Origin: Prochlorococcus sp. AG-347-J14
Lineage (GTDB): Bacteria; Cyanobacteriota; Cyanobacteriia; PCC-6307; Cyanobiaceae
Length of the DNA stretch: 64,000 nucleotides
Direction: 5' to 3'
NCBI GenBank assembly: GCA_003281505.1
Contig: QCBU01000002.1
Coordinates: 1 to 64,000 of the forward strand
Notes under the pieces: model-generated
Told to the model about the DNA's origin: nothing
Databases searched by the model: none
Seen by the model: only the letters and a program-made list of their open reading frames with translations
Shown here: piece after piece, positions 1-64,000 of the stretch
Numbering within the stretch: position 1 is the first letter of the stretch
Layout of the letters: every line of letters begins with the position of its first letter
Made by a program: the position numbers and the translations under genes

Positions 1-149
1 TTGTTTAATACCATTTCTTCTGGTTCACCTTTATCAAGTTCAACAATAAGTTGTTCGTTTTTGGATAACTTCTCCAAAGCCAATTTGATTTTGACAACAT
101 TTAAAGGACATGGAATAGATTTAAGATCCAAATGCTTTAAGGAACTCAT
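1..149 (-). CDS. TusA/SirA-family sulfurtransferase, partial (3' end cut by window)
   Basis: The reverse strand from 149 reads [20 protein letters not shown] and continues open to the window edge, about 49 residues. The CPLNVVK stretch matches the Cys-Pro-x-Pro-like sulfur-accepting motif of the TusA/SirA/YedF family: a small protein whose single cysteine carries persulfide sulfur for thiolation or cofactor synthesis. Family members are usually 75-85 residues, so roughly the last third is missing. Its ATG overlaps the dnaJ stop by one base (TAATG), which suggests translational coupling at the end of a grpE-dnaJ unit. The particular sulfur pathway cannot be told from sequence. Confidence 0.8.
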   Translation of the reverse strand, partial: MSSLKHLDLKSIPCPLNVVKIKLALEKLSKNEQLIVELDKGEPEEMVLN

Positions 150-1273
150 TAAGATTCTTTACCAAATAATTTACTAAAAAGTCCACTACTGGAATTAATA
201 TTTTTATCTGAATATTGAGAAGCTAAATCCTCTAAAAGTTGTCGCTCTCCATCGGTTATACGAGTTGGTAATTTTACTTTTACTAAGACTTCATGATTTC
301 CTCTCGCAACCGGATTACCAAGTCTAGGTACCCCTTTATTCTCAAGTGAAAGAGTTGTGTTTGGCTGGGTACCACTTGGAATTTTTAAATTAACATCTCC
401 ATCAACTGTAGTAATTTTAACAGTGTCACCTAAAATAGCCTGTAAATAACTCACTGCTATTTCTGAGTAAATAGTTACACCATCTCTTTTAAGTTTTGAA
501 TCATTCTTAACCTTTATAAACACATAAAGATCTCCAGGTGGACCCCCTTTCAAACCAACATTTCCCTCACCGGAAACTCTTAATTTAGTACCAGTATCAA
601 CTCCTGCAGGAATATTAATTCTTAATTTTTTTCTGACTTGCTTCACTCCATTACCGCCGCAACTTAAACATGGATCTGCAATTATCTGACCAGCACCATT
701 ACATGAAGGACATTCAGCTACTTGTGTGAAATTACCAAAAGGTGTTCTTGTGGCTCTTCTAACTTGTCCACTTCCACCACATGTTGAACAAGTTTTGGGT
801 CCGGTTCCTGGTTTTGCACCTGTTCCCCTACAGACTTCACATGTTTCTAGATGAGGAATTTTAATTTCTGTTTGTTGGCCAAAAATTGCATCTTTAAAGT
901 CAACATTAAGGTCATACCTTAGATCATCGCCTTGTTGAGGACCTCTTCTTTGTGTTCTTCCTCCCTGTGGATTTTGCCCCCCAAAACCATTAAAAAAAGT
1001 TTCAAATAAATCAGCAAACCCACCCATATCTCCCATATCAGGCATTCCAGCTGCTCCTCCAAGGCCAGCCTCTCCAAATTGGTCATATCTTGCTCTAGTT
1101 TCAGGATCAGCTAATGCTTCATAAGCCTTACCAATTTCTTTAAATTTATCTTCGGCACCAGGTTCTTTATTAACATCAGGATGGTATTGTCTGGCTAATT
1201 TTCTATAAGCCCTTTTTAAGGTATCCGCATCAGCATCTCTTGAAACTCCAAGTATTTGATAGAAATCAGCCAT
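149..1273 (-). CDS. dnaJ: Chaperone protein DnaJ (Hsp40)
   Basis: Co-chaperone that delivers substrates to DnaK and stimulates its ATPase. All type-I DnaJ parts are present in 374 residues: a J domain at 1-70 with HPD at 31-33, a Gly/Phe-rich linker at about 70-110, four CxxCxGxG zinc-finger repeats at about 145-210 ([32 protein letters not shown]), then the beta-rich C-terminal substrate-binding part. Length is normal for the family. It lies 29 bases downstream of grpE on the same strand and overlaps the next gene by one base. The main dnaK of this window is 33 kb away, so the classical grpE-dnaK-dnaJ operon is split. No CIRCE element is visible upstream. Confidence 0.97.
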
Positions 1274-1302
1274 TAGATAATGCTTAAGTAAAAATTTGGA
1301 AT

Positions 1303-2022
1303 TTATTCATCTTCAGAAGTATTTTCCTCTGAATCAATATCCCCTTCAACTTTATCCTTTTCTACTTCCTCTTGTGAATTTTGTTTTCCAGGTCCCATAG
1401 AAACTTTTACCAACGCATGTCTCAAAACCTTACCTTCAAGATGATATCCTCTCTGCAATTCTTCAATAATAAAATCTTCTTTAAAATCTTCACTAGGTTC
1501 TCTCAATACAGCTTCATGCAGGCTTGGATCAAATTGCTGACCAACAACTCTCATTGGTGAAACTCCCTGTTGTTTTAAAACTTCTACCAATTGCTTATAA
1601 AATCCTTGATAACTTCTATGAAGAGCTTGAGCTTCTTCACTTTCAGGTTTAAGTTGTTGTCTTGCTCTCTCAAAATTATCAACAATAGGAAGTATTGCAG
1701 TTAAAGTCTTTGAAACAAGTTGGATTTTTAAATCGTCCTGATCTCTAGACTGTCTTTTTCTAAAATTATCAAAATCTGCTGAAATCCTTACATATTGATT
1801 TTTTAATGTTTCATGCTCTTTTTCTAGTTGTTCTAATCTCGCATCATTATTAGAAATAGAATTTTTTAATTCTTCGGTATTTATTTCTTCTGTTTTTTGA
1901 GAAGATAATTCATTATTTTCAGTAGTTAATTCTTGCTTAGATGTTGAATTTTCAAGAGCATTTTCCTGATCAGAAAGATCATTTTCTTTATTTTCAATAT
2001 TTTCTGATTGATTTTCAATCAT
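1303..2022 (-). CDS. grpE: Nucleotide exchange factor GrpE
   Basis: GrpE releases ADP from DnaK and so resets the Hsp70 cycle. I start it at the ATG at 2022 ([14 protein letters not shown]), giving 239 residues. The open frame extends upstream to 2073, but those extra 17 residues look like leader sequence. Residues 1-60 are acidic and Asn/Gln-rich, followed by a long coiled coil ([20 protein letters not shown]) and the C-terminal beta domain with the family signature [17 protein letters not shown]. The tail after that is again acidic. It is followed by dnaJ on the same strand. A GC-rich hairpin at 2076-2089 separates it from msrB upstream. Confidence 0.95.
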
Positions 2023-2075
2023 TTTTCTAAATTTTAATAAGACTATTCTCCAATAAAGTGATGCACAAAACAAGT

Positions 2076-2089
2076 TGCGGAAGGCCGCA
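2076..2089 (-). terminator. Short GC hairpin between msrB and grpE
   Basis: A five-base-pair stem TGCGG/CCGCA closes a four-base loop in an otherwise AT-rich gap just after the msrB stop. On the minus strand it is followed by ACTTGTTTTG, a broken T tract. It could be a weak terminator for msrB or a leader hairpin for grpE. The stem is seen; the role is inference. Confidence 0.4.
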
Positions 2090-2096
2090 CAAATAT

Positions 2097-2591
2097 TTAG
2101 TCTGGAACAAACCTTAATGCTAATCCATTGTTGCAGTATCTTTTGCCAGTAGGAGGTGGCCCATCATTGAAAACATGTCCTTGATGACCTCCGCATCTTG
2201 CACAATGATATTCGGTTCTAGGGACAATTAACTTAAAATCAACTTTCGTTTCTACTGATCCTTGAATTGAATCCCAAAAACTTGGCCATCCTGTACCACT
2301 ATCGAACTTTTTATCTGAAGAAAAAAGGGGTAAATCGCAACCTGCACAGTGAAAATTCCCTTTTCTTTTCTCATTATTTAATGGACTGCTGAAGGCTCTT
2401 TCAGTACCTTCTTCCCTCAGAATATAATAAGATTCTGGACTAAGCCTTGATTTCCATTCGTCTTTTGAAAAATTCCACTCTTCTTTAGAAGCAAGGGAAG
2501 ATGCTAACACTTGCATAGGTTTAAAAATTATTTTTAAGATTGACATAGTAGGAATTAGAATAAAAGTTCTTCTCGATAGAAATTGATTCAT
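2097..2591 (-). CDS. msrB: Peptide-methionine (R)-S-oxide reductase MsrB, probably exported
   Basis: Reduces the R epimer of methionine sulfoxide in oxidised proteins. Two zinc-binding CxxC pairs are visible at C82/C85 (CAGC) and C130/C133 (CARC), GTGWPSFW lies at about 99-106, and the catalytic cysteine is C153 in KRYCNN. The MsrB domain fills residues 37-164. The first 35 residues are unusual for a cytosolic MsrB: a twin-arginine-like SRRTFIL followed by a hydrophobic stretch and small residues (VLASSLAS), suggesting Tat export to the periplasm or thylakoid lumen. A start at Met16 (2546) would remove the twin arginine. Only 20 bases separate it from the divergent dusA start. Confidence 0.93.
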
Positions 2592-2611
2592 ATATTTAAG
2601 TCAAAAAAGTA

Positions 2612-3616
2612 ATGAATTTCATTCAAGCTAATTCTATTAATAATATTCATAAATTAAGTATTGCTCCAATGATGGATTGTACTGATAAACATTTCAGAAT
2701 GATAATGAGAAAAATAAGTTCTAAAGCTCTGTTGTATACAGAAATGATTGTGGCCCAAAGTTTAGTTCATACGAATAACAAAGAAATTTTTCTTGATTTT
2801 AATGATGAAGAACATCCGATATCGATTCAGTTTGGTGGGGATGATCCTAAAATCCTTAAAGAAGCAGCACAAATGGCTCAGGATTGGGGTTATGACGAAA
2901 TAAACTTTAATGTTGGTTGTCCTAGTCCACGAGTCTGTTCTGGAAATTTTGGCGCTTCCCTTATGAAAAACCCTCAAAAAGTAGCAAAGTGCATAGAATC
3001 TTTAAAAAATAATTGCAACCTACCAGTTACCATCAAACACAGAATAGGCGTCGACAATGATGATAGTTTCGTTAACTTAAATAATTTTGTAAGAATTATC
3101 GCAAATGCTGGTGCAGACAGATTTACTGTTCATGCGAGGAAAGCAATATTAAAAGGTCTAAATCCAAAACAAAACAGGACCATACCTCCACTTAATTATG
3201 ATGTAGTAAAAAAATTGAAAAAATCAAATCCAGAATTATTAATAGAAATCAATGGGGGTTTAACCAGTATCGATGAATCATTAAAAGCCTTAATTGATTT
3301 TGATGGGGTCATGATTGGACGATCAGTATATAAACATCCCTTAAGATGGTCCCAAATTGATGAAAAAATTTATGGAATCAATACAAAATGTAAATCTGCT
3401 TCAAGTATTATTTTCTCTTTAATTCCATACATAGAAGAACATTTAAGTAATGGAGGAAAATCTTGGGATATTTGCAAACATCTAATAAATTTAGTGGAGG
3501 GTATTCCAAAAGCAAAAATCTGGAGAAATCAAATTTCAAATAAATCTATAAAAAAAGAATTAGATATTGAATATTTATTTAAATTGACGTCTGCGCTTGA
3601 GGCAATGGGTTTCTAA
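2612..3616 (+). CDS. dusA: tRNA-dihydrouridine synthase, DusA type
   Basis: FMN-dependent enzyme that reduces uridine to dihydrouridine in tRNA D-loops. DusA hallmarks are present: APMMDCTDKHFR at 18-29, LYTEMIVA at 41-48, QFGGDDP, and NFNVGCPSPRV with the catalytic cysteine at C103. The length of 334 residues is ordinary for DusA. The start is the only Met before the conserved core. It is divergent from msrB with a 20-base gap, so its promoter must lie partly inside msrB. Its TAA overlaps the stop of the converging RNA-binding protein gene by three bases. Confidence 0.95.
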   Translation: MNFIQANSINNIHKLSIAPMMDCTDKHFRMIMRKISSKALLYTEMIVAQSLVHTNNKEIFLDFNDEEHPISIQFGGDDPKILKEAAQMAQDWGYDEINFNVGCPSPRVCSGNFGASLMKNPQKVAKCIESLKNNCNLPVTIKHRIGVDNDDSFVNLNNFVRIIANAGADRFTVHARKAILKGLNPKQNRTIPPLNYDVVKKLKKSNPELLIEINGGLTSIDESLKALIDFDGVMIGRSVYKHPLRWSQIDEKIYGINTKCKSASSIIFSLIPYIEEHLSNGGKSWDICKHLINLVEGIPKAKIWRNQISNKSIKKELDIEYLFKLTSALEAMGF

Positions 3617-4224
3617 TTTGTCTCGTTAGAAGCATTACTCTCAGCAGATAAGCCCCTTTTTCTCCTACTCCTACCATTTTCATATTCAGAGTTTTCAGAA
3701 GAATTTCCATAACTCCTATCTTCCCAGCCTTCTGCTCCAGAAGATTTATTAGTGTAAGAGCTACTAGAATCAGAATTACCACTGGCGTAGCCACCGCCGT
3801 ATCCACTGGCATAACCACCTCCATTATTACCACCTCCATAGCCACCTCCATTATTACCACCTCCATAGCCACCACCATTATTGCCGCCGCCGTAGCCACC
3901 ACCATTATTGCCGCCGCCGTATCCGCCACCATTATTGCCGCCGCCGTAGCCGCCTCTTCCTCCTCTACGAGACCCGCCAGAACCTCTTGGCTCCGCTTTA
4001 TTAATTCTTAATGGTCTACCCATAAGTTCCGTGCCTTGCATCCCATCAATTGCTTTTGACTCAATCGCTTCATCTGCCATTTCAATAAATGCAAAGCCCC
4101 TTTTTCTTCCAGTATCTCTCTCCAAGGGAAGAGAACAATTTAAAACCTCACCAAAAGGGGCAAACAACTGTATAACATCTTCACGCTCTGCGCGGAACGG
4201 CAAATTGCCAACAAAAATACTCAC
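3613..4224 (-). CDS. Glycine-rich RRM RNA-binding protein (Rbp family)
   Basis: Cyanobacterial single-RRM protein with a Gly-rich tail, of the type linked in other cyanobacteria to cold response and mRNA localisation. RNP2 is IFVGNL (3-8) and RNP1 is KRGFAFIEM (41-49), both intact, so RNA binding is likely. The linker at 79-91 is rich in Arg and Gly. Residues 93-137 are five perfect copies of YGGGNNGGG, then a Ser/Asn-rich stretch and a basic tail SRRKRG. The start codon is GTG at 4224, chosen because MSIFVGNLPF is the canonical Rbp beginning. The 115 bases upstream hold short inverted repeats (TATACT/AGTATA) that could form a leader structure. It converges with dusA. Confidence 0.93.
   Translation of the reverse strand: MSIFVGNLPFRAEREDVIQLFAPFGEVLNCSLPLERDTGRKRGFAFIEMADEAIESKAIDGMQGTELMGRPLRINKAEPRGSGGSRRGGRGGYGGGNNGGGYGGGNNGGGYGGGNNGGGYGGGNNGGGYGGGNNGGGYASGYGGGYASGNSDSSSSYTNKSSGAEGWEDRSYGNSSENSEYENGRSRRKRGLSAESNASNETN
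3814..3948 (-). repeat. Five tandem 27-bp units coding YGGGNNGGG
   Basis: The Gly-rich tail is built of five 27-base units. The three N-terminal units (3868-3948) use GGC-type glycine codons; the two C-terminal ones (3814-3867) use GGA/GGT. The units at 3868-3894 and 3895-3921 are identical in DNA. The protein repeat is constant while codons fall into two families, which suggests two separate rounds of tandem duplication. Confidence 0.9.
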
Positions 4225-4339
4225 TTTAGACTCAACAAAGAAAATTTACCTTATAAAGAAACTACAATGAGTAGTTCTATAACGTTGCTTAACTATACTA
4301 CTTCAAAGTATACCCATGTTGTAGAAAAATAATTGAGAT

Positions 4340-5719
4340 TCAAACTAACAATTTTTTTTGCCAATTATTTACCTCTTTTTCTACCTGAACAAAACCTGTA
4401 CCACCCTCGCTATTTCTTGATTTAACGACATTAAGAGGTTTAAGGTCCTCATAAACATCTTCATCAAATTCGGAATGAAATTTTTTAAATTCATCAATTT
4501 TAAGATTTTTAAATAACATTTTTCTCTCGAGGCAATATTTAACTATTTCTCCAACAACTTGATAGGCGGTCCTAAAAGGAACATCTTTACCAACTAAGTA
4601 ATCTGCCAAATCAGTAGCATTAGAAAAGTCATTTTCTACAGAATCAGATAAATTTTTAATATTAAATTCAATACCCTCATTAATTACTATAGTCATGGCC
4701 TTTATACAAGAAGATATTGTTTCTGCAGTATCAAATATTGGCTCTTTATCCTCTTGAAAATCCTTATTATATGAAAGTGGCACACCTTTTACCATTGTTA
4801 ACAATGCCTGAAGATGTCCATAAACTCTTCCCGTCTTACCTCTTATCAATTCTGGAACATCAGGATTTTTTTTCTGCGGCATTAAGCTACTTCCGGTAGC
4901 ACATTTATCAGTTAATTTTGCAAAACAAAATTCATCAGTTACCCATAAAATTATTTCCTCCGAGATTTTACTTAAATGAGACATTAACAAAGCAGAAGCA
5001 GAAACAAACTCTATACAAAAATCTCTATCACTAACTGCATCAATACTGTTTTTATAAATCTTTTCAAAACCCAATTCTGCAGCTGTGTAATGCCTATCTA
5101 TCTTTATTTTTGTTCCAGCCAATGCTGCAGCTCCTAAAGGAGAAATATTAACTCTTGCGCGAACTTCTTTAAACCTTTCACGGTCTCTTTGGAGCATTTC
5201 TAAATAAGCCAATAAATGATGAGCCAAAGATAATGGTTGAGCTCTTTGCATGTGAGTATATCCAGGAATTAAGGTATAAATATTAGATTTAGCAAGATTT
5301 AAGAAGGATTTTTGCAAATCGATTATTAGTATTTCAACATTATCAATCTCATTTCTTAGCCACAATCTTATATCCGTGCCAACTTGATCATTTCTACTTC
5401 TACCTGTATGTAATTTTTTTCCCGTTTCGCCTATTAAACTTATCAATTTTTCTTCTATACAATAGTGAATATCTTCAGAAGGTGGACTAGGAGAAAATTT
5501 ACCCTCCAAATACTCAGCTTTTATTGACTCTAGACCATTAATAATTTGCAAAGTTTCCTGAGAAGATAAAACTTGAGTTTTACCAAGCATTTTCGTATGA
5601 GCAATCGAACAAGCTAGATCTTCTAATATAAGCTTTCTATCAAAACTAATTGAGGCATTAAACTTTTCAATAAAAGGGTCAAGGGCACTATCAAACCTTT
5701 TACTCCAAACTTTTGCCAT
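4340..5719 (-). CDS. argH: Argininosuccinate lyase
   Basis: Last step of arginine synthesis: cleaves argininosuccinate into arginine and fumarate. Fumarase/aspartase superfamily motifs are in place: TGRSRNDQV at 105-113, YTHMQRAQP at 154-162, and the signature [12 protein letters not shown] at 276-287 containing the catalytic serine loop. The length of 459 residues is normal. It starts with ATG at 5719. The partner gene argG sits in the same window at 32127 but is unlinked. It lies downstream of the PP2C phosphatase on the same strand. Confidence 0.97.
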
Positions 5720-5781
5720 ATTAAAAAGTAGCTTTAAATATCTCTAATAAAGCATTTTTTTATAAAAGTGACAAAAAATAT

Positions 5782-7125
5782 CTATTTCAATTGAAAAATA
5801 ATCATCGATGCATCATCTTCTAGATTTCTATTTTGACCTGTAAAATCATCTAACTTTTTAAATATTTTGTTTAGAATTTCCTGAGAAGTATACGATTGCT
5901 TACATAATTTTGAAAGGGTTTTAATTAGCCTTTCCTCATCAAATCTTTGCCCTAAAGAGTTAGAAGTATCAATTACTCCATCTGTGTAATAAAGAACTAA
6001 ATCATTTTCATTAAGCTTAATTTCACCACAATGATATTCCGCATCTTTTTGCAGTCCAAGTACAAATCCTTCTGCATCTAATTTTTTAATTTCCTGATCA
6101 GCACTTTTCCAAAGCAAAGGAGGATTATGTGCTGCATTAGCAAATCTCAATTTTCTAGTTCTAGGGTCATAATCTGAATAAAATAATGTCACAAATCTAT
6201 GTGATTGATCTAAATCATTTATCGCTAATTGATTCAAATCATGCAAAATTCTGTCAGGAGGAAGACCAGTAAGAACCTCTGCACGCAACATTCCTCTTAA
6301 CATAGTCATTAAAAGACCGGCTGGAATCCCCTTACCCATAACATCACCTATTACAAAGGCCCATCTAGATTTTTCTTTTCTTTTTTCTGATATATTCGTC
6401 TTTAAACACATAAAATCATAGTAATCGCCACCTAGTTTTAGAGCTGGTCTACAATGTGCAGCTAGGTCTATACCATGAATAATTGGACAATAATCCGGGA
6501 GTAATTGAGATTGAATTTCAGCACCAGTAGAAATTTCTCTATCTACGTTTTCGTGCCTTTTCTTTGTTTTTATTAAGTAATGATTTTCTAATCCAACAGC
6601 TAGACAATTTGCAATAAAATTAAAATTATTATCTTCAGTAATAGACTGCTTAGAATTATCTTCACTGAAAATATAAATAAATCCTCTACATTTACCTCTT
6701 GATAGTATTTTATTTGTTTCGATTTTATATTCTTTAAAATTATTTTTTAACGCATTTTCAAACATTAGAATTTCTTTTAATTTAAAATTTTTTGAAAAAT
6801 GAAATTGATTCAAAAAAATATTAATTTCTTCTTGAATTTTTAAATATTCATCTTTAGCAGAAATTTTTATATTTTCATTCCAAATTTCTCCCTCAAAATT
6901 TAAGGGAATTATTAAAATTACATCCTCGGAAAAAATATGTTTAAAAATTAAGCTTATATAATCTAGTAATTTATTTATGTTGGAAAATGATTTCAAATAA
7001 TATGCTAGTGAAGATGCAATTTCAGCAAATTGATATTTATTATTTAAAGTTACTGAAGATTCATTTTCTAAAAAATTTTGAATAAATTTGTTCGAAAATA
7101 TTTTTTCTTTTTGATTACTTTTCAA
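5782..7125 (-). CDS. PP2C-type (SpoIIE/RsbU) serine phosphatase
   Basis: Predicted protein serine/threonine phosphatase of the kind used in partner-switching control of sigma factors and stress responses. The C-terminal half (about 200-447) carries the PPM metal-binding motifs LGGDYYDF (231-238), GDVMGKG (260-266), YYTDGVID, and LEDDASMIIF near the end. Residues 30-185 look like a degenerate GAF-type sensory region, with no obvious ligand residues. The start is TTG at 7125: no in-frame ATG occurs before residue 121, which would remove the sensor region, and an upstream stop lies close by. No anti-sigma kinase or antagonist gene is adjacent, so the target is unknown. Confidence 0.88.
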   Translation of the reverse strand: MKSNQKEKIFSNKFIQNFLENESSVTLNNKYQFAEIASSLAYYLKSFSNINKLLDYISLIFKHIFSEDVILIIPLNFEGEIWNENIKISAKDEYLKIQEEINIFLNQFHFSKNFKLKEILMFENALKNNFKEYKIETNKILSRGKCRGFIYIFSEDNSKQSITEDNNFNFIANCLAVGLENHYLIKTKKRHENVDREISTGAEIQSQLLPDYCPIIHGIDLAAHCRPALKLGGDYYDFMCLKTNISEKRKEKSRWAFVIGDVMGKGIPAGLLMTMLRGMLRAEVLTGLPPDRILHDLNQLAINDLDQSHRFVTLFYSDYDPRTRKLRFANAAHNPPLLWKSADQEIKKLDAEGFVLGLQKDAEYHCGEIKLNENDLVLYYTDGVIDTSNSLGQRFDEERLIKTLSKLCKQSYTSQEILNKIFKKLDDFTGQNRNLEDDASMIIFQLK

Positions 7126-7192
7126 AACAAATTTTATAGATAAGTATGTTTTAACATTAAATTTAAATTTTTAAATAAAATTAATTAAATAT

Positions 7193-8506
7193 TTATTTAT
7201 CTGCGAGCATAGCCTCTACAAATTCATAACTATTGAATGGTCTTAAATCTTTTATACCTTCTCCAGCTCCAATAAACCTTATAGGCAAATTAACTTCTTC
7301 AGAAACAGCTAAAGAAACTCCTCCTCTAGAAGTCCCATCTAATTTAGTAATAATTGCTCCAGTTAGATCTGCTGATTTGGCGAAACTTTTTGCTTGTTTT
7401 AAGCCATTTTGACCCTGACTTGCATCTAAAACTAATAATGATTCAACAATTGCATCTGGAACCTGTTTATCGATAATTTTTTTTATTTTTGCTAATTCAT
7501 CCATCAAATTATTTTTTGTTTGCAGTCTACCGGCTGTATCAACAAGTAATAAATCAACATTTCTTTTTTTTGCAGAATTAATTGCATCAAATACTACAGC
7601 AGCTGGGTCAGCATTTTTTGATTGATTAGATATGACATCAACATTACTTCTATCTCCCCACACTTTCAATTGTTCAACTGCAGCGGCTCTAAAAGTATCA
7701 GCTGCAGCAATCAAGGTTTTATAATTACTTTTAGAGGACAAATATGCTAATTTTCCTAAAGTAGTAGTCTTACCAACGCCATTAACTCCTACTAATAACC
7801 AGACATTTAACCTATCTTTTTGGGGAACTAAAAGATCTATTCCCGAGTTTTTAATTGGTTTATCGATAATAAATTTTAACTCCTCCTTCAAGAATCTTAT
7901 TCCTGCTTCTGCACCAACAACTTCCTCGTTTAATTTTGTTCTAAGAGAATTTATAACTTTATCGGTCGAATCAATCCCTGCATCAGCTCTTATTAATAGA
8001 GTCTCTAAATCATCAAGAGATTCAGGAGTAAGAGGATCATCTCCTAATTTATCCAATAATTCAGTAACGAATCCTTTTCGGGTTTCTTCTAGCCCTCTCC
8101 GTAATTTAGTTAACCAATCAATTTCATCAATCGAAATTTGATTTATTTTTTTCCCTTGAGCTGCTAGTACCATTGCAGACCAAGTAAAATTATCATCAAA
8201 TTCTCCTAATTCAGATTCAGCAATAGCTTTAGGCTCTCGAAGAGTATTTTCTTTATTTGCAATATCAATCAATTCTTGCTTTTCCTGTTTCTCTAATTCT
8301 TGCTTTTCCTGTTTCTCTAATTCTTGCTTTTCCTGTTTCTCTAATTCTTGCTTTTCCTGTTTCTCTAATTCTTGCTTTTCCTGTTTCTCTAATTCTTGCT
8401 TTTGCTGTTTCTCTAATTCTTGCTTTTGCTCTTCCTGACGTTTTTTTAAAAGTGCATAAGCTTGGGCAGCCCACTCGCGAGAATTATCGGAATCAGTATT
8501 ATTCAT
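7193..8506 (-). CDS. ftsY: Signal recognition particle receptor FtsY
   Basis: SRP receptor GTPase that docks ribosome-nascent-chain complexes at the membrane. The NG domain runs from about 105 to 437, with G1 GVNGVGKTT (240-248), DTFRAAA (270-276), DTAGR (323-327), TKLDGT (387-392) and GAGEG near 413. The N-terminal A region is unusual: residues 28-79 are an almost perfect eight-residue repeat KQELEKQE, encoded by a 24-bp tandem repeat and predicted to form a highly charged helix or coiled coil. FtsY A regions are normally acidic and variable; this one alternates Lys and Glu. It lies downstream of nusB on the same strand. Confidence 0.96.
   Translation of the reverse strand: MNNTDSDNSREWAAQAYALLKKRQEEQKQELEKQQKQELEKQEKQELEKQEKQELEKQEKQELEKQEKQELEKQEKQELIDIANKENTLREPKAIAESELGEFDDNFTWSAMVLAAQGKKINQISIDEIDWLTKLRRGLEETRKGFVTELLDKLGDDPLTPESLDDLETLLIRADAGIDSTDKVINSLRTKLNEEVVGAEAGIRFLKEELKFIIDKPIKNSGIDLLVPQKDRLNVWLLVGVNGVGKTTTLGKLAYLSSKSNYKTLIAAADTFRAAAVEQLKVWGDRSNVDVISNQSKNADPAAVVFDAINSAKKRNVDLLLVDTAGRLQTKNNLMDELAKIKKIIDKQVPDAIVESLLVLDASQGQNGLKQAKSFAKSADLTGAIITKLDGTSRGGVSLAVSEEVNLPIRFIGAGEGIKDLRPFNSYEFVEAMLADK
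8270..8425 (-). repeat. 24-bp tandem repeat inside ftsY
   Basis: About six and a half copies of a 24-base unit that translates to KQELEKQE. The middle copies are identical in DNA, and those nearest the gene start carry single substitutions (tttgctg in place of tttcctg). A unit of 24 bases keeps frame, so copy-number change would lengthen or shorten the linker without breaking FtsY. Confidence 0.93.
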
Positions 8507-8574
8507 TATTATTTATGATTCGTAATTAAAATTTTTTTAAAATACTATTTATTTATATCAAATAATTATGATAA

Positions 8575-9192
8575 TTAAATTGTTTGTAATCTCCTTAAAA
8601 CTCCATTAATAAATTTTCTTCCTTGCATATCACTATATTTATTAGCTAAAGAAACAGCCTCATTACAAGCAACAGCTACAGGTGTATTTAAAAAATTGAT
8701 ATCGACGTAGGCTAAACGAAGAATATCCCTGTCAATTCTTGGTAATCTTTTTAACCTCCAGCCATCCATTACTTGATCAATATCAGAATCAATACTTTTA
8801 AGGTTGTTAATTATATTACAAATCCTTTGATTGACATCCTCTCTAATATCAATTTGACCGCTAGAAACAATTAGTTTTGGAAAGTCTAAAGTTACCGATA
8901 GTGTATTCATTACAGTTTCAATTTTTTTCAGAGATTTTTTTAATTCATCTCGAACGTTTGAATAAGAGGAATCAACACCTTCTTGCAATTCACTATCTAA
9001 TATTTTTTGTGAAGCATTTTCTAACTCAGACTCGCAATTATCTAATTCCTCTCTGCAATGGTTTATTAGAGAATCTAAAGCAGATTCGAAAATTTGTTCT
9101 ATTTGAAATTTATCTAATTTAAAATCACCTTTATCTTTTATAAGGCCAAGAGAAATTAAAGATAATTCTCTAGAAAGAGATCTATTATGCAT
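8575..9192 (-). CDS. nusB: Transcription antitermination factor NusB
   Basis: NusB binds boxA RNA with S10 and takes part in rRNA antitermination. The C-terminal half is the recognisable NusB fold, with WRLKRLPRIDRDILRLAYVDI and then PVAVACNEAVSLANKYSDMQGRKFINGVLRRL. The length of 205 residues exceeds the about 140 of E. coli because a helical insert (about 45-110) sits inside the domain, as in other cyanobacteria. ATG start at 9192. Only three bases separate it from the DUF502 gene upstream, implying co-transcription DUF502-nusB-ftsY. Confidence 0.94.
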   Translation of the reverse strand: MHNRSLSRELSLISLGLIKDKGDFKLDKFQIEQIFESALDSLINHCREELDNCESELENASQKILDSELQEGVDSSYSNVRDELKKSLKKIETVMNTLSVTLDFPKLIVSSGQIDIREDVNQRICNIINNLKSIDSDIDQVMDGWRLKRLPRIDRDILRLAYVDINFLNTPVAVACNEAVSLANKYSDMQGRKFINGVLRRLQTI

Positions 9193-9195
9193 TAA

Positions 9196-9930
9196 TTAAG
9201 GAGAAGTATTAGTGGAAGCTCGTAATTGAGAAAATAATTTTGAAAATGTTGGATTTGTAGTGTTATTTTTCTCATCTGGATTAACTATCCCAGCCGAAAT
9301 TATTGTTCTAAAAGCATCTTCAACAGAAATATCCAAATCCTTTACAGAAGCTTCAGGAACGAGTGTATACCAACCAGTGGTTGGGTTTGGTGCTGTAGGT
9401 ATAAAAACACTAATTAACTTTTCGTCCAATTCTGGCTGCAGAGAAGGTCCTACATCTCCAGTTACAAAACCTATACTATATAGTCCTTCACGAGGATATT
9501 CAACTAAAACAACTCTTCTAAATCTATTAGATTTATTACTTAAGAAAGTTTCTAGCAATTGTTTAAGAGTTTTATAAACCGCTCCAGCTACTGGAATTTT
9601 TGATAATGTCCCCTCTCCAAATTCTAATAACCATCTTCCAACGAAATTTCTTGCCATCAAGCCTATAAGCAAAATTGCTAATAAAGGAACCGTTAAGCCT
9701 AAGGTAAGGTTAATTAAATCTTGTAATAAGGGATTTAAATTAATAAAAGGATTTAGTTGCTTTGGAACTGAAGTAACTAAAGTTAAAACAAATTTACTAA
9801 CTAGTGATGAAAGCCAGATTGTAGTTGCTAGGGGTATTACAACTAACAACCCAGCAATAAGATCATTTTTAAGATCTTGTTGAAGCCTAGATCCTAAATT
9901 TGAATCCTGATTTTGATTAGATTCAACCAA
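9196..9930 (-). CDS. DUF502 family membrane protein
   Basis: Conserved bacterial membrane protein of unknown biochemical role. Two hydrophobic segments are evident: IPLATTIWLSSLVSKFVLTLV (about 33-53) and LGLTVPLLAILLIGLMA (about 77-93). After these comes the conserved soluble part with SKIPVAGAVYKTLKQ and VFIPTAPNPTTGWYTLVPEASV, typical of DUF502. The start is TTG at 9930 (MVESNQNQ); no early ATG is available in frame. It leads the minus-strand group with nusB and ftsY. Function is not known and I do not propose one. Confidence 0.88.
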   Translation of the reverse strand: MVESNQNQDSNLGSRLQQDLKNDLIAGLLVVIPLATTIWLSSLVSKFVLTLVTSVPKQLNPFINLNPLLQDLINLTLGLTVPLLAILLIGLMARNFVGRWLLEFGEGTLSKIPVAGAVYKTLKQLLETFLSNKSNRFRRVVLVEYPREGLYSIGFVTGDVGPSLQPELDEKLISVFIPTAPNPTTGWYTLVPEASVKDLDISVEDAFRTIISAGIVNPDEKNNTTNPTFSKLFSQLRASTNTSP

Positions 9931-9988
9931 AATAACTTTTCTAACTATATTAACTTTACTAATAATTTAACTGTTTTTACTTAGTTAG

Positions 9989-10022
9989 GATATATTTTTT
10001 TTAAATATATCTTTTTTTTTTA
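9989..10022 (+). other. AT hairpin with long T tract between divergent genes
   Basis: A nine-base stem GATATATTT/AAATATATC (9989-9997 and 10003-10011) with a five-T loop is followed by about 11 T residues. The shape is that of an intrinsic terminator on the plus strand, but it lies upstream of queG and no plus-strand gene precedes it. Stem pairing is seen; any role (leader attenuation or antisense termination) is inference. Confidence 0.35.
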
Positions 10023-10074
10023 TAAGTTTATTTTCTAAAATAACTTTTTTTAAAAATATTTTTATAATAAAAAA

Positions 10075-11031
10075 ATGATTAATATGAGTCAGAAAAAAAA
10101 AGAATTAAGTAAAAAATTAAAAGAAAGAGCTATTTTTGAAGGTTTTACAATTGCTGGAATAGCTTCAATACCAGGTAGTTCGCGTATAAAATTAAGAACT
10201 AATGCGCTAGAAAGATGGTTATCAAGTAATAACCATGCTGAAATGAAATGGATGGAAGCAGATGCAAGAAGAAATATAGACTCACTTTTTAAAGAAGCGA
10301 AAAGTGTTTTAAGTGTTGGATTTGCTTACATTAATTCACAAAATAACAACGATAATTTCCTCAAAGTAGCTAAATTTGGCCAAGGCGAAGATTATCACAA
10401 AGTGATTCACAAAAAATTAAAAAATATTGGTAAATGGATTAACCTAGAAATACCTGATTGCAAATGGAAAATATGTGTTGACACCTCTCCGCTGCTTGAA
10501 AAAGCATGGGCTGAGGAGGCTGGGATTGGTTGGATAGGTAAAAATAGTAATTTAATAAGCAAAAAAAATGGTTCTTGGCTGACTTTAGGTTTTATGATTC
10601 TCACAGAAGAATTAATGCCAGATAAACCTCATCAATCACTTTGTGGAAAATGTGATATTTGTATTGAACAATGTCCTACAGAGGCAATAGTAGAACCGTT
10701 TGTAATAAAATCAGATCTATGTATTGCGTATCACACAATAGAAAGCAGAGATGAAATTATACCAAAAAAAATAGAAAAAAATTTAAACGGATGGGTGGCG
10801 GGATGTGATATTTGTCAAGATATATGCCCATGGAATAAGTCAGTGCCATACAACAATAATGATGATACTGCACCTAAAGAATGGATTAAAAATATTAATT
10901 TTGAATCGCTAAATTGGGACGAAGAAACTTGGAAAGAAAATCTAAAAGGAACTACATTAAAAAGAATTAAGCCATGGATGTGGAAAAGAAATATTCAAGC
11001 AAACCTAAAGAATAAAGATAAAAAAATATGA
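10075..11031 (+). CDS. queG: Epoxyqueuosine reductase QueG
   Basis: Last step of queuosine synthesis: a cobalamin and Fe-S enzyme that reduces epoxyqueuosine to queuosine in tRNA wobble positions. The family stretch CVDTSPLLEKAWAEEAGIGWIGKN lies at 134-157. Two ferredoxin-like clusters follow: C190, C193, C196, C200 (CGKCDICIEQCP) and C244, C247, C251 (CDICQDICPW) together with C216. At 318 residues it is the short form without a HEAT-repeat tail. A second in-frame ATG at 10084 is an equally possible start. Its stop overlaps the start of the TPR gene (ATGA). queC and queE of the same pathway lie at 52080-53438. Confidence 0.95.
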   Translation: MINMSQKKKELSKKLKERAIFEGFTIAGIASIPGSSRIKLRTNALERWLSSNNHAEMKWMEADARRNIDSLFKEAKSVLSVGFAYINSQNNNDNFLKVAKFGQGEDYHKVIHKKLKNIGKWINLEIPDCKWKICVDTSPLLEKAWAEEAGIGWIGKNSNLISKKNGSWLTLGFMILTEELMPDKPHQSLCGKCDICIEQCPTEAIVEPFVIKSDLCIAYHTIESRDEIIPKKIEKNLNGWVAGCDICQDICPWNKSVPYNNNDDTAPKEWIKNINFESLNWDEETWKENLKGTTLKRIKPWMWKRNIQANLKNKDKKI

Positions 11032-11891
11032 AACATTTTTTAAAAAAAATAATCTGGATTTCCATCATTACTTTTTACTTTTTTGAAATAGATAAAGTTA
11101 AAGCAATAGTCCCTTATTATTATTTCCCAACAATAAAAAATTTACAAATGCAAAGTTCATATATTGGCAAAAATGCATATCAACTACTTTATTTCGGGCA
11201 GTATGAAGATAGTCTTAATTTAGCCAAATTAGCTATAAAAATAAATGCAAAAGATGAAAAGCTATGGTTAATTTTGGCTGAAGCAGAAATAGCTAACAAA
11301 CAATACAAAAACGCATTAAAATCTTTAAATAAAGCAGAAGAGATCAATTCAAACATTAGCGAGTTATATTTTGCGAAAAGTAATATTTACTTAAAAATTT
11401 CTCAACAAAAAAAAGCAAAGATTGCTTTAGAAAAAGGGATAAAGATAGAACCTAATAACCACAAAGCTATTTTTCAATTGGGAAATATCTTTTTAATGGA
11501 AAAAAATTATTTGGGCGCAATCAAATTATTTGATAAATCTATAAAAATCAAACCTGATTTTTGGCAAGCAATCAATAACCAGGGTTTAGCTTATTTCGAG
11601 AAAAACAATATAGATCTATCAGTCAAACTATTTGAAAGTGCAATCTCAATTCAGGAAAATGCTGAACCATTACTAGGACTTGCCTCATGTTTAAGAATTA
11701 ATAATACTAAATTAGCAATTCAGCTAGCCAAAAAAGCTTTGGCTAAAGATCCCAAATATGTCAATTATGACTTTAGGAAAGAACAGTTATGGGGAGAAAA
11801 ATTACAAGCCTCTACAGAAATTCTTTTACAAAATGAACAACTTCAAAAAGATGTAATACTTGCAAAATCAAAAATAATTGAATCATCTTAA
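11028..11891 (+). CDS. TPR-repeat protein with N-terminal membrane segment
   Basis: Residues 6-22 (KKIIWISIITFYFFEID) form an uncleaved membrane anchor or a signal peptide. From about 45 to 225 come five or so tetratricopeptide repeats, seen as the alternating pattern LAKLAIKINAKDEKLWLILAEAEI, ALKSLNKAEEIN, ALEKGIKIEPNNHKAIFQLGNIFL and AIKLFDKSIKIKPDFWQAINNQGLAYFE. TPRs bind other proteins, so this is probably a membrane or periplasmic scaffold. The gene overlaps queG by four bases and is probably translated with it. The partner and pathway are unknown. Confidence 0.85.
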   Translation: MKHFLKKIIWISIITFYFFEIDKVKAIVPYYYFPTIKNLQMQSSYIGKNAYQLLYFGQYEDSLNLAKLAIKINAKDEKLWLILAEAEIANKQYKNALKSLNKAEEINSNISELYFAKSNIYLKISQQKKAKIALEKGIKIEPNNHKAIFQLGNIFLMEKNYLGAIKLFDKSIKIKPDFWQAINNQGLAYFEKNNIDLSVKLFESAISIQENAEPLLGLASCLRINNTKLAIQLAKKALAKDPKYVNYDFRKEQLWGEKLQASTEILLQNEQLQKDVILAKSKIIESS

Positions 11892-11970
11892 TTTTCAATA
11901 CTGGTAAATATTTTTTTACCTATTAGTCTTAATTTAGCTAATCAATAATTTTTTAAAATTTTGCGCTCTA

Positions 11971-14412
11971 ATGGATAAGAAAAATTTTACTTCTATCTCG
12001 CTTCAAGAAGAAATGCAACGTTCTTATTTGGAGTATGCAATGAGCGTAATAGTTGGACGCGCTCTTCCCGATGCAAGAGACGGTCTTAAGCCTGTACAAA
12101 GAAGAATACTATTTGCAATGTACGAATTAGGCTTAACACCTGATAAACCATTTAGAAAGTGTGCGAGAGTTGTAGGAGATGTACTTGGAAAGTATCATCC
12201 TCACGGAGATCAAGCAGTATATGATGCATTAGTAAGATTAGTACAAAATTTTTCAAGTAAACATCCCGCTCTTGAAGGACATGGAAATTTTGGATCTGTA
12301 GATAATGATCCACCAGCAGCAATGAGATATACTGAGACTAGATTAGCACCGATAGCTCATAAAGGATTTCTTGAAGAAATTGGATCAGAAACTGTAAGCT
12401 TTTCAAATAACTTTGACGGTTCACAAAAAGAGCCAGATGTTCTACCAGCTCAACTTCCATTTTTATTGTTGAACGGTTCTTCAGGTATTGCTGTTGGTAT
12501 GGCAACAAACATACCCCCTCATAACCTAAGCGAAATTATAGATGGTTTGATTGCTCTACTAAACAATAAAGACATAAGCAATAAAAACCTTTCTAAGATT
12601 ATTAAAGGACCTGATTTTCCTACTGGCGGAGAGTTGATTTATAGTCCAGCAATAGAAGAACTTTATGAAACGGGAAAAGGATCTTTAACAATAAGAGGAG
12701 TTATAAATACGGAAGAAGTAAATTTAGGCAAAGGTAAACATAAAAAGAATGCTCTAATCATTACGGAACTTCCTTACCAAATTAATAAAGCAGGTTGGAT
12801 TGAAAAACTCGCAGAACTTGTTAATTCAGGAAAAGTTCATGGGATCTCTGATATTAGGGATGAGAGCGATAGAGATGGCATGAGAATTGTAATAGAACTA
12901 AAAAAAGATTCTAATTCTGAACTTGTAATTTCTAATTTGTATAAAAAAACAACTCTCCAAACAAATTATGGTGCGATATTCTTGGCTTTGGTTAAAGGCA
13001 AGCCTGTACAACTAAACCTAAAAAAATATCTCAACTATTTTCTAGAATTTAGAGAAGAAACAATTAGAAAAAGAACTTATTTTTTTCTAAACAATACTCT
13101 TGAAAAACTAGAAATATCAAAAGGATTATCTAAAGCGACAAAAAACATAAAAAAAGTTATAGCAATTATTGAAAAGTCAGAAAATTCTGTGGAAGCTAGA
13201 TCAAAATTAATTAAAAATTTTTTCTTAAGTGATAAACAAGCAAATTCCGTTTTGGATATGCCACTAAGAAAATTAACAAATCTTGAAAAAAATCAAATTG
13301 ATGATGAAATAAAAAAATTGGAAGAAAAAAAGGATTATTTTCAAAAATTATTGAATCAAAGAGAATTATTAATTAAATTACTTATAGAAGAATTATTAAT
13401 ACTAAAGAAAAAATATAATGTTACACGTAAAACAAAAGTAATTAAAAATATTAATCAAAATGAAGAATTAGAAACACTTAATAAACAGATATTAGAAGAC
13501 TATATTAATAAAAAAACAAAATTATTTATAGACAATAGACTCTATTTAAAAAGGATGATTTTAAGTAATTACAAGAAATCATTTGAGGTTGCAAATAAAA
13601 TTATAGATAATAAAAATATTCAAAAATTTATATGCAATATTGAAAAAAATATAAAATTAATTGGAATCACTAATACAGGAAAAGTTTTTAATATTGATTG
13701 GGAGTCTAATGTTAATAAAGACTATAAATTAGACAATAAAATTCTTGGAAACATACATCCTAGTGAAATAATAAATTTTCATTCAATTAAAAAAGACACT
13801 TGCAATTATTTATGCATCTTAAATTCAGATGGAAGATTTAAAAAAGTTTTATTTGATGAAGATATGATTAAAAGTAATAGATCTTTCACGATTACAAAAT
13901 TAAAAAATAATTTAACAACAATTGATTCATTTATTTCAAATGAGAAAAAAGATTTAATAATATTAACGTCAATAGGAAGAATTTTTAGATTTAATTTATC
14001 AAATAAATTTTTAACACCAACCTCTAAACAATCTCAAGGATTAATCCTATCAAAACTTTTACCAACTGAAAAAATAGTTTCTTGTTGTTTATTTCATAAT
14101 GAAGAAAATGTTTTTTTAATATCTAAACAAGGACAAATCTTTAATATAGATAGTAGTGAAATTTATTACTCAAATGAAAGCAGTTTGGGATACTTAAATG
14201 AAAAAACCCAACTTAAAAACGATTACTTTCTCAAAATAATGACAAGTAAAAATTTCCTTGATATCGAAACTAATAAAAATAAATCTGCAAGATTGGACCT
14301 CAATAAATTAAATTTCAAATCTAATAAATCAAATTTTTTAATTGATTTTTTAAAATTAGATAAAGATGAATACCTTGAAAATTGTTTCCGACTTGAAAAC
14401 TTTCTCGACTAA
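11971..14412 (+). CDS. DNA gyrase/topoisomerase IV subunit A paralogue without a GyrA box
   Basis: Type IIA topoisomerase breakage-reunion subunit, 813 residues. The N-terminal domain is well conserved: [12 protein letters not shown] at 69-80 and the catalytic tyrosine Y120 in [10 protein letters not shown]. Position 81, equivalent to E. coli GyrA Ser83 in the quinolone region, is Gln. From about 540 the C-terminal pinwheel is recognisable by repeated strands such as [39 protein letters not shown] and [13 protein letters not shown], but the QRRGGKG box needed by gyrase for wrapping is absent. This points to a ParC-like role or a divergent second GyrA. Its stop overlaps that of purF by four bases. 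Confidence 0.93.
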
Positions 14413-15869
14413 GATTTATATTCATTTTCAACCCAATTCAAGTATTCTTGATTTACTGTTCCGGTTACATAAGAACCAGTAAAGCAACTCATCTCCAAAT
14501 CTTTAATAGGGGAATCACTTATTATAGATTTACGCAAACTTTCAACACTTTGATAAACAAGGTTATCAATTTCAAGATGATCAGCAATTTCACTTATTGT
14601 TCTATCATGAGCAATTAATTCATCTCTATTAGGCATATTGATTCCATAAACATGTGGATAACGAACAGGAGGAGCTGCTGATGTAAAAAAGACTTTATTT
14701 GCTCCTGCATCTTTAGCCATTTGGACAATTTCTTTTGAAGTAGTACCTCTTACTATCGAATCATCAACAATTAATACATTTTTATTTTTAAACTCTGCAC
14801 TCATAGCATTTAATTTTTGTCTTACAGATTTCTTACGTTTCTGTTGACCAGGCATTATGAATGTTCGACCAACATATCTATTTTTAAAAAAACCTTCCCT
14901 ATATTCTATCCCTAACTGTCTTGCAACTTGCATTGCCGCAGGTCGAGAAGAATCAGGAATAGGCATAACTACATCAACATCTCCAGAATTAATTGTCTGT
15001 TTTATTGTCTCTGCCAAATAATCCCCCATCTTCAAACGAGCTTTATAAACTGAAATTCCATTCATAATTGAATCTGGCCTAGCTAGATAAACATATTCAA
15101 AAGCACAAGGGAAAAACCTAGGATTTTCAGAACATTGCTTAGAAAAAAACTCTCCATTAAGATTTATAAAAACAGCTTCTCCAGGATCTACATCTCTCAC
15201 TACTTGATAATCATTATTCTCAAGAACTAGAGATTCACTAGCAACCATCCATTCTTCTTTTTTTGTAGTTAATGAAAGTCTTTTACCTATCACTAAAGGT
15301 CTAATACCGAAAGGATCTCTGAATGCTAATAAACCATGTCCTGAAATCAATGCAATTGAAGCATATGAACCCTGAATTCTTTTATGTAAAGATTTGACCG
15401 CATTAAAAATAATATCGGGTTCTAATTCTTGATTATGAATTTGTTCTTGCAATTCTGTTGCAAATACATTTAACAACATTTCAGTATCACTTGAAGAGTT
15501 TGTATGTCGCTTATCAATATTAAATAATTGTTTTTCTAAGTCTCTGGTATTCGTCAAGTTTCCATTATGTATTAAAACAATCCCATAAGGAGCATTAACA
15601 TAAAAAGGCTGTGCCTCCTCTACACTTTCTGCTGATCCCTTTGTTGCATACCTAACATGACCCAATCCAATTTTGCCAATTAAATTCCTCATATCTCTAG
15701 TTCTATAAGCAGTATTAACATGACCTTTAGCCTTATGTATATGAAAAACAGTATTTTCCATTGTGGCTATGCCTGTTGAGTCTTGACCTCTATGCTGCAA
15801 AAGCAAAAGACTATCGTAAATTTGCTGGTTTACATCATCTGAAGAAACGATTCCAACTATTCCGCACAT
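14409..15869 (-). CDS. purF: Amidophosphoribosyltransferase PurF
   Basis: First committed step of purine synthesis: transfers glutamine amide nitrogen to PRPP to make phosphoribosylamine. It begins [10 protein letters not shown], so Cys2 becomes the N-terminal nucleophile after Met removal, with no propeptide. The class II glutamine amidotransferase domain covers about 2-230; the PRPP-binding motif [14 protein letters not shown] lies near 350-365 in the phosphoribosyltransferase domain. The length of 486 residues is normal. It follows purL on the same strand with a 47-base gap, an order common in this lineage. Confidence 0.97.
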
Positions 15870-15916
15870 AACTTAATATCTATAAAAGATTAATAGTTGA
15901 GAAAGATTTTTCATAT

Positions 15917-18256
15917 TTAAAAGTAACCTGAAATACTATTATTAAATTTTTCGGATAATTCCTCAACCCTAATATTGCAGATATTTTTATCTTGAATTTT
16001 TATATTCAGCGTATCGCTACATACATATCCTATTTTTTTTACATAAACACTTGATGGGAAATTATTTTGATTTTGTTTTAAATAATTAAACCATTCGTTT
16101 TGTTTCATTTTACTTATTGAAAAAATAATTCTTGACCCCCCTTCAGCAAACAATAAATTATCAACTCTATTTAAATCTTTCTCTAATTCTATAGTTGCAC
16201 CCCTTGCAGACAAAATACAAGACTCTGCTAAAGCTATAGCTAAACCTCCATCGCTAATATCATGAGAAGAAACTACAAGACTGTTTAAAATCGCATTTCT
16301 TAAAAAACTCTGGCAAAACTTTTCATCCAACAAATCTATTTTTGGAGGCCGACCTGTAATTTCTCCATGAAAATATTCCAGATAAGAACTAGCTGCGATT
16401 TTCACTTCTGATTTAGAAGAACCAATTAACCAGATTTGATCATCAATATTTTTCCATTCACTACTTATAGCTTTTTCGACATTATCTATCTTTCCAACCA
16501 TTCCAATAACAGGAGTAGGATTGATAGGGGTAATGAGATTTTCTTTATCTTTAGATTCATTATATAAAGAAACATTACCTCCTGTAACAGGAGTTTCTAA
16601 AGCTTTACAGGCTTCAGCAATTCCATTACATGAAGATGAGAGTTGCCAATATCCTATTTCATTCTCAGGGGAAGAAAAATTTAAATTATTTGTAATTGCT
16701 ACAGGTTCAGCACCAACACAACTAACATTTCTAGCGGACTCTGCAACGGCAGCGATAGATCCTCTAAAAGGATCAAGCGCAACCCATCTACTATTGCAAT
16801 CAACTGAAGCAGCAACACCAGAAAATACTTTACTTTTAGTTTTTTTATTTTGTTCTCTTAGTCTTACTACAGCAGCATCTGATTTTCCAGGTGTAAATAC
16901 TGTATTTGCTTGTACTTGAGAGTCATATTGTTTATAAATCCATCGTTTAGAAGCTATTGATGGATTAGAGAGGAGTTTTAAAATAATTTCCGAGAAAGAA
17001 AAATTCTTATTTTCCTTTAATGAAAATATTTTTTGCTCATGAATTTCTGGTAAATCATTTTCTTTCCATTCCCATTTATCTAAAAGATCATCGGGTGGAT
17101 TATTGATCACATTGTGTAAATTCACAGGAGTATCATCAGATAGGGCAGAAGTAGGTATTTGGGCCACAATTTTACCTTTATGTGAAATAATTACCTCCTT
17201 AGTTCCTATCACTTCACCAATAACACTGGCATATAATCCCCATTTATTAAATTTTTCAATAAGATCATTAATTTTTTCTTCTTTAACGACAAACAACATT
17301 CTTTCTTGCGATTCAGATAATAAATATTGATATGAGGACATATCATCTTCTCTAGAAGGGACCAAATCTAAATCAATAGATATCCCTAAATTTCCATTAG
17401 CAGCCATTTCTGCGCTACTGCATGTTAAACCTGCAGCCCCCATATCTTGAGCTGCAATTACATCCCCTGTCTTGAAAGCATCCAAACAAGCTTCAATAAG
17501 ACTTTTCTCAACAAATGGATCACCTACCTGAACTGCAGGTCTATCATCCAATGAGGCTGTAGTTAATTCTGAGCTAGCAAAACTAGCACCACCAACACCA
17601 TCTCTACCAGTTGTATTACCAACATATAACACTGGTGATCCTACATTTTTAGCTCCAGAACAAACGATTTCCTCGGTCTCTAGAAGTCCTAAAGCCATAA
17701 CATTAACTAAAGGATTTCCAGAGTAACTATTATCGAAGTCAATTTCACCTCCAACAGTCGGCACACCTACGCAATTTCCATAATGTGCAATACCGGATAC
17801 AACTCCTCGCAGTAAATCAACGTTTGATAATTTATCAAGGTTGCCGAATCTCAATGAATTCAATACTGCGATTGGCCTTGCGCCCATTGTAAATATATCT
17901 CTTAAAATTCCTCCTACACCTGTAGCTGCGCCTTGAAAAGGTTCAATAGCAGAAGGATGGTTATGACTTTCTATTTTAAAAACAAGTTTTTGATTATTTC
18001 CAACATCAATAACACCAGCATTTTCTCCAGGTCCAACTAAAACATTTTTACCTTTGGTGGGAAACTTAGATAGTAAAAGTTTTGAATTTCTATAACAACA
18101 ATGTTCAGACCACATAACGCCAAACATGCCTAATTCCGTTCTATTAGGTTTTCTCTTTAATCTTTTGCAAATTTCTTCGTAATCATTAACTGTTAAATTT
18201 TCAACTTTTAGTGCTTCATTAAGATCATATAGATCTTTATTATCTTGATTTATCAT
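15917..18256 (-). CDS. purL: Phosphoribosylformylglycinamidine synthase subunit PurL (small type)
   Basis: Fourth step of purine synthesis: ATP-dependent conversion of FGAR to FGAM using ammonia. At 779 residues it is the short PurL that needs separate PurQ and PurS, not the 1300-residue single-chain form. Visible family features are [17 protein letters not shown] near 42-58, [39 protein letters not shown] and [22 protein letters not shown], plus a second AIRS-type repeat from about 420 ([16 protein letters not shown]). ATG start at 18256, three bases after the upstream gene. purQ and purS are not in this window. Confidence 0.97.
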
Positions 18257-18259
18257 TAT

Positions 18260-18967
18260 TTATATCCAAGGGTCATCTTCTTTTTTTTCACTAAACGGTA
18301 TAGATGTTCTGTCATTATTATAAAAACTTTTTTGTTTAAAATCTAAGTTTTGGCTTATATCTTCATCTTCTTCAAGCCATTCCTCTAATCTATTAGAAGC
18401 AATATTTTTCATATCATCAAATCTATTAAAAATTTTTTTTCCTTTTTGCATAAATTCATTTTTAATACTTGATTTTATTAAAGATAAATCATCTAAAGAA
18501 TTACTTTCACAAAATACCAATCCCGGTTGTTGATCATTGATATTATCAATAGTTAATTTCCATCTACTAGAACCTGGAATCTTAGGATTAGATCTAGAAA
18601 CTAAGTAATATTTAATTTTCCCCGTTTTTATTTCAAATAAAAAATCTGCAATAACTCCTATCTTTGATCCATTTATATTTATAAGGTTAGCTTCTATTAA
18701 AGTTGGAAACCTATTTAAAGTTGCTAAATCCGAAATAGCTGGATCACCTTTAACATAAATTTCATTATCTATTATTTGAGAAATTTGATTTAATCGCCAA
18801 ACATTTCTTTTTAAATCAAAATTTGAAGGACGAGAGTACCATCCTAGAATACGGTGAACTGGAGGGTGCATCCAAACATTTTCTCCATGTCCATAATTAA
18901 GGATCATATTACCCTTAACGCTATAATTTAGTAATTCACTTAATAAAATTTCTTTAGGTAATTTCAA
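18260..18967 (-). CDS. PRC-barrel-like conserved protein
   Basis: Conserved neighbour of dnaN in this lineage. Residues about 5-75 (LLSELLNYSVKG and following) and about 90-135 (LIEANLININGSKIGVIADFLFEIKTGKIKYYLVSR) resemble two PRC-barrel beta folds, the second being the clearer. The C-terminal 60 residues are charged and probably disordered, ending in DDPWI. The start is TTG at 18967, one base after the dnaN stop; the next Met would be residue 21 and would break the first barrel. PRC barrels occur in RNA processing, photosystem and other proteins, so function is open. It is probably co-transcribed with dnaN and purL. Confidence 0.8.
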   Translation of the reverse strand: MKLPKEILLSELLNYSVKGNMILNYGHGENVWMHPPVHRILGWYSRPSNFDLKRNVWRLNQISQIIDNEIYVKGDPAISDLATLNRFPTLIEANLININGSKIGVIADFLFEIKTGKIKYYLVSRSNPKIPGSSRWKLTIDNINDQQPGLVFCESNSLDDLSLIKSSIKNEFMQKGKKIFNRFDDMKNIASNRLEEWLEEDEDISQNLDFKQKSFYNNDRTSIPFSEKKEDDPWI

Positions 18968-18968
18968 A

Positions 18969-20126
18969 TCAAGAACGAACCTGCACAGGCATAACTAAAT
19001 AAGTAAAAGAATTAAGATTATCTTCTGGTACAAAAACAGCTGGAGTAGTTGCAATATTACACTTTAAAAGTACATTTTCAGAAGCAATAACTTTTAAACC
19101 TTCTAACAGATATCTTACGTTAAATGCAATATCAAAATTTTCACCAGAATAAGAAACAGGTATTGATTCATTTGCATTTCCAATATCTTGAGCATCTGCG
19201 CTGATTAAAGCTAAATCCGTGTCATCTAATTTAATCTTTACGACACTACTTTGCTGATCAGCCAAAACAGCAATTCTTTCTAATGCATTAATTAATTTTT
19301 TTGTATTGAAATTTAAAATTTTAGAGAAAGAATCAGGAATTAATTGTGAATAATTAGGATAAGTACCTTCTAAAGTTCTTGTAGTAATTATTTGATTAGA
19401 AGATATAAATACTACTTGACCTTTGTCATAGAAAAGCTTAATTGAATTTTCTGAGCTTCTCAAAGATACTAGTTTTTCAATTTCTCTTAATGATCTTGTT
19501 GGGATAGTCACCGATAAATCATCAACATTTGAAGATAAGTTTTCTTTATTTTCAATATGTTCTTCATTACCAATTAAAGCAACAGCCAACCTATGGCCAT
19601 CTGTAGAAGCAGACTCTAGATAATTAGGTTTGAAGGTAAAATTGACACCTGTGAGTAGTTGCTTTGAATCATCATTACTACTAGCAAAAATGGTAGATTT
19701 TAAAGCCTTTAAAAAAGAACTAGGATCAATATTCAAAGAAGTACCGCTCTCAACAAATGGTAAATTAGGATATTCATCAGAGGGTATTCCTTTTAAATTA
19801 AAAGAACCTCTGTCACTTTTTATTAGGATATTATCTGAATTCTCGTCAACTACTAGAGAAACGGGAGTTTCATTAGGTAGTTTGTTTACTATCTCGGATA
19901 AAAGTTTTGAAGGTATAGTAATAGCTCCACTATTTTTAACAGTTCCATCAAAAGAAGTTTGAATTCCTAAATTTAAGTCAAATCCTGTGACACTAATTTT
20001 ATTAGTTCCTTCGTCAGCTGTTAAAAGTATGTTTGCAAGAATTGGATGCGTTGGCCTTGAAGCAACTGCCTTGCTTACTAGTTGTATAGAATTATTTAAT
20101 TCATTTTGATTACAAATAATTTCCAT
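18969..20126 (-). CDS. dnaN: DNA polymerase III beta sliding clamp
   Basis: Ring-shaped clamp that tethers the replicative polymerase to DNA. The length is 385 residues with three clamp folds (about 1-120, 130-255, 256-385). Recognisable segments include the N-terminal MEIICNQNELNNSIQLVSKAVASRPTHPILANIL, TDGHRLAVA at about 175-183, and the C-terminal FTYLVMPVQVRS, whose MPV(Q/R) end is typical of bacterial clamps and forms part of the protein-binding pocket. ATG at 20126. It transcribes away from the putative replication origin at 20127-20463, as expected for a gene beside oriC. dnaA itself is not in this window. Confidence 0.97.
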   Translation of the reverse strand: MEIICNQNELNNSIQLVSKAVASRPTHPILANILLTADEGTNKISVTGFDLNLGIQTSFDGTVKNSGAITIPSKLLSEIVNKLPNETPVSLVVDENSDNILIKSDRGSFNLKGIPSDEYPNLPFVESGTSLNIDPSSFLKALKSTIFASSNDDSKQLLTGVNFTFKPNYLESASTDGHRLAVALIGNEEHIENKENLSSNVDDLSVTIPTRSLREIEKLVSLRSSENSIKLFYDKGQVVFISSNQIITTRTLEGTYPNYSQLIPDSFSKILNFNTKKLINALERIAVLADQQSSVVKIKLDDTDLALISADAQDIGNANESIPVSYSGENFDIAFNVRYLLEGLKVIASENVLLKCNIATTPAVFVPEDNLNSFTYLVMPVQVRS

Positions 20127-20236
20127 CAGAATTTGGAACTTTTTACAAATACAATATACTTTTTTCGTAAATTAAATTCAATAAATTTATTTTTTACTTT
20201 TTTCTAATATAAAAATAAATAATAAAATAAAAACTT

Positions 20237-20248
20237 TAGTAGTAGTAG
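20237..20248 (+). other. Candidate DnaA-trio (TAG x4)
   Basis: Four consecutive TAG triplets stand four bases from a directly abutting pair of DnaA-box-like 9-mers. Read from the boxes towards dnaN on this strand, the repeat is 3'-GAT-GAT-GAT-GAT-5', the polarity known for DnaA-trios, which guide DnaA filaments onto single-stranded DNA. A/T-only sequence follows. The arrangement is seen; activity is inferred. Confidence 0.65.
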
Positions 20249-20252
20249 TTCT

Positions 20253-20270
20253 TGTTGAAACTGTGGAATT
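20253..20270 (-). promoter_or_regulatory. Tandem pair of DnaA-box-like 9-mers
   Basis: On the minus strand AATTCCACA and GTTTCAACA directly abut and point towards the TAG triplets and the A/T tract. Each matches TTTTCCACA at 7 of 9 positions. Two head-to-tail boxes beside a trio are what is needed to nucleate a DnaA filament. Confidence 0.6.
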
Positions 20271-20463
20271 CTTAAATTAAATAGCTTGTCTACCTAGTTT
20301 AGGGAAAAAAAAATATGTGTAAAATATTTTTTATTTGTTGAATAAATCTAAAATTTTCAAAAAAAGAAAAAAATATTTAACAAGTAGAATTTCTTATTAA
20401 ATATTTTTCAACAAATGAAGCTTGTTTTTAATTGATTTCCACAGACACTATTTTTAGTGGATA

Positions 20464-21567
20464 TCAATATCCTAAGATTTTAGTTATATTTTTTAATGAA
20501 GGTTCAATATTTTTTCTAAAAATAGCATCATTGTTTTTTATGGCGCAATCAGGATCTTTCAAACCATTTCCAGTCAGAACACAAACAATAGTCGATTCTT
20601 TTTGAATTCTATTTTTATTTTTAATTAATCCAGCAACTGATGCTGCACTGGCAGGTTCACAGAAAACCCCTTCTTTGGCGAGGATTTTATAAGCATCTAT
20701 TATTTCTTCATCTGTAACTGACTGAAAATCTCCTTTACTCTCTTTTCTTACTTTTTTTGCTTTTTCTCTATTTACAGGATTTCCAATTCTTATTGCAGTT
20801 GCAATTGTTTCTGGATCTTGAACTATTATATTTTTTACTAACGGCGCTGATCCTTCGGATTGAAACCCCATCATTATTGGTAATTTCAAATTTCTTTTTA
20901 TTTTTGAATATTCTTTAAATCCCATCCAATAAGCAGTTATATTTCCTGCATTGCCCATCGGAATACAAAGCCAATCAGGGGCATGACCTAAGTCATCAAC
21001 TATTTCAAAAGCCGCCGTTTTTTGTCCTTGTATTCGATATGGATTAACAGAGTTAACAAGTTCTATAGGATGTTCTGAGGATAAATCTCTAACAATTTCA
21101 AGAGCTTTATCAAAGTTTCCATTAATAGATATTATCTCTGCTCCATACATTAATGCTTGCGCAAGCTTTCCTTGTGCAACAAATCCTTCTGGTATTAAAA
21201 CATAAGGTTTTAATCCTCCTCTCGAAGCATATGCAGCAGCAGCAGCGGAGGTATTTCCAGTACTTGCACAAATAACTGCTTCACGGCCTTCTTCTTTTGC
21301 TTTGCTAATTGCCATAGTCATACCACGATCTTTAAAAGATCCTGTTGGATTAAGGCCATCATATTTTAAAAAAACTTTTGTTCCATTTCCAACTAAGTCG
21401 CTAATTGACTCGCTTAAAATTAGTGGTGTATTTCCTTCATTGAGGGAAATAATAGGAGTTTTCTTTGTAACTGGAAGATATTGTTTGTAAGCCTCTATAA
21501 GGCCTGGCCATCTTTTTTTTCTATAATTAAAACGCAGTTTATTTTTGATTTTATTTAATAACACCAT
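20464..21567 (-). CDS. thrC: Threonine synthase
   Basis: PLP enzyme that converts O-phosphohomoserine to threonine. The PLP lysine is K79 in [12 protein letters not shown] (73-84). The [16 protein letters not shown] segment (about 104-119) and the glycine-rich phosphate loop around [15 protein letters not shown] are also present. The length of 367 residues fits the short bacterial form. ATG at 21567; its 3' end abuts the putative origin. It lies six bases after the DUF1400 gene and is read towards the origin, so it would be transcribed against leading-strand fork movement. Confidence 0.96.
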
Positions 21568-21573
21568 GGTTGT

Positions 21574-22146
21574 TTAATTTGTTTTGATTTTTTCTAGAGG
21601 AGAATTGGTGAAAAAGGTTAATAATTCTGAAATAGATTCTACTTTATTCATAACTTTGCTCAAAGCGCTGACATCTAGAATTACAGTTTTGGTTGGATAT
21701 CCTTCAAAAAAATTTATTAGATTTATTTTGCCATTTCCTAAGTTAATTCCTTGAATTACGCTTGCTCTAAGAGCCAACATACCTGTTCTTTCATCATTTG
21801 CTCTAGTTGGGTGGATAATAGATGAAAGTCTTGTTAAAAAAACATTTCCTATTTCAGAATAAACTAATTTGCTTGCAATAGTAATAGGAATTTCAAAATC
21901 TTTATTTAAAACTTCTCTAATTTGTTTATCTGAAGATCCTGTTGCCTTCAAAATTTTTTTTAATTTTCTTGATGATTTACCTTCTTTAGCAAAAGTTTTT
22001 AAAGAATTTACCTTAATTGTTCTTGAAAAAATGCTATAAGTTATTTTAATTTCTTCAGCAGCATTAGCTTTTGGAGTATTAGAAAATAATGGAAAACTTG
22101 TTAAAAGAAAAACGATTTTAAATATTAAAAATTTTCTAAACTTCAT
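21574..22146 (-). CDS. Secreted DUF1400 (alpha/beta-hydrolase-associated) protein
   Basis: The length is 190 residues. Residues 1-29 form a signal peptide: basic MKFRKF, hydrophobic FLIFKIVFLLTSFPLF, then ANA as the likely cleavage site before AEEIKITY. The mature part resembles the DUF1400 domain, which in other cyanobacteria precedes an alpha/beta hydrolase domain: ITYSIFSRTIKVNSLKTFAKEG and LSSIIHPTRANDERTGMLALRASVI. No hydrolase domain with a nucleophile elbow follows here, so this is a stand-alone version. It starts directly after the ABC1 kinase stop (TAAATG) and ends six bases before thrC. Probable location is periplasm or lumen; activity unknown. Confidence 0.8.
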   Translation of the reverse strand: MKFRKFLIFKIVFLLTSFPLFSNTPKANAAEEIKITYSIFSRTIKVNSLKTFAKEGKSSRKLKKILKATGSSDKQIREVLNKDFEIPITIASKLVYSEIGNVFLTRLSSIIHPTRANDERTGMLALRASVIQGINLGNGKINLINFFEGYPTKTVILDVSALSKVMNKVESISELLTFFTNSPLEKIKTN

Positions 22147-24003
22147 TTAGATATTTGCACCAGCGGCAATCTTAACAAGTCTTACTACTCCTTTTTCAGT
22201 TACTTTTTTTGCAATTTTTATACCCATTTCTTTTGTATAGGGTTCATTTATAAGTCTTGGGACCCTTTTTAGAAAAATGTCAATTGAATACCCGGGTACT
22301 TTTTGTAAAATCTCTAAAAAGTTTCTCAAAGGCTCTAAATACATAATAAGGTCATTTAAGTTGTTTTTTTCGTTGATAGTATTTAATTTAATTGATTGTG
22401 GAAGATAATTATTCAAACTTTTCAATATTTTCAGACTAAGTAAATCTATCTGATTTGTTAAACCTTCAATTATCTCATTTCTAAGAAATCCTCCATTTTG
22501 AGAAAAGAGAAGATTTATAACTTCGTCTAAAAGTTTTTCTAAATCGAGATTTGTTTGCTTTGCAGCGTTAGAAAGTAGATCTTCTAAACGGTCCCATTTA
22601 AATTTTTTATTATCAAAAAGCATTTCTTTAAGGCTTTCCCTTAATTGTGGATCAGGATCTTCCATCAATCTTCTTGCAAAATATGGATATGCCGCGCCTA
22701 ATATTTTGAAGTTTGGATCTACGCTTAAAGCTATTCCCTCTAATGTAAGTAATGACCTAATTATAAGCGCATAATATGGTGGTAGTCTGAAAGGGAATTT
22801 ATACATAACACCAGACATATCGTCTGTAACGCTTTTAAAATCCATTTTCGAAACTCCTTGTTCAACGGCGTTAATGAAAACATCTTGAAATGCTGGAACA
22901 ATGGGTTCTAGGTTAACTTCTTCTGATAAAAATCCCAATTTTACAAAATCTTGAGATAATTTATCAAAGTTTTTATTTACTAAATGTACTACTGCTTGAA
23001 TTAATCCTGATCTAGATTCTCTGGAAACCTCGCTCATCATTCCAAAATCTAAATAACATAATCTTCCATCTTCTAAGGCTAATAAATTACCTGGATGTGG
23101 GTCTGCATGAAAAAAACCATGTTCTAAAAGCTGTTCTAAACTGCATTGCACTCCTATATCAATCATTTCATCAGGATTAATTCCTAATTTTTTTACGTCT
23201 TCTAAATTTGTTAATTTTGTACCGTCTATCCATTCCATTGCCAATACTCTTCTTGAAGTTATTTCTTTAAAAATTTTTGGTACGGCAATCATTTTGTTAT
23301 GTTTGTGCATATCTCTAAATTTTTCTGCATTTGCAGCTTCGTTTAGATAATCCATTTCTTCAAAAACTCTCTTGCCTAATTCATCAATCAAAGCAACTAG
23401 ATCACTTCTTATTAATCCGATATTGTTTTTTAGCCAATAAGCAATATTTCTAACTATATAGAGATCCAAGGTTATTTGTTCTCTCAAGCCTGGCCTTTGA
23501 ACTTTTATAGCAACGATCTCTTCGTTTTTTAATTTAGCTTTATGTACTTGTCCTAATGAAGCAGCGGAAATAGGCTCTTTATCAATTTCTAAAAAAATTT
23601 CATTTATTTTGCATCCTAAATCTTCTTCTATTAACTCCATAGCTTTATTTCCATCAAACCCAGGGAGTTGATCTTGCAATTCAGATAATTCTTCTAGAAG
23701 AATTCCTGGGATTATATCTGGTCTTGTTGATAAAGCTTGGCCTGCCTTAACAAATGCAGGCCCAAGTTCTACTAATAAATTTGTTAATTCCCGCGCTCTA
23801 AACCTTGCTTGCTGTTCATTTTTCAATCTTCCAGTTAATTTATCCCATCCTACGGAGAAGATGTAAGCAAAAATAGGTATGAGTGTTTGCCAAAGTCTTT
23901 TTAAAAGTCTTTTAGGATTTTTTTTATAAATTTGAGAAATTGTATCTGGATCGTAATTTAAGAGTCCAGATACTTCAATAAAATCTGTAAAATCTTCTTT
24001 CAT
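22147..24003 (-). CDS. ABC1/AarF/UbiB-family atypical kinase
   Basis: Member of the ABC1/UbiB protein-kinase-like family, linked to quinone synthesis or lipid homeostasis in bacteria, mitochondria and plastids. Family motifs are present: KAGQALSTRPDIIP near 101-114 (the KxGQ motif), the Ala-rich ISAASLGQVHKAKL loop near 152, the VAIKVQRPG lysine strand, HADPHPGNLL and YLDFGMMSE (the DFG equivalent). The length is 618 residues. The C-terminal 120 residues are less conserved and may bind membrane. It leads the group ABC1-DUF1400-thrC. It is divergent from recN with a 68-base gap. Substrate unknown. Confidence 0.92.
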   Translation of the reverse strand: MKEDFTDFIEVSGLLNYDPDTISQIYKKNPKRLLKRLWQTLIPIFAYIFSVGWDKLTGRLKNEQQARFRARELTNLLVELGPAFVKAGQALSTRPDIIPGILLEELSELQDQLPGFDGNKAMELIEEDLGCKINEIFLEIDKEPISAASLGQVHKAKLKNEEIVAIKVQRPGLREQITLDLYIVRNIAYWLKNNIGLIRSDLVALIDELGKRVFEEMDYLNEAANAEKFRDMHKHNKMIAVPKIFKEITSRRVLAMEWIDGTKLTNLEDVKKLGINPDEMIDIGVQCSLEQLLEHGFFHADPHPGNLLALEDGRLCYLDFGMMSEVSRESRSGLIQAVVHLVNKNFDKLSQDFVKLGFLSEEVNLEPIVPAFQDVFINAVEQGVSKMDFKSVTDDMSGVMYKFPFRLPPYYALIIRSLLTLEGIALSVDPNFKILGAAYPYFARRLMEDPDPQLRESLKEMLFDNKKFKWDRLEDLLSNAAKQTNLDLEKLLDEVINLLFSQNGGFLRNEIIEGLTNQIDLLSLKILKSLNNYLPQSIKLNTINEKNNLNDLIMYLEPLRNFLEILQKVPGYSIDIFLKRVPRLINEPYTKEMGIKIAKKVTEKGVVRLVKIAAGANI

Positions 24004-24071
24004 AACTTTATATATTTAAAACCTTTATTTTTTTAAAAAAGAAGTTAATTTTTTTATAAGGAAGATTTACC

Positions 24072-25751
24072 ATGTTAATACAACTAAAAATAGAAAATAT
24101 TGCACTAATAGAAATTATAGAAATTAATTTCGAAAAAGGTTTGAATATCATAACTGGGGATTCAGGTTCAGGAAAATCATTAATTTTGGATTCCCTAAAT
24201 GCTTTATTTGGTGGAACTAATATACCTCTAAAACATTTAATACGTCCAGGAAAAGATTTTTGCGTTATTGAGGCGATATTTTCTTCTTCGTTTCAAATTA
24301 ATAATTGGTTAATTAGTAATGGTTTTGAAATAACTTCTTCAGAAATTCAAATTAAAAGAAAATCTTATAAAAAAAATAATAAAGTCTTTTCCAAATATAG
24401 CCTTAATGACTCACCAATTAATAAACAATCCTTAGAAAAACTTGGAGGTTTTTTAATAGATTTTGCAGGCCAATCTGACACTTTTATCTTTGATTCTTTA
24501 GATAAGAGAAGATTAATTATTGATGACTTATGTTCCCAAGAATTTCGAGATAATAGCGAAAGGATTAAAAGTATATGGGGAGAAACTAAAGTTTTAAAAG
24601 ACTTAATGGACGAAAAAATAGAATTTTCTAGGATTCAGGAAGAAAAAAACTTGGCAATTAAACACATGTTGAAGAGTTTAGAAGAAGCTGATTTAAATTC
24701 CAGTGAAGAAATTTTAGAATTAGAGTTACTAGAAAATAAACTTGTAAATAATCTAGAAATTAATAATTCAATTAAATCATCATTAGAAAATTTAAATAAT
24801 TTTAGTCATGATGAGCCTTCTGTTATCTCTTGGATAAATCAATCAATAAAGAATTTAAATAAAACATCAGATTTCGACTTAAAGATTCAAAAATTTAGAG
24901 AGAAGTTATTAAATATTCATTCTGAAGTTGAAGATTTAATTTTTGATCTAAACTTATATTTGCAAGAAATAGAAAATTATGAATCTAATCTTCCAGAAAT
25001 ACAAAATAGATTATTCTTTTTAAAAAACTTAGAGAGAACTTTTTCTTTGGACTTAACTAAATTAATTGAAAAGCGCGATCAATTAAAGAAGTATTTTCAA
25101 CAAAATGATCAAAGTAATGAGATTTGTAGCATTCAATCTCAAATTGAGAATTTACAAAGTAATTTAAATTCTTTATTTATTATTCAATCTACTGAAAGAA
25201 AAAAAATTGCTAAACAGCTACAAAATTCGGTAATGTCGATTTTAAGCAATCTAGGTTTAGAAAATGCAAATTTTTCAATTCAATTTTCTGAATGTAAACC
25301 TTCTGGCGATGGAATTGATGATATAAATTTTTTGTTTTCTGCTAATCCTGATCAGAAGCTTGCTCCATTATCAAATGTTATTTCTGGTGGAGAAATGTCA
25401 AGATTCTTGCTAGCTATTAAATCTAGTATTTCTAAAAAACCGAATACTTTTTTTTTAGATGAAATTGATAGTGGTTTAAGTGGTAAATCTCTATTTTCTT
25501 TGGTTGAGCTAATAAAAGAAATTTCTAAAAATCAACAAGTTTTATGTATTACACATCAGCCTTTCTTAGCTGCTAGGGGAGTAGCTCATTTTAAAGTTAA
25601 TAAAAACGTAATTAATGGAATAACTTATACTTCAATTGCAAAATTAACTACCAAAAATCAAAGAAAAAATGAATTAATAGAACTTATAGGTGGAGGTTCT
25701 CGCGAAGTAAACGAATATGCCTCTAAACTTCTTGATCGTTCAGCTGCGTAA
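24072..25751 (+). CDS. recN: DNA repair protein RecN
   Basis: SMC-like ATPase for double-strand break repair. Walker A is GDSGSGKS (29-36), the ABC signature is VISGGEMSRFLLAI, and Walker B is TFFLDEIDSGLSG near 470, followed by the LCITHQPFLAARG switch histidine region. The middle (about 160-375) is a long coiled coil with a short interruption, giving the usual RecN layout in 559 residues. A GGAAG ribosome-binding site precedes the ATG at 24072. It is followed by uvrA 54 bases later on the same strand, so two DNA-repair genes sit together close to the origin. Confidence 0.96.
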   Translation: MLIQLKIENIALIEIIEINFEKGLNIITGDSGSGKSLILDSLNALFGGTNIPLKHLIRPGKDFCVIEAIFSSSFQINNWLISNGFEITSSEIQIKRKSYKKNNKVFSKYSLNDSPINKQSLEKLGGFLIDFAGQSDTFIFDSLDKRRLIIDDLCSQEFRDNSERIKSIWGETKVLKDLMDEKIEFSRIQEEKNLAIKHMLKSLEEADLNSSEEILELELLENKLVNNLEINNSIKSSLENLNNFSHDEPSVISWINQSIKNLNKTSDFDLKIQKFREKLLNIHSEVEDLIFDLNLYLQEIENYESNLPEIQNRLFFLKNLERTFSLDLTKLIEKRDQLKKYFQQNDQSNEICSIQSQIENLQSNLNSLFIIQSTERKKIAKQLQNSVMSILSNLGLENANFSIQFSECKPSGDGIDDINFLFSANPDQKLAPLSNVISGGEMSRFLLAIKSSISKKPNTFFLDEIDSGLSGKSLFSLVELIKEISKNQQVLCITHQPFLAARGVAHFKVNKNVINGITYTSIAKLTTKNQRKNELIELIGGGSREVNEYASKLLDRSAA

Positions 25752-25768
25752 AACAGGAAAAATTCTAC

Positions 25769-25774
25769 TATAAT
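25769..25774 (+). promoter_or_regulatory. Candidate -10 element upstream of uvrA
   Basis: A perfect TATAAT lies 31 bases before the uvrA ATG, in the recN-uvrA gap. It is the centre of the palindrome ACTATAATAGT. No convincing -35 hexamer is visible. It would give uvrA its own start site besides read-through from recN. Confidence 0.4.
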
Positions 25775-25805
25775 AGTCTTTTTAAATCATTAATTAGATT
25801 TAAAC

Positions 25806-28709
25806 ATGGTAAATAAAGTTGATAGTAGTTTTGAAGAAAATAATTCAATAAATATTAGGGGAGCTCGTCAGCATAATTTAAAAAATATTGACCTTTCTCT
25901 ACCTAGGAATAAGTTTATAGTTTTTACAGGTGTGAGTGGAAGTGGTAAAAGTTCTCTAGCCTTTGATACTATTTTTGCAGAAGGTCAAAGAAGATATGTT
26001 GAGAGTCTTTCGGCATACGCCAGGCAATTTTTGGGTCAAGTAGATAAACCAGATGTTGACAATATTGAAGGTTTATCACCTGCCATTTCAATTGATCAAA
26101 AATCTACAAGTCATAATCCTCGATCAACAGTTGGAACAGTAACAGAGATACAAGATTATTTAAGATTATTGTTTGGTCGCGCTGGTGAGCCGCATTGTCA
26201 CCACTGTGGGATTCCAATTGCGCCTCAAACAATTGATGAAATGGTTGATCAAATTCTTCTTTTACCAGAGGGAACAAGGTATCAATTGTTAGCTCCTGTT
26301 GTAAGAGGCAAAAAAGGAACACATACAAAATTGATAAGTGGACTAGCTGCTGAAGGATTCGCTAGGGTAAGAATTAATGGAGAGGTTAGAGAACTTGCTG
26401 ATAGTATTGAATTAGATAAAAATCAAATTCATAATATTGAGGTAGTAGTTGATAGATTAATTGCGAGAGAAGGAATACAAGAGAGATTAAATGATTCTCT
26501 ACAAACTTGTCTCAAAAGAGGCGATGGCTTAGCGATAGTAGAAGTTGTTCCGAAAAAAGGAGAAAATTTACCTTCTAACTTAGAGAGAGAAAAACTTTAT
26601 TCAGAAAATTATGCATGTCCTGTACATGGCTCTATTGTTGAAGAACTTTCTCCTAGATTATTTTCTTTTAATAGCCCATATGGGGCCTGTCCAGACTGCC
26701 ATGGGATTGGTTATTTAAAAAAATTTACTGCCGATAGAGTTATACCTGATAAAACATTGCCTGTTTATGCTGCAATAGCTCCTTGGAGCGAAAAAGATAA
26801 TACTTATTACTTCTCTTTACTTTATTCTGTAGGACAAGCTTACGGTTTTGAATTAAAAACTCCTTGGAAAGATTTAAGTGATTTGCAAAAAAAAGTCCTA
26901 CTTTTGGGATCAGATAAACCAATATTAATTCAAGCTGATAGTCGTTTTAAAACTTCTAGTGGTTTTGAAAGACCTTTTGAGGGGATTTTGCCAATATTAG
27001 AAAGACAATTAAATGAAGCTAATGGAGAATCTGTTAAACAAAAATTAGAAAAGTATCTAGAGTTAGTTCCCTGTAAGACATGTTCTGGAAAAAGACTAAG
27101 ACCTGAAGCTTTGGCCGTTAAACTTGGTCCATACAACATTACTGATTTAACTTCTATAAGCGTTTCTGAAACACTAAATCACGTAGAGCGTATCATGGGT
27201 TTAAGTAATACAGAGCAGGAAAATATATCTTTATCAGAAAAACAAAAGCAGATTGGTGAATTGGTTTTAAAAGAGATACGTTTACGTTTGAAATTTTTAA
27301 TAAATGTTGGTCTAGATTATTTAACTTTAGATAGACCAGCTATGACTTTGTCTGGCGGAGAAGCTCAGCGTATTAGATTAGCTACACAAATTGGTGCAGG
27401 TCTTACTGGTGTTTTATATGTATTAGATGAACCAAGTATTGGTTTGCATCAGAGAGATAATGACAGATTATTAGAAACATTGAAAAGTTTAAGAGATCTT
27501 GGAAATACTTTAGTTGTTGTTGAACATGACGAAGACACTATGAAATCCGCAGATTATCTAGTAGATATTGGCCCAGGTGCAGGTATATATGGTGGGGAAA
27601 TAATCGCTAAGGGATCATATCAAGATGTACTGAAATCAGAGAGGTCATTAACTGGGGCTTATCTAAGTGGTAGGAAATCAATTCCTACTCCAAAAGAACG
27701 CAGATCATCTGTAAAAAAAAGTTTAATTTTAAATAATTGTTCTAAAAATAATTTAAAAAATATTTCTGTGGAATTCCCTTTAGGAAGATTAGTTTCTGTA
27801 ACTGGTGTTAGTGGAAGCGGGAAAAGCACCTTGATAAATGAATTACTACATCCTGCATTGTGTCACTCTTTAGGATTAAAAGTCCCTTTTCCTCAAGGTG
27901 TTAAAGAGTTAAAGGGCATAAAAGCAATTGATAAAGTTATCGTTATTGATCAATCTCCAATAGGAAGAACTCCAAGATCAAATCCTGCTACTTATACTGG
28001 TGCTTTTGACCCTATAAGACAGATATTTACTGCCACAGTAGAAGCAAAAGCAAGAGGTTATCAAGCCGGTCAATTTAGCTTTAACGTAAAAGGCGGAAGA
28101 TGCGAAGCTTGTAAAGGCCAGGGAGTCAATGTTATTGAAATGAATTTTTTACCTGACGTGTATGTTCAATGTGAAGTATGTAAAGGTGCTCGTTTTAATA
28201 GGGAAACTCTCCAAGTTAAATATAAAGGTTTCAATATATCTGATGTTTTAGAGATGACAGTTGAACAAGCTGCTGAAACTTTTTCTGCTATACCTCAAGC
28301 TGCTGAAAGATTATCTACCTTGGTAGATGTCGGCTTAGGATATGTCAAATTAGGCCAACCAGCTCCTACATTATCTGGTGGAGAGGCTCAAAGAGTTAAG
28401 TTAGCTACGGAATTGTCAAAAAGGGCTACTGGAAAAACTTTATATTTGATTGATGAACCAACAACAGGTTTAAGTTTTTATGATGTTCACAAATTAATGG
28501 ATGTGATACAACGTTTGGTAGATAAAGGCAATTCAGTAATTGTTATTGAACATAATTTGGATGTTATTAGGTGCTCAGATTGGATTATAGATTTAGGGCC
28601 TGATGGAGGGGACAAAGGCGGAGAAATCATTGCTGAGGGTATTCCTGAGGATGTTGCTAAAAATCCTTTAAGTCATACTGCAAAATATCTTAAAAAGGTT
28701 CTAAAGTAA
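25806..28709 (+). CDS. uvrA: Excinuclease ABC subunit A
   Basis: Damage-recognition ATPase of nucleotide excision repair. The length is 967 residues with two ABC modules. Walker A sites are GVSGSGKSSLAFDT near residue 39 and GVSGSGKSTLINELL near 670; signature motifs are LSGGEAQRIRLATQIG and LSGGEAQRVKLATELS; Walker B ends are VLDEPSIGLHQRD and LIDEPTTGLSFYD. Zinc-binding cysteines are seen in CHHCG, in CPVHG...CPDCHG, and in the C-terminal module CEACKGQGV...CEVCKGARF. Length and composition are ordinary. A TATAAT lies in the short gap after recN. Confidence 0.98.
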   Translation: MVNKVDSSFEENNSINIRGARQHNLKNIDLSLPRNKFIVFTGVSGSGKSSLAFDTIFAEGQRRYVESLSAYARQFLGQVDKPDVDNIEGLSPAISIDQKSTSHNPRSTVGTVTEIQDYLRLLFGRAGEPHCHHCGIPIAPQTIDEMVDQILLLPEGTRYQLLAPVVRGKKGTHTKLISGLAAEGFARVRINGEVRELADSIELDKNQIHNIEVVVDRLIAREGIQERLNDSLQTCLKRGDGLAIVEVVPKKGENLPSNLEREKLYSENYACPVHGSIVEELSPRLFSFNSPYGACPDCHGIGYLKKFTADRVIPDKTLPVYAAIAPWSEKDNTYYFSLLYSVGQAYGFELKTPWKDLSDLQKKVLLLGSDKPILIQADSRFKTSSGFERPFEGILPILERQLNEANGESVKQKLEKYLELVPCKTCSGKRLRPEALAVKLGPYNITDLTSISVSETLNHVERIMGLSNTEQENISLSEKQKQIGELVLKEIRLRLKFLINVGLDYLTLDRPAMTLSGGEAQRIRLATQIGAGLTGVLYVLDEPSIGLHQRDNDRLLETLKSLRDLGNTLVVVEHDEDTMKSADYLVDIGPGAGIYGGEIIAKGSYQDVLKSERSLTGAYLSGRKSIPTPKERRSSVKKSLILNNCSKNNLKNISVEFPLGRLVSVTGVSGSGKSTLINELLHPALCHSLGLKVPFPQGVKELKGIKAIDKVIVIDQSPIGRTPRSNPATYTGAFDPIRQIFTATVEAKARGYQAGQFSFNVKGGRCEACKGQGVNVIEMNFLPDVYVQCEVCKGARFNRETLQVKYKGFNISDVLEMTVEQAAETFSAIPQAAERLSTLVDVGLGYVKLGQPAPTLSGGEAQRVKLATELSKRATGKTLYLIDEPTTGLSFYDVHKLMDVIQRLVDKGNSVIVIEHNLDVIRCSDWIIDLGPDGGDKGGEIIAEGIPEDVAKNPLSHTAKYLKKVLK

Positions 28710-28908
28710 GAAAATATTTGTTGTATTTCTTTGTATATTTAATTATTTTAGGAAAACGAAAGTCTTTTTTTAGTGGCGTAAAACAAGTCTATAACTCTTT
28801 TTTTTAATTTTGTATAAAAAAATATTTAAAAATCATAATGCTTTCTTAATATTTCCTTAGAAAATCCAGCTTATTTGTATTAAAGCCGTTAATCGGAGTA
28901 TTTGCTGA
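28710..28908. other. Intergenic gap uvrA-sps, 199 bases, nothing recognised
   Basis: AT-rich gap with several T runs but no stable GC hairpin, no tRNA shape and no ORF with a credible start. It must contain the promoter of the glycosyltransferase gene; I cannot choose a -10 with confidence. Confidence 0.5.
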
Positions 28909-30318
28909 ATGAGATTGAAATTTTTACATTTACATTTACATGGTCTTATACGTTCTAAAAATCTTGAGTTAGGCAGAGATGCAGATACAGGTGGGCAAAC
29001 ACAATACGTTCTAGAGTTAATTAAAAGTTTGGCTAATACTTCAGAAGTCGATCAAGTGGATTTAGTTACTCGTTTAATCAATGATCCTAGAGTAGATGAT
29101 GAATATTCTCAAGAAGAAGAATTTGTAGAACCTGGAGTTAGAATTTTAAGATTTAAATTTGGACCTAATGAATATTTAAGAAAGGAATCGCTTTGGCCTT
29201 ATCTAGATCATTTAACTGAAAGGCTTATCTCTTACTACAAAAAAAATAAAAAACCTAATTTTATTCATGCTCATTATGCGGATGCTGGATATGTAGGAGT
29301 TAAACTAAGTAAATCCTTAAAGGTTCCACTTATCTTTACTGGCCATTCTTTGGGAAGAGAGAAAAAAAGGAAATTGCTTGATGCTGGTTTAAAAACTAAT
29401 CAAATAGAAAAGCTTTATTCCATAAGCAAAAGAATTGAGGCAGAAGAAAAAGTGTTAAAGTCTGCAGATATCGTTGTTACAAGTACTAAACAAGAGTCAG
29501 TTTATCAATATTCCCATTATTCTTCTTTTTCACCTCATAAAGCTAGAGTTATACCTCCAGGTGTTGATCATAATAAGTTTCACCATATTCATTCGACAAC
29601 AGAGACGGCTGAAATTGAGAATATGATGAAACCTTTTCTAAAGGATTCTACTAAACCTCCACTATTGAATATTTCTAGAGCTGTACGAAGAAAAAATATT
29701 CCTTCTTTGATTGAGGCATATGGAAGATCTGAAAAATTAAAAAGAAAAACTAATTTAATTTTGATTTTAGGTTGTAGAGATAGCACTTCCAAACTTGACC
29801 CTCAACAAAAAGAAGTTTTCAATAATATTTTTGAAACGATTGATAAATATAATTTGTATGGAAAGGTAGCTTACCCAAAAAAGCATCTTCCAAGTCAGAT
29901 ACCCGCATTATATAGGTGGGCTGCTAGCAGAGGTGGTGTATTTGTAAATCCAGCTTTAACAGAGCCTTTTGGTTTAACTCTTCTTGAAGCCTCTTCATGT
30001 GGATTACCGATAATATCAACAAATGATGGAGGGCCAAAAGAAATTCGCTCAAAATGTGAAAACGGACTTCTAGTAGATGTTAACGATATTAATCAGTTGA
30101 AAGTTATTCTTGAAAAAGGCATTTCTAATAATAATCAATGGAAATTATGGAGCAGAAATGGAATTGAGGGTGTTAATAGGCACTTTAGTTGGAATACTCA
30201 TGTACGCAATTATTTATCAATACTTACAAAAGAGTTTGCAATTTCAAATAGTTATTCTTCATCTGATATTAAACAGAGTTGTTTAAAAGGAAGTTCTTCA
30301 CTAATAAAACCCCATTGA
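28909..30318 (+). CDS. sps: Sucrose-phosphate-synthase-like glycosyltransferase (GT4), no phosphatase domain
   Basis: Predicted to make sucrose-6-phosphate from a nucleotide sugar and fructose-6-phosphate. The start MRLKFLHLHLHGLIR with GRDADTGGQTQYVLEL (24-39) is the SPS/sucrose-synthase acceptor-side signature; FTGHSLGREKKRKLL, INISRAVRRKNI-type donor contacts and the retaining motif EPFGLTLLE (about 352-360) complete a full GT-B fold. At 469 residues it lacks the C-terminal SPP phosphatase-like domain found in many cyanobacterial SPS proteins of about 700 residues. Its last 67 bases overlap the opposing small gene at 30252-30497. Sucrose may serve as compatible solute or glucosylglycerate precursor; sugar specificity is inferred from family only. 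Confidence 0.88.
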   Translation: MRLKFLHLHLHGLIRSKNLELGRDADTGGQTQYVLELIKSLANTSEVDQVDLVTRLINDPRVDDEYSQEEEFVEPGVRILRFKFGPNEYLRKESLWPYLDHLTERLISYYKKNKKPNFIHAHYADAGYVGVKLSKSLKVPLIFTGHSLGREKKRKLLDAGLKTNQIEKLYSISKRIEAEEKVLKSADIVVTSTKQESVYQYSHYSSFSPHKARVIPPGVDHNKFHHIHSTTETAEIENMMKPFLKDSTKPPLLNISRAVRRKNIPSLIEAYGRSEKLKRKTNLILILGCRDSTSKLDPQQKEVFNNIFETIDKYNLYGKVAYPKKHLPSQIPALYRWAASRGGVFVNPALTEPFGLTLLEASSCGLPIISTNDGGPKEIRSKCENGLLVDVNDINQLKVILEKGISNNNQWKLWSRNGIEGVNRHFSWNTHVRNYLSILTKEFAISNSYSSSDIKQSCLKGSSSLIKPH

Positions 30319-30497
30319 TTAAATACTTTTGGATCAGGGTGGAGAATTAGCTGATTGTTATGAGTTTTCTTAAGTTTGAAACCCTTCTTAGATAGTTTTT
30401 TCATTAAGTTAGCAGTTTCTTCGAATCTTGATGCCATTGCATCAAGACTTGAACAGTCGCTTGTTAATCCATTATCTTTCCATGTAAAAAAACTCAT
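30252..30497 (-). CDS. Small conserved-type hypothetical protein (81 aa)
   Basis: An 81-residue frame beginning MSFFTWKDNGLTSDCSSLDA with ATG at 30497 and ending inside the 3' end of the glycosyltransferase gene, a 67-base convergent overlap. It has a predicted helix (MASRFEETANLMKKLSKKG) and a beta-like tail rich in Leu and Phe, with no signal peptide and no membrane segment. Composition is protein-like, and it fills the space between two genes that otherwise would be empty, so I regard it as real. No domain is recognised and no function is proposed. The mraY stop lies ten bases downstream of its start codon side. Confidence 0.65.
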   Translation of the reverse strand: MSFFTWKDNGLTSDCSSLDAMASRFEETANLMKKLSKKGFKLKKTHNNQLILHPDPKVFNQWGFISEELPFKQLCLISDEE

Positions 30498-30507
30498 AAC
30501 AAATTTT

Positions 30508-31584
30508 TTAAAGATTAATTTTTAAAACTATACCTAAAATTACAAGTAAAATGTTGATTTTCCAAAAATTTTCAACTATTTTTTTTTCCTTAACTCCTTT
30601 AAGTTCAAAATGGTGGTGCAGTGGAGCCATTAAAAATAAGCGTTTTCCTCTGTGACATAATTTTTTTGTAATTTTAAAAAAACTTACTTGAATCATTACT
30701 GATACTGATTCAATAATAAATACTCCTGAAAAAATAGATAAGGTAAAAATGCTATCGGTTAATATTGCTATAGAACCCATAATTGCACCAATGCTTAGAG
30801 ATCCTGTATCACCCATAAATATCTTCGCAGGGTAACAATTGTACTTGAGAAACCCTAAGCATATGCCGGACATTGAATAACATAGGATACTAAAAACAAA
30901 GAGTTCTTGCTGTTCTTTCATTAATATTTCTGTACCTAACCCATAAAAGACAATCCCACTGCATCCAGCTGCTAATCCATCTAATCCATCAGTCAAATTT
31001 ACTGAATTACTTATGCCAACTAGCATTAAAAAAGAAATTGGTAGTATGAAATAACTTATATTTATTCCCCATGACTCAGATACTGTTATTAATGGATTTA
31101 TTAAATTATTTTTATAGGCTAAGAATATAAAAATTATTGAGATAATACTTTGTAGAGTAAATTTTTCTTTTGCTTTTAATCCTTTATTTTCTTTGTTTTT
31201 AATACTTAAATAATCATCTAACAATCCTGTAATAAAAAATCCAAAAATAGCCATTAATAAAAGAAATAATTTTAGAGAACCTAAATTTACAGCAATTATC
31301 AAAAGAAAAATTAAAAAAGGGATAATCATAAAAATCCCACCCATTGTTGGAGTAAAGTTTTTCTTATAGTGACTAGTAGGACCTTCAGTTCTAATATTTT
31401 GAAATAAATTCAATTTTCTGATAATACCTAGACCATTTTTTGTTGTTAATAAAGAAATAAAAAAAAATAATGTGAAAACTCCTATAAGAATAAAATTATT
31501 AAAAAAATAGGAGGTAACTATTAAAGCAAAAGTATTTAATATTAATAACGATTCAAAGTTAAAATTTTTAATCTTCCCAATCAT
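30508..31584 (-). CDS. mraY: Phospho-N-acetylmuramoyl-pentapeptide transferase MraY
   Basis: Integral membrane enzyme that makes lipid I from UDP-MurNAc-pentapeptide and undecaprenyl phosphate. Ten hydrophobic segments are apparent over 358 residues. Signature motifs: TMGGIFMIIPF near 80-90, NLTDGLDGLA near 198-207 with the catalytic aspartates, FMGDTGSLSIGA near 257-268, and LMAPLHHHFELKG near 323-335 (the HHH motif). Its first 17 bases overlap the 3' end of the DUF3134-like gene, so the two are probably co-translated. Other mra/mur genes are not linked here. Confidence 0.96.
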   Translation of the reverse strand: MIGKIKNFNFESLLILNTFALIVTSYFFNNFILIGVFTLFFFISLLTTKNGLGIIRKLNLFQNIRTEGPTSHYKKNFTPTMGGIFMIIPFLIFLLIIAVNLGSLKLFLLLMAIFGFFITGLLDDYLSIKNKENKGLKAKEKFTLQSIISIIFIFLAYKNNLINPLITVSESWGINISYFILPISFLMLVGISNSVNLTDGLDGLAAGCSGIVFYGLGTEILMKEQQELFVFSILCYSMSGICLGFLKYNCYPAKIFMGDTGSLSIGAIMGSIAILTDSIFTLSIFSGVFIIESVSVMIQVSFFKITKKLCHRGKRLFLMAPLHHHFELKGVKEKKIVENFWKINILLVILGIVLKINL

Positions 31585-31846
31585 CCTCAGATGAATCTTC
31601 TTCAGTCTTGTAATCTTCTTTTTCTCCCATTAGCGCTGAAAGTTCTTCTTCCTCTATAGTACTAATATCTTGTGAATCCCCCTCTTTTTCTGCAACAAGT
31701 CTTCCTGTATTTTCAAGCCAAGATAGTAGATCAGGTTCATCTCTTAATGGTAAAACAGGAGCCGGATCATCTCTGTGGTAGCAAGTTAAAGCAGGGTTTA
31801 CTCCTGAAATATCGTCTAATCTAATTTTTAATTTATTTGAGTCCAT
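31568..31846 (-). CDS. DUF3134-like small acidic protein
   Basis: A 92-residue protein. The middle, NPALTCYHRDDPAPVLPLRDEPDLLSWLENTGRL, resembles the cyanobacterial DUF3134 family. The C-terminal third is very acidic (SSEDDWED end) and likely disordered. ATG at 31846. The end overlaps the mraY start by 17 bases, a constant translational link that might mean a role in envelope growth, but this is only context. A dyad ATTATGT-tct-ACATAAT sits just upstream. Confidence 0.78.
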   Translation of the reverse strand: MDSNKLKIRLDDISGVNPALTCYHRDDPAPVLPLRDEPDLLSWLENTGRLVAEKEGDSQDISTIEEEELSALMGEKEDYKTEEDSSEDDWED

Positions 31847-31851
31847 TTAAA

Positions 31852-31883
31852 ATTATGTTCTACATAATAGGATAATACATAAT
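31852..31883. promoter_or_regulatory. Operator-like dyad with a third half-site
   Basis: ATTATGT (31852-31858) and ACATAAT (31862-31868) form a perfect seven-base inverted repeat with a three-base spacer. A third ACATAAT follows at 31877-31883. The gap is shared by the divergent DUF3134-mraY pair and the small membrane protein/argG side. It does not match the full cyanobacterial LexA or NtcA consensus. The pattern is seen; the binding protein is unknown. Confidence 0.4.
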
Positions 31884-31900
31884 GAAGCGTACGAAAAACT

Positions 31901-32095
31901 TTGTTTGATAAAGCAAATTTAAAATTCTTTTTAATTTGGTTAATTTCATTGTTGATTTCCGGATTATTTAAAATTATTGGATATTTGAATCCTAATGTTT
32001 TAATAATTAATAATTTTCTTACTTTGATACTAGTTTTTGGTCCAGCTCTTTTAGTTACAATAATATTAGTTTTTAAAAAGTTTTCAAATTCTTAA
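31901..32095 (+). CDS. Small two-helix membrane protein (64 aa), TTG start
   Basis: A 64-residue frame with two hydrophobic segments, FFLIWLISLLISGLFKIIGYL (about 9-29) and FLTLILVFGPALLVTIILVF (about 39-58), with a short Asn-rich turn between and a basic end KKFSNS. The start is TTG at 31901; a stop lies six codons upstream in frame and no ATG is available. It ends 31 bases before argG and may be co-transcribed with it. Hydrophobic character is clear, but AT-rich DNA easily gives such frames, so reality is moderately sure. No function proposed. Confidence 0.6.
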   Translation: MFDKANLKFFLIWLISLLISGLFKIIGYLNPNVLIINNFLTLILVFGPALLVTIILVFKKFSNS

Positions 32096-32126
32096 ATTAC
32101 GTCAAAAATTTATGGAGCAAATTTAG

Positions 32127-33341
32127 ATGCAAAGCGTAAAAAAAGTTGTATTAGCGTATTCCGGGGGGGTAGATACGAGCGTTTGCATTCCCTATTTAAA
32201 GAATGAATATGGAATTTCAGAAGTAGTTACTTTTGTGGCAGATCTTGGTCAAGGAGAGGATTTAGAACTTATTAGGCAAAAAGCTTTAAATTCTGGGGCA
32301 TCTAAATCAATCGTTGGTAGTTTAGTTAATAATTTTGTTGAGAGATACGCTTTTCCAGCTATAAGAGCAAACGCACTATATTTAGATAAATATCCTTTAT
32401 CTACAGCTCTTGCAAGGCCTTTGATTGCCGAAAATTTAGTAAATATTGCTCGAGAAATGAATGCTGATGCAGTAGCTCATGGATGCACCGGTAAAGGCAA
32501 TGATCAAGTCCGATTTGATTTAGCAATTAATGCTTTAGGTCCTGATTTGAAAATAATTACTCCTGCAAGGGAGTGGAATATGAGTAGGGAAGAAGCAATT
32601 TTGTATGGAGAAAAATTTGGCATTCCTGCGCCAGTATCAAAAAAATCACCATACTCAATAGACGTTAACTTACTTGGTAGGAGTATTGAAGCGGGAATTT
32701 TAGAAGACCCAATGCAAGAGGCACCTGAAGATATATTTGCGATTACATCATCAATTGAAAATTCACCTGATTCCCCTCAAGATATAGAAATTGTTTTTAA
32801 AAATGGTTTTCCAGTTGGAATTAATGATGAATTTTTAAGTCCAGTAGAGATTATTCATAAAGCAAATGATCTTTCAGGAGCGCATGGTTTTGGAAGAATA
32901 GATATGATTGAAGATCGAGTGGTAGGAATTAAAAGTAGAGAGATTTATGAAACTCCTGGCCTTTTACTTTTAATCAAAGCTCACAAAGAATTAGAAAGCA
33001 TTACATTAAATCCAGATGTTGTCGATTTTAAAGGGATAGTGGAAAAAAAATGGGGTCAATTAGTCTATCAAGGTTTTTGGTTTGGACCTCTTAAAGATAG
33101 TTTAGATGCATTTATTTCATCAACTCAAACTTCAGTTAATGGAAGAGTAAAGATTAGACTTCATAAGGGGAATGCAATAGTAATTGGGAGAATGTCGGAA
33201 AATAATTCACTTTACAGGGAAGATTTGGCAACTTATAGCAAAGACGATGTTTTTAATCATTCTTTAGCAGAGGGTTTTATTTATATGTGGGGTATGTCTA
33301 ATAAAATATGGGCTGAATTAAATTCAAAAACAAAAGATTAA
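32127..33341 (+). CDS. argG: Argininosuccinate synthase
   Basis: Joins citrulline and aspartate with ATP to make argininosuccinate, the step before ArgH. The N-terminal ATP PP-loop is [10 protein letters not shown] (9-18). Substrate-binding stretches [12 protein letters not shown] (about 118-129), [11 protein letters not shown] and [17 protein letters not shown] are all present. The length of 404 residues is normal. ATG at 32127. Its stop and that of the converging rpsF are only three bases apart. Confidence 0.98.
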
Positions 33342-33344
33342 CAT

Positions 33345-33806
33345 TCAAGATTCTCGATTTTCTTCGGTTTGGATATTATCTTTTTCAGAAGTGGAACTAT
33401 CTGCTTTGACTAATGGTTCTTTTTCCTTGGATTCAATTTTAGTTTCTGAATTCTCTTTATCATCTGCTTGAGTGGAACTCTTAGTAGAAGGTCTTGAAGT
33501 TGGTAAAGGTCCTTCTTGTTTAACGGTCATGTATCTTATGACATCTTCACTAAGTCTCATTGCTTTTTCAATTTTGAAAACATGTTGTCCATCACCTTGA
33601 TGACTTAGTTGAACGTAAATTCCTTCTCTGTGTTTTGATATTTGATAGGCTAATCTTCTTTTACCTCTCATTTGACTATCAAGGATGATACCGCCAAATT
33701 CTTCTAAAAGTTTATTGTATTTATCTATATGGTTAGTTACTTCATCTTCCGCAATATCTGGGCGGAGGATGTACATTGTTTCGTAATAAGATTGTTGATC
33801 ATTCAT
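33345..33806 (-). CDS. rpsF: 30S ribosomal protein bS6 with long acidic tail
   Basis: Small-subunit protein that pairs with bS18 on the platform. The S6 core is [18 protein letters not shown] to about residue 100, including [22 protein letters not shown] and [16 protein letters not shown] use ATG at 33806; the frame also allows TTG at 33818 (MSETMNDQ). After the core come about 50 residues rich in Ser, Thr, Lys and Glu ending NRES, far longer than in E. coli and likely disordered. A 10-base perfect inverted repeat lies 31-69 bases upstream and may regulate it. rpsR is not nearby. Confidence 0.95.
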
Positions 33807-33836
33807 TGTTTCAGACAAGGTCTTTGGCTCATAAAT

Positions 33837-33875
33837 TGATGTAATGAGCGTCTGTTCATATATAACATTACATCA
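33837..33875 (-). promoter_or_regulatory. Inverted repeat upstream of rpsF (possible S6 leader or operator)
   Basis: TGATGTAATG (33837-33846) and CATTACATCA (33866-33875) pair perfectly over ten bases with a 19-base spacer. On the minus strand the spacer contains TATATATGAACAG. The octamer ATGAACAG occurs there and again 31 bases upstream, so the element also has a direct repeat. CATCATGATG at 33871-33880 is itself a palindrome. It could be an mRNA hairpin in the bS6 leader or a protein operator. Confidence 0.5.
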
Positions 33876-33910
33876 TGATGTGCTGTTCATTGAAAATTAG
33901 AATAATTTAT

Positions 33911-34771
33911 TTAGAGATAATTTTTGAGTGCGTTATTCATAATATGAAAAGGTACTTCTAAGCCATTTGTCCAAAATGATAATGATTGCAATCCTTGAGC
34001 AACAAGCATTTGTAAACCATCAATAGTCATACATCCTTTGTTAGCACTGAATTTCAATAGATGAGTTGGCGCAGGATTGTAGATTAAATCATAAACAATT
34101 GTTTTTGATTTAAGAGATCTCCAAAAAGATTCTCCATATGGCAATATATTCATTTCATGTTTAGCTCTTTTCATGCCTACTGGTGTTGTATTCACCACTA
34201 AATCAGCTTCTTCAATAAAATTTTGTGTTTGATTATCATTACTTAACAGACCCTGAATTTGAATTTGATCTTCAAAATTTTTTATTAATTTATTTAGAGA
34301 TGATTTGTTTCTTGATACAACTGATATTCTTGAAAGTTTTAAATTTATTAATCCTTGAATAACAGATCGAGCTGCACCACCAGAGCCAAGAACAATAGAT
34401 TGCTTTTTTGTTAAATTTAATGTTTTTAAAGGATAAATAAATCCTTCTACATCTGTATTAGTTGCACTCCATTCTTTTTCAGAATTTAATTTTAGAGTAT
34501 TAATTGCTTTTAGTTTGCTCGCAATAGGGGAAATTTCACTACAAAGGTTTAGTACTTTTTCTTTGTGAGGAATTGTGATATTTAAACCTTTGCAATTAAC
34601 TTTTTTCAAAGAATTTAGAACTAATTCTAGATCTTCATTTTTGCAAGGCATAGCAATATAAATTAAATCTAGGCCTAAATATTGAAAGGCAGCATTTTGC
34701 ATAATCGGTGACAAGGAATGGCTTACTGGATCGCCGATTAATGCAATAAAAGATGTCTTACTTGAAATCAT
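33911..34771 (-). CDS. aroE: Shikimate dehydrogenase
   Basis: NADPH-dependent reduction of 3-dehydroshikimate in aromatic amino acid synthesis. Family motifs: GDPVSHSLSPIMQNAAF at 13-29, NITIPHKEKVL near 64-74 with the catalytic Lys, NTDVEGF near 104-110, and the nucleotide loop LGSGGAARSVI near 128-138. The conserved end DGLQMLVAQGLQSLSFWTNG is also there. The length of 286 residues is normal. ATG at 34771. A DAHP synthase of the same pathway lies at 42828. It is divergent from dnaK with an 87-117 base gap. Confidence 0.96.
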   Translation of the reverse strand: MISSKTSFIALIGDPVSHSLSPIMQNAAFQYLGLDLIYIAMPCKNEDLELVLNSLKKVNCKGLNITIPHKEKVLNLCSEISPIASKLKAINTLKLNSEKEWSATNTDVEGFIYPLKTLNLTKKQSIVLGSGGAARSVIQGLINLKLSRISVVSRNKSSLNKLIKNFEDQIQIQGLLSNDNQTQNFIEEADLVVNTTPVGMKRAKHEMNILPYGESFWRSLKSKTIVYDLIYNPAPTHLLKFSANKGCMTIDGLQMLVAQGLQSLSFWTNGLEVPFHIMNNALKNYL

Positions 34772-34888
34772 GTTTAGAATTCTTTCCTAAAAAAGTAATG
34801 ATCTGTTCGGGAACCACACCCCGTTTCTGAGTAACAATAATGACGCCGATGACCGATTATGGAGAATATCAAATATAAGAAATTACCC

Positions 34889-36796
34889 ATGGGTAAGGTT
34901 GTAGGAATCGATTTAGGAACAACTAATAGTTGTGTCGCTGTAATGGAAGGTGGTAAACCTACTGTAATAGCAAATGCTGAGGGTTTCAGAACTACTCCGT
35001 CAGTTGTTGCATATACAAAAAATCAAGATCAGCTTGTAGGGCAAATTGCTAAAAGACAAGCTGTTATGAACCCTGAAAATACTTTTTACTCCGCAAAGCG
35101 CTTTGTTGGAAGAAGAGTTGATGAAGTAAATGAAGAATCTAAAGAAGTAAGTTATTCTGTTGAAAAATCCGGCTCTAGTGTCAAACTAAAGTGTCCTATT
35201 TTGGATAAACAGTTCTCCCCTGAAGAGGTAAGTTCTCAGGTTTTAAGAAAGTTAGCAGATGATGCAGGTAAATACCTTGGTGAAAAAGTTACCCAGGCTG
35301 TAATTACTGTTCCAGCTTATTTTAATGACTCCCAGAGACAGGCCACAAAAGATGCGGGAAAAATTGCAGGTTTAGAAGTTCTCAGGATTGTCAATGAGCC
35401 AACTGCTGCAGCCTTAGCATATGGTTTGGATAAAGAAAATGAAAAAATTCTTGTATTTGATTTGGGCGGGGGAACATTTGACGTTTCTGTAATTGAAGCT
35501 GGTGATGGAGTAACTGAAGTTCTATCTACTTCTGGAGATACGCATTTAGGTGGTGATGATTTTGATAGATGTATCGTAGATCATTTAGCAAGTACTTTTA
35601 AATCAAATGAGGGAATTGACCTTAGACAAGATAAGCAAGCTTTACAGCGGCTTACTGAAGCAGCAGAAAAAGCAAAAATCGAGCTTTCAAATGCTACTCA
35701 AAGTGAAATAAATTTGCCGTTTATCACAGCGACTCCTGAAGGACCAAAACATTTAGATTTGAATCTAACTAGAGCAAAATTTGAGGAACTAGCAGCTTCT
35801 TTAATTGATAGGTGCAAAACCCCAGTTGAGAGAGCTATAAGTGATGCAAAAATTTCTACTAGTGAAATTGATGAAGTTGTGATGGTGGGAGGTTCATCAA
35901 GGATACCTGCAGTTTTAGATTTAGTTAAAAAAATAATAGGTAAGGAACCAAATCAAACTGTAAATCCTGATGAAGTCGTCGCTGTTGGAGCAGCTATTCA
36001 AGGAGGAGTTTTAGCGGGAGAAGTTAAAGATATTTTACTGCTTGATGTTACTCCACTTTCTTTAGGTGTAGAAACTTTAGGTGGGGTTATGACAAAAATG
36101 ATTAATAGAAACACTACAGTTCCTACTAAGAAATCTGAGACATATTCAACTGCTGTAGATGGGCAAACTAACGTAGAAATTCATGTATTGCAGGGTGAAA
36201 GAGAAATGGCATCTGATAACAAAAGTTTAGGAACTTTTAGATTAGATGGTATTCCATCAGCACCAAGAGGTGTCCCTCAAATTGAAGTGACCTTTGATAT
36301 TGATGCAAACGGTATCCTTAGTGTTACAGCTAAAGATAAAGGAAGTGGCAAAGAGCAAAGTATTTCAATTACTGGTGCTTCTACTTTATCTGATAATGAG
36401 GTTGAAAAAATGGTTAAAGATGCAGAATCAAATGCATCAGCAGATAAAGAAAAAAGAGAAAAAATAGATTTAAAGAATCAAGCCGAAACACTTGTCTATC
36501 AGACAGAAAAGCAACTTGGTGAGTTAGGAGATAAAGTTGATGCTTCAGCAAAGTCTAAGGTTGAAGAAAAAAGTAATGCTTTAAAAGAGGCAATCTCAAA
36601 AGAAGACTATGAATCAATGAAAAAACTCCTAGAAGAGCTTCAACAAGAACTTTATGCAATTGGTTCATCTGTTTATCAGCAACAAGGTAATCAGCCTCCA
36701 ACACCCGGTTCAGCGAGTGGTCCTGATCAGACTGAATCAAATGATAAAGGAGGAGACGATGTAATTGATGCTGACTTTACTGAATCTAAAGATTAG
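34889..36796 (+). CDS. dnaK: Chaperone DnaK (Hsp70)
   Basis: ATP-driven folding chaperone; partner of the DnaJ and GrpE at the left end. I start at the ATG at 34889, giving [15 protein letters not shown] and 635 residues; the frame also has an ATG ten codons upstream (34859), but Hsp70s begin at MGK(V/I). The nucleotide-binding domain shows [39 protein letters not shown] and [11 protein letters not shown]; the substrate domain follows [13 protein letters not shown]. The tail ends [15 protein letters not shown], the DVIDAD(F/Y) type found in principal cyanobacterial DnaKs. The 3' end overlaps the converging oxidoreductase gene by four bases. Confidence 0.97.
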
Positions 36797-37875
36797 GAAA
36801 AGTATTTTTTAATTTCACTGGCAACCCATTTAGAACAAGCTGGCGCAAGTAAAATGCCATTTTTATAAAAACCTGTACAAATTAATAGTCCATCTCCGAA
36901 ATTTTTTAATATTGGTGAAGGTTCACCTTCAGGTCTAGATCTTATACCAAACCATTTTTTTGTGATTTGACCGTTAATAAGCCAAGTTGGTTTTTTATCA
37001 AGAAAATTTGTAATTTTCTCAAAAATATTTTTTTCTGGATTTATACTATATTCATCTGTTGAACCAATTATAAGTTTGTTGTTTGATATTGGAATTATAT
37101 TTTTGCCATTAATATTGAATTGTTTTGGAAGTGTTAATAAATCAACTTCTGCATCATTTATGCTTATTTCTATAGCTTGACCTAAAACGGGCTTTAATTT
37201 GATGTTGTGAGACAGGTTATCTATTAAATTAATAGCTTTAAGAGAATTACACAAAATAACCATGTCAGATTTGATATTTTCATTGTTTTTTGTTGTAGAA
37301 AACCATTGATTGTTTGATTTTCTAATTTTTATTATTTCTTCATTTACAAAATTTATTTTTTTATTTTTTAGGTATGTATCTAATGTATTAAGTAATAATG
37401 GAGCATTTATTCTTCCATCATTGAAGGAAATAATACCTTTTATATTTTTTGTTTGGAATGCTTGATTTATATTTTTGATAAATATTGAATCTCTTTCTAA
37501 AATTTGTAAGTTTAGATCCTTATTTTGATAAATAAATTTTTCTAATTTTTTAAACTTTTCTTCATTCGTAGTTAGTTGTATTAATGGCTTTTTAATCTTT
37601 AATTCATAATTAAATTTTTGCAGAAGCTCAATATATTTTGGCCATAGTTCAACGCTTTGTTTCCTGAGATCCCAACTTCTGCCTCTCCTTTTTTGATACA
37701 TATTACCCATTAGTAGCCCTAAAGCTGCATTGCTACTATTTTTTTGTTCTGCTGGATCTATTATTGTTATCTGAAAGCCTAATTCTGATAATTCTAAGGC
37801 GTTAAATTTTCCAATAATCCCTGATCCAATGATAACTATGTGAGCTTTTTGAAAATTTTCTTTTAAGCTTTTCAT
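36793..37875 (-). CDS. FAD-dependent amino-acid-oxidase-like (DadA/ThiO) protein
   Basis: Predicted flavoprotein oxidoreductase, 360 residues. The N-terminal Rossmann fingerprint is [28 protein letters not shown] (14-41), and the C-terminal FAD contact is [19 protein letters not shown] near 328-346. This fits the D-amino-acid oxidase/glycine oxidase family (DAO fold). In thiamine synthesis such an enzyme (ThiO) oxidises glycine, but the substrate here cannot be told from motifs and no thi gene is adjacent. It is AT-rich and Asn/Lys-rich. It overlaps dnaK convergently by four bases and is divergent from purU by 48 bases. Confidence 0.85.
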
Positions 37876-37923
37876 TGATATATTAGGAATACTTGATTAT
37901 TTGACTTAATAGTTAAAGATTTT

Positions 37924-38778
37924 TTGGAACATCCATCAATTATATTCAAAATTGTTTGTCCCGATCGTCCTGGCCTTGTAAGTTTACTTACAAGTTGGAT
38001 TTCAAATTATGGTGGCAATATAAAACATTCTGATCATCATACAGATCAAGATGCGGGTTTGTTTCTTAGTCGAATTGAATGGAATAGTAAAAATGCATTT
38101 TTTAATAGATATGAAATTTATAAAGAATTTGAAAAAATTGCAAATGAAGTAAATGGAATATTTAACGTAAATTATTCTGATGAAATTCCAAATGTTGCTA
38201 TTTTCGTGAGTAAACAAAATCATTGTTTGATTGATTTACTTTGGCGAGTAAGAAATGGTGAACTTAAAATGAAAGTCCCGTTAATAATTTCAAATCATCC
38301 TGATCTTGAAAATATTGCAAATGACTTTAATGCGAAATTTGTTTATATTGATACATTTAATGTTGAAAAATCTATTGTTGAAGATCAATTTTTAAATTTG
38401 TTAAAAGAATATGAAATTGATCTTGTTGTATTAGCGAAATATATGCAAATTTTGAGCGACTCTTTTTTAAAAAATTTTTCTTCAATAATAAATATTCATC
38501 ATTCTTTCTTACCTGCATTTAAGGGCGGGCAACCATATCATCGAGCATGGAAGAGAGGTGTTAAATTAATCGGTGCTACTGCTCACTATGTTACTGAAGA
38601 TCTTGATGAAGGACCGATAATAGAGCAATGTACAGTTAATGTAAGTCATAGGGATGAAGTTGATGATTTGATTAGAAAAGGAAGAGATATTGAAAGAATA
38701 GCTTTAGCAAGAGCAGTTAGATTACATCTAAATCATCAAGTATTTGTCTACAACAGCAAAACTGCTGTTTTTGATTGA
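37924..38778 (+). CDS. purU: Formyltetrahydrofolate deformylase PurU
   Basis: Hydrolyses 10-formyl-THF to THF and formate, balancing one-carbon pools. The N-terminal ACT domain (about 5-80) begins IIFKIVCPDRPGLVSLLTSWI; the formyltransferase-like hydrolase domain follows, with KYMQILSDSFL, NIHHSFLPAFKGGQPYHRAWKRGVKLIGATAHYV containing the active-site HHSFLP and later D-E-GPIIEQ. The start is TTG at 37924 (MEHPSIIFK), required to keep the ACT domain whole. The length of 284 residues is normal. A terminator-like hairpin overlaps its last codons. Confidence 0.95.
   Translation: MEHPSIIFKIVCPDRPGLVSLLTSWISNYGGNIKHSDHHTDQDAGLFLSRIEWNSKNAFFNRYEIYKEFEKIANEVNGIFNVNYSDEIPNVAIFVSKQNHCLIDLLWRVRNGELKMKVPLIISNHPDLENIANDFNAKFVYIDTFNVEKSIVEDQFLNLLKEYEIDLVVLAKYMQILSDSFLKNFSSIINIHHSFLPAFKGGQPYHRAWKRGVKLIGATAHYVTEDLDEGPIIEQCTVNVSHRDEVDDLIRKGRDIERIALARAVRLHLNHQVFVYNSKTAVFD
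38752..38772 (+). terminator. Terminator-like hairpin in the 3' end of purU
   Basis: Stem AACAGC/GCTGTT (38752-38757 and 38764-38769) with a six-base loop, followed by three more T. It lies inside the last codons of purU, before the converging CLC gene. The T tract is short, so efficiency is uncertain. Confidence 0.45.
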
Positions 38779-38788
38779 AGATAGTTTC

Positions 38789-40147
38789 TTAGTCTTCTAA
38801 TTCTATTTGTATTTGTCTTTCATAAATTGATTCTTCATTAAAAGCTCTTGCTACTAAGAAACTTGCAATGCAGCTGATTAATACAGGTTTCATTATTAAT
38901 AAATTTTTTGTTAAAGCAAAAGCTAAAAACATTGCTGTTATTGGCGTTCGCGAACATCCTGCAACGAAAGCTCCCATTCCTGCAAAAATGTATGTACTTG
39001 GTGCATGTCCTGTAGCAATTTCCACCCAGCCCCCCATTATTAATCCGATTGACCCTCCTAAAGTAAGCATTGGATAGAATAATCCTCCAGGAGCTCCGGA
39101 TGCTGCAGCTAAACCTGTCGTGATAAATAGTACCAAAACTGCTAATAAAGCAATACCAATACTTGTATTTTGCTCAGCTATAATTTTTTGTAATTCATCT
39201 AAATTATGAAATGTACTGGGTAAAAAAGAGTAGATACTTCCTAAAATAAGTCCACAGATACTCATTTTTAAAACAAATTTATTTTTATACCACTTTTTCC
39301 CAAGTTTTTGCATTAACAAAACATATCTGCTGTACAATTCTGCAAATATCCCAATAATTATTCCTAGTAAAACTAAGTAAATAAAATCTACAGGTAAGAA
39401 AAAAACTGATGGGTCATACTCTTTCTGTATTAAGAATCCGAGGTTAAAATCAAAGCCTCCTGCTTTAGGATCTAAACCCAATGCTTGAATAATATCTGCA
39501 GATGAATCTGCAATAAAAGTTGTAATTAGTACTAATAATAAAATTACTGGTCTAGCAGAGTTTAATAACTCCTCTATTGCATAAATAAACCCTCCTAATG
39601 GAGCGCTAAATACTGCAGCTATTCCAGCACCACCACCTGCCGCTACTATTACTCTTCTGAAAGCTGTAGGAGCTTTGAGCCACTTGGCCATTTGCCAAGC
39701 AACGGATCCCCCCATTTGAACTGATGGACCTTCTGGACCCAAAGGGAATCCACTACCAATCGCAATAATTCCTGATATGAGCTTTACTAATCCTACTTTT
39801 AAATTCATCGGAACTTTTTTATGTCTTAAGAAACCCATGATTTGACTCACACCTGAACCTTTTGCGGCAGGTGCTACATTTTTGATCAAATATCCTGCAA
39901 TTGCTCCTCCAAGAGCTCCAAAAATAGGTAACACCGCGATAGATGGGAATTGGTCTAATAATGCTAATCTCCAATTATTAATAAAATAGATTCCAGTTTT
40001 AAAAGATATGCTTGTAATTGAAGCTCCTAGACCTGTTAATAAGAGCGAAAATGCAACGACTAGAGATCTTTGTTTTAATAATTTTTTGATGCTACGAGAA
40101 GAATTATTACTTGTTTTTTGAATATTATCTTTTATAAAGTTTGGCAT
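38789..40147 (-). CDS. CLC-family chloride channel or H+/Cl- exchanger
   Basis: Integral membrane anion transporter, 452 residues with about ten hydrophobic helices. CLC signatures are seen: GSGVS (97-101, in place of the GSGIP filter), GPEGP (137-141) containing the gating glutamate Glu139, and SGAPGGLFYPML near 343-354, the equivalent of the GxFxP filter. The filter serine is kept but the usual following proline is Ser, so ion preference is uncertain. The gating Glu suggests an exchanger or a gated channel. It follows acnB by nine bases on the same strand and is probably co-transcribed. Confidence 0.92.
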   Translation of the reverse strand: MPNFIKDNIQKTSNNSSRSIKKLLKQRSLVVAFSLLLTGLGASITSISFKTGIYFINNWRLALLDQFPSIAVLPIFGALGGAIAGYLIKNVAPAAKGSGVSQIMGFLRHKKVPMNLKVGLVKLISGIIAIGSGFPLGPEGPSVQMGGSVAWQMAKWLKAPTAFRRVIVAAGGGAGIAAVFSAPLGGFIYAIEELLNSARPVILLLVLITTFIADSSADIIQALGLDPKAGGFDFNLGFLIQKEYDPSVFFLPVDFIYLVLLGIIIGIFAELYSRYVLLMQKLGKKWYKNKFVLKMSICGLILGSIYSFLPSTFHNLDELQKIIAEQNTSIGIALLAVLVLFITTGLAAASGAPGGLFYPMLTLGGSIGLIMGGWVEIATGHAPSTYIFAGMGAFVAGCSRTPITAMFLAFALTKNLLIMKPVLISCIASFLVARAFNEESIYERQIQIELED

Positions 40148-40156
40148 GGTCCATGA

Positions 40157-42730
40157 TTATTTTGTCAAGCTGAAATCGTGTATTTCATCAAATTGAAGAT
40201 AGCGATAAAGTTCATCTGAATATGGATTAATTTTATTTTTAGTAATATCCTGATATTCTTCTATTTCAGGTATTTTTCCAAGCAGTGCACAAACTGCTGC
40301 CAATTCTGCACTCCCTAAAAATACTTGCGCATTCTTGCCAAGTCTATTGTCAAAATTTCTTGTACTGGTGGAAAATACTACAGAACCTTCATCAACTCTC
40401 GCTTGATTTCCCATACATAAAGAACATCCTGGCAACTCTAATCTTGCACCACAATCTTCAAATATTTTATAGTAGCCTTCGGCTTTCAGAGTTTCTTCAT
40501 CCATCTTTGTTGGTGGACAAATCCATAATTTAGCTTTTAAATTTTGTACTCCTTCAAGAACTTTTGCAGCTGCCCTGTAATGACCAATATTTGTCATGCA
40601 AGAACCTATAAAAACCTCGTCAATATTTGTATTTGCAACATCAGTGATTTCTTTTACATTATCTGGATCATTAGGGCAAGCAACTATAGGTTGCGTTACT
40701 TTTGCTAAATCAATTTCAATGATTTCTTCATACTGAGCGTTTGAATCTGGTTGAATTAATGATGGTTTTTTTAACCAATTTTTCATATCATTTATTCTTC
40801 TTGAAATCGATTTTGAATCTTCATAATTGCTCTCGATCATTTTTTCTAGCAGGCAAATATTGCTCTTTAAATATTCTTGAACAGTTTCTTGGGATAAAAG
40901 TATTGTGCTACCAGCGCATGAGCGTTCTGCAGTAGCATCAGTAAGTTCAAAAGCTTGTTCAAGTTTTAGGTTTGGTAATCCCTCAATTTCCATAATTTTC
41001 CCGTTGAATACATTTTTCTTATTTTCTTTCTCAACAGTTAATAGTCCTTTTTTAATTGCGAAGAGAGGGATTGCATTAACTAAATCTCTAAGAGTAATTC
41101 CTGGTAATAATTCTCCCTTAAATTTAACCAGTACAGATTCAGGCATATTTAATGGCATTGATCCTATTGCAGCGGCAAATGCAACAATGCCTGAGCCTCC
41201 AGGAAATGAAATGCCAAGAGGAAATCTTGTATGACTATCTCCACCTGTGCCAACAGTATCAGGGAGAAGCATTCTGTTAAGCCAGCTATGAATGATGCCG
41301 TCTCCAGGCTTAAGAGCTACTCCACCTCTTTGAGATATAAAATCAGGTAATTCTTTATGGGTAAGTAGATCTACTGGTTTAGGATATGCAGCTGTATGAC
41401 AAAAACTTTGCATCACTAAATCTGCAGTAAATCCTAAGCAAGCAAGTTCTTTTAATTCATCTCTAGTCATTGGCCCAGTAGTATCTTGACTACCAACTGT
41501 GGTCATAATTGGCTCACAGGTCATTCCTGGCCTAACTCCATCTAAACCGCATGCTTTGCCTACTATTTTTTGAGCTTGAGTAAATCCGGCGCTACTTTCG
41601 GTTGGATTTTGTGGTCTAGTAAATCTTTCACTTGGTTGATAATCTAATTTGTTTCTAATTTTGTCCGTAAGAGATCTTCCAATCATAAGATTAATTCTTC
41701 CGCCAGCTTGAATTTCATCAGTAAGAGTTGATGGATACAACTCGAATTTGCTTATTAATTCTTCAGTATTTGAATCCTTTTCAATTTTTTTAATAATGCC
41801 TTCATAAGGGTATATCTTAATAACATCTCCTGTTTTCATTTGAGACACGTCAGCTTCTATAGGTAAAGCTCCTGAATCTTGTGCAGTATTGAAGAAAATT
41901 GGGGCTATTTTGCTGCCAATTATTATTCCACCTGTTTTTTTGTTGGGAACAAAAGCAATATCTTCTCCTATATGCCAAATGAGTGAATTAATAGCAGATT
42001 TTCTAGAACTCCCTGTTCCAACAACATCTCCAACATAAGCTATTGGTAAATTTTGTGTTTTTAAATTATCAAGAATCTTTAGTCCATCAGGTTTTTTAAA
42101 TTCCAACATAGCTAATGCATGCATTGGAATATCAGGACGTGTTGTTGCATGTACAGCTGGAGATAAGTCGTCTGTGTTTGTCTCACCGTCAACTTTAAAT
42201 ACTAAACAAGTAATCTCTTTCTCCAGAACTTTTTTATTTATGAACCATTCTGCATTTGCCCAACTATTTATAACCTCTTTTGCATAAATATTATTTTGAG
42301 ATAATTCATAAATTTCATTAGCCGAGTCGTAAACAAGAATAATATTTTTTAAAACTTCTGCCGCTTTTTTTGCGAGTAAACTATTTTCTCCTTTAAGTAT
42401 TTCAACCAAAGAATTTACATTGTATCCGCCTATCATTGTTCCTAGTATTTCAATTGCTTTTTCGGGATTAATTGATTTGCAATATTTTTCGGAATTTACA
42501 ATAGCCGTAAGCCAGCTTGCTTTTACGTAAGCAGCCTCATCAACACCTGGGGGTACTCTATTTATTAGTAAATCAAGTAAATAAGATGAATCGTAAGTAT
42601 TATCTTGTTCCAATAATTTTGTAACACAATTTGTTTGTTCAGCATTTAAAGGTAAAGGAGGTATACCTTTGGCAGCTCTTTCAGCTACATGATCTGCATA
42701 TTCTTTTAGCAATGTTTCCAAATTCTTCAT
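40157..42730 (-). CDS. acnB: Aconitate hydratase B
   Basis: TCA-cycle enzyme that interconverts citrate and isocitrate; it also supplies the route to 2-oxoglutarate for ammonia assimilation. The length of 857 residues is that of AcnB, whose HEAT-like N-terminal domain (1-160) is present. The [4Fe-4S] ligands are in GSCMTNIGHYRAA and in CSLCMGNQARV near 760-775. Other AcnB stretches are GDVVGTGSSRKSAINSLIWHIGED near 234-257 and GGDSHTRFPLGISFPGGSGIVAFAAA near 498-523. ATG at 42730; divergent from the DAHP synthase with a 97-base gap. Confidence 0.97.
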   Translation of the reverse strand: MKNLETLLKEYADHVAERAAKGIPPLPLNAEQTNCVTKLLEQDNTYDSSYLLDLLINRVPPGVDEAAYVKASWLTAIVNSEKYCKSINPEKAIEILGTMIGGYNVNSLVEILKGENSLLAKKAAEVLKNIILVYDSANEIYELSQNNIYAKEVINSWANAEWFINKKVLEKEITCLVFKVDGETNTDDLSPAVHATTRPDIPMHALAMLEFKKPDGLKILDNLKTQNLPIAYVGDVVGTGSSRKSAINSLIWHIGEDIAFVPNKKTGGIIIGSKIAPIFFNTAQDSGALPIEADVSQMKTGDVIKIYPYEGIIKKIEKDSNTEELISKFELYPSTLTDEIQAGGRINLMIGRSLTDKIRNKLDYQPSERFTRPQNPTESSAGFTQAQKIVGKACGLDGVRPGMTCEPIMTTVGSQDTTGPMTRDELKELACLGFTADLVMQSFCHTAAYPKPVDLLTHKELPDFISQRGGVALKPGDGIIHSWLNRMLLPDTVGTGGDSHTRFPLGISFPGGSGIVAFAAAIGSMPLNMPESVLVKFKGELLPGITLRDLVNAIPLFAIKKGLLTVEKENKKNVFNGKIMEIEGLPNLKLEQAFELTDATAERSCAGSTILLSQETVQEYLKSNICLLEKMIESNYEDSKSISRRINDMKNWLKKPSLIQPDSNAQYEEIIEIDLAKVTQPIVACPNDPDNVKEITDVANTNIDEVFIGSCMTNIGHYRAAAKVLEGVQNLKAKLWICPPTKMDEETLKAEGYYKIFEDCGARLELPGCSLCMGNQARVDEGSVVFSTSTRNFDNRLGKNAQVFLGSAELAAVCALLGKIPEIEEYQDITKNKINPYSDELYRYLQFDEIHDFSLTK

Positions 42731-42827
42731 TAGTAAGGTTTAATGCCTAATCTATTGTTATTTTTAATATTGAAAAGGAGAGTATTCATAAATGCTTTTT
42801 TAAATATTCAAACTTCTTAATTAATCA

Positions 42828-43895
42828 ATGACGACATCATCAAATAATTCAGCTTTAGAAAAGACATCAGATTTACATGTTCTTGAAACACGCCCATTAA
42901 TACCTCCAAGCAGATTACATAATGATATACCTTTAGATCACGACTCTGCTAATACAGTATCTAAAACGAGAAGATCGATACAAAATATTTTGCATCATAA
43001 TGATCAGAAGCTTTTAGTTATTGTGGGTCCATGTTCAATTCATGATCTTGAGGCGGCAAAGGAATATTCAAAATATATTCAAAAATTCCGAGAAATGTAT
43101 GATGATAAATTAGAAATAATTATGAGAGTATATTTTGAAAAACCAAGAACAACTATTGGCTGGAAGGGATTAATAAATGATCCTCATCTAGATAATTCTT
43201 ATGATATTAATACTGGTTTAAGAAGGGCAAGAAGTTTGCTTTCATATTTAGCAACTCGTGGCATACCTTCTGCTACAGAATTACTAGATCCAATTGTTCC
43301 TCAATACATTGCAGATTTAATAAGTTGGACAGCCATAGGTGCGCGGACTACAGAAAGTCAAACTCATAGAGAAATGGCATCAGGATTATCAATGCCTATA
43401 GGCTTTAAAAATGGAACGGATGGTTCTTTTACTACTGCAATTAATGCAATGCAGTCAGCTTCAAAATCCCATCACTTCTTAGGTGTAAATGAAAATGGAA
43501 TGGCTTCTATAGTTAATACAACAGGAAATCCAGATGGTCATATAGTTTTAAGGGGTGGTTCAAAAGGTCCAAATTTCGAAAGTGATCATGTACAAAGAAT
43601 TTCAGCAGAATTGAGGCAGTGTAATCTTCCCCATAAAGTGATGATTGATTGTAGTCATGGAAATTCCAATAAAGATTTCCGAAAACAGTCGGAAGTGCTA
43701 AAAAATGTAGCTTCTCAAATTAGTAATGGTGAAAAAAATATTTTAGGAGTTATGCTTGAAAGTCATTTGAAGGCAGGAAATCAAAAACTTTTAAAAAAAG
43801 AAGATCTCCAGTTTGGCAGAAGCATTACAGATGCATGTATAGATGTAGAAACAACGAAAGAATTAATCGCTATTTTATACGATTCACTTAGCTAG
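42828..43895 (+). CDS. 3-deoxy-7-phosphoheptulonate (DAHP) synthase, class I alpha
   Basis: First step of the shikimate pathway, condensing PEP and erythrose-4-phosphate. Residues 62-71 hold the class I motif IVGPCSIHDL; FEKPRTTIGWKGLINDP, GIPSATELLDP, WTAIGARTTESQTHREMASGLSMPIGFKNGTDG and IDCSHGNSNKD follow in order, covering PEP and metal sites. The length of 355 residues matches AroF/AroG/AroH of E. coli; which amino acid gives feedback inhibition cannot be stated. The 3' end overlaps the converging kinase-like gene by eight bases. Confidence 0.96.
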   Translation: MTTSSNNSALEKTSDLHVLETRPLIPPSRLHNDIPLDHDSANTVSKTRRSIQNILHHNDQKLLVIVGPCSIHDLEAAKEYSKYIQKFREMYDDKLEIIMRVYFEKPRTTIGWKGLINDPHLDNSYDINTGLRRARSLLSYLATRGIPSATELLDPIVPQYIADLISWTAIGARTTESQTHREMASGLSMPIGFKNGTDGSFTTAINAMQSASKSHHFLGVNENGMASIVNTTGNPDGHIVLRGGSKGPNFESDHVQRISAELRQCNLPHKVMIDCSHGNSNKDFRKQSEVLKNVASQISNGEKNILGVMLESHLKAGNQKLLKKEDLQFGRSITDACIDVETTKELIAILYDSLS

Positions 43896-44529
43896 TTATT
43901 AAAAAATTAAAAAATAATGCTGAAGAGATTGGAACAATGAAATTATCTATTCCTAGAACACTAAATTGTTCGAGCAAAGTCGCAATAAAAGCTATTGTAA
44001 AATAATTTAAATTTAGACTATTTTGTTGAAAGTATCCTATTGAGGAAACTACTATCAAACTTGTTAAAAACATTGTTATGGTTCCATGTAAAGATTTTTT
44101 TTGTTTAAAAAAAATCCAACTTTTTGAGTTAAAGCTTTTTCCTATTAATCCAGCTAATCCATCACCAAAAGTCATTATGAAAAATCCACTAATTAGTGCA
44201 TATGGATCTTTATCCCAGAAAAGATAAATCAAAATAAATAAACTTAAACAATAAAATAATGTTCCATAACTTTTTCTCTCAACATCCTCAATTGTTGGAA
44301 ATAATTTATAGTTGTAATTGATGAAAACCATTAATGAAACAATTCCTGTAAAAATTAGAGCAGAGTTTTGATTAATTTTTAAAAATTGAGCAATTGGTAT
44401 TAAAGGTCCTATTCCAATATGTATAATTTTTCTGACGATTTCTCTGCTATCTGCATTATATTTTTTAAAAACTATTGATATTAAAAAAATTGACAATAAA
44501 TATAATAAAATTATCGCAAATTTTATCAA
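43888..44529 (-). CDS. Phytol/dolichol-kinase-like membrane protein (VTE5/VTE6 family)
   Basis: A 213-residue polytopic membrane protein with about six hydrophobic segments. Family marks are EIVRKIIHIGIGPLIPIA (about 30-47) and MTFGDGLAGLIGKSFNSKSW (about 119-138), then SLHGTITMFLTSLIV, as in CTP-dependent phytol kinase and phytyl-phosphate kinase and in SEC59. A role in recycling phytol from chlorophyll breakdown is plausible for a phototroph but not shown by sequence. The start is TTG at 44529; no close ATG is in frame. It follows the sigma factor gene by five bases. Confidence 0.8.
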   Translation of the reverse strand: MIKFAIILLYLLSIFLISIVFKKYNADSREIVRKIIHIGIGPLIPIAQFLKINQNSALIFTGIVSLMVFINYNYKLFPTIEDVERKSYGTLFYCLSLFILIYLFWDKDPYALISGFFIMTFGDGLAGLIGKSFNSKSWIFFKQKKSLHGTITMFLTSLIVVSSIGYFQQNSLNLNYFTIAFIATLLEQFSVLGIDNFIVPISSALFFNFLITS

Positions 44530-44534
44530 TTTGA

Positions 44535-45554
44535 TTAAGCTGCTTTTTGATGAGTTGTCATTACTCTAAGTTTTAATATTGCTTTAGCTTCCAGTTGCCT
44601 TACTCTTTCTCTTGAAACATTGATTTGTCTTCCAATTTCTGCGAGTGTTAGTGGTTCTTCACCATCAAGGCCAAATCTTAACTTCATAATTTTTTGTTCT
44701 CTTTCATTTAACTGAGAAAGCCAGCTACCTAAATGTTCTTTTTGAATAGTTCTATCCATTCCTTCCATAGGTTCGTCACAATTGGGATCAGGTATAAGTT
44801 CACCAAGAGTGCTTCGATCTTCTTCTCCTCTTGCATGGGCATCGAGAGATGCGCAAGGGGCACTTTGAGAAATTAAATTCTCTAAGTCTTTTTGATCTAT
44901 TCCCATCTCTGTTGCCATTTCTAATCTGGTAGGTTGTCTGCCAAATTTATGCGATAACTCACGAGATACCCTTCTCATTTTTGATAGTTTTTCACTTATG
45001 TGGATAGGTAGACGAATTGTTCTCGCACTGTTGTCAATAGCCCTTGTCATTCCTTGCCTAATCCACCAGTAAGCATAAGTTGAGAATTTATATCCCATGG
45101 CAGGATCAAATTTATCTACAGCTCTTTCTAGGCCAATAGCTCCTTCTTGGACAAGGTCTAATAATTCAAGTCCTTGATTTTGATATTTTTTTGCGACGGA
45201 AACAACCAGTCTAAGATTAGCGGCCATCATTCTATCTCTAGCTCTTTTTCCTATCTTTATTTGATAAAGTTGGCGTTGCGTTCGATCAGTTTCGGGAGTA
45301 CTTAGTAATTTTTTCATGTTTTGAACATGATGAGCCAACTCAATTTCCTCTGCTGGTGTGAGAAGAGGAACTCTACCAATGCTGCTTAAATAGTAACCAA
45401 TAGAATCTGAAGCTAGTCTTCCAGATTTTTTTTGGCTTTGTTTTGCAGTTAGACTGGATTTTGTTTTGCGAGACTTGCCCGCAGTGTTTGGTAATCTTGG
45501 CTCATCAAAATTATTATCTGATGAGCTCTTTGCAGATTCCAGAGGGATCCCCAT
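44535..45554 (-). CDS. Group 2 sigma-70-type RNA polymerase sigma factor
   Basis: Alternative or accessory sigma factor of the RpoD/SigA kind. Region 1.2-2 is DSIGYYLSSIGRVPLLTPAEEIELA and DLVQEGAIGLERAVDKFDPAMGYKFSTYAYWWIRQGMTRAI; region 3 and region 4 follow, with LTLAEIGRQINVSRERVRQLEAKAILKLR as the -35 helix-turn-helix. It lacks the long region 1.1 of the principal sigma, and its 339 residues are typical of cyanobacterial group 2. AAGGAGG lies eight bases before the ATG at 45554 and five before a GTG at 45557; I prefer the ATG. A 208-base upstream gap shows no hairpin I trust. Confidence 0.94.
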   Translation of the reverse strand: MGIPLESAKSSSDNNFDEPRLPNTAGKSRKTKSSLTAKQSQKKSGRLASDSIGYYLSSIGRVPLLTPAEEIELAHHVQNMKKLLSTPETDRTQRQLYQIKIGKRARDRMMAANLRLVVSVAKKYQNQGLELLDLVQEGAIGLERAVDKFDPAMGYKFSTYAYWWIRQGMTRAIDNSARTIRLPIHISEKLSKMRRVSRELSHKFGRQPTRLEMATEMGIDQKDLENLISQSAPCASLDAHARGEEDRSTLGELIPDPNCDEPMEGMDRTIQKEHLGSWLSQLNEREQKIMKLRFGLDGEEPLTLAEIGRQINVSRERVRQLEAKAILKLRVMTTHQKAA

Positions 45555-45762
45555 CACCCTGGCCTCCTTAATAATGGATTTTTTAAAAAGCTAGCACTGA
45601 AATCGAAATAAAAACTACTTTTACTTTGAAACTTTAAAGACAAAAATTTTTTTTTAAAAGCTTATTTCTTGAAATCCATTGATATGAGGCGATTTTATAA
45701 AAATTAAAAAAAATTTAAAATATTAAGTAATTTTATAAATGTTGTAAAAATCAATATTATTT

Positions 45763-47841
45763 TTATTTTTTTATGAGGTCAAATTGCGAACGATTATCCG
45801 ACGAATCTAACTTAAATTTGGAATAAGAACCATCTTCCTTCATTATCCAAGAAAAGTAATCATCTTTAATGTAGGTTTGCAAAAGCGAGTATATTTTAGA
45901 TTTCAATTCATAATCCTCTATCGGAGCAACAGCTTCTATTCTTCTATCAAGATTTCTTCTCATCCAATCTGCACTCCCAATAAAAACCTCATTATCACCG
46001 TTATTACAAAACCAAAAAATTCTGGAGTGTTCAAGAAAATGGCCAATAATGCTGATGACTTTAATATTTTCACTTAAATTTTTTCTTTGGGGATACAAGC
46101 AACAAATACCTCTCACGATAAGACTAATTTTTACACCTGAATCAGAGGCTAAATAAAGAAGTTTAATTATTTCAGGGTCTACTAAAGAATTCATTTTTGC
46201 AATTATTTCAGCTTTTTTACCTTCCACTGCATTTTTAATTTCTCTTTTTATGAGAAAAATAAATTTTTCTCTCATAGATGAGGGAGAAACTAATAATTTT
46301 TGATAACTTTTTTGTTTAGAAAAACCTGATAAGTAGTTAAATAACTCAAGTAAATCTGATGCAATATCAGGATCAGTTGAAAGCAATCCTAAATCTGTAT
46401 AAAACTTTGAAGTATTAGAGTTATAATTTCCTGTTCCAATATGGAAATAATTCCTTAATCGTCCTTTTTCTTTTCTAACTACTAAAGCTACTTTTGTATG
46501 TGTTTTAAATCCTATGATTCCATATACAACGTGAATTCCAGCTTGTTCAAGTTGTTTTGCCCATTGAATATTGTTGTCTTCATCAAATCTTGCTTTTAGT
46601 TCAATAAGGGTCATTACTTCTTTCCCGTTCTCTGCAGCTCTCATTAAAGCTTCAATGATGGGCGAATCCTTGGAAACTCGATATAAAGTAATTTTTATAG
46701 CCATTACAAGCGGATCATCTGCTGCTTTGCTTATGAATTCTTCAACTGAAGTTCTAAATAAGTCGTATGGATGATGAAGCAGAATATTTTTTTTTCTAAG
46801 TATATTAAAAATAGAATTGAAGTTTTTGTTTGAAGGTAAATCTAAATTTTTTAATTTCGAGTGAGTTTTACCAATTAATAGATTTTCTTTTAAATCATCT
46901 CTATTAATTTTCGTAAGCTGATTGAAATCGTCAAGGCCTAAAAAACTTTTGCAAAAGTAAATATATTCTTTTTGTATTGAGATACTTTCAATGAGTAATT
47001 TCAGAATATTTTCTGGCATATTCGATTCAACTTCTAATCTAACTACGTCTCCACCTAATCTTCTCTTTTGCAAACTTTGTTCAACTGCTAAAAGAAGATC
47101 ATCAGCTTCAAGTTCTTTTAATTCCAAATCTGCATCTCTTGTCACTCTAAAAAATGAGTAATTTATACATTCCATTCCATTAAATAAAGTATTTATATTA
47201 TTCCCAATTAAATCTTCAACACTTATGAAAAAATATGTACTTTCATCATCATGTTGAATAATTTCATTGGGAATTTGTATAAATCTTTTTATATTTTTTG
47301 TTGGTATTTTTACTCTTACAAACTGATTTTTAGAATCTTCGCCATCCCTTATTAGAGCTGCTAAATTTAGACTTAAATTACTTATAAAAGGAAATGGATG
47401 TGCTGGATCAACAACTAATGGAGTTAATAAAGGGAAAATAGATGAAGTAAAGTAGTTATTGCACCAATTTCTTTGATTTTCACTTAGGTCCTTAAATTTT
47501 TTTAAAATTACACCTTTTTCTTTTAGTTCATTATTTAATTCATTATTTATATAGTTTTCTTGCAGGGTAGTTAATTTCTTTACTTCTTTATTTATTTTTG
47601 TTAATTGCTCTTTAGGGGTAAGTCCATCAATACTTTTTTTTGTAATACCTGCTTCAACTTGAGCTTTTAATGAAGCTACTCTTACCATAAAAAATTCATC
47701 AAGATTATTACTAAAAATTGAACAAAATTTTACCTTATCTAGGATTTTGTACTCCTTTTCCATACCAGTTAGGAGTACTCTTTTATTGAATTCAATCCAA
47801 CTTAATTCTCTATTAATAAAAACATCAGCCTGGCTTTTCAT
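45763..47841 (-). CDS. ppk: Polyphosphate kinase 1
   Basis: Makes polyphosphate from ATP, a phosphorus and energy store relevant to oligotrophic seas. The length is 692 residues with the four-domain PPK1 layout: FINRELSWIEFNKRVL at the N terminus, PLLTPLVVDPAHPFPFISNLSLNLAAL near 145-171, LIELKARFDEDNNIQWAKQLEQAGIHVVYG, the phospho-His stretch GFKTHTKVALVVRK, HIGTGNYN, and the second active-site segment LEHSRIFWF. ATG at 47841, overlapping the MFS transporter stop by one base (TAATG), so translation is probably coupled. Confidence 0.96.
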   Translation of the reverse strand: MKSQADVFINRELSWIEFNKRVLLTGMEKEYKILDKVKFCSIFSNNLDEFFMVRVASLKAQVEAGITKKSIDGLTPKEQLTKINKEVKKLTTLQENYINNELNNELKEKGVILKKFKDLSENQRNWCNNYFTSSIFPLLTPLVVDPAHPFPFISNLSLNLAALIRDGEDSKNQFVRVKIPTKNIKRFIQIPNEIIQHDDESTYFFISVEDLIGNNINTLFNGMECINYSFFRVTRDADLELKELEADDLLLAVEQSLQKRRLGGDVVRLEVESNMPENILKLLIESISIQKEYIYFCKSFLGLDDFNQLTKINRDDLKENLLIGKTHSKLKNLDLPSNKNFNSIFNILRKKNILLHHPYDLFRTSVEEFISKAADDPLVMAIKITLYRVSKDSPIIEALMRAAENGKEVMTLIELKARFDEDNNIQWAKQLEQAGIHVVYGIIGFKTHTKVALVVRKEKGRLRNYFHIGTGNYNSNTSKFYTDLGLLSTDPDIASDLLELFNYLSGFSKQKSYQKLLVSPSSMREKFIFLIKREIKNAVEGKKAEIIAKMNSLVDPEIIKLLYLASDSGVKISLIVRGICCLYPQRKNLSENIKVISIIGHFLEHSRIFWFCNNGDNEVFIGSADWMRRNLDRRIEAVAPIEDYELKSKIYSLLQTYIKDDYFSWIMKEDGSYSKFKLDSSDNRSQFDLIKK

Positions 47842-49124
47842 TAAAATGCTTTTGATTCTTGATTGTTAGAATAATTATTACTCTTACCCTCTGCAATAAG
47901 GTATATCATGAAAAGTAAGATAACGGAACCAGCTATAAAAGGTGATTTAGGACCAAAACTATCATAAACCCTTCCTGCCATTGCAATTCCTAAAACTCCT
48001 CCAAGACTTTGTAGACCTTGAAGATTACTTAAAATTGATCCTTGTTTATCAACGTCTAATTTCTTTGATATTAGTGCTCTTAAGGTGGGCGTAATTAACC
48101 CTGCCCCAACGGCTAAAAATGATACAGCTGAATAAATATTAATTGCCGCATTTGCTTTTGGAGCAGTAATTAAAAGTGCACATGCTACAAGAATGAAGCC
48201 TGATCCGATAAGTGTTAATCGCATTTCGCCAAATTGCTTTACAAGAGGCCCAATTAGTCCTCCCTGAACGATAATCGCAATAATTCCTACTACAACAAGA
48301 GTTCCACTTGATGCTTTGGTCGTCCAGTTTAAAGATTCTTGAAGGAAAAATATAAGGATATTTGTCAATCCAGTAAAAGCAATAAAGTAAATAAAAAAAG
48401 CTAATGATAATTTTTTAATCTTTTCTTCTTTGAAAACTGTAAATAGGTTTTTTAAAGGATTATTTAAAATAGTTTTTGATTGATTTAAGCCACTATTAGG
48501 CTTGGTTTCTGGTAAGTAAAAAAATACAAGGAGGAAATTTATTATTGGAATGATTGAGGCTATTAAAACTGGAATAATAAAATTATTATTTGTATTTTTT
48601 GCAAAAATAACAACAAAAATATTACCTAAGAAAAAACTTAAACCAAAAGCTACACCAATAAGACCAAATGTTTTTGCTCTTTTTTCAGGGCTTGAAATAT
48701 CTGCAAGAATTGTTGTTGCAGTAGCTGCAGTTCCCCCACTTAAACCGTCAATTAGTCTTGCTAAAAATAATAAAAATAAAGGGATAGTGGCTATTGAATT
48801 TGACCAATTAAAAAGAACCGTAAAAGATAATATTGATATTCCTATTATTGAACCAGTAATACAAAAAAGAGTAACAGGTCTTCTCCCATATCTGTCACTC
48901 ATAAGTCCTATAAAAGGAGAAGCTGTAAATTGAGCTAATTGGTAAGTGCATGATAATAAACCATATGTACTCGCTTTAGAGTCAAAAAGTAAAACAAAAG
49001 AGGGTAATATAGGTAACAGTATACTTTCACTTAAACGATCATTTAGGAGAGTGATAAACGCACTGAGGAGAGTAAATTTTTTATTTGGTTTTAATAAACT
49101 TTCTTTCACAATATTTACCTTCAT
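47841..49124 (-). CDS. Major facilitator superfamily transporter
   Basis: A 427-residue membrane protein with about twelve hydrophobic segments. The first-half MFS signature is visible as GLMSDRYGRRPVTLF near 77-91, with LIDGLSGGTAATATTILADIS and a PEKRAKTFGLIGVAFGLSF loop, the pattern of TetA-like drug or sugar efflux carriers. Substrate is unknown. Its stop overlaps the ppk start by one base, so it may be part of a phosphate or polyphosphate unit, or the overlap may simply reflect compaction. It is divergent from cobA with about 30-42 bases between starts. Confidence 0.9.
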   Translation of the reverse strand: MKVNIVKESLLKPNKKFTLLSAFITLLNDRLSESILLPILPSFVLLFDSKASTYGLLSCTYQLAQFTASPFIGLMSDRYGRRPVTLFCITGSIIGISILSFTVLFNWSNSIATIPLFLLFLARLIDGLSGGTAATATTILADISSPEKRAKTFGLIGVAFGLSFFLGNIFVVIFAKNTNNNFIIPVLIASIIPIINFLLVFFYLPETKPNSGLNQSKTILNNPLKNLFTVFKEEKIKKLSLAFFIYFIAFTGLTNILIFFLQESLNWTTKASSGTLVVVGIIAIIVQGGLIGPLVKQFGEMRLTLIGSGFILVACALLITAPKANAAINIYSAVSFLAVGAGLITPTLRALISKKLDVDKQGSILSNLQGLQSLGGVLGIAMAGRVYDSFGPKSPFIAGSVILLFMIYLIAEGKSNNYSNNQESKAF

Positions 49125-49166
49125 TGCGATTAACTTCTACTACCATACTTGTTAATGGAGATTATT

Positions 49167-49970
49167 GTGCCCGGCATTGTTTACTTAGTTGGAGCAGGTC
49201 CTGGTGATCCTGAGCTTTTAACTCTGAAAGCTTTACGCCTAATAAAAAATTGCGATGCATTAGTTCATGATGCTTTAATCCCAGTTGAAATAACAAAAGA
49301 GGCAGGAAAAAATACAGAAATTTTCCATGTAGGCAAAAGAGCTGGGAAGTGTTCTGTACCTCAAGCTGAAACCAATGCTCTAATTTTGAAATTGGCAAAA
49401 GAAGGAAAAAATGTTGTAAGGCTTAAAGGGGGAGATCCTTTTGTCTTTTCTAGGGGTGGTGAAGAAGTATCTTTTTTAGAGGAAAATGGAGTTTCAGTTG
49501 AAATAGTGCCTGGGATTACTTCTGGTATAGCTGCTCCTACATATTTTGGCATTCCACTTACTCATAGAGATGCTGCGAGTTCTGTAACTTTTGTTACTGG
49601 GCATGAGCATGTTGATAAGGATAAAAAGAGCGTAAATTGGAGAGATCTAGCTAAATCTTCAGATAGCTTAGTTATTTTTATGGGTATAAAAAATATTGAC
49701 TTTATTGTAGAGGAATTAATTTTAGGCGGCTTATGCAAGGATACAAAATGCGCTGTAATTCAGGAAGCTACTTTAAAAAATCAAAAATGCTTTATAGAGA
49801 AATTAGATAATCTCCCAGACAAAATCAAAGATAAAGAATTTTTAGCCCCATCAATTATAATTATTGGAAAAATTGTTGAATTTAAGGTTAATAACAATAT
49901 AACTAAAGTATCTGAAGTCTATTTACCAGATATTAATAATGTTCAACTATATAATAAATCCCAAAAGTAA
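49167..49970 (+). CDS. cobA: Uroporphyrinogen-III C-methyltransferase
   Basis: SAM-dependent dimethylation of uroporphyrinogen III to precorrin-2, the branch to siroheme and cobalamin. The start VYLVGAGPGDPELLTLKAL is the SUMT signature; VVRLKGGDPFVFSRGGEE near 79-96 and VPGITSGIAAPTYFGIPLTHR near 111-131 are the other SAM and substrate loops. Stand-alone form, with no HemD or CysG fusion. GTG at 49167 has GGAG six bases upstream; ATG at 49155 and TTG at 49149 are alternative starts in the same frame. The 3' end overlaps the converging pabC-like gene by 28 bases. Confidence 0.93.
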   Translation: MPGIVYLVGAGPGDPELLTLKALRLIKNCDALVHDALIPVEITKEAGKNTEIFHVGKRAGKCSVPQAETNALILKLAKEGKNVVRLKGGDPFVFSRGGEEVSFLEENGVSVEIVPGITSGIAAPTYFGIPLTHRDAASSVTFVTGHEHVDKDKKSVNWRDLAKSSDSLVIFMGIKNIDFIVEELILGGLCKDTKCAVIQEATLKNQKCFIEKLDNLPDKIKDKEFLAPSIIIIGKIVEFKVNNNITKVSEVYLPDINNVQLYNKSQK

Positions 49971-50770
49971 ATTGGATCGAATTTAGTTTTAAGCTTTAAA
50001 TCATTAACTTGATTAATTTGCTTGCAATATAAGCTATTTATTGCAACTATTATGTCATCATTTTGAAATTCTGGAAAAATTAATTCTTCTTTTACAATTT
50101 TCAATTTTAAAGCTTTAGAAACCATAATCCCCTCCAAACAGCCGCTTTCTTTTCTAGGAGTTATCCATTGATTATTTCTTTTAATTAGAAGATTAAATGT
50201 ACTTCCACAACAAAGTTCACCTGAGGTATTTAATAGGATAGAATCATCAAAAGATTTATCATTAGCTTCTTTCAGAACTTGTATTGCCTGATTATATGAA
50301 AATGTTTTGCATTTACTTATAAGACTGAATTCATTTATTTTTTCTGTTTGACTAATAAAAACGCTTATTGGATTAAAATTCGGTTTGATTCTATAAAACT
50401 CAAGCCATAAATTATCAAAATCTTTTGTCTCTGAAGTGCTATTAATTGTTAGTGTTCGACCTTCATTAGTCCCTCGACTATAGTTTATTCTTACTGAAGC
50501 AAATTGATCATTCTTAAGCGATAACTTTCTTATTCCATCATGAATAACTTGTCTCAAAGTTAATTCATTTATTTTGAGATTAATATTTAAAATTTTGCTA
50601 CTTTTTTCTAATCTTTTCAGATGTTTATCAAAAAGAATAGGCTTGTTTTCCTTTATCAAAATGGTTTCAAATATACCATCAGCAAATTTTAATCCTCTAT
50701 CATTAGCAGGAATAAATATTCTATCAATATCCAACCATTGATTCTTGTGCCAGCCTAATGTTTCAATCAT
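49943..50770 (-). CDS. pabC: Aminotransferase class IV, probable aminodeoxychorismate lyase
   Basis: Fold-type IV PLP enzyme, 275 residues. Family motifs: GLKFADGIFETILIKENKPILFDKHLKRLEKS near 25-56, the lysine in SLISKCKTFSYNQA near 152-165, and the C-terminal DSILLNTSGELCCGSTFNLLIKRN and GCLEGIMVSKAL. The class also covers branched-chain and D-amino-acid aminotransferases, but the direct overlap with pabB (four bases) supports the folate job: releasing pyruvate from aminodeoxychorismate to give 4-aminobenzoate. It overlaps the converging cobA by 28 bases. Confidence 0.87.
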   Translation of the reverse strand: MIETLGWHKNQWLDIDRIFIPANDRGLKFADGIFETILIKENKPILFDKHLKRLEKSSKILNINLKINELTLRQVIHDGIRKLSLKNDQFASVRINYSRGTNEGRTLTINSTSETKDFDNLWLEFYRIKPNFNPISVFISQTEKINEFSLISKCKTFSYNQAIQVLKEANDKSFDDSILLNTSGELCCGSTFNLLIKRNNQWITPRKESGCLEGIMVSKALKLKIVKEELIFPEFQNDDIIVAINSLYCKQINQVNDLKLKTKFDPIYFWDLLYS

Positions 50771-52083
50771 TTGAGTGAATCAATTAACGGTAAAAGTTTC
50801 CACTTTAGTTCACTAGTTTCCTCTTCAGGGTTTGAGTCAATAACTATTCCGCAACCAGCATATATATTGATTTTTTTGTCTTTAATTAAAAATGATCTTA
50901 TTAGTATATTGCTGTCAAACTCTCCATTCCAGTCAAGCTTTAAAAATGAGCCACAGTATGGTCCACGTTCACATTCTTCTAATTCAAAAAGTCTCTGGCA
51001 TGATCTTAATTTAGGTGCTCCAGTTATAGAGCCCCCAGGCCAACAAGCTTTTAGTAAATCAATCCAGTTTTTGTCTTTTTTTAATTTGCCTCTGATTACT
51101 GATGTTAGATGATGAACTTTTAAGAAACTTTCAAGTTTTAATATTTCAGGCACCATAATACTTCCTGTTTCGCAAACTTTACTTAAATCATTTCTTATTA
51201 GGTCAACAATCATAATATTTTCGGCTCTATCTTTTTCGTTCGTTATTAAATCGATAGCATTAAGTGCGTCTTGATTTAAATCCTTATCTCTGGATCTAGT
51301 TCCTTTGATAGGTCTTGATTCTACAAAATTTTTATTATCTATTTTTATAAATCTTTCTGGCGAGGTAGATAATACAGCCTCTTTATAATTATCATTATTT
51401 ATTATTATTCCTCCAAAGGGAGCTCTTAATTTCCTTCTTATTTTCAAATAAATATCAAGAGGATTATAGTTTTTGGAAGATTCAATTTCGCATTTAGTTG
51501 TAAGGTTTGCTTGAAATATATCCCCTAAGGAAATTAATTTTTTCAATTTTAGAATATTTTTCTGAAATTTTTCAGCCATTTCGTCCAAATTGATTTTTGA
51601 AAAATCAAAATTCAAATTCGTTTTAATTATATTTTCTTCTTCAGTATTTTTGATATTGTTGATTATTTTTTTATAATTTATCAGTTCAGATGAATTTGTG
51701 CCTTCGATAATTATTTCTTTTTTTATTAGATTACATTTAATGATTGGATCATATGATGCAATCCATAAAGTTGCCATATTAGATTTTCGCCATGGGTTTT
51801 TGGGTTCTATGAAAACTCCAGCTTCATAACTTAACCATCCGATCCAAAATCCTTTTTCAATATTTCTTAAATTGTTAAATGGATTATTAGTTTTGTCTAA
51901 GTTATTGATATTTCTTGATTGGATTATTTTTTTAGGGTTAATTCCTATTATTGACCATTCCCCATTTTCTTTGCCATCACTGTCTAGCCAAGCTAATCCT
52001 TTATCTCCGAATTTTTTTGTTAGATGATGCGTAATCAGTGCTGGATCTATCCATTTTTCTAAAATTATTTTCTTTATTTTCAT
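50767..52083 (-). CDS. pabB: Chorismate-binding enzyme, probable aminodeoxychorismate synthase component I
   Basis: The length is 438 residues. The chorismate-binding domain fills the C-terminal 260: SLGDIFQANLTTKCE, LSTSPERFIKIDNKNFVESRPIKGTRSRD, IMIVDLIRNDLSKVCETGSI, HHLTSVIRGKL, CWPGGSITGAPKLRSCQ, and IYAGCGIVIDSNPEEE at the end. These motifs are shared by PabB and TrpE; the coupling with pabC and the short N terminus argue for PabB. The glutaminase partner (PabA/TrpG) is not in this window. It overlaps queC by four bases upstream. Confidence 0.9.
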   Translation of the reverse strand: MKIKKIILEKWIDPALITHHLTKKFGDKGLAWLDSDGKENGEWSIIGINPKKIIQSRNINNLDKTNNPFNNLRNIEKGFWIGWLSYEAGVFIEPKNPWRKSNMATLWIASYDPIIKCNLIKKEIIIEGTNSSELINYKKIINNIKNTEEENIIKTNLNFDFSKINLDEMAEKFQKNILKLKKLISLGDIFQANLTTKCEIESSKNYNPLDIYLKIRRKLRAPFGGIIINNDNYKEAVLSTSPERFIKIDNKNFVESRPIKGTRSRDKDLNQDALNAIDLITNEKDRAENIMIVDLIRNDLSKVCETGSIMVPEILKLESFLKVHHLTSVIRGKLKKDKNWIDLLKACWPGGSITGAPKLRSCQRLFELEECERGPYCGSFLKLDWNGEFDSNILIRSFLIKDKKINIYAGCGIVIDSNPEEETSELKWKLLPLIDSLK

Positions 52084-52754
52084 TTTTTATTATTTTTATT
52101 TAGCCATTTTTCATAAGCGGCATTTCTAATTCTGCAGCTATCGCACTTACCGCATGGTTTTGAATTACCTGAATAACAACTCCATGTTTTATCTAAAGGT
52201 ACATGATTATCAAAAGCTAATTTAATAATTTCTTCTTTATTTAATTTTAATAGTGGCGTCCAAAGTTTTATTGGGTTATTTTCTCTTCCTCTTTTATTGG
52301 CTAAATCTGCTAATTCTTGAAATTTTTTAATGTAATCAGGTCTGCAATCTGGATAACCAGAATAATCTAATGCATTAACTCCTAATCCTATAAAATCAGC
52401 ATCTATTGCTTCGGCGTAACTTAGTGCAACGGAAATAAATATAGTATTTCTCCCAGGAACATAAGTATTAGGAATTTTATTAGTTTGTACTCCTTCTGTC
52501 GGGATATTTTTTTGAGTATCAGTTAATGAAGAGCCTCCCCATAAAGATAAATCAAGCTTAATGATTTTAAATTCTTCGATATCAAAGTGTTTTGCAATTA
52601 TTGATGCAGAATCTAATTCTTTTTTATGACGTTGACCGTAGTCAAATGAAAGGCCAAAAATTTTAGCTTCGGATTTTTTGGCGATACCAGTAACCGTGGA
52701 AGAATCTAAACCTCCAGATAATAAAACTACTATCGATTTATTTTTAAGTGTCAT
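52080..52754 (-). CDS. queC: 7-cyano-7-deazaguanine synthase QueC
   Basis: Turns 7-carboxy-7-deazaguanine into preQ0 with ammonia and ATP. The PP-loop ATP motif is LLSGGLDSSTVTG near 12-24; the Zn site is CYSGNSKPCGKCDSCRIR near 193-210 with four cysteines. The FGLSFDYGQRHKKEL and VPGRNTIFISVALSYAEA stretches are typical. The length of 224 residues is normal. Six bases after queE and overlapping pabB, it is in one transcription unit with them. queG of the same pathway is at 10075. Confidence 0.96.
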   Translation of the reverse strand: MTLKNKSIVVLLSGGLDSSTVTGIAKKSEAKIFGLSFDYGQRHKKELDSASIIAKHFDIEEFKIIKLDLSLWGGSSLTDTQKNIPTEGVQTNKIPNTYVPGRNTIFISVALSYAEAIDADFIGLGVNALDYSGYPDCRPDYIKKFQELADLANKRGRENNPIKLWTPLLKLNKEEIIKLAFDNHVPLDKTWSCYSGNSKPCGKCDSCRIRNAAYEKWLNKNNKK

Positions 52755-52760
52755 GTGATT

Positions 52761-53438
52761 TCAATTAATTTTTAAGTATTTGTGAGTTTGAAGGCTCAAT
52801 TTCCAATCGGGGTTATTTTTTACGAAATTAATAGCAAGAGAAAAACCATTCGCATTGTTCCATGCTGGCTGTAAATAAAAAATTTTATCTTTTTTTTGTA
52901 AGCCATCTCCGCTTTTAGAGAGTTGATATTGTTTTAAAGTTTCTTTTTTTATTTGAATAGCAAATTCAATATCTTCTATTTCATTTATGATTACTTTGAT
53001 TTCATTAGATTTTTTTAAAAAATAATTTTTTGGAGGTGAGTGTCTTTTAGGAGATAAAGTAATCCAGTCATAGCTCCCTGATATCGAATTAACTCCACTT
53101 GTCTCAATATGAATCTTCATCGGCTTTTGTTCTTCTCCCATCGTCATTTTTTTTATGGCTTTGCAAAAATTATTCAAGTTATGTTGTAAAGGTTCTCCAC
53201 CTGTAATAACGCAAAAAGATGCTCCTTTTTTTCTGGCAATTTTTATGCGATCTATTATTTTTTCAATTGATATAGAAGGGTGTTTTTTCTCGTCCCATGA
53301 ATTCTTGGTATCGCACCACGAACATCCAACTTTACATCCGGCTAATCTTACAAAATAAGCACTTTTCCCAGCGTGATAACCTTCACCTTGTAATGAATGA
53401 AATTGTTCGACTAAGGGTAAAAAATTTGTCATTTTCAT
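52761..53438 (-). CDS. queE: 7-carboxy-7-deazaguanine synthase QueE
   Basis: Radical-SAM enzyme that contracts 6-carboxytetrahydropterin to 7-carboxy-7-deazaguanine. The cluster motif is C35-x3-C39-x2-C42 (AGCKVGCSWCDTKNSW), the ordinary radical-SAM spacing. FHSLQGEGYHAGKSAYFVRLAG before it and CVITGGEPLQHNL after it are QueE marks. At 225 residues it is compact. ATG at 53438, with a second ATG two codons later. It lies 18 bases after pyrG and six before queC on the same strand. Confidence 0.95.
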   Translation of the reverse strand: MKMTNFLPLVEQFHSLQGEGYHAGKSAYFVRLAGCKVGCSWCDTKNSWDEKKHPSISIEKIIDRIKIARKKGASFCVITGGEPLQHNLNNFCKAIKKMTMGEEQKPMKIHIETSGVNSISGSYDWITLSPKRHSPPKNYFLKKSNEIKVIINEIEDIEFAIQIKKETLKQYQLSKSGDGLQKKDKIFYLQPAWNNANGFSLAINFVKNNPDWKLSLQTHKYLKIN

Positions 53439-53456
53439 TCAAAAAAATAAATAATA

Positions 53457-55067
53457 TTAATTTGATTGAGTTAACTTATCTTGAGAGGCTTTTATTAATC
53501 CTTTAAATAAAGGATGAGGTTTACCAGGTCTTGATAAAAACTCAGGATGATATTGACAGGCTAAGAAGTATGGATGATTTTCTAACTCAATTAACTCAAC
53601 TAATCTGCCATCTGGTGATGTACCACTAATTTTGTATCCAGAATCTAAAAAACTTTGTTTGTAGTAATTGTTAAATTCGTATCTATGCCGATGTCTCTCA
53701 TAAATAACATCCTCATCATATAAGTTTTTTCCAGTTGTATTTTTTGTCAATCTACATGGATAAACTCCAAGTCTCATTGTTCCACCTAAATCAACTACAT
53801 CTTCCTGTTCTGGTAATAAATGTATCACTGGATTTGGAGTGTTTGGGTCTAGTTCTGAACTAGATGCATCTGGAAGATTAGCTACATTCCTGGCCCATTC
53901 TATAACTGCACATTGCATACCAAGGCACAAACCTAAAAAGGGAATCTTATTTTCTCTTGCGAATTTTATAGCCGAAATTTTCCCATTTACTCCTCTATTA
54001 CCAAATCCCCCTGGTACGACAATTGCATCAACTTCATTTAAGTAAGTTTCTGCTGAATTTTTCTCTATCATTTCAGCACTTACCCAATGCAAATCTAATA
54101 AAGCCTTTTGTTCAATGCATGCATGTCTTAAAGCTTCAACAACGGATAAATATGCATCTCCAAGTTCAATATATTTGCCTACAAGGGCAACTTTTATTGG
54201 ATCTCCAGGATTTCTTAGGTTATGTATTAGTTGCTCCCAATTTTTCAAATCACATTTTTTATCTTCAAGGTCTAAGTACTTCAGGGTTTCTTTGCATAAA
54301 CCTTCTTTTTTTAAAGAAAGAGGTACAGAATAAATACTGTCTGCGTCTAATGCTTCAATTACTGACTTAATATTTACTCCACAAAATCCACTAAGTTTCT
54401 TTTTAAGACCCTCATTTATTGATTTATCACTTCGGCATACAAGTAAATCTGGCTGAATTCCAATTGATCTTAATTCTTTCACTGAATGTTGTGTTGGTTT
54501 AGTTTTTATTTCGCCAGAGGTTTTGATGTAAGGAAGTAATGTTACGTGTATGTATGCAACATCGTTCCTGTTGACATCATTTTTGAATTCTCTTATTGCC
54601 TCTAAAAAAGGTAGAGATTCAATATCACCAACTGTTCCACCAATTTCAGTAATAATAATATCTGCATTGCTGTTAGCGGCTACTCTATGAATCCTTTCTC
54701 TAATTTCTCTTGTTATGTGAGGTATTACTTGCACAGTTCCACCGTTATAACTACCTCTTCTTTCTTTATTAATAACTGCTTGATAAATAGATCCCGTAGT
54801 CACACTATTTAACCTAGTCATTGCAGTATCAGTAAATCTTTCATAGTGACCTAAATCTAGATCGGTTTCAGCCCCATCTTCGGTTACAAATACTTCTCCA
54901 TGTTGGAAAGGGCTCATTGTTCCTGGATCAACATTTAGATATGGATCTAGTTTTAATATTGAAACACTATATCCTCTAGACTTTAATAATCTTCCTAAGC
55001 TTGCAGCTACAATTCCTTTACCAATGCTAGAAACTACTCCTCCGGTGACAAATACAAATTTTGACAT
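53457..55067 (-). CDS. pyrG: CTP synthase
   Basis: ATP-dependent amination of UTP to CTP with glutamine. The N-terminal synthetase begins [71 protein letters not shown] follows. The C-terminal class I glutaminase (about 290-536) has the nucleophile in [10 protein letters not shown], then HLLPEQ and the catalytic His/Glu in [14 protein letters not shown]. The length of 536 residues is normal. ATG at 55067. It stands at the head of the queE-queC-pabB-pabC group or reads into it. Confidence 0.98.
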
Positions 55068-55142
55068 TAAATATTTTTAATTAAGCACAGCCTCCTTATA
55101 TTTTATTTAAACAAAAAACTTTTAGAACATCCATATATATTC

Positions 55143-56939
55143 TTATTCATCAATTGTTATTTCAATATCTAATTCTTTTAATTGTGATTCAGAGACATTG
55201 GAAGGTGCATTTGTGAGAAGACATTTTGCTTGTTGATTTTTTGGAAAAGCAATGGTTTCTCTGATTGAATCTGCACCAATTATCAGCATGGTAATACGAT
55301 CCAATCCAAACGCTATTCCACCATGAGGAGGAGCACCCATTTCTAAGGCTTCTATTAAAAATCCAAATTTTTCATTAATCTCTTTATCAGTAAGTCCTAC
55401 CGTTTTCAGAACCTCTCTTTGTAAGTTCGCCTCATGAATACGTAAAGAGCCACCTCCTAACTCCAATCCATTGAGAACTAAGTCATAAGCATTTGCTGTA
55501 GAGCTCTCAATTTCTTTTTTCAAGTTTTCAGAATCTTTAGATTTTATATTTTTTGGAGAACAAAAAGGATGATGTAAAGCTTCATATCTATTTTCATCTT
55601 CATTTCTCTCAAACATAGGGAAGTCAGTTACCCATAAGAAATTCCATTTGCTTTTATCTATGAGATTTAATTCTTTTGCTATATATTGTCTAACCCTATC
55701 TAATGACTGATTGACAATTTGTTTATCTCCAGCTCCTAAGAGGATTAAGTCTCCATCTTTTGCTTCTGTGATTTTTAAAATATCAGCTATATGTTCTTCA
55801 CTTAAATTATTTTTAATTGCCCCAATAGTCTCAAGCTCATCTCCTTTGACCCTTATAAAGGCTAAACCACCAGCTCCTGCATCTTGAGCTACTTGGAAAA
55901 TATCACCTCCTGGTTTAATTCTTACGTTGCTAATACTTGAATTACCTCCTTTGATTGTTATGGATTTTATATAACCTCCAGACTTAATTGCCTTGGTGAA
56001 AATATTAAATCCAATATCACCTAATACTCCTCCTAAATCTTTCAATAACATTTGATATCTAGTATCTGGTCTATCAGTTCCGTAATTATCCATTGCTGCC
56101 TGCCATGTCATTCTTGGAAAAGCATTATTAAAATTAATATTTAAAACTTCTTTCCATATTTTTTTTATGAGACTTTCATTAAAAGAAATTATTTCTTCTT
56201 CACTAACAAAGCTCATCTCAATATCTAATTGAGTAAATTCTGGCTGTCTATCTGCCCTTAAGTCTTCATCACGGAAACATTTTGCGATTTGATAATACTT
56301 ATCTAAGCCCCCAACCATTAAAAGTTGTTTAAATAGTTGTGGGGATTGAGGTAAAGCAAAAAATTCTCCATTTGAAAGACGTGCAGGAACAAGAAAATCG
56401 CGAGCTCCTTCAGGAGTTGACTTTGTAAGTAATGGGGTCTCTACTTCTGTAAATCCAAAATTATCAAGAAATTCTCTAGCAACTTTAATAATCTTATGTC
56501 TTGTTTTTAAATTTTCTAGTAATTTTCCCCTTCTTAAATCAAGGTATCTATATTTTAATCTGAGTTCCTCTTTTGTATTTTCATAATCATGTATAGACAC
56601 TGGAAAAGGTAAGTTGTTTTTGATTTGGTTGAGAACTTGCAAATCTTTAACCTTAAGCTCTAACTCTCCAGTACTTAAATTTGTATTTATGGAATCTTTG
56701 GGCCTTTCATTAATAATTCCGCTAACCATTATTACTGTTTCATTTCTTAGAGTTTCGGCCTGTTTAAATAGATCTGCACCATCATCGGGGTTAATTGTTA
56801 TTTGTAGGAATCCACTATGGTCTCTTAAGTCAATAAAAATTACACCACCATGATCTCTTCTTCTATCTACCCATCCGCATAAATTAACTAATTTACCAAT
56901 ATCTGTATTATTGAGTTCTTCACAAATTTTGTTTCTCAT
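55143..56939 (-). CDS. aspS: Aspartyl-tRNA synthetase
   Basis: Class II synthetase charging tRNA-Asp (possibly also tRNA-Asn where AsnRS is absent). Layout: OB-fold anticodon domain at 1-105 ([26 protein letters not shown]), class II motif 1 in [28 protein letters not shown], motif 2 [23 protein letters not shown], a bacterial GAD insert (about 285-420), and motif 3 [13 protein letters not shown]...[12 protein letters not shown] near the end. At 598 residues it is the bacterial long form. It starts with ATG at 56939. Confidence 0.98.
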
Positions 56940-56994
56940 CTAAGTATGATTTATTTATCAATAACTTATAATAATTCTTTAAGGGTAAATTTAG

Positions 56995-58107
56995 TTAATA
57001 ATTCTTTTTATAAAACGCTCTTTTTGTTATAACCCCGTTAAATTTTTTGCCTCTTATTAATATTTCAACTTCATTATTTACTAAGGCATGCGAAGTATTG
57101 ATGTATGCAAAAGCTATAGCTTGTTGTTTTGTTGGAGACCAACTGCCGCTAGTGATAGTTCCAATATTCTCTTCACCTTTAAGCACTGTGCACCCTTTTC
57201 TTCCTATTGCTTTACCTTTTATAGAGAGACCAACTAACTTTTTTTGAATACCTAATCTTGACTGCTCTTCAAGAACTCTTCTTCCAATGAATTCGTGATT
57301 ATTTTCTAGATGTACTAGCCATCCTAACCCTGCTTCATATGGAGAAGTTTCTTCATTTATGTCTTGCCCATAAAGATGCATGCCTGCTTCAAGTCTAAGA
57401 GTATCTCTAGCTCCTAAACCACAAGGTGCAACATTTTTAGAAATTGAGAAATCCCATAAATTAATTGCTGCTTTTTTAGATAAAAGTATTTCTAGACCAT
57501 TTTCCCCCGTATAGCCTGTCTTTGAAAAGAAAATTTTTTCCTTAGGCGAAATATGTTTAAAAATTTTATATTCGCATCCAAAGTTAGGGATATGTGAGAT
57601 CGAAGATTTAATCCATTCTTCAAATAAACCGAATGAGTTTTTTCCCTGTAGTGCTAAAAGTACTTTGTCTTTTTTAAAGTTTGTTATCGAAATTTCAGAC
57701 ATATTTAAATTATTTTTTATCCACTGAAAATCTTCTTCATATCTACTTGCATTAACTATTAACAATAATTCTGATATGTCATTTTTTTGTATACCAAGGT
57801 CATAAATTATTAAGTCATCTATTATTCCTCCTTTATCATTGAGCATTACTGTATAAAGCCCCTGACCTTCACAAAAGGAGTATAAATTAGTAGGAAAAAG
57901 TTTTTGAATATAATCCTTTGGATTGATTCCCTTGATAGAAATCACACCCATGTGAGAAATATCAAATAATCCTGCTGAATATCTAACTGATTCATGCTCT
58001 TTAATTAATCCTGAAAATGATATGGGCATTTCCCAACCTGCAAAATCCACTAATTTTGCATTGGATTCAACATATTTTGAATAAAGAGGACTTTTTAGCA
58101 AATCCAT
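56995..58107 (-). CDS. gcvT: Aminomethyltransferase (glycine cleavage T protein)
   Basis: THF-dependent T protein of the glycine cleavage system, used in photorespiratory glycine handling and one-carbon supply. N-terminal [31 protein letters not shown], then [17 protein letters not shown] near 44-60 with the folate-binding fold, [13 protein letters not shown] near 197-209, [18 protein letters not shown] near 233-250, and TSGSWSPT near the end. The length of 370 residues is normal. gcvP and gcvH are not in this window. Only 50 bases lie upstream, too few for a glycine riboswitch. Confidence 0.96.
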
Positions 58108-58157
58108 GAAATATTTAGTTTCTATTTAGTATTTCTACACTTTAGTTTAGAAATTTT

Positions 58158-59039
58158 TTATTGCATATTTTCTAATGACAAAATTAAGCTTCTAAGTACT
58201 TTAGCTGCAACTATGCTACTTACTCCGCTTCTATCAATTTCTGGAGATAATTCCACAATATCTGATCCCACGATTCTAAGGTCTTTTAAAGTTTTAAGTA
58301 TCTCTTCAAAATCATTCCAAAAAAATCCTCCCGGTTCTGGAGTGCCCGTCCCTGCTAATAAACTGGGATCAAACCAATCTAAATCTATTGTTAAATAGAT
58401 TGGAGACTTAGCGTATGGAAGAAGAGCTTGTTTTAACTCATATGCATTTCCGCCTGGATAAAAGTTAACTAATTGGTTGTTGTTATGCATAATTTTAAAT
58501 TCTTCCTTAGTCCCACTTCTAATTCCTACTTGCAAAATTTTCTTTTCAGGTAGCACTTCTAAGCACCTTTTCATAGTACAAGCATGACTATGTTCATTTC
58601 CTATATATGATTCTCTTAAATCTGCATGAGCATCAAGTTGAACCAATATCAAATCTGGATATTTTTTTACTAATGCTTCAATTGCACCTCTTGTAATAGA
58701 GTGTTCGCCGCCAAGCATAATAGGACTAAGGCGTTTACTAATTAAATAATTTGTTGCTGATTTAACCGATTCAACAACGGACTTTGAGTCATTTTTATCA
58801 ATTAGTATTGATCCAAAATCAACATACATAATATCCTCTAAGTCTTTTTTTATTTTTGGACAATATGTTTCTAAACAAGAACTGACTTGTCTTATTGCTT
58901 CTGGACCAAATCTAGCTCCTGGTTTAAACGAACATGTTCCGTCATAATTAACTCCAAATATTCCAATTGAGCAATTTTCGGGACTTCTTTTTGCTCCCAT
59001 ATAAATTGCATTTTCGTTATCAAATAAATTTTTTGTCAT
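58158..59039 (-). CDS. speB: Ureohydrolase, probable agmatinase
   Basis: Mn-dependent hydrolysis of agmatine to putrescine and urea. Metal motifs of the arginase family: GGEHSITRG near 109-117, QLDAHADLRESY near 133-144 (D-A-H-A-D), and TIDLDWFDPSLLAGTGTPEPGG near 217-238. The GTGTPEPGG tail is agmatinase-like. It ends one base from speE on the same strand, which supports the polyamine assignment. The length of 293 residues is normal. Other guanidino substrates cannot be excluded, since several SpeB-like enzymes have proved to act on them. Confidence 0.92.
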   Translation of the reverse strand: MTKNLFDNENAIYMGAKRSPENCSIGIFGVNYDGTCSFKPGARFGPEAIRQVSSCLETYCPKIKKDLEDIMYVDFGSILIDKNDSKSVVESVKSATNYLISKRLSPIMLGGEHSITRGAIEALVKKYPDLILVQLDAHADLRESYIGNEHSHACTMKRCLEVLPEKKILQVGIRSGTKEEFKIMHNNNQLVNFYPGGNAYELKQALLPYAKSPIYLTIDLDWFDPSLLAGTGTPEPGGFFWNDFEEILKTLKDLRIVGSDIVELSPEIDRSGVSSIVAAKVLRSLILSLENMQ

Positions 59040-59040
59040 C

Positions 59041-59892
59041 TTATGAATCTAGTTCTTTTACAATTTTATTTGGCATCATTTTGAATGCTGCATTTTGAAA
59101 ATTTAAATTCCAAATTTCACATCCTTTTTCTATTTTTACAACTTCATCATAATTTTGCTTTGATAAACTTAGATCTTCTGAAGAAGCAAATGTCCAACTC
59201 CAAATCCCGCTTGGATATATAGGCACAAAGGAATACATAGTTTCAGAAACTTTAAATATATTTTTTAGGCTTTTCAAAACATTTATGTGAATATTTTTGA
59301 AGGATTCAGGAGATTCGCTTTGAGTTGCTAATATCCCCCTTGGTGCAAGTATTCTTTTACATTCTTTATAAAAAGAATGTGAAAATAATAAATTTGAAAA
59401 TTCTGAAGGATCTGAACAATCTATAAATATAACATCGTAAAAATTATCTTTTGTTTTTTTTACCCATTTAACGCCATCATCAATATGTATTTTTAATCTT
59501 TTGTCATTCCATGCCTCGCCTGCAATTTCTTTTAGAAATTTTTTAGATATTTTGATTACCTCCTCATCAATTTCCACTAGATCAATTTTTGATATTTGAG
59601 AATATTTAACGCATTCTCTTACAGTACCACCGTCACCACCGCCAATAATTAGTACATTAGATTTTTCGTCAATGCTACTTAATGCAGGATGCACAAGACA
59701 CTCATGATAATATTTCTCGTCTTTTAATGATGTCATCCAGCAACCATCTAACATTAAAGATTTACCATAATATTCATTTTCAATAACAATAATTTCTTGA
59801 TATTTTGAGGTTTTTTTAATTAGAATTTTCCCATTTAGGCCGAATCTTGAGCCTTTATGATATTCATCTATCCATGTTGTAATATCTGTCAT
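59041..59892 (-). CDS. speE: Polyamine aminopropyltransferase (spermidine synthase)
   Basis: Transfers an aminopropyl group from decarboxylated SAM to putrescine. Motifs: YQEIIVIENEYYGKSLMLDGCWMTSLKDEKYYHECLVHPAL near 31-71, VLIIGGGDGGTVRECVKYSQISKIDLVEID near 80-109 for the nucleotide site, and DVIFIDCSDPSEFSNLLFSHSFY near 148-170 with the catalytic Asp. The length of 283 residues is normal. It overlaps mazG by four bases and is one base from speB, giving a mazG-speE-speB unit. Confidence 0.95.
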   Translation of the reverse strand: MTDITTWIDEYHKGSRFGLNGKILIKKTSKYQEIIVIENEYYGKSLMLDGCWMTSLKDEKYYHECLVHPALSSIDEKSNVLIIGGGDGGTVRECVKYSQISKIDLVEIDEEVIKISKKFLKEIAGEAWNDKRLKIHIDDGVKWVKKTKDNFYDVIFIDCSDPSEFSNLLFSHSFYKECKRILAPRGILATQSESPESFKNIHINVLKSLKNIFKVSETMYSFVPIYPSGIWSWTFASSEDLSLSKQNYDEVVKIEKGCEIWNLNFQNAAFKMMPNKIVKELDS

Positions 59893-60743
59893 TTGCTTTT
59901 AGGAATTTTTCCCGCCAGTTTTTGTTTGGCTATTTGCCAAAGCCGTTGAAAGTCTTTAGGAGTTTGTTTTTTAATATTATCTCCTGCATGCTCTTCGATG
60001 ATTGAAAATCTGTCTAAAAATTTCATATTAGTTTTTTGAAGAGCTGATTCAGGATTGATCTTTAAAAAGTTTGAGAGATTAAGAAGGGTAAAGTAAATAT
60101 CCCCAAATTCATTTTTTATCTCTGAATCATTTTTACTTTTAATTGCTTCCTTTAATTCATTAATCTCTTCTTCTAACTTTTTAAAAATCTCATCAGTACT
60201 TTCCCACTTGAAGCCATGTTCTTTAACAACATTTGTGATTTTACCTGTTCCAACCGTTGGCGGTAAATTTTTAATTTTCAAATTTAAATTTCTACTAATT
60301 GAAGATTTCATATGAGGTGCTTCTTTTTCTAAATTTTTTATATTTATCCAAATCTGTTGTGATTTTTTTAATGATACTTTTTCTTTTTTGTTAAAAATAT
60401 ATGGATGTCTATTAATAATTTTCTTGTTTAGATTTTTTATAACATCATTTAGTGCAAATTCTTTTTCTTCGTAACCGATTTCAGCATGAAGCATGACTTG
60501 TAATAAAAGATCTCCTAACTCTTCACACATGGTATCTGCATTTTTTTCATAAATCGCATCTATAAATTCATTACTTTCTTCATACAAAAATGGGATCAAC
60601 GATATATGAGACTGTATTTTCTGCCATGGGCAGCCCCACGTTTTATCTTTTAATGCTTTGATATTAGATATTAAGTTTTTAAAACTATTTATAGTCTCGA
60701 AATCGGAATTCTTTTCCAATTTATATCTATTGTTTGAGGACAT
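59889..60743 (-). CDS. mazG: Nucleoside triphosphate pyrophosphohydrolase MazG
   Basis: Hydrolyses NTPs to NMP and pyrophosphate; in other bacteria it affects ppGpp-linked stress. Two MazG domains can be seen: CPWQKIQSHISLIPFLYEESNEFIDAI...EELGDLLLQVMLHAEIGYE near 37-95 with the E-E-x-x-D metal motif, and a second from about 165 (GFKWESTDEIFKKLEEEINELKEAI...NEFGDIYFTLLNL). I begin at ATG 60743 (MSSNNRYKLE), 284 residues; a TTG 11 codons upstream (60776) is possible. It heads a unit with speE. No phage genes accompany it, so this is the host copy. Confidence 0.92.
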   Translation of the reverse strand: MSSNNRYKLEKNSDFETINSFKNLISNIKALKDKTWGCPWQKIQSHISLIPFLYEESNEFIDAIYEKNADTMCEELGDLLLQVMLHAEIGYEEKEFALNDVIKNLNKKIINRHPYIFNKKEKVSLKKSQQIWINIKNLEKEAPHMKSSISRNLNLKIKNLPPTVGTGKITNVVKEHGFKWESTDEIFKKLEEEINELKEAIKSKNDSEIKNEFGDIYFTLLNLSNFLKINPESALQKTNMKFLDRFSIIEEHAGDNIKKQTPKDFQRLWQIAKQKLAGKIPKSK

Positions 60744-60841
60744 AGGATATATTTTATTAATTAAATTTTGCCTCAATCATGAAATATTTAAATACTTAGT
60801 ATAAATTTTTCAACTTCATCTATTAGAATGTTCTATTATAA

Positions 60842-60913
<72 letters not shown>

Positions 60914-60928
60914 TTTATTATTTTTCTA

Positions 60929-61270
60929 ATGACTGAGATCGTAAATCTTTCAATCAGTCAAAATGCTGCTTCAGAACTATCTAGGCAAGCTTCTTTTGGA
61001 GGTTCTCCAGGAGAAATGTCGATTGATTTGGTAGAGGATAAAAATTGTTCCGAAGGATGGATGCATATTAAATTAAGGCCAGGTACATGTAATGGATCCC
61101 CTATTTCAAGAACTGAAGGAGTAACTTTATATGCGGATGTAAAAAAGTTTAATTTACTGAAAGATTTAAAATTAGATTATTACGGTGATTTGAGCGGTGG
61201 TGGATTTCTTATTTCAACACCAAACAATGCAAAACGTTGTTCTTGTGGTTCTGGTTTCAAACTTTTGTAG
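60929..61270 (+). CDS. HesB/IscA-like (A-type) iron-sulfur carrier protein
   Basis: A 113-residue protein of the A-type carrier fold. The start is ATG at 60929 (MTEIVNLSISQNAASEL); the open frame runs back into the tRNA but that part cannot be coding. Family shape: SISQNAASELSRQ at the start, then LYYGDLSGGG-type strand (LDYYGDLSGGGFLISTPNN) and the C-terminal CSCGSGF with two of the three usual cysteines. The third cysteine is normally in a GxCxG loop near residue 35-40; here the loop reads RPGTCNGSP, so the cysteine is present in a changed context. A role in Fe-S cluster delivery is likely but not proved. Confidence 0.8.
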   Translation: MTEIVNLSISQNAASELSRQASFGGSPGEMSIDLVEDKNCSEGWMHIKLRPGTCNGSPISRTEGVTLYADVKKFNLLKDLKLDYYGDLSGGGFLISTPNNAKRCSCGSGFKLL

Positions 61271-61384
61271 AATGGATGTGTCTTTTTTTGCAAACTAATA
61301 TTATTTTCATTAATTGGCTGCTCTCAAGATAAAATAAACAAAAAGTTTATCGAAATAAAATTTACAAATGACAGAGATGAATGA
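61271..61384 (+). pseudogene. Possible lipoprotein remnant before valS (no start codon)
   Basis: After the stop of the carrier gene the same frame stays open for 37 codons and reads FCKLILFSLIGCSQDKINKK followed by FIEIKFTNDRDE and a stop, overlapping the valS start by 17 bases. The hydrophobic run ending LIGC, then Ser-Gln, is a good lipobox. No ATG, GTG or TTG lies at its head. It may be a decayed lipoprotein gene or chance in AT-rich DNA. Confidence 0.3.
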
Positions 61385-64000
61385 TCGATTATCTTTAGAG
61401 AATTATTCACCTTTTGAAGTAGAGAAAAAGTGGCAAGAAAAATGGGAAAGTCTAAAGGCTTTTAGTCCTAACCCTGAGGATAATGGTGAGCCTTTTTGTG
61501 TTGTCATTCCGCCACCAAATGTAACTGGATCTTTGCATATGGGGCATGCATTTAATACGGCTTTAATAGATGTTGTAGTACGTTTTCAAAGACTGTTAGG
61601 TAAGAATGTTTTGTGTTTGCCGGGAACTGATCATGCTTCAATAGCTGTTCAAACTATTCTCGAAAAACAATTAAAAAGTGAAGGCAAAAAAAGAGAGGAT
61701 ATTGGAAGAGATGAATTTCTTAAAAGAGCATGGAACTGGAAAGAACAAAGTGGTGGAAGAATAGTTTCTCAATTAAAAAGGATAGGATATTCAGTTGACT
61801 GGACTAGAGAAAGATTTACTCTTGATCAAAAATTAAATGAAGCAGTTATTGAGGCTTTTAATATTCTTTATAAAAAGAATTTAATTTATAGAGGCGAATA
61901 TTTGGTTAATTGGTGTCCTGAATCTCAATCTGCCGTAAGTGATCTTGAAGTTGAAATGCAAGAAGTAAATGGTCATTTATGGCATTTTAAATATCCTTTA
62001 ATTTCTGAAAGTGGTGAACAGTTAGATAAGTACTTAGAAGTTGCAACAACAAGACCAGAAACTCTTTTGGGTGATACTGCTGTGGCAGTTAATCCTGATG
62101 ATGATAGGTATAAAGAATTTATTGGTGTCAAAGTAAAAGTACCTTTCGTTGATAGAGAAATACCTATTATCGCTGATTCACATGTTGATAAAGATTTTGG
62201 TACGGGTTGTGTGAAGGTTACTCCAGCCCATGATCCAAATGATTTTGCAATAGGAAAAAGGCATAATTTAAAACAGATTAATGTAATGAACAAAGATGGA
62301 ACTTTAAATATCAATGCAGGTATTTTTCAAAATTTAGATCGCTATGAAGCTAGAAAGAAAATTATCAAAGAATTGGATAACTTAGGCCTTTTGACAAAGA
62401 TAGAGGATTATAAACATACTGTTCCTTTTTCTGATAGAGGTAAGGTGCCAATTGAACCTTTATTGTCAACACAGTGGTTTTTGAAAATGGATGATATATC
62501 ACAAGGATGTCTTCATGAAATTGATTCAAAAAAACCATCGTTTATTCCTGCACGCTGGGAGAAAGTTTATAAGGATTGGTTAGAGAATATTAATGATTGG
62601 TGCATCAGTCGGCAATTGTGGTGGGGGCACCAAATACCAGCATGGTATGTTCTAGATGACTCTCAAGACTCAATAGAACAAAATACTCCATATATCGTTG
62701 CAAGAAATGAGGAAGATGCCTTAATCGAAGCTAATAAAAAATTTGGATCAAATATTAAATTGGTTCGTGATAAAGATGTTTTGGATACATGGTTTTCAAG
62801 TGGTTTATGGCCTTTCTCAACTCTTGGTTGGCCAAATACAAATGATCCTGATTTTAAAAAATGGTATCCAAATAATGTTCTTGTTACTGGTTTTGATATT
62901 ATTTTCTTCTGGGTGGCCAGAATGACAATGATGGGGAATACTTTTACGAATAATATTCCTTTTAAGGATGTTTATATTCATGGTCTAGTTCGAGATGAAA
63001 ACAATAAAAAAATGAGTAAAAGTTCAGGTAATGGTATTGACCCAATACTATTAATTGATAAATATGGTTCTGATGCTCTGCGATTTGCTTTAATTCGAGA
63101 AGTTGCAGGAGCTGGACAAGATATCCGGCTTGATTTTGATAGAAAAAAAGATACCTCTTCAACTGTTGAAGCTTCAAGAAATTTTGCGAATAAATTATGG
63201 AATGCAACTAAATTTGTGTTAATTAATAAAACTTCTAACAATAATGATTCGCTTAATGAGAGTGATGAACCTTCTTTAGAGTTATGTGATAAGTGGATTT
63301 TATCGAAATTGAATCAGGTAAATATAAAAGTCGCTTGTTTATTGAAAGAATATAAATTGGGAGAATCTGCGAAACTTCTATATGAATTTACGTGGAATGA
63401 TTTTTGTGACTGGTATGTAGAATTTGCTAAACAAAGGTTTAATAATAAAGAAACTAATAATAGACAAATATCTGAAAAGGTTTTAATAAAAGTGCTCAAT
63501 GATATTTTGGTGATGATTCATCCTTTTATGCCGCACATTACTGAAGAACTTTGGCATGTACTGCAACTTAAATCAGATAAAGAATTATTATCTCTTCAAA
63601 AATGGCCAACCCAAGAAAATAAATTTGTTGATAATAAGCTTGATAATTCCTTTCAACAACTCTTTGAAATTATTAGATTGATTAGAAATTTGAGAGCTGA
63701 ATTAGGCTTCAAGCCATCAGAAAAAGTTCCTGTTTACTTGATTTCAGATAATGATGAATTGATTGATTTCCTAAAAATTTTAGTTGATGATATTCAAACC
63801 TTAACTAAATCTTCTGAAGTATTTATTTTTAAACCTAATGCTGTTGATAAAAAAGAGTTTGCTAAATCTTTTTCTGGGATAATTAGTGATTTAGAGGTTT
63901 ACTTACCTTTTCAGGATTTTGTAAATATAGATGCATTAAAGGAAAGGCTAAACAAGGATCTAAAAAAGGTGACTATTGAATTAGATAATTTAAATAAGAG
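61368..64000 (+). CDS. valS: Valyl-tRNA synthetase, partial (3' end cut by window)
   Basis: Class I synthetase; 877 codons are visible and the frame is open at the window end, so the last few dozen residues (the end of the C-terminal coiled coil) are missing. ATG at 61368 reads MTEMNDRLSLENYSPFEVEK. The HIGH motif is HMGH at 57-60 in PPPNVTGSLHMGHAF; KMSKS is exact at 548-552 (NNKKMSKSSGNGIDP). The editing CP1 domain contains LEVATTRPETLLGDTAVAVNPDD and GTGCVKVTPAHDPNDF, which checks against Thr. The anticodon domain follows after about residue 650. It is downstream of a tRNA-Val gene on the same strand. Confidence 0.97.
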   Translation, partial: MTEMNDRLSLENYSPFEVEKKWQEKWESLKAFSPNPEDNGEPFCVVIPPPNVTGSLHMGHAFNTALIDVVVRFQRLLGKNVLCLPGTDHASIAVQTILEKQLKSEGKKREDIGRDEFLKRAWNWKEQSGGRIVSQLKRIGYSVDWTRERFTLDQKLNEAVIEAFNILYKKNLIYRGEYLVNWCPESQSAVSDLEVEMQEVNGHLWHFKYPLISESGEQLDKYLEVATTRPETLLGDTAVAVNPDDDRYKEFIGVKVKVPFVDREIPIIADSHVDKDFGTGCVKVTPAHDPNDFAIGKRHNLKQINVMNKDGTLNINAGIFQNLDRYEARKKIIKELDNLGLLTKIEDYKHTVPFSDRGKVPIEPLLSTQWFLKMDDISQGCLHEIDSKKPSFIPARWEKVYKDWLENINDWCISRQLWWGHQIPAWYVLDDSQDSIEQNTPYIVARNEEDALIEANKKFGSNIKLVRDKDVLDTWFSSGLWPFSTLGWPNTNDPDFKKWYPNNVLVTGFDIIFFWVARMTMMGNTFTNNIPFKDVYIHGLVRDENNKKMSKSSGNGIDPILLIDKYGSDALRFALIREVAGAGQDIRLDFDRKKDTSSTVEASRNFANKLWNATKFVLINKTSNNNDSLNESDEPSLELCDKWILSKLNQVNIKVACLLKEYKLGESAKLLYEFTWNDFCDWYVEFAKQRFNNKETNNRQISEKVLIKVLNDILVMIHPFMPHITEELWHVLQLKSDKELLSLQKWPTQENKFVDNKLDNSFQQLFEIIRLIRNLRAELGFKPSEKVPVYLISDNDELIDFLKILVDDIQTLTKSSEVFIFKPNAVDKKEFAKSFSGIISDLEVYLPFQDFVNIDALKERLNKDLKKVTIELDNLNK

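Follow-up and report, generated by a model that had tools for sequence, protein, structure and literature searches.

Whether the small chromosome of Prochlorococcus sp. AG-347-J14 (1.50 Mb, about 30% G+C) is still opened by DnaA, and at which sequence, is a question raised by the gap that separates dnaN from thrC in the window, the stretch of 64,000 nucleotides analysed here. The gene order is that given for Prochlorococcus in PMC2836286, where the origins of this genus were located between the beta-subunit gene and the threonine synthase gene. DnaA is dispensable in some cyanobacterial lineages, as the initial annotation had stated: this holds for Synechocystis 6803, PCC 7002 and Nostoc 7120, and the protein is absent in some Cyanobacterium and Geminocystis strains (PMC7198777). 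The gap is very probably the chromosomal origin, in which the pair of boxes, the 4-nt spacer and the (CTA)4 repeat would form a basal unwinding system (BUS) opened by DnaA. The finding is correct, and it is an expected one for its kind, the BUS being canonical and the origin position known. The gap and its surroundings comprise:

20127-20463, minus strand: dnaN-thrC gap, proposed oriC, 337 bp, positioned as in PMC2836286
18969-20126, minus strand: dnaN, DNA polymerase III beta subunit (NCBIfam TIGR00663, above cut-off)
20464-21567, minus strand: thrC, threonine synthase (NCBIfam TIGR00260, above cut-off)
20262-20270, minus strand: DnaA box 1 of the tandem pair, AATTCCACA, the commonest genus form (66/101)
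20253-20261, minus strand: DnaA box 2 of the tandem pair, GTTTCAACA, abutting box 1; genus consensus GTTYCCACA
20249-20252, minus strand: 4-nt spacer AGAA, constant in length and free in sequence across the genus
20237-20248, minus strand: DnaA-trios (CTA)4, CTACTACTACTA on the minus strand and 3'-GATGATGATGAT-5' on the plus strand; exact in 84/101 genus cores
20127-20236, no strand: A/T-rich tract, proposed unwinding region, 87% A/T, 110 nt up to the dnaN ATG at 20126
20153-20181, minus strand: promoter-like TTGAAT-17-TATATT inside the A/T tract, pointing to dnaN; similar in 85/104 genus regions
20336-20344, minus strand: distal box TATTCAACA, in the same direction as the tandem pair; conserved position
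20374-20382, plus strand: distal inverted box TATTTAACA, genus consensus TATTCAACA; conserved position
20405-20413, plus strand: distal inverted box TTTTCAACA; conserved position
20435-20443, plus strand: distal inverted box ATTTCCACA, one of the most conserved 9-mers in the gap (0.978)
20316-20324, minus strand: weak fifth box-like 9-mer TTTTACACA

A BUS has been described as one or two DnaA boxes after which three or more trios with a middle A begin no further than 16 nt away (PMC8287927), and the window holds tandem boxes, 4 nt and four 3'-GAT-5' triplets. The initial annotation had placed the tandem 9-mers, the four bases and the TAG-type repeat correctly, as is read directly from the letters; it had also described about 95 nt of nearly pure A/T running to dnaN and three further boxes towards thrC, and here the tract is present but longer, while the boxes exist but number four at conserved positions plus the weak fifth. 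Box 2 is degenerate, its form being a rare variant found in 2/101 genus cores. The tandem pair and the four positioned boxes make up a cluster of DnaA boxes, in which the distal members lie 74, 112, 143 and 173 nt from box 1, at distances that are near-constant in the genus, and the last three of them are inverted and spaced 30-31 bp. In 94 regions the distal boxes number 4.05 on average, compared with 0.52 after single-base shuffling. The placement of (CTA)4 beside the box pair is unlikely to be due to chance because only three copies of CTACTACTACTA occur in the 1.50-Mb genome (the reversed pattern has six); the chance that one of them falls no further than 16 nt from a given box pair is roughly 3e-5.

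The A/T tract seems to have two jobs, unwinding and the accommodation of the dnaN promoter. The element TTGAAT-17-TATATT is presumably this promoter, a call that rests on conservation because the promoter scan performed no better than shuffles, with four promoter-like sites at 20100-20500 versus 3.9 and hence no excess. As the tract carries a likely promoter, its A/T composition is not by itself evidence of melting. The same interval, 20100-20500, shows no terminator-like site, and no RNA family was detected when 18900-21700 was scanned against Rfam.

Conservation within the genus was assessed in regions 5' of dnaN. The gene was detected in 118 of 151 genus genomes, and 106 members provided a region (102 of the 118 and four more), of which two shortened by contig ends were removed to leave 104. 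The box, the 4-nt spacer and four triplets are retained in 103 of these, and the ungapped core (box, box, 4 nt, 12 nt) scores high in 101. G124 lacks one base between the boxes and retains box 2, the 4 nt and the trio; the region of G146 starts within box 1 and the rest of its core is retained; G080 is without the core and has an odd dnaN frame. Base changes in triplets 1 to 4 of the 101 cores number 0, 2, 4 and 9 at the first base, 0, 0, 3 and 0 at the middle base and 0 throughout at the third; the triplets closest to the boxes thus change least, and the constraint within triplets agrees with the published trio motif. Of the 15 first-base changes, 12 turn C into T and yield the 3'-AAT-5' form, which is tolerated according to that motif (PMC8287927, PMC10721633). 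In 94 aligned gaps the mean column conservation is 0.983 for the trio and 0.827 for the tract beyond. Among other members of the family, 62/63 keep the module with its 4-nt spacer. A lack of conservation in close relatives, which the initial annotation had named as refuting its reading, was not observed.

Support for the position of the origin comes from the complete genome of a genus member, G108, in which the record starts 167 nt 5' of dnaN and the GC skew switches sign at this gene. Among 20 samples of 20 kb, the skew is positive in 9/9 up to 0.69 Mb and negative in 6/6 from 1.17 Mb, with five mid-genome samples of mixed sign. The skew of the window itself, which stems from a draft genome, is only roughly consistent with an origin. 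Bi-linear coverage has been reported for wild Prochlorococcus, in a text whose available part names no locus (PMC9589681).

The genome encodes one DnaA above the NCBIfam cut-off, and its gene lies on contig C7 while the proposed origin is on C2, so the two are not adjacent here. The best match of this DnaA among solved structures is 8btg, which we take to be the B. subtilis BUS structure. Contacts to the trio or fork are made by Asn187, Ile190, Ile193, Arg202, Lys222, Glu223 and Glu228 (PMC10721633). In one alignment, read by eye, all seven residues are kept in 31/31 family DnaAs including that of this genome; however, 28 of another 29 DnaAs, many of them belonging to species in which the module is missing, also keep all seven (by eye), the L212 protein having Gln at 222. 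Because the contact residues are equally kept where the module is missing, they do not prove its use, and the DnaA sequence does not separate the two groups. The order of boxes, trio and unwinding tract that the initial annotation had proposed as oriC is nevertheless supported by genus conservation with fixed spacing, an intact DnaA with its contact residues, the G108 skew switch and the published location (PMC2836286).

Across the family the GC content of the gap rises from about 25% to 65% and the trios drift with it, for instance to CTACGACGACGG. A strict expression missed most GC-rich members and a looser score recovered them, including G177, G183, G257 and G266, with first triplets CTT, CTG, CGA and CGA; the figure of 57/57 for CTA as first triplet arises by construction, the search having forced CTA, and G203, with a very degenerate second box, was retained by reading. 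Over four triplets in 62 genomes the middle base changes from T to G 67 times, from T to C three times and from T to A twice, and the third base from A to G 65 times and otherwise three times. On the trio strand the prevailing middle change is A to C (67/72 changes). A larger pattern search gave 93 rows, from which four were dropped and 12 of the genus set aside; the remaining 77 rows, over three triplets, have 109 G, 6 A and 2 C at the middle base, and three of them that look like chance matches hold both C and two of the six A. The control was T at positions 2-4 of both boxes in 31 GC-rich genomes, which changes to C eight times, to A three times and to G twice. A Fisher test on the middle base (1e-25) is overstated, as the counts are not independent; a fairer count, obtained by parsimony on a single DnaN tree that covers 34 genomes and has no support values, gives nine T to G, no T to C, one G to A and two G to T. 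Contrary to this trend, the only three middle changes within the genus turn T into A twice and into C once, and family genus g27 carries T to A. The second box of GC-rich family members has C at position 7 in 16/31, a base described as typical of weak ATP-DnaA boxes at this position (PMC8235120).

With B. subtilis DnaA, a middle cytosine works about as well in vitro and is better than guanine or thymine in vivo, and the amino group at the middle base is contacted by Asn187 (PMC10721633). Since A to C prevails in nature and is the single exchange accepted by B. subtilis DnaA, natural variation follows the laboratory rule. The published BUS finder used (.A.){3,}; those who wrote it suspected that some trios deviate in having no middle adenine (PMC8287927), and the GC-rich trios of this family look like these. 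We give an even chance to a wider proposal, namely that trios follow an amine rule (3'-GCT/GCC-5', with A to C and hardly any A to G, read by the same Asn187 pocket, so that finders requiring a middle A under-call them) and that carrying or lacking the module, wherever in the genome, marks whether a cyanobacterial lineage still depends on DnaA.

The pattern TTTCCACA-N4-CTACNACNA is exact in 122/289 class genomes, while the reversed control matches 8/289 by our count; some of the 122 matches, such as those of G290 and G363, are plainly chance. Among 60 class regions adjoining dnaN a stricter module occurs in seven without mismatch and in two with one. In 23 genomes the module follows dnaA on the same strand at a distance of 246-515 nt, these near pairs having been picked by eye and not amounting to a rate, and in G429 and G485 an exact module lies hundreds of kb from both dnaN and dnaA. 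Beyond the class an exact module was found in 2/107 genomes, the copy in G284 being 162 nt 5' of dnaN. Elsewhere in the phylum the module is often near dnaA or dnaN, and it looks old, though its strict form is rare outside the class. Claims of absence rest on the exact search because chance matches are frequent in the one-mismatch search: outside the family it matched 170/238 genomes with the pattern and 66/238 with the reversed control, and in family f7 12/18 versus 13/18. The exact search in turn misses variants such as a 5-nt spacer (G299), GC-drifted trios and box 2 of the window itself.

In six families (f6, f7, f11, f12, f13, f14), chosen after inspection of the results, the exact whole-genome search found the module in 0/53 genomes, and several of those read at dnaN still carry TTTTCCACA boxes there. 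Eight families had lacked an exact match; f2 was left out on account of G376, where a module with one mismatch lies about 150 nt 5' of dnaN, and f20 was left out with it. Among the matches listed, 79 of the 80 named loci nearest to a Synechocystis-like DnaN, which are not a random sample and some of which have short 5' flanks (L334, L335, L356), lack the module at dnaN, the exception being Kastovskya adunca. These loci include Synechocystis salina, Microcystis, Crocosphaera, Nostoc, Anabaena and a Geminocystis. No DnaA reaches the curated cut-off in 6/289 class genomes (G312, G314, G316, G368, G377, G389), and none of the six has an exact module; one-mismatch matches in G312, G368 and G377 do not exceed the control. 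G312 and G472 (family f7, genus g51) are near-complete and without any dnaN match. G165 (L174) is the sole family member without the module (1/63) and the sole one without a DnaA match (1/61), and direct reading of its short dnaN gap reveals neither boxes nor trio. It is possibly a DnaA-independent picocyanobacterium, although the genome is 95% complete and dnaA could sit on a missing contig. Loss of the BUS in DnaA-independent lineages had been anticipated (PMC8287927), and the variation or loss of the module in relatives appears to fit the known loss of DnaA in some cyanobacteria; the families are not independent, however, and many genomes with DnaA also lack the exact module. During these searches the dnaN matches of G156, G186, G231 and G243 came in two separate pieces, as if bearing an insertion, and G221, G163 and G196 gave many weak DnaA-family matches in repeated ORFs of about 300 aa, which are probably IS21-type helper ATPases.

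These comparisons also bear on other readings of the gap. The CTA repeat might be a trinucleotide microsatellite that came to lie beside the boxes by chance, and CTA repeats do occur elsewhere, as the three exact genome copies attest; slippage should, however, alter the copy number, and 0/101 genus cores have another number in register, while the repeat is found 4 nt from a box across many families and outside the class. Constant repeat number and fixed spacing contradict this reading and leave it scarcely credible. A role of the repeat and boxes in transcriptional control of dnaN by DnaA or another factor, with replication starting elsewhere, would be in keeping with the conserved promoter-like element and with the ability of DnaA to regulate genes (PMC7198777), but a module that is also found 3' of dnaA, or far from both genes as in G429 and G485, does not follow dnaN. 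Together with the skew switch at dnaN in G108, this absence of dnaN linkage elsewhere led to rejection of a promoter-only role, which is very unlikely.

It could also be that the module is a relic, dnaA and oriC having been kept while initiation proceeds without them, since several cyanobacteria keep dnaA without needing it (PMC7198777) and the DnaA contact residues persist in relatives that lack the module. Yet a relic would not hold 12 bases at a mean conservation of 0.98 with fixed spacing, and the relatives of DnaA-independent species are mostly without the module; on these grounds the relic was rejected as extremely unlikely. The reading of the gap as an origin opened by DnaA is the one retained.

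The closest known counterpart is the BUS of B. subtilis oriC (DnaA-boxes 6/7), with which the module shares order, direction, tandem boxes, a short spacer, 3'-GAT-5' triplets, an A/T tract beyond and the DnaA contact residues (PMC8287927, PMC10721633). It differs in having four perfect triplets rather than six (PMC8235120), in its cyanobacterial box type and in the fact that dnaA does not adjoin the origin. Within the phylum, S. elongatus DnaA unwound its own box-plus-trio DNA in vitro, with box and trio both needed, so the description of cyanobacterial origins as poorly characterised in the initial annotation was a little strong (PMC8287927). The module of S. elongatus is the same by its description rather than by substrate letters, and its DnaA also worked with ADP (PMC8287927). 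The Prochlorococcus origins predicted from GC skew and gene order lie at the same place with DnaA boxes nearby; the available text of that study gives the position only and no trio (PMC2836286). In the open-licence literature no paper was found on the anatomy of the Prochlorococcus trio or on natural C-trios.

By analogy with B. subtilis and S. elongatus, DnaA would bind the distal boxes and the abutting tandem pair and form a filament directed towards dnaN. Its AAA+ domains may then take hold of G and A in every 3'-GAT-5' triplet of the plus strand at 20237-20248, and this capture would open the A/T tract at 20127-20236 for helicase loading. We infer that DnaA-driven melting is kept in Prochlorococcus.

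The kind of module and the position of the origin were already known, and it is the comparative series that goes further. One of the smallest free-living phototroph genomes appears to keep the ancestral box-plus-trio opener almost unchanged, and its family, with about 25-65% GC in the origin gap, is a natural mutagenesis series of the trio, whereby a recognition rule from one Bacillus structure becomes directly testable. The module pattern could locate origins where gene order fails, as in G429 and G485, and the module is a candidate sequence marker for which cyanobacteria still initiate through DnaA.
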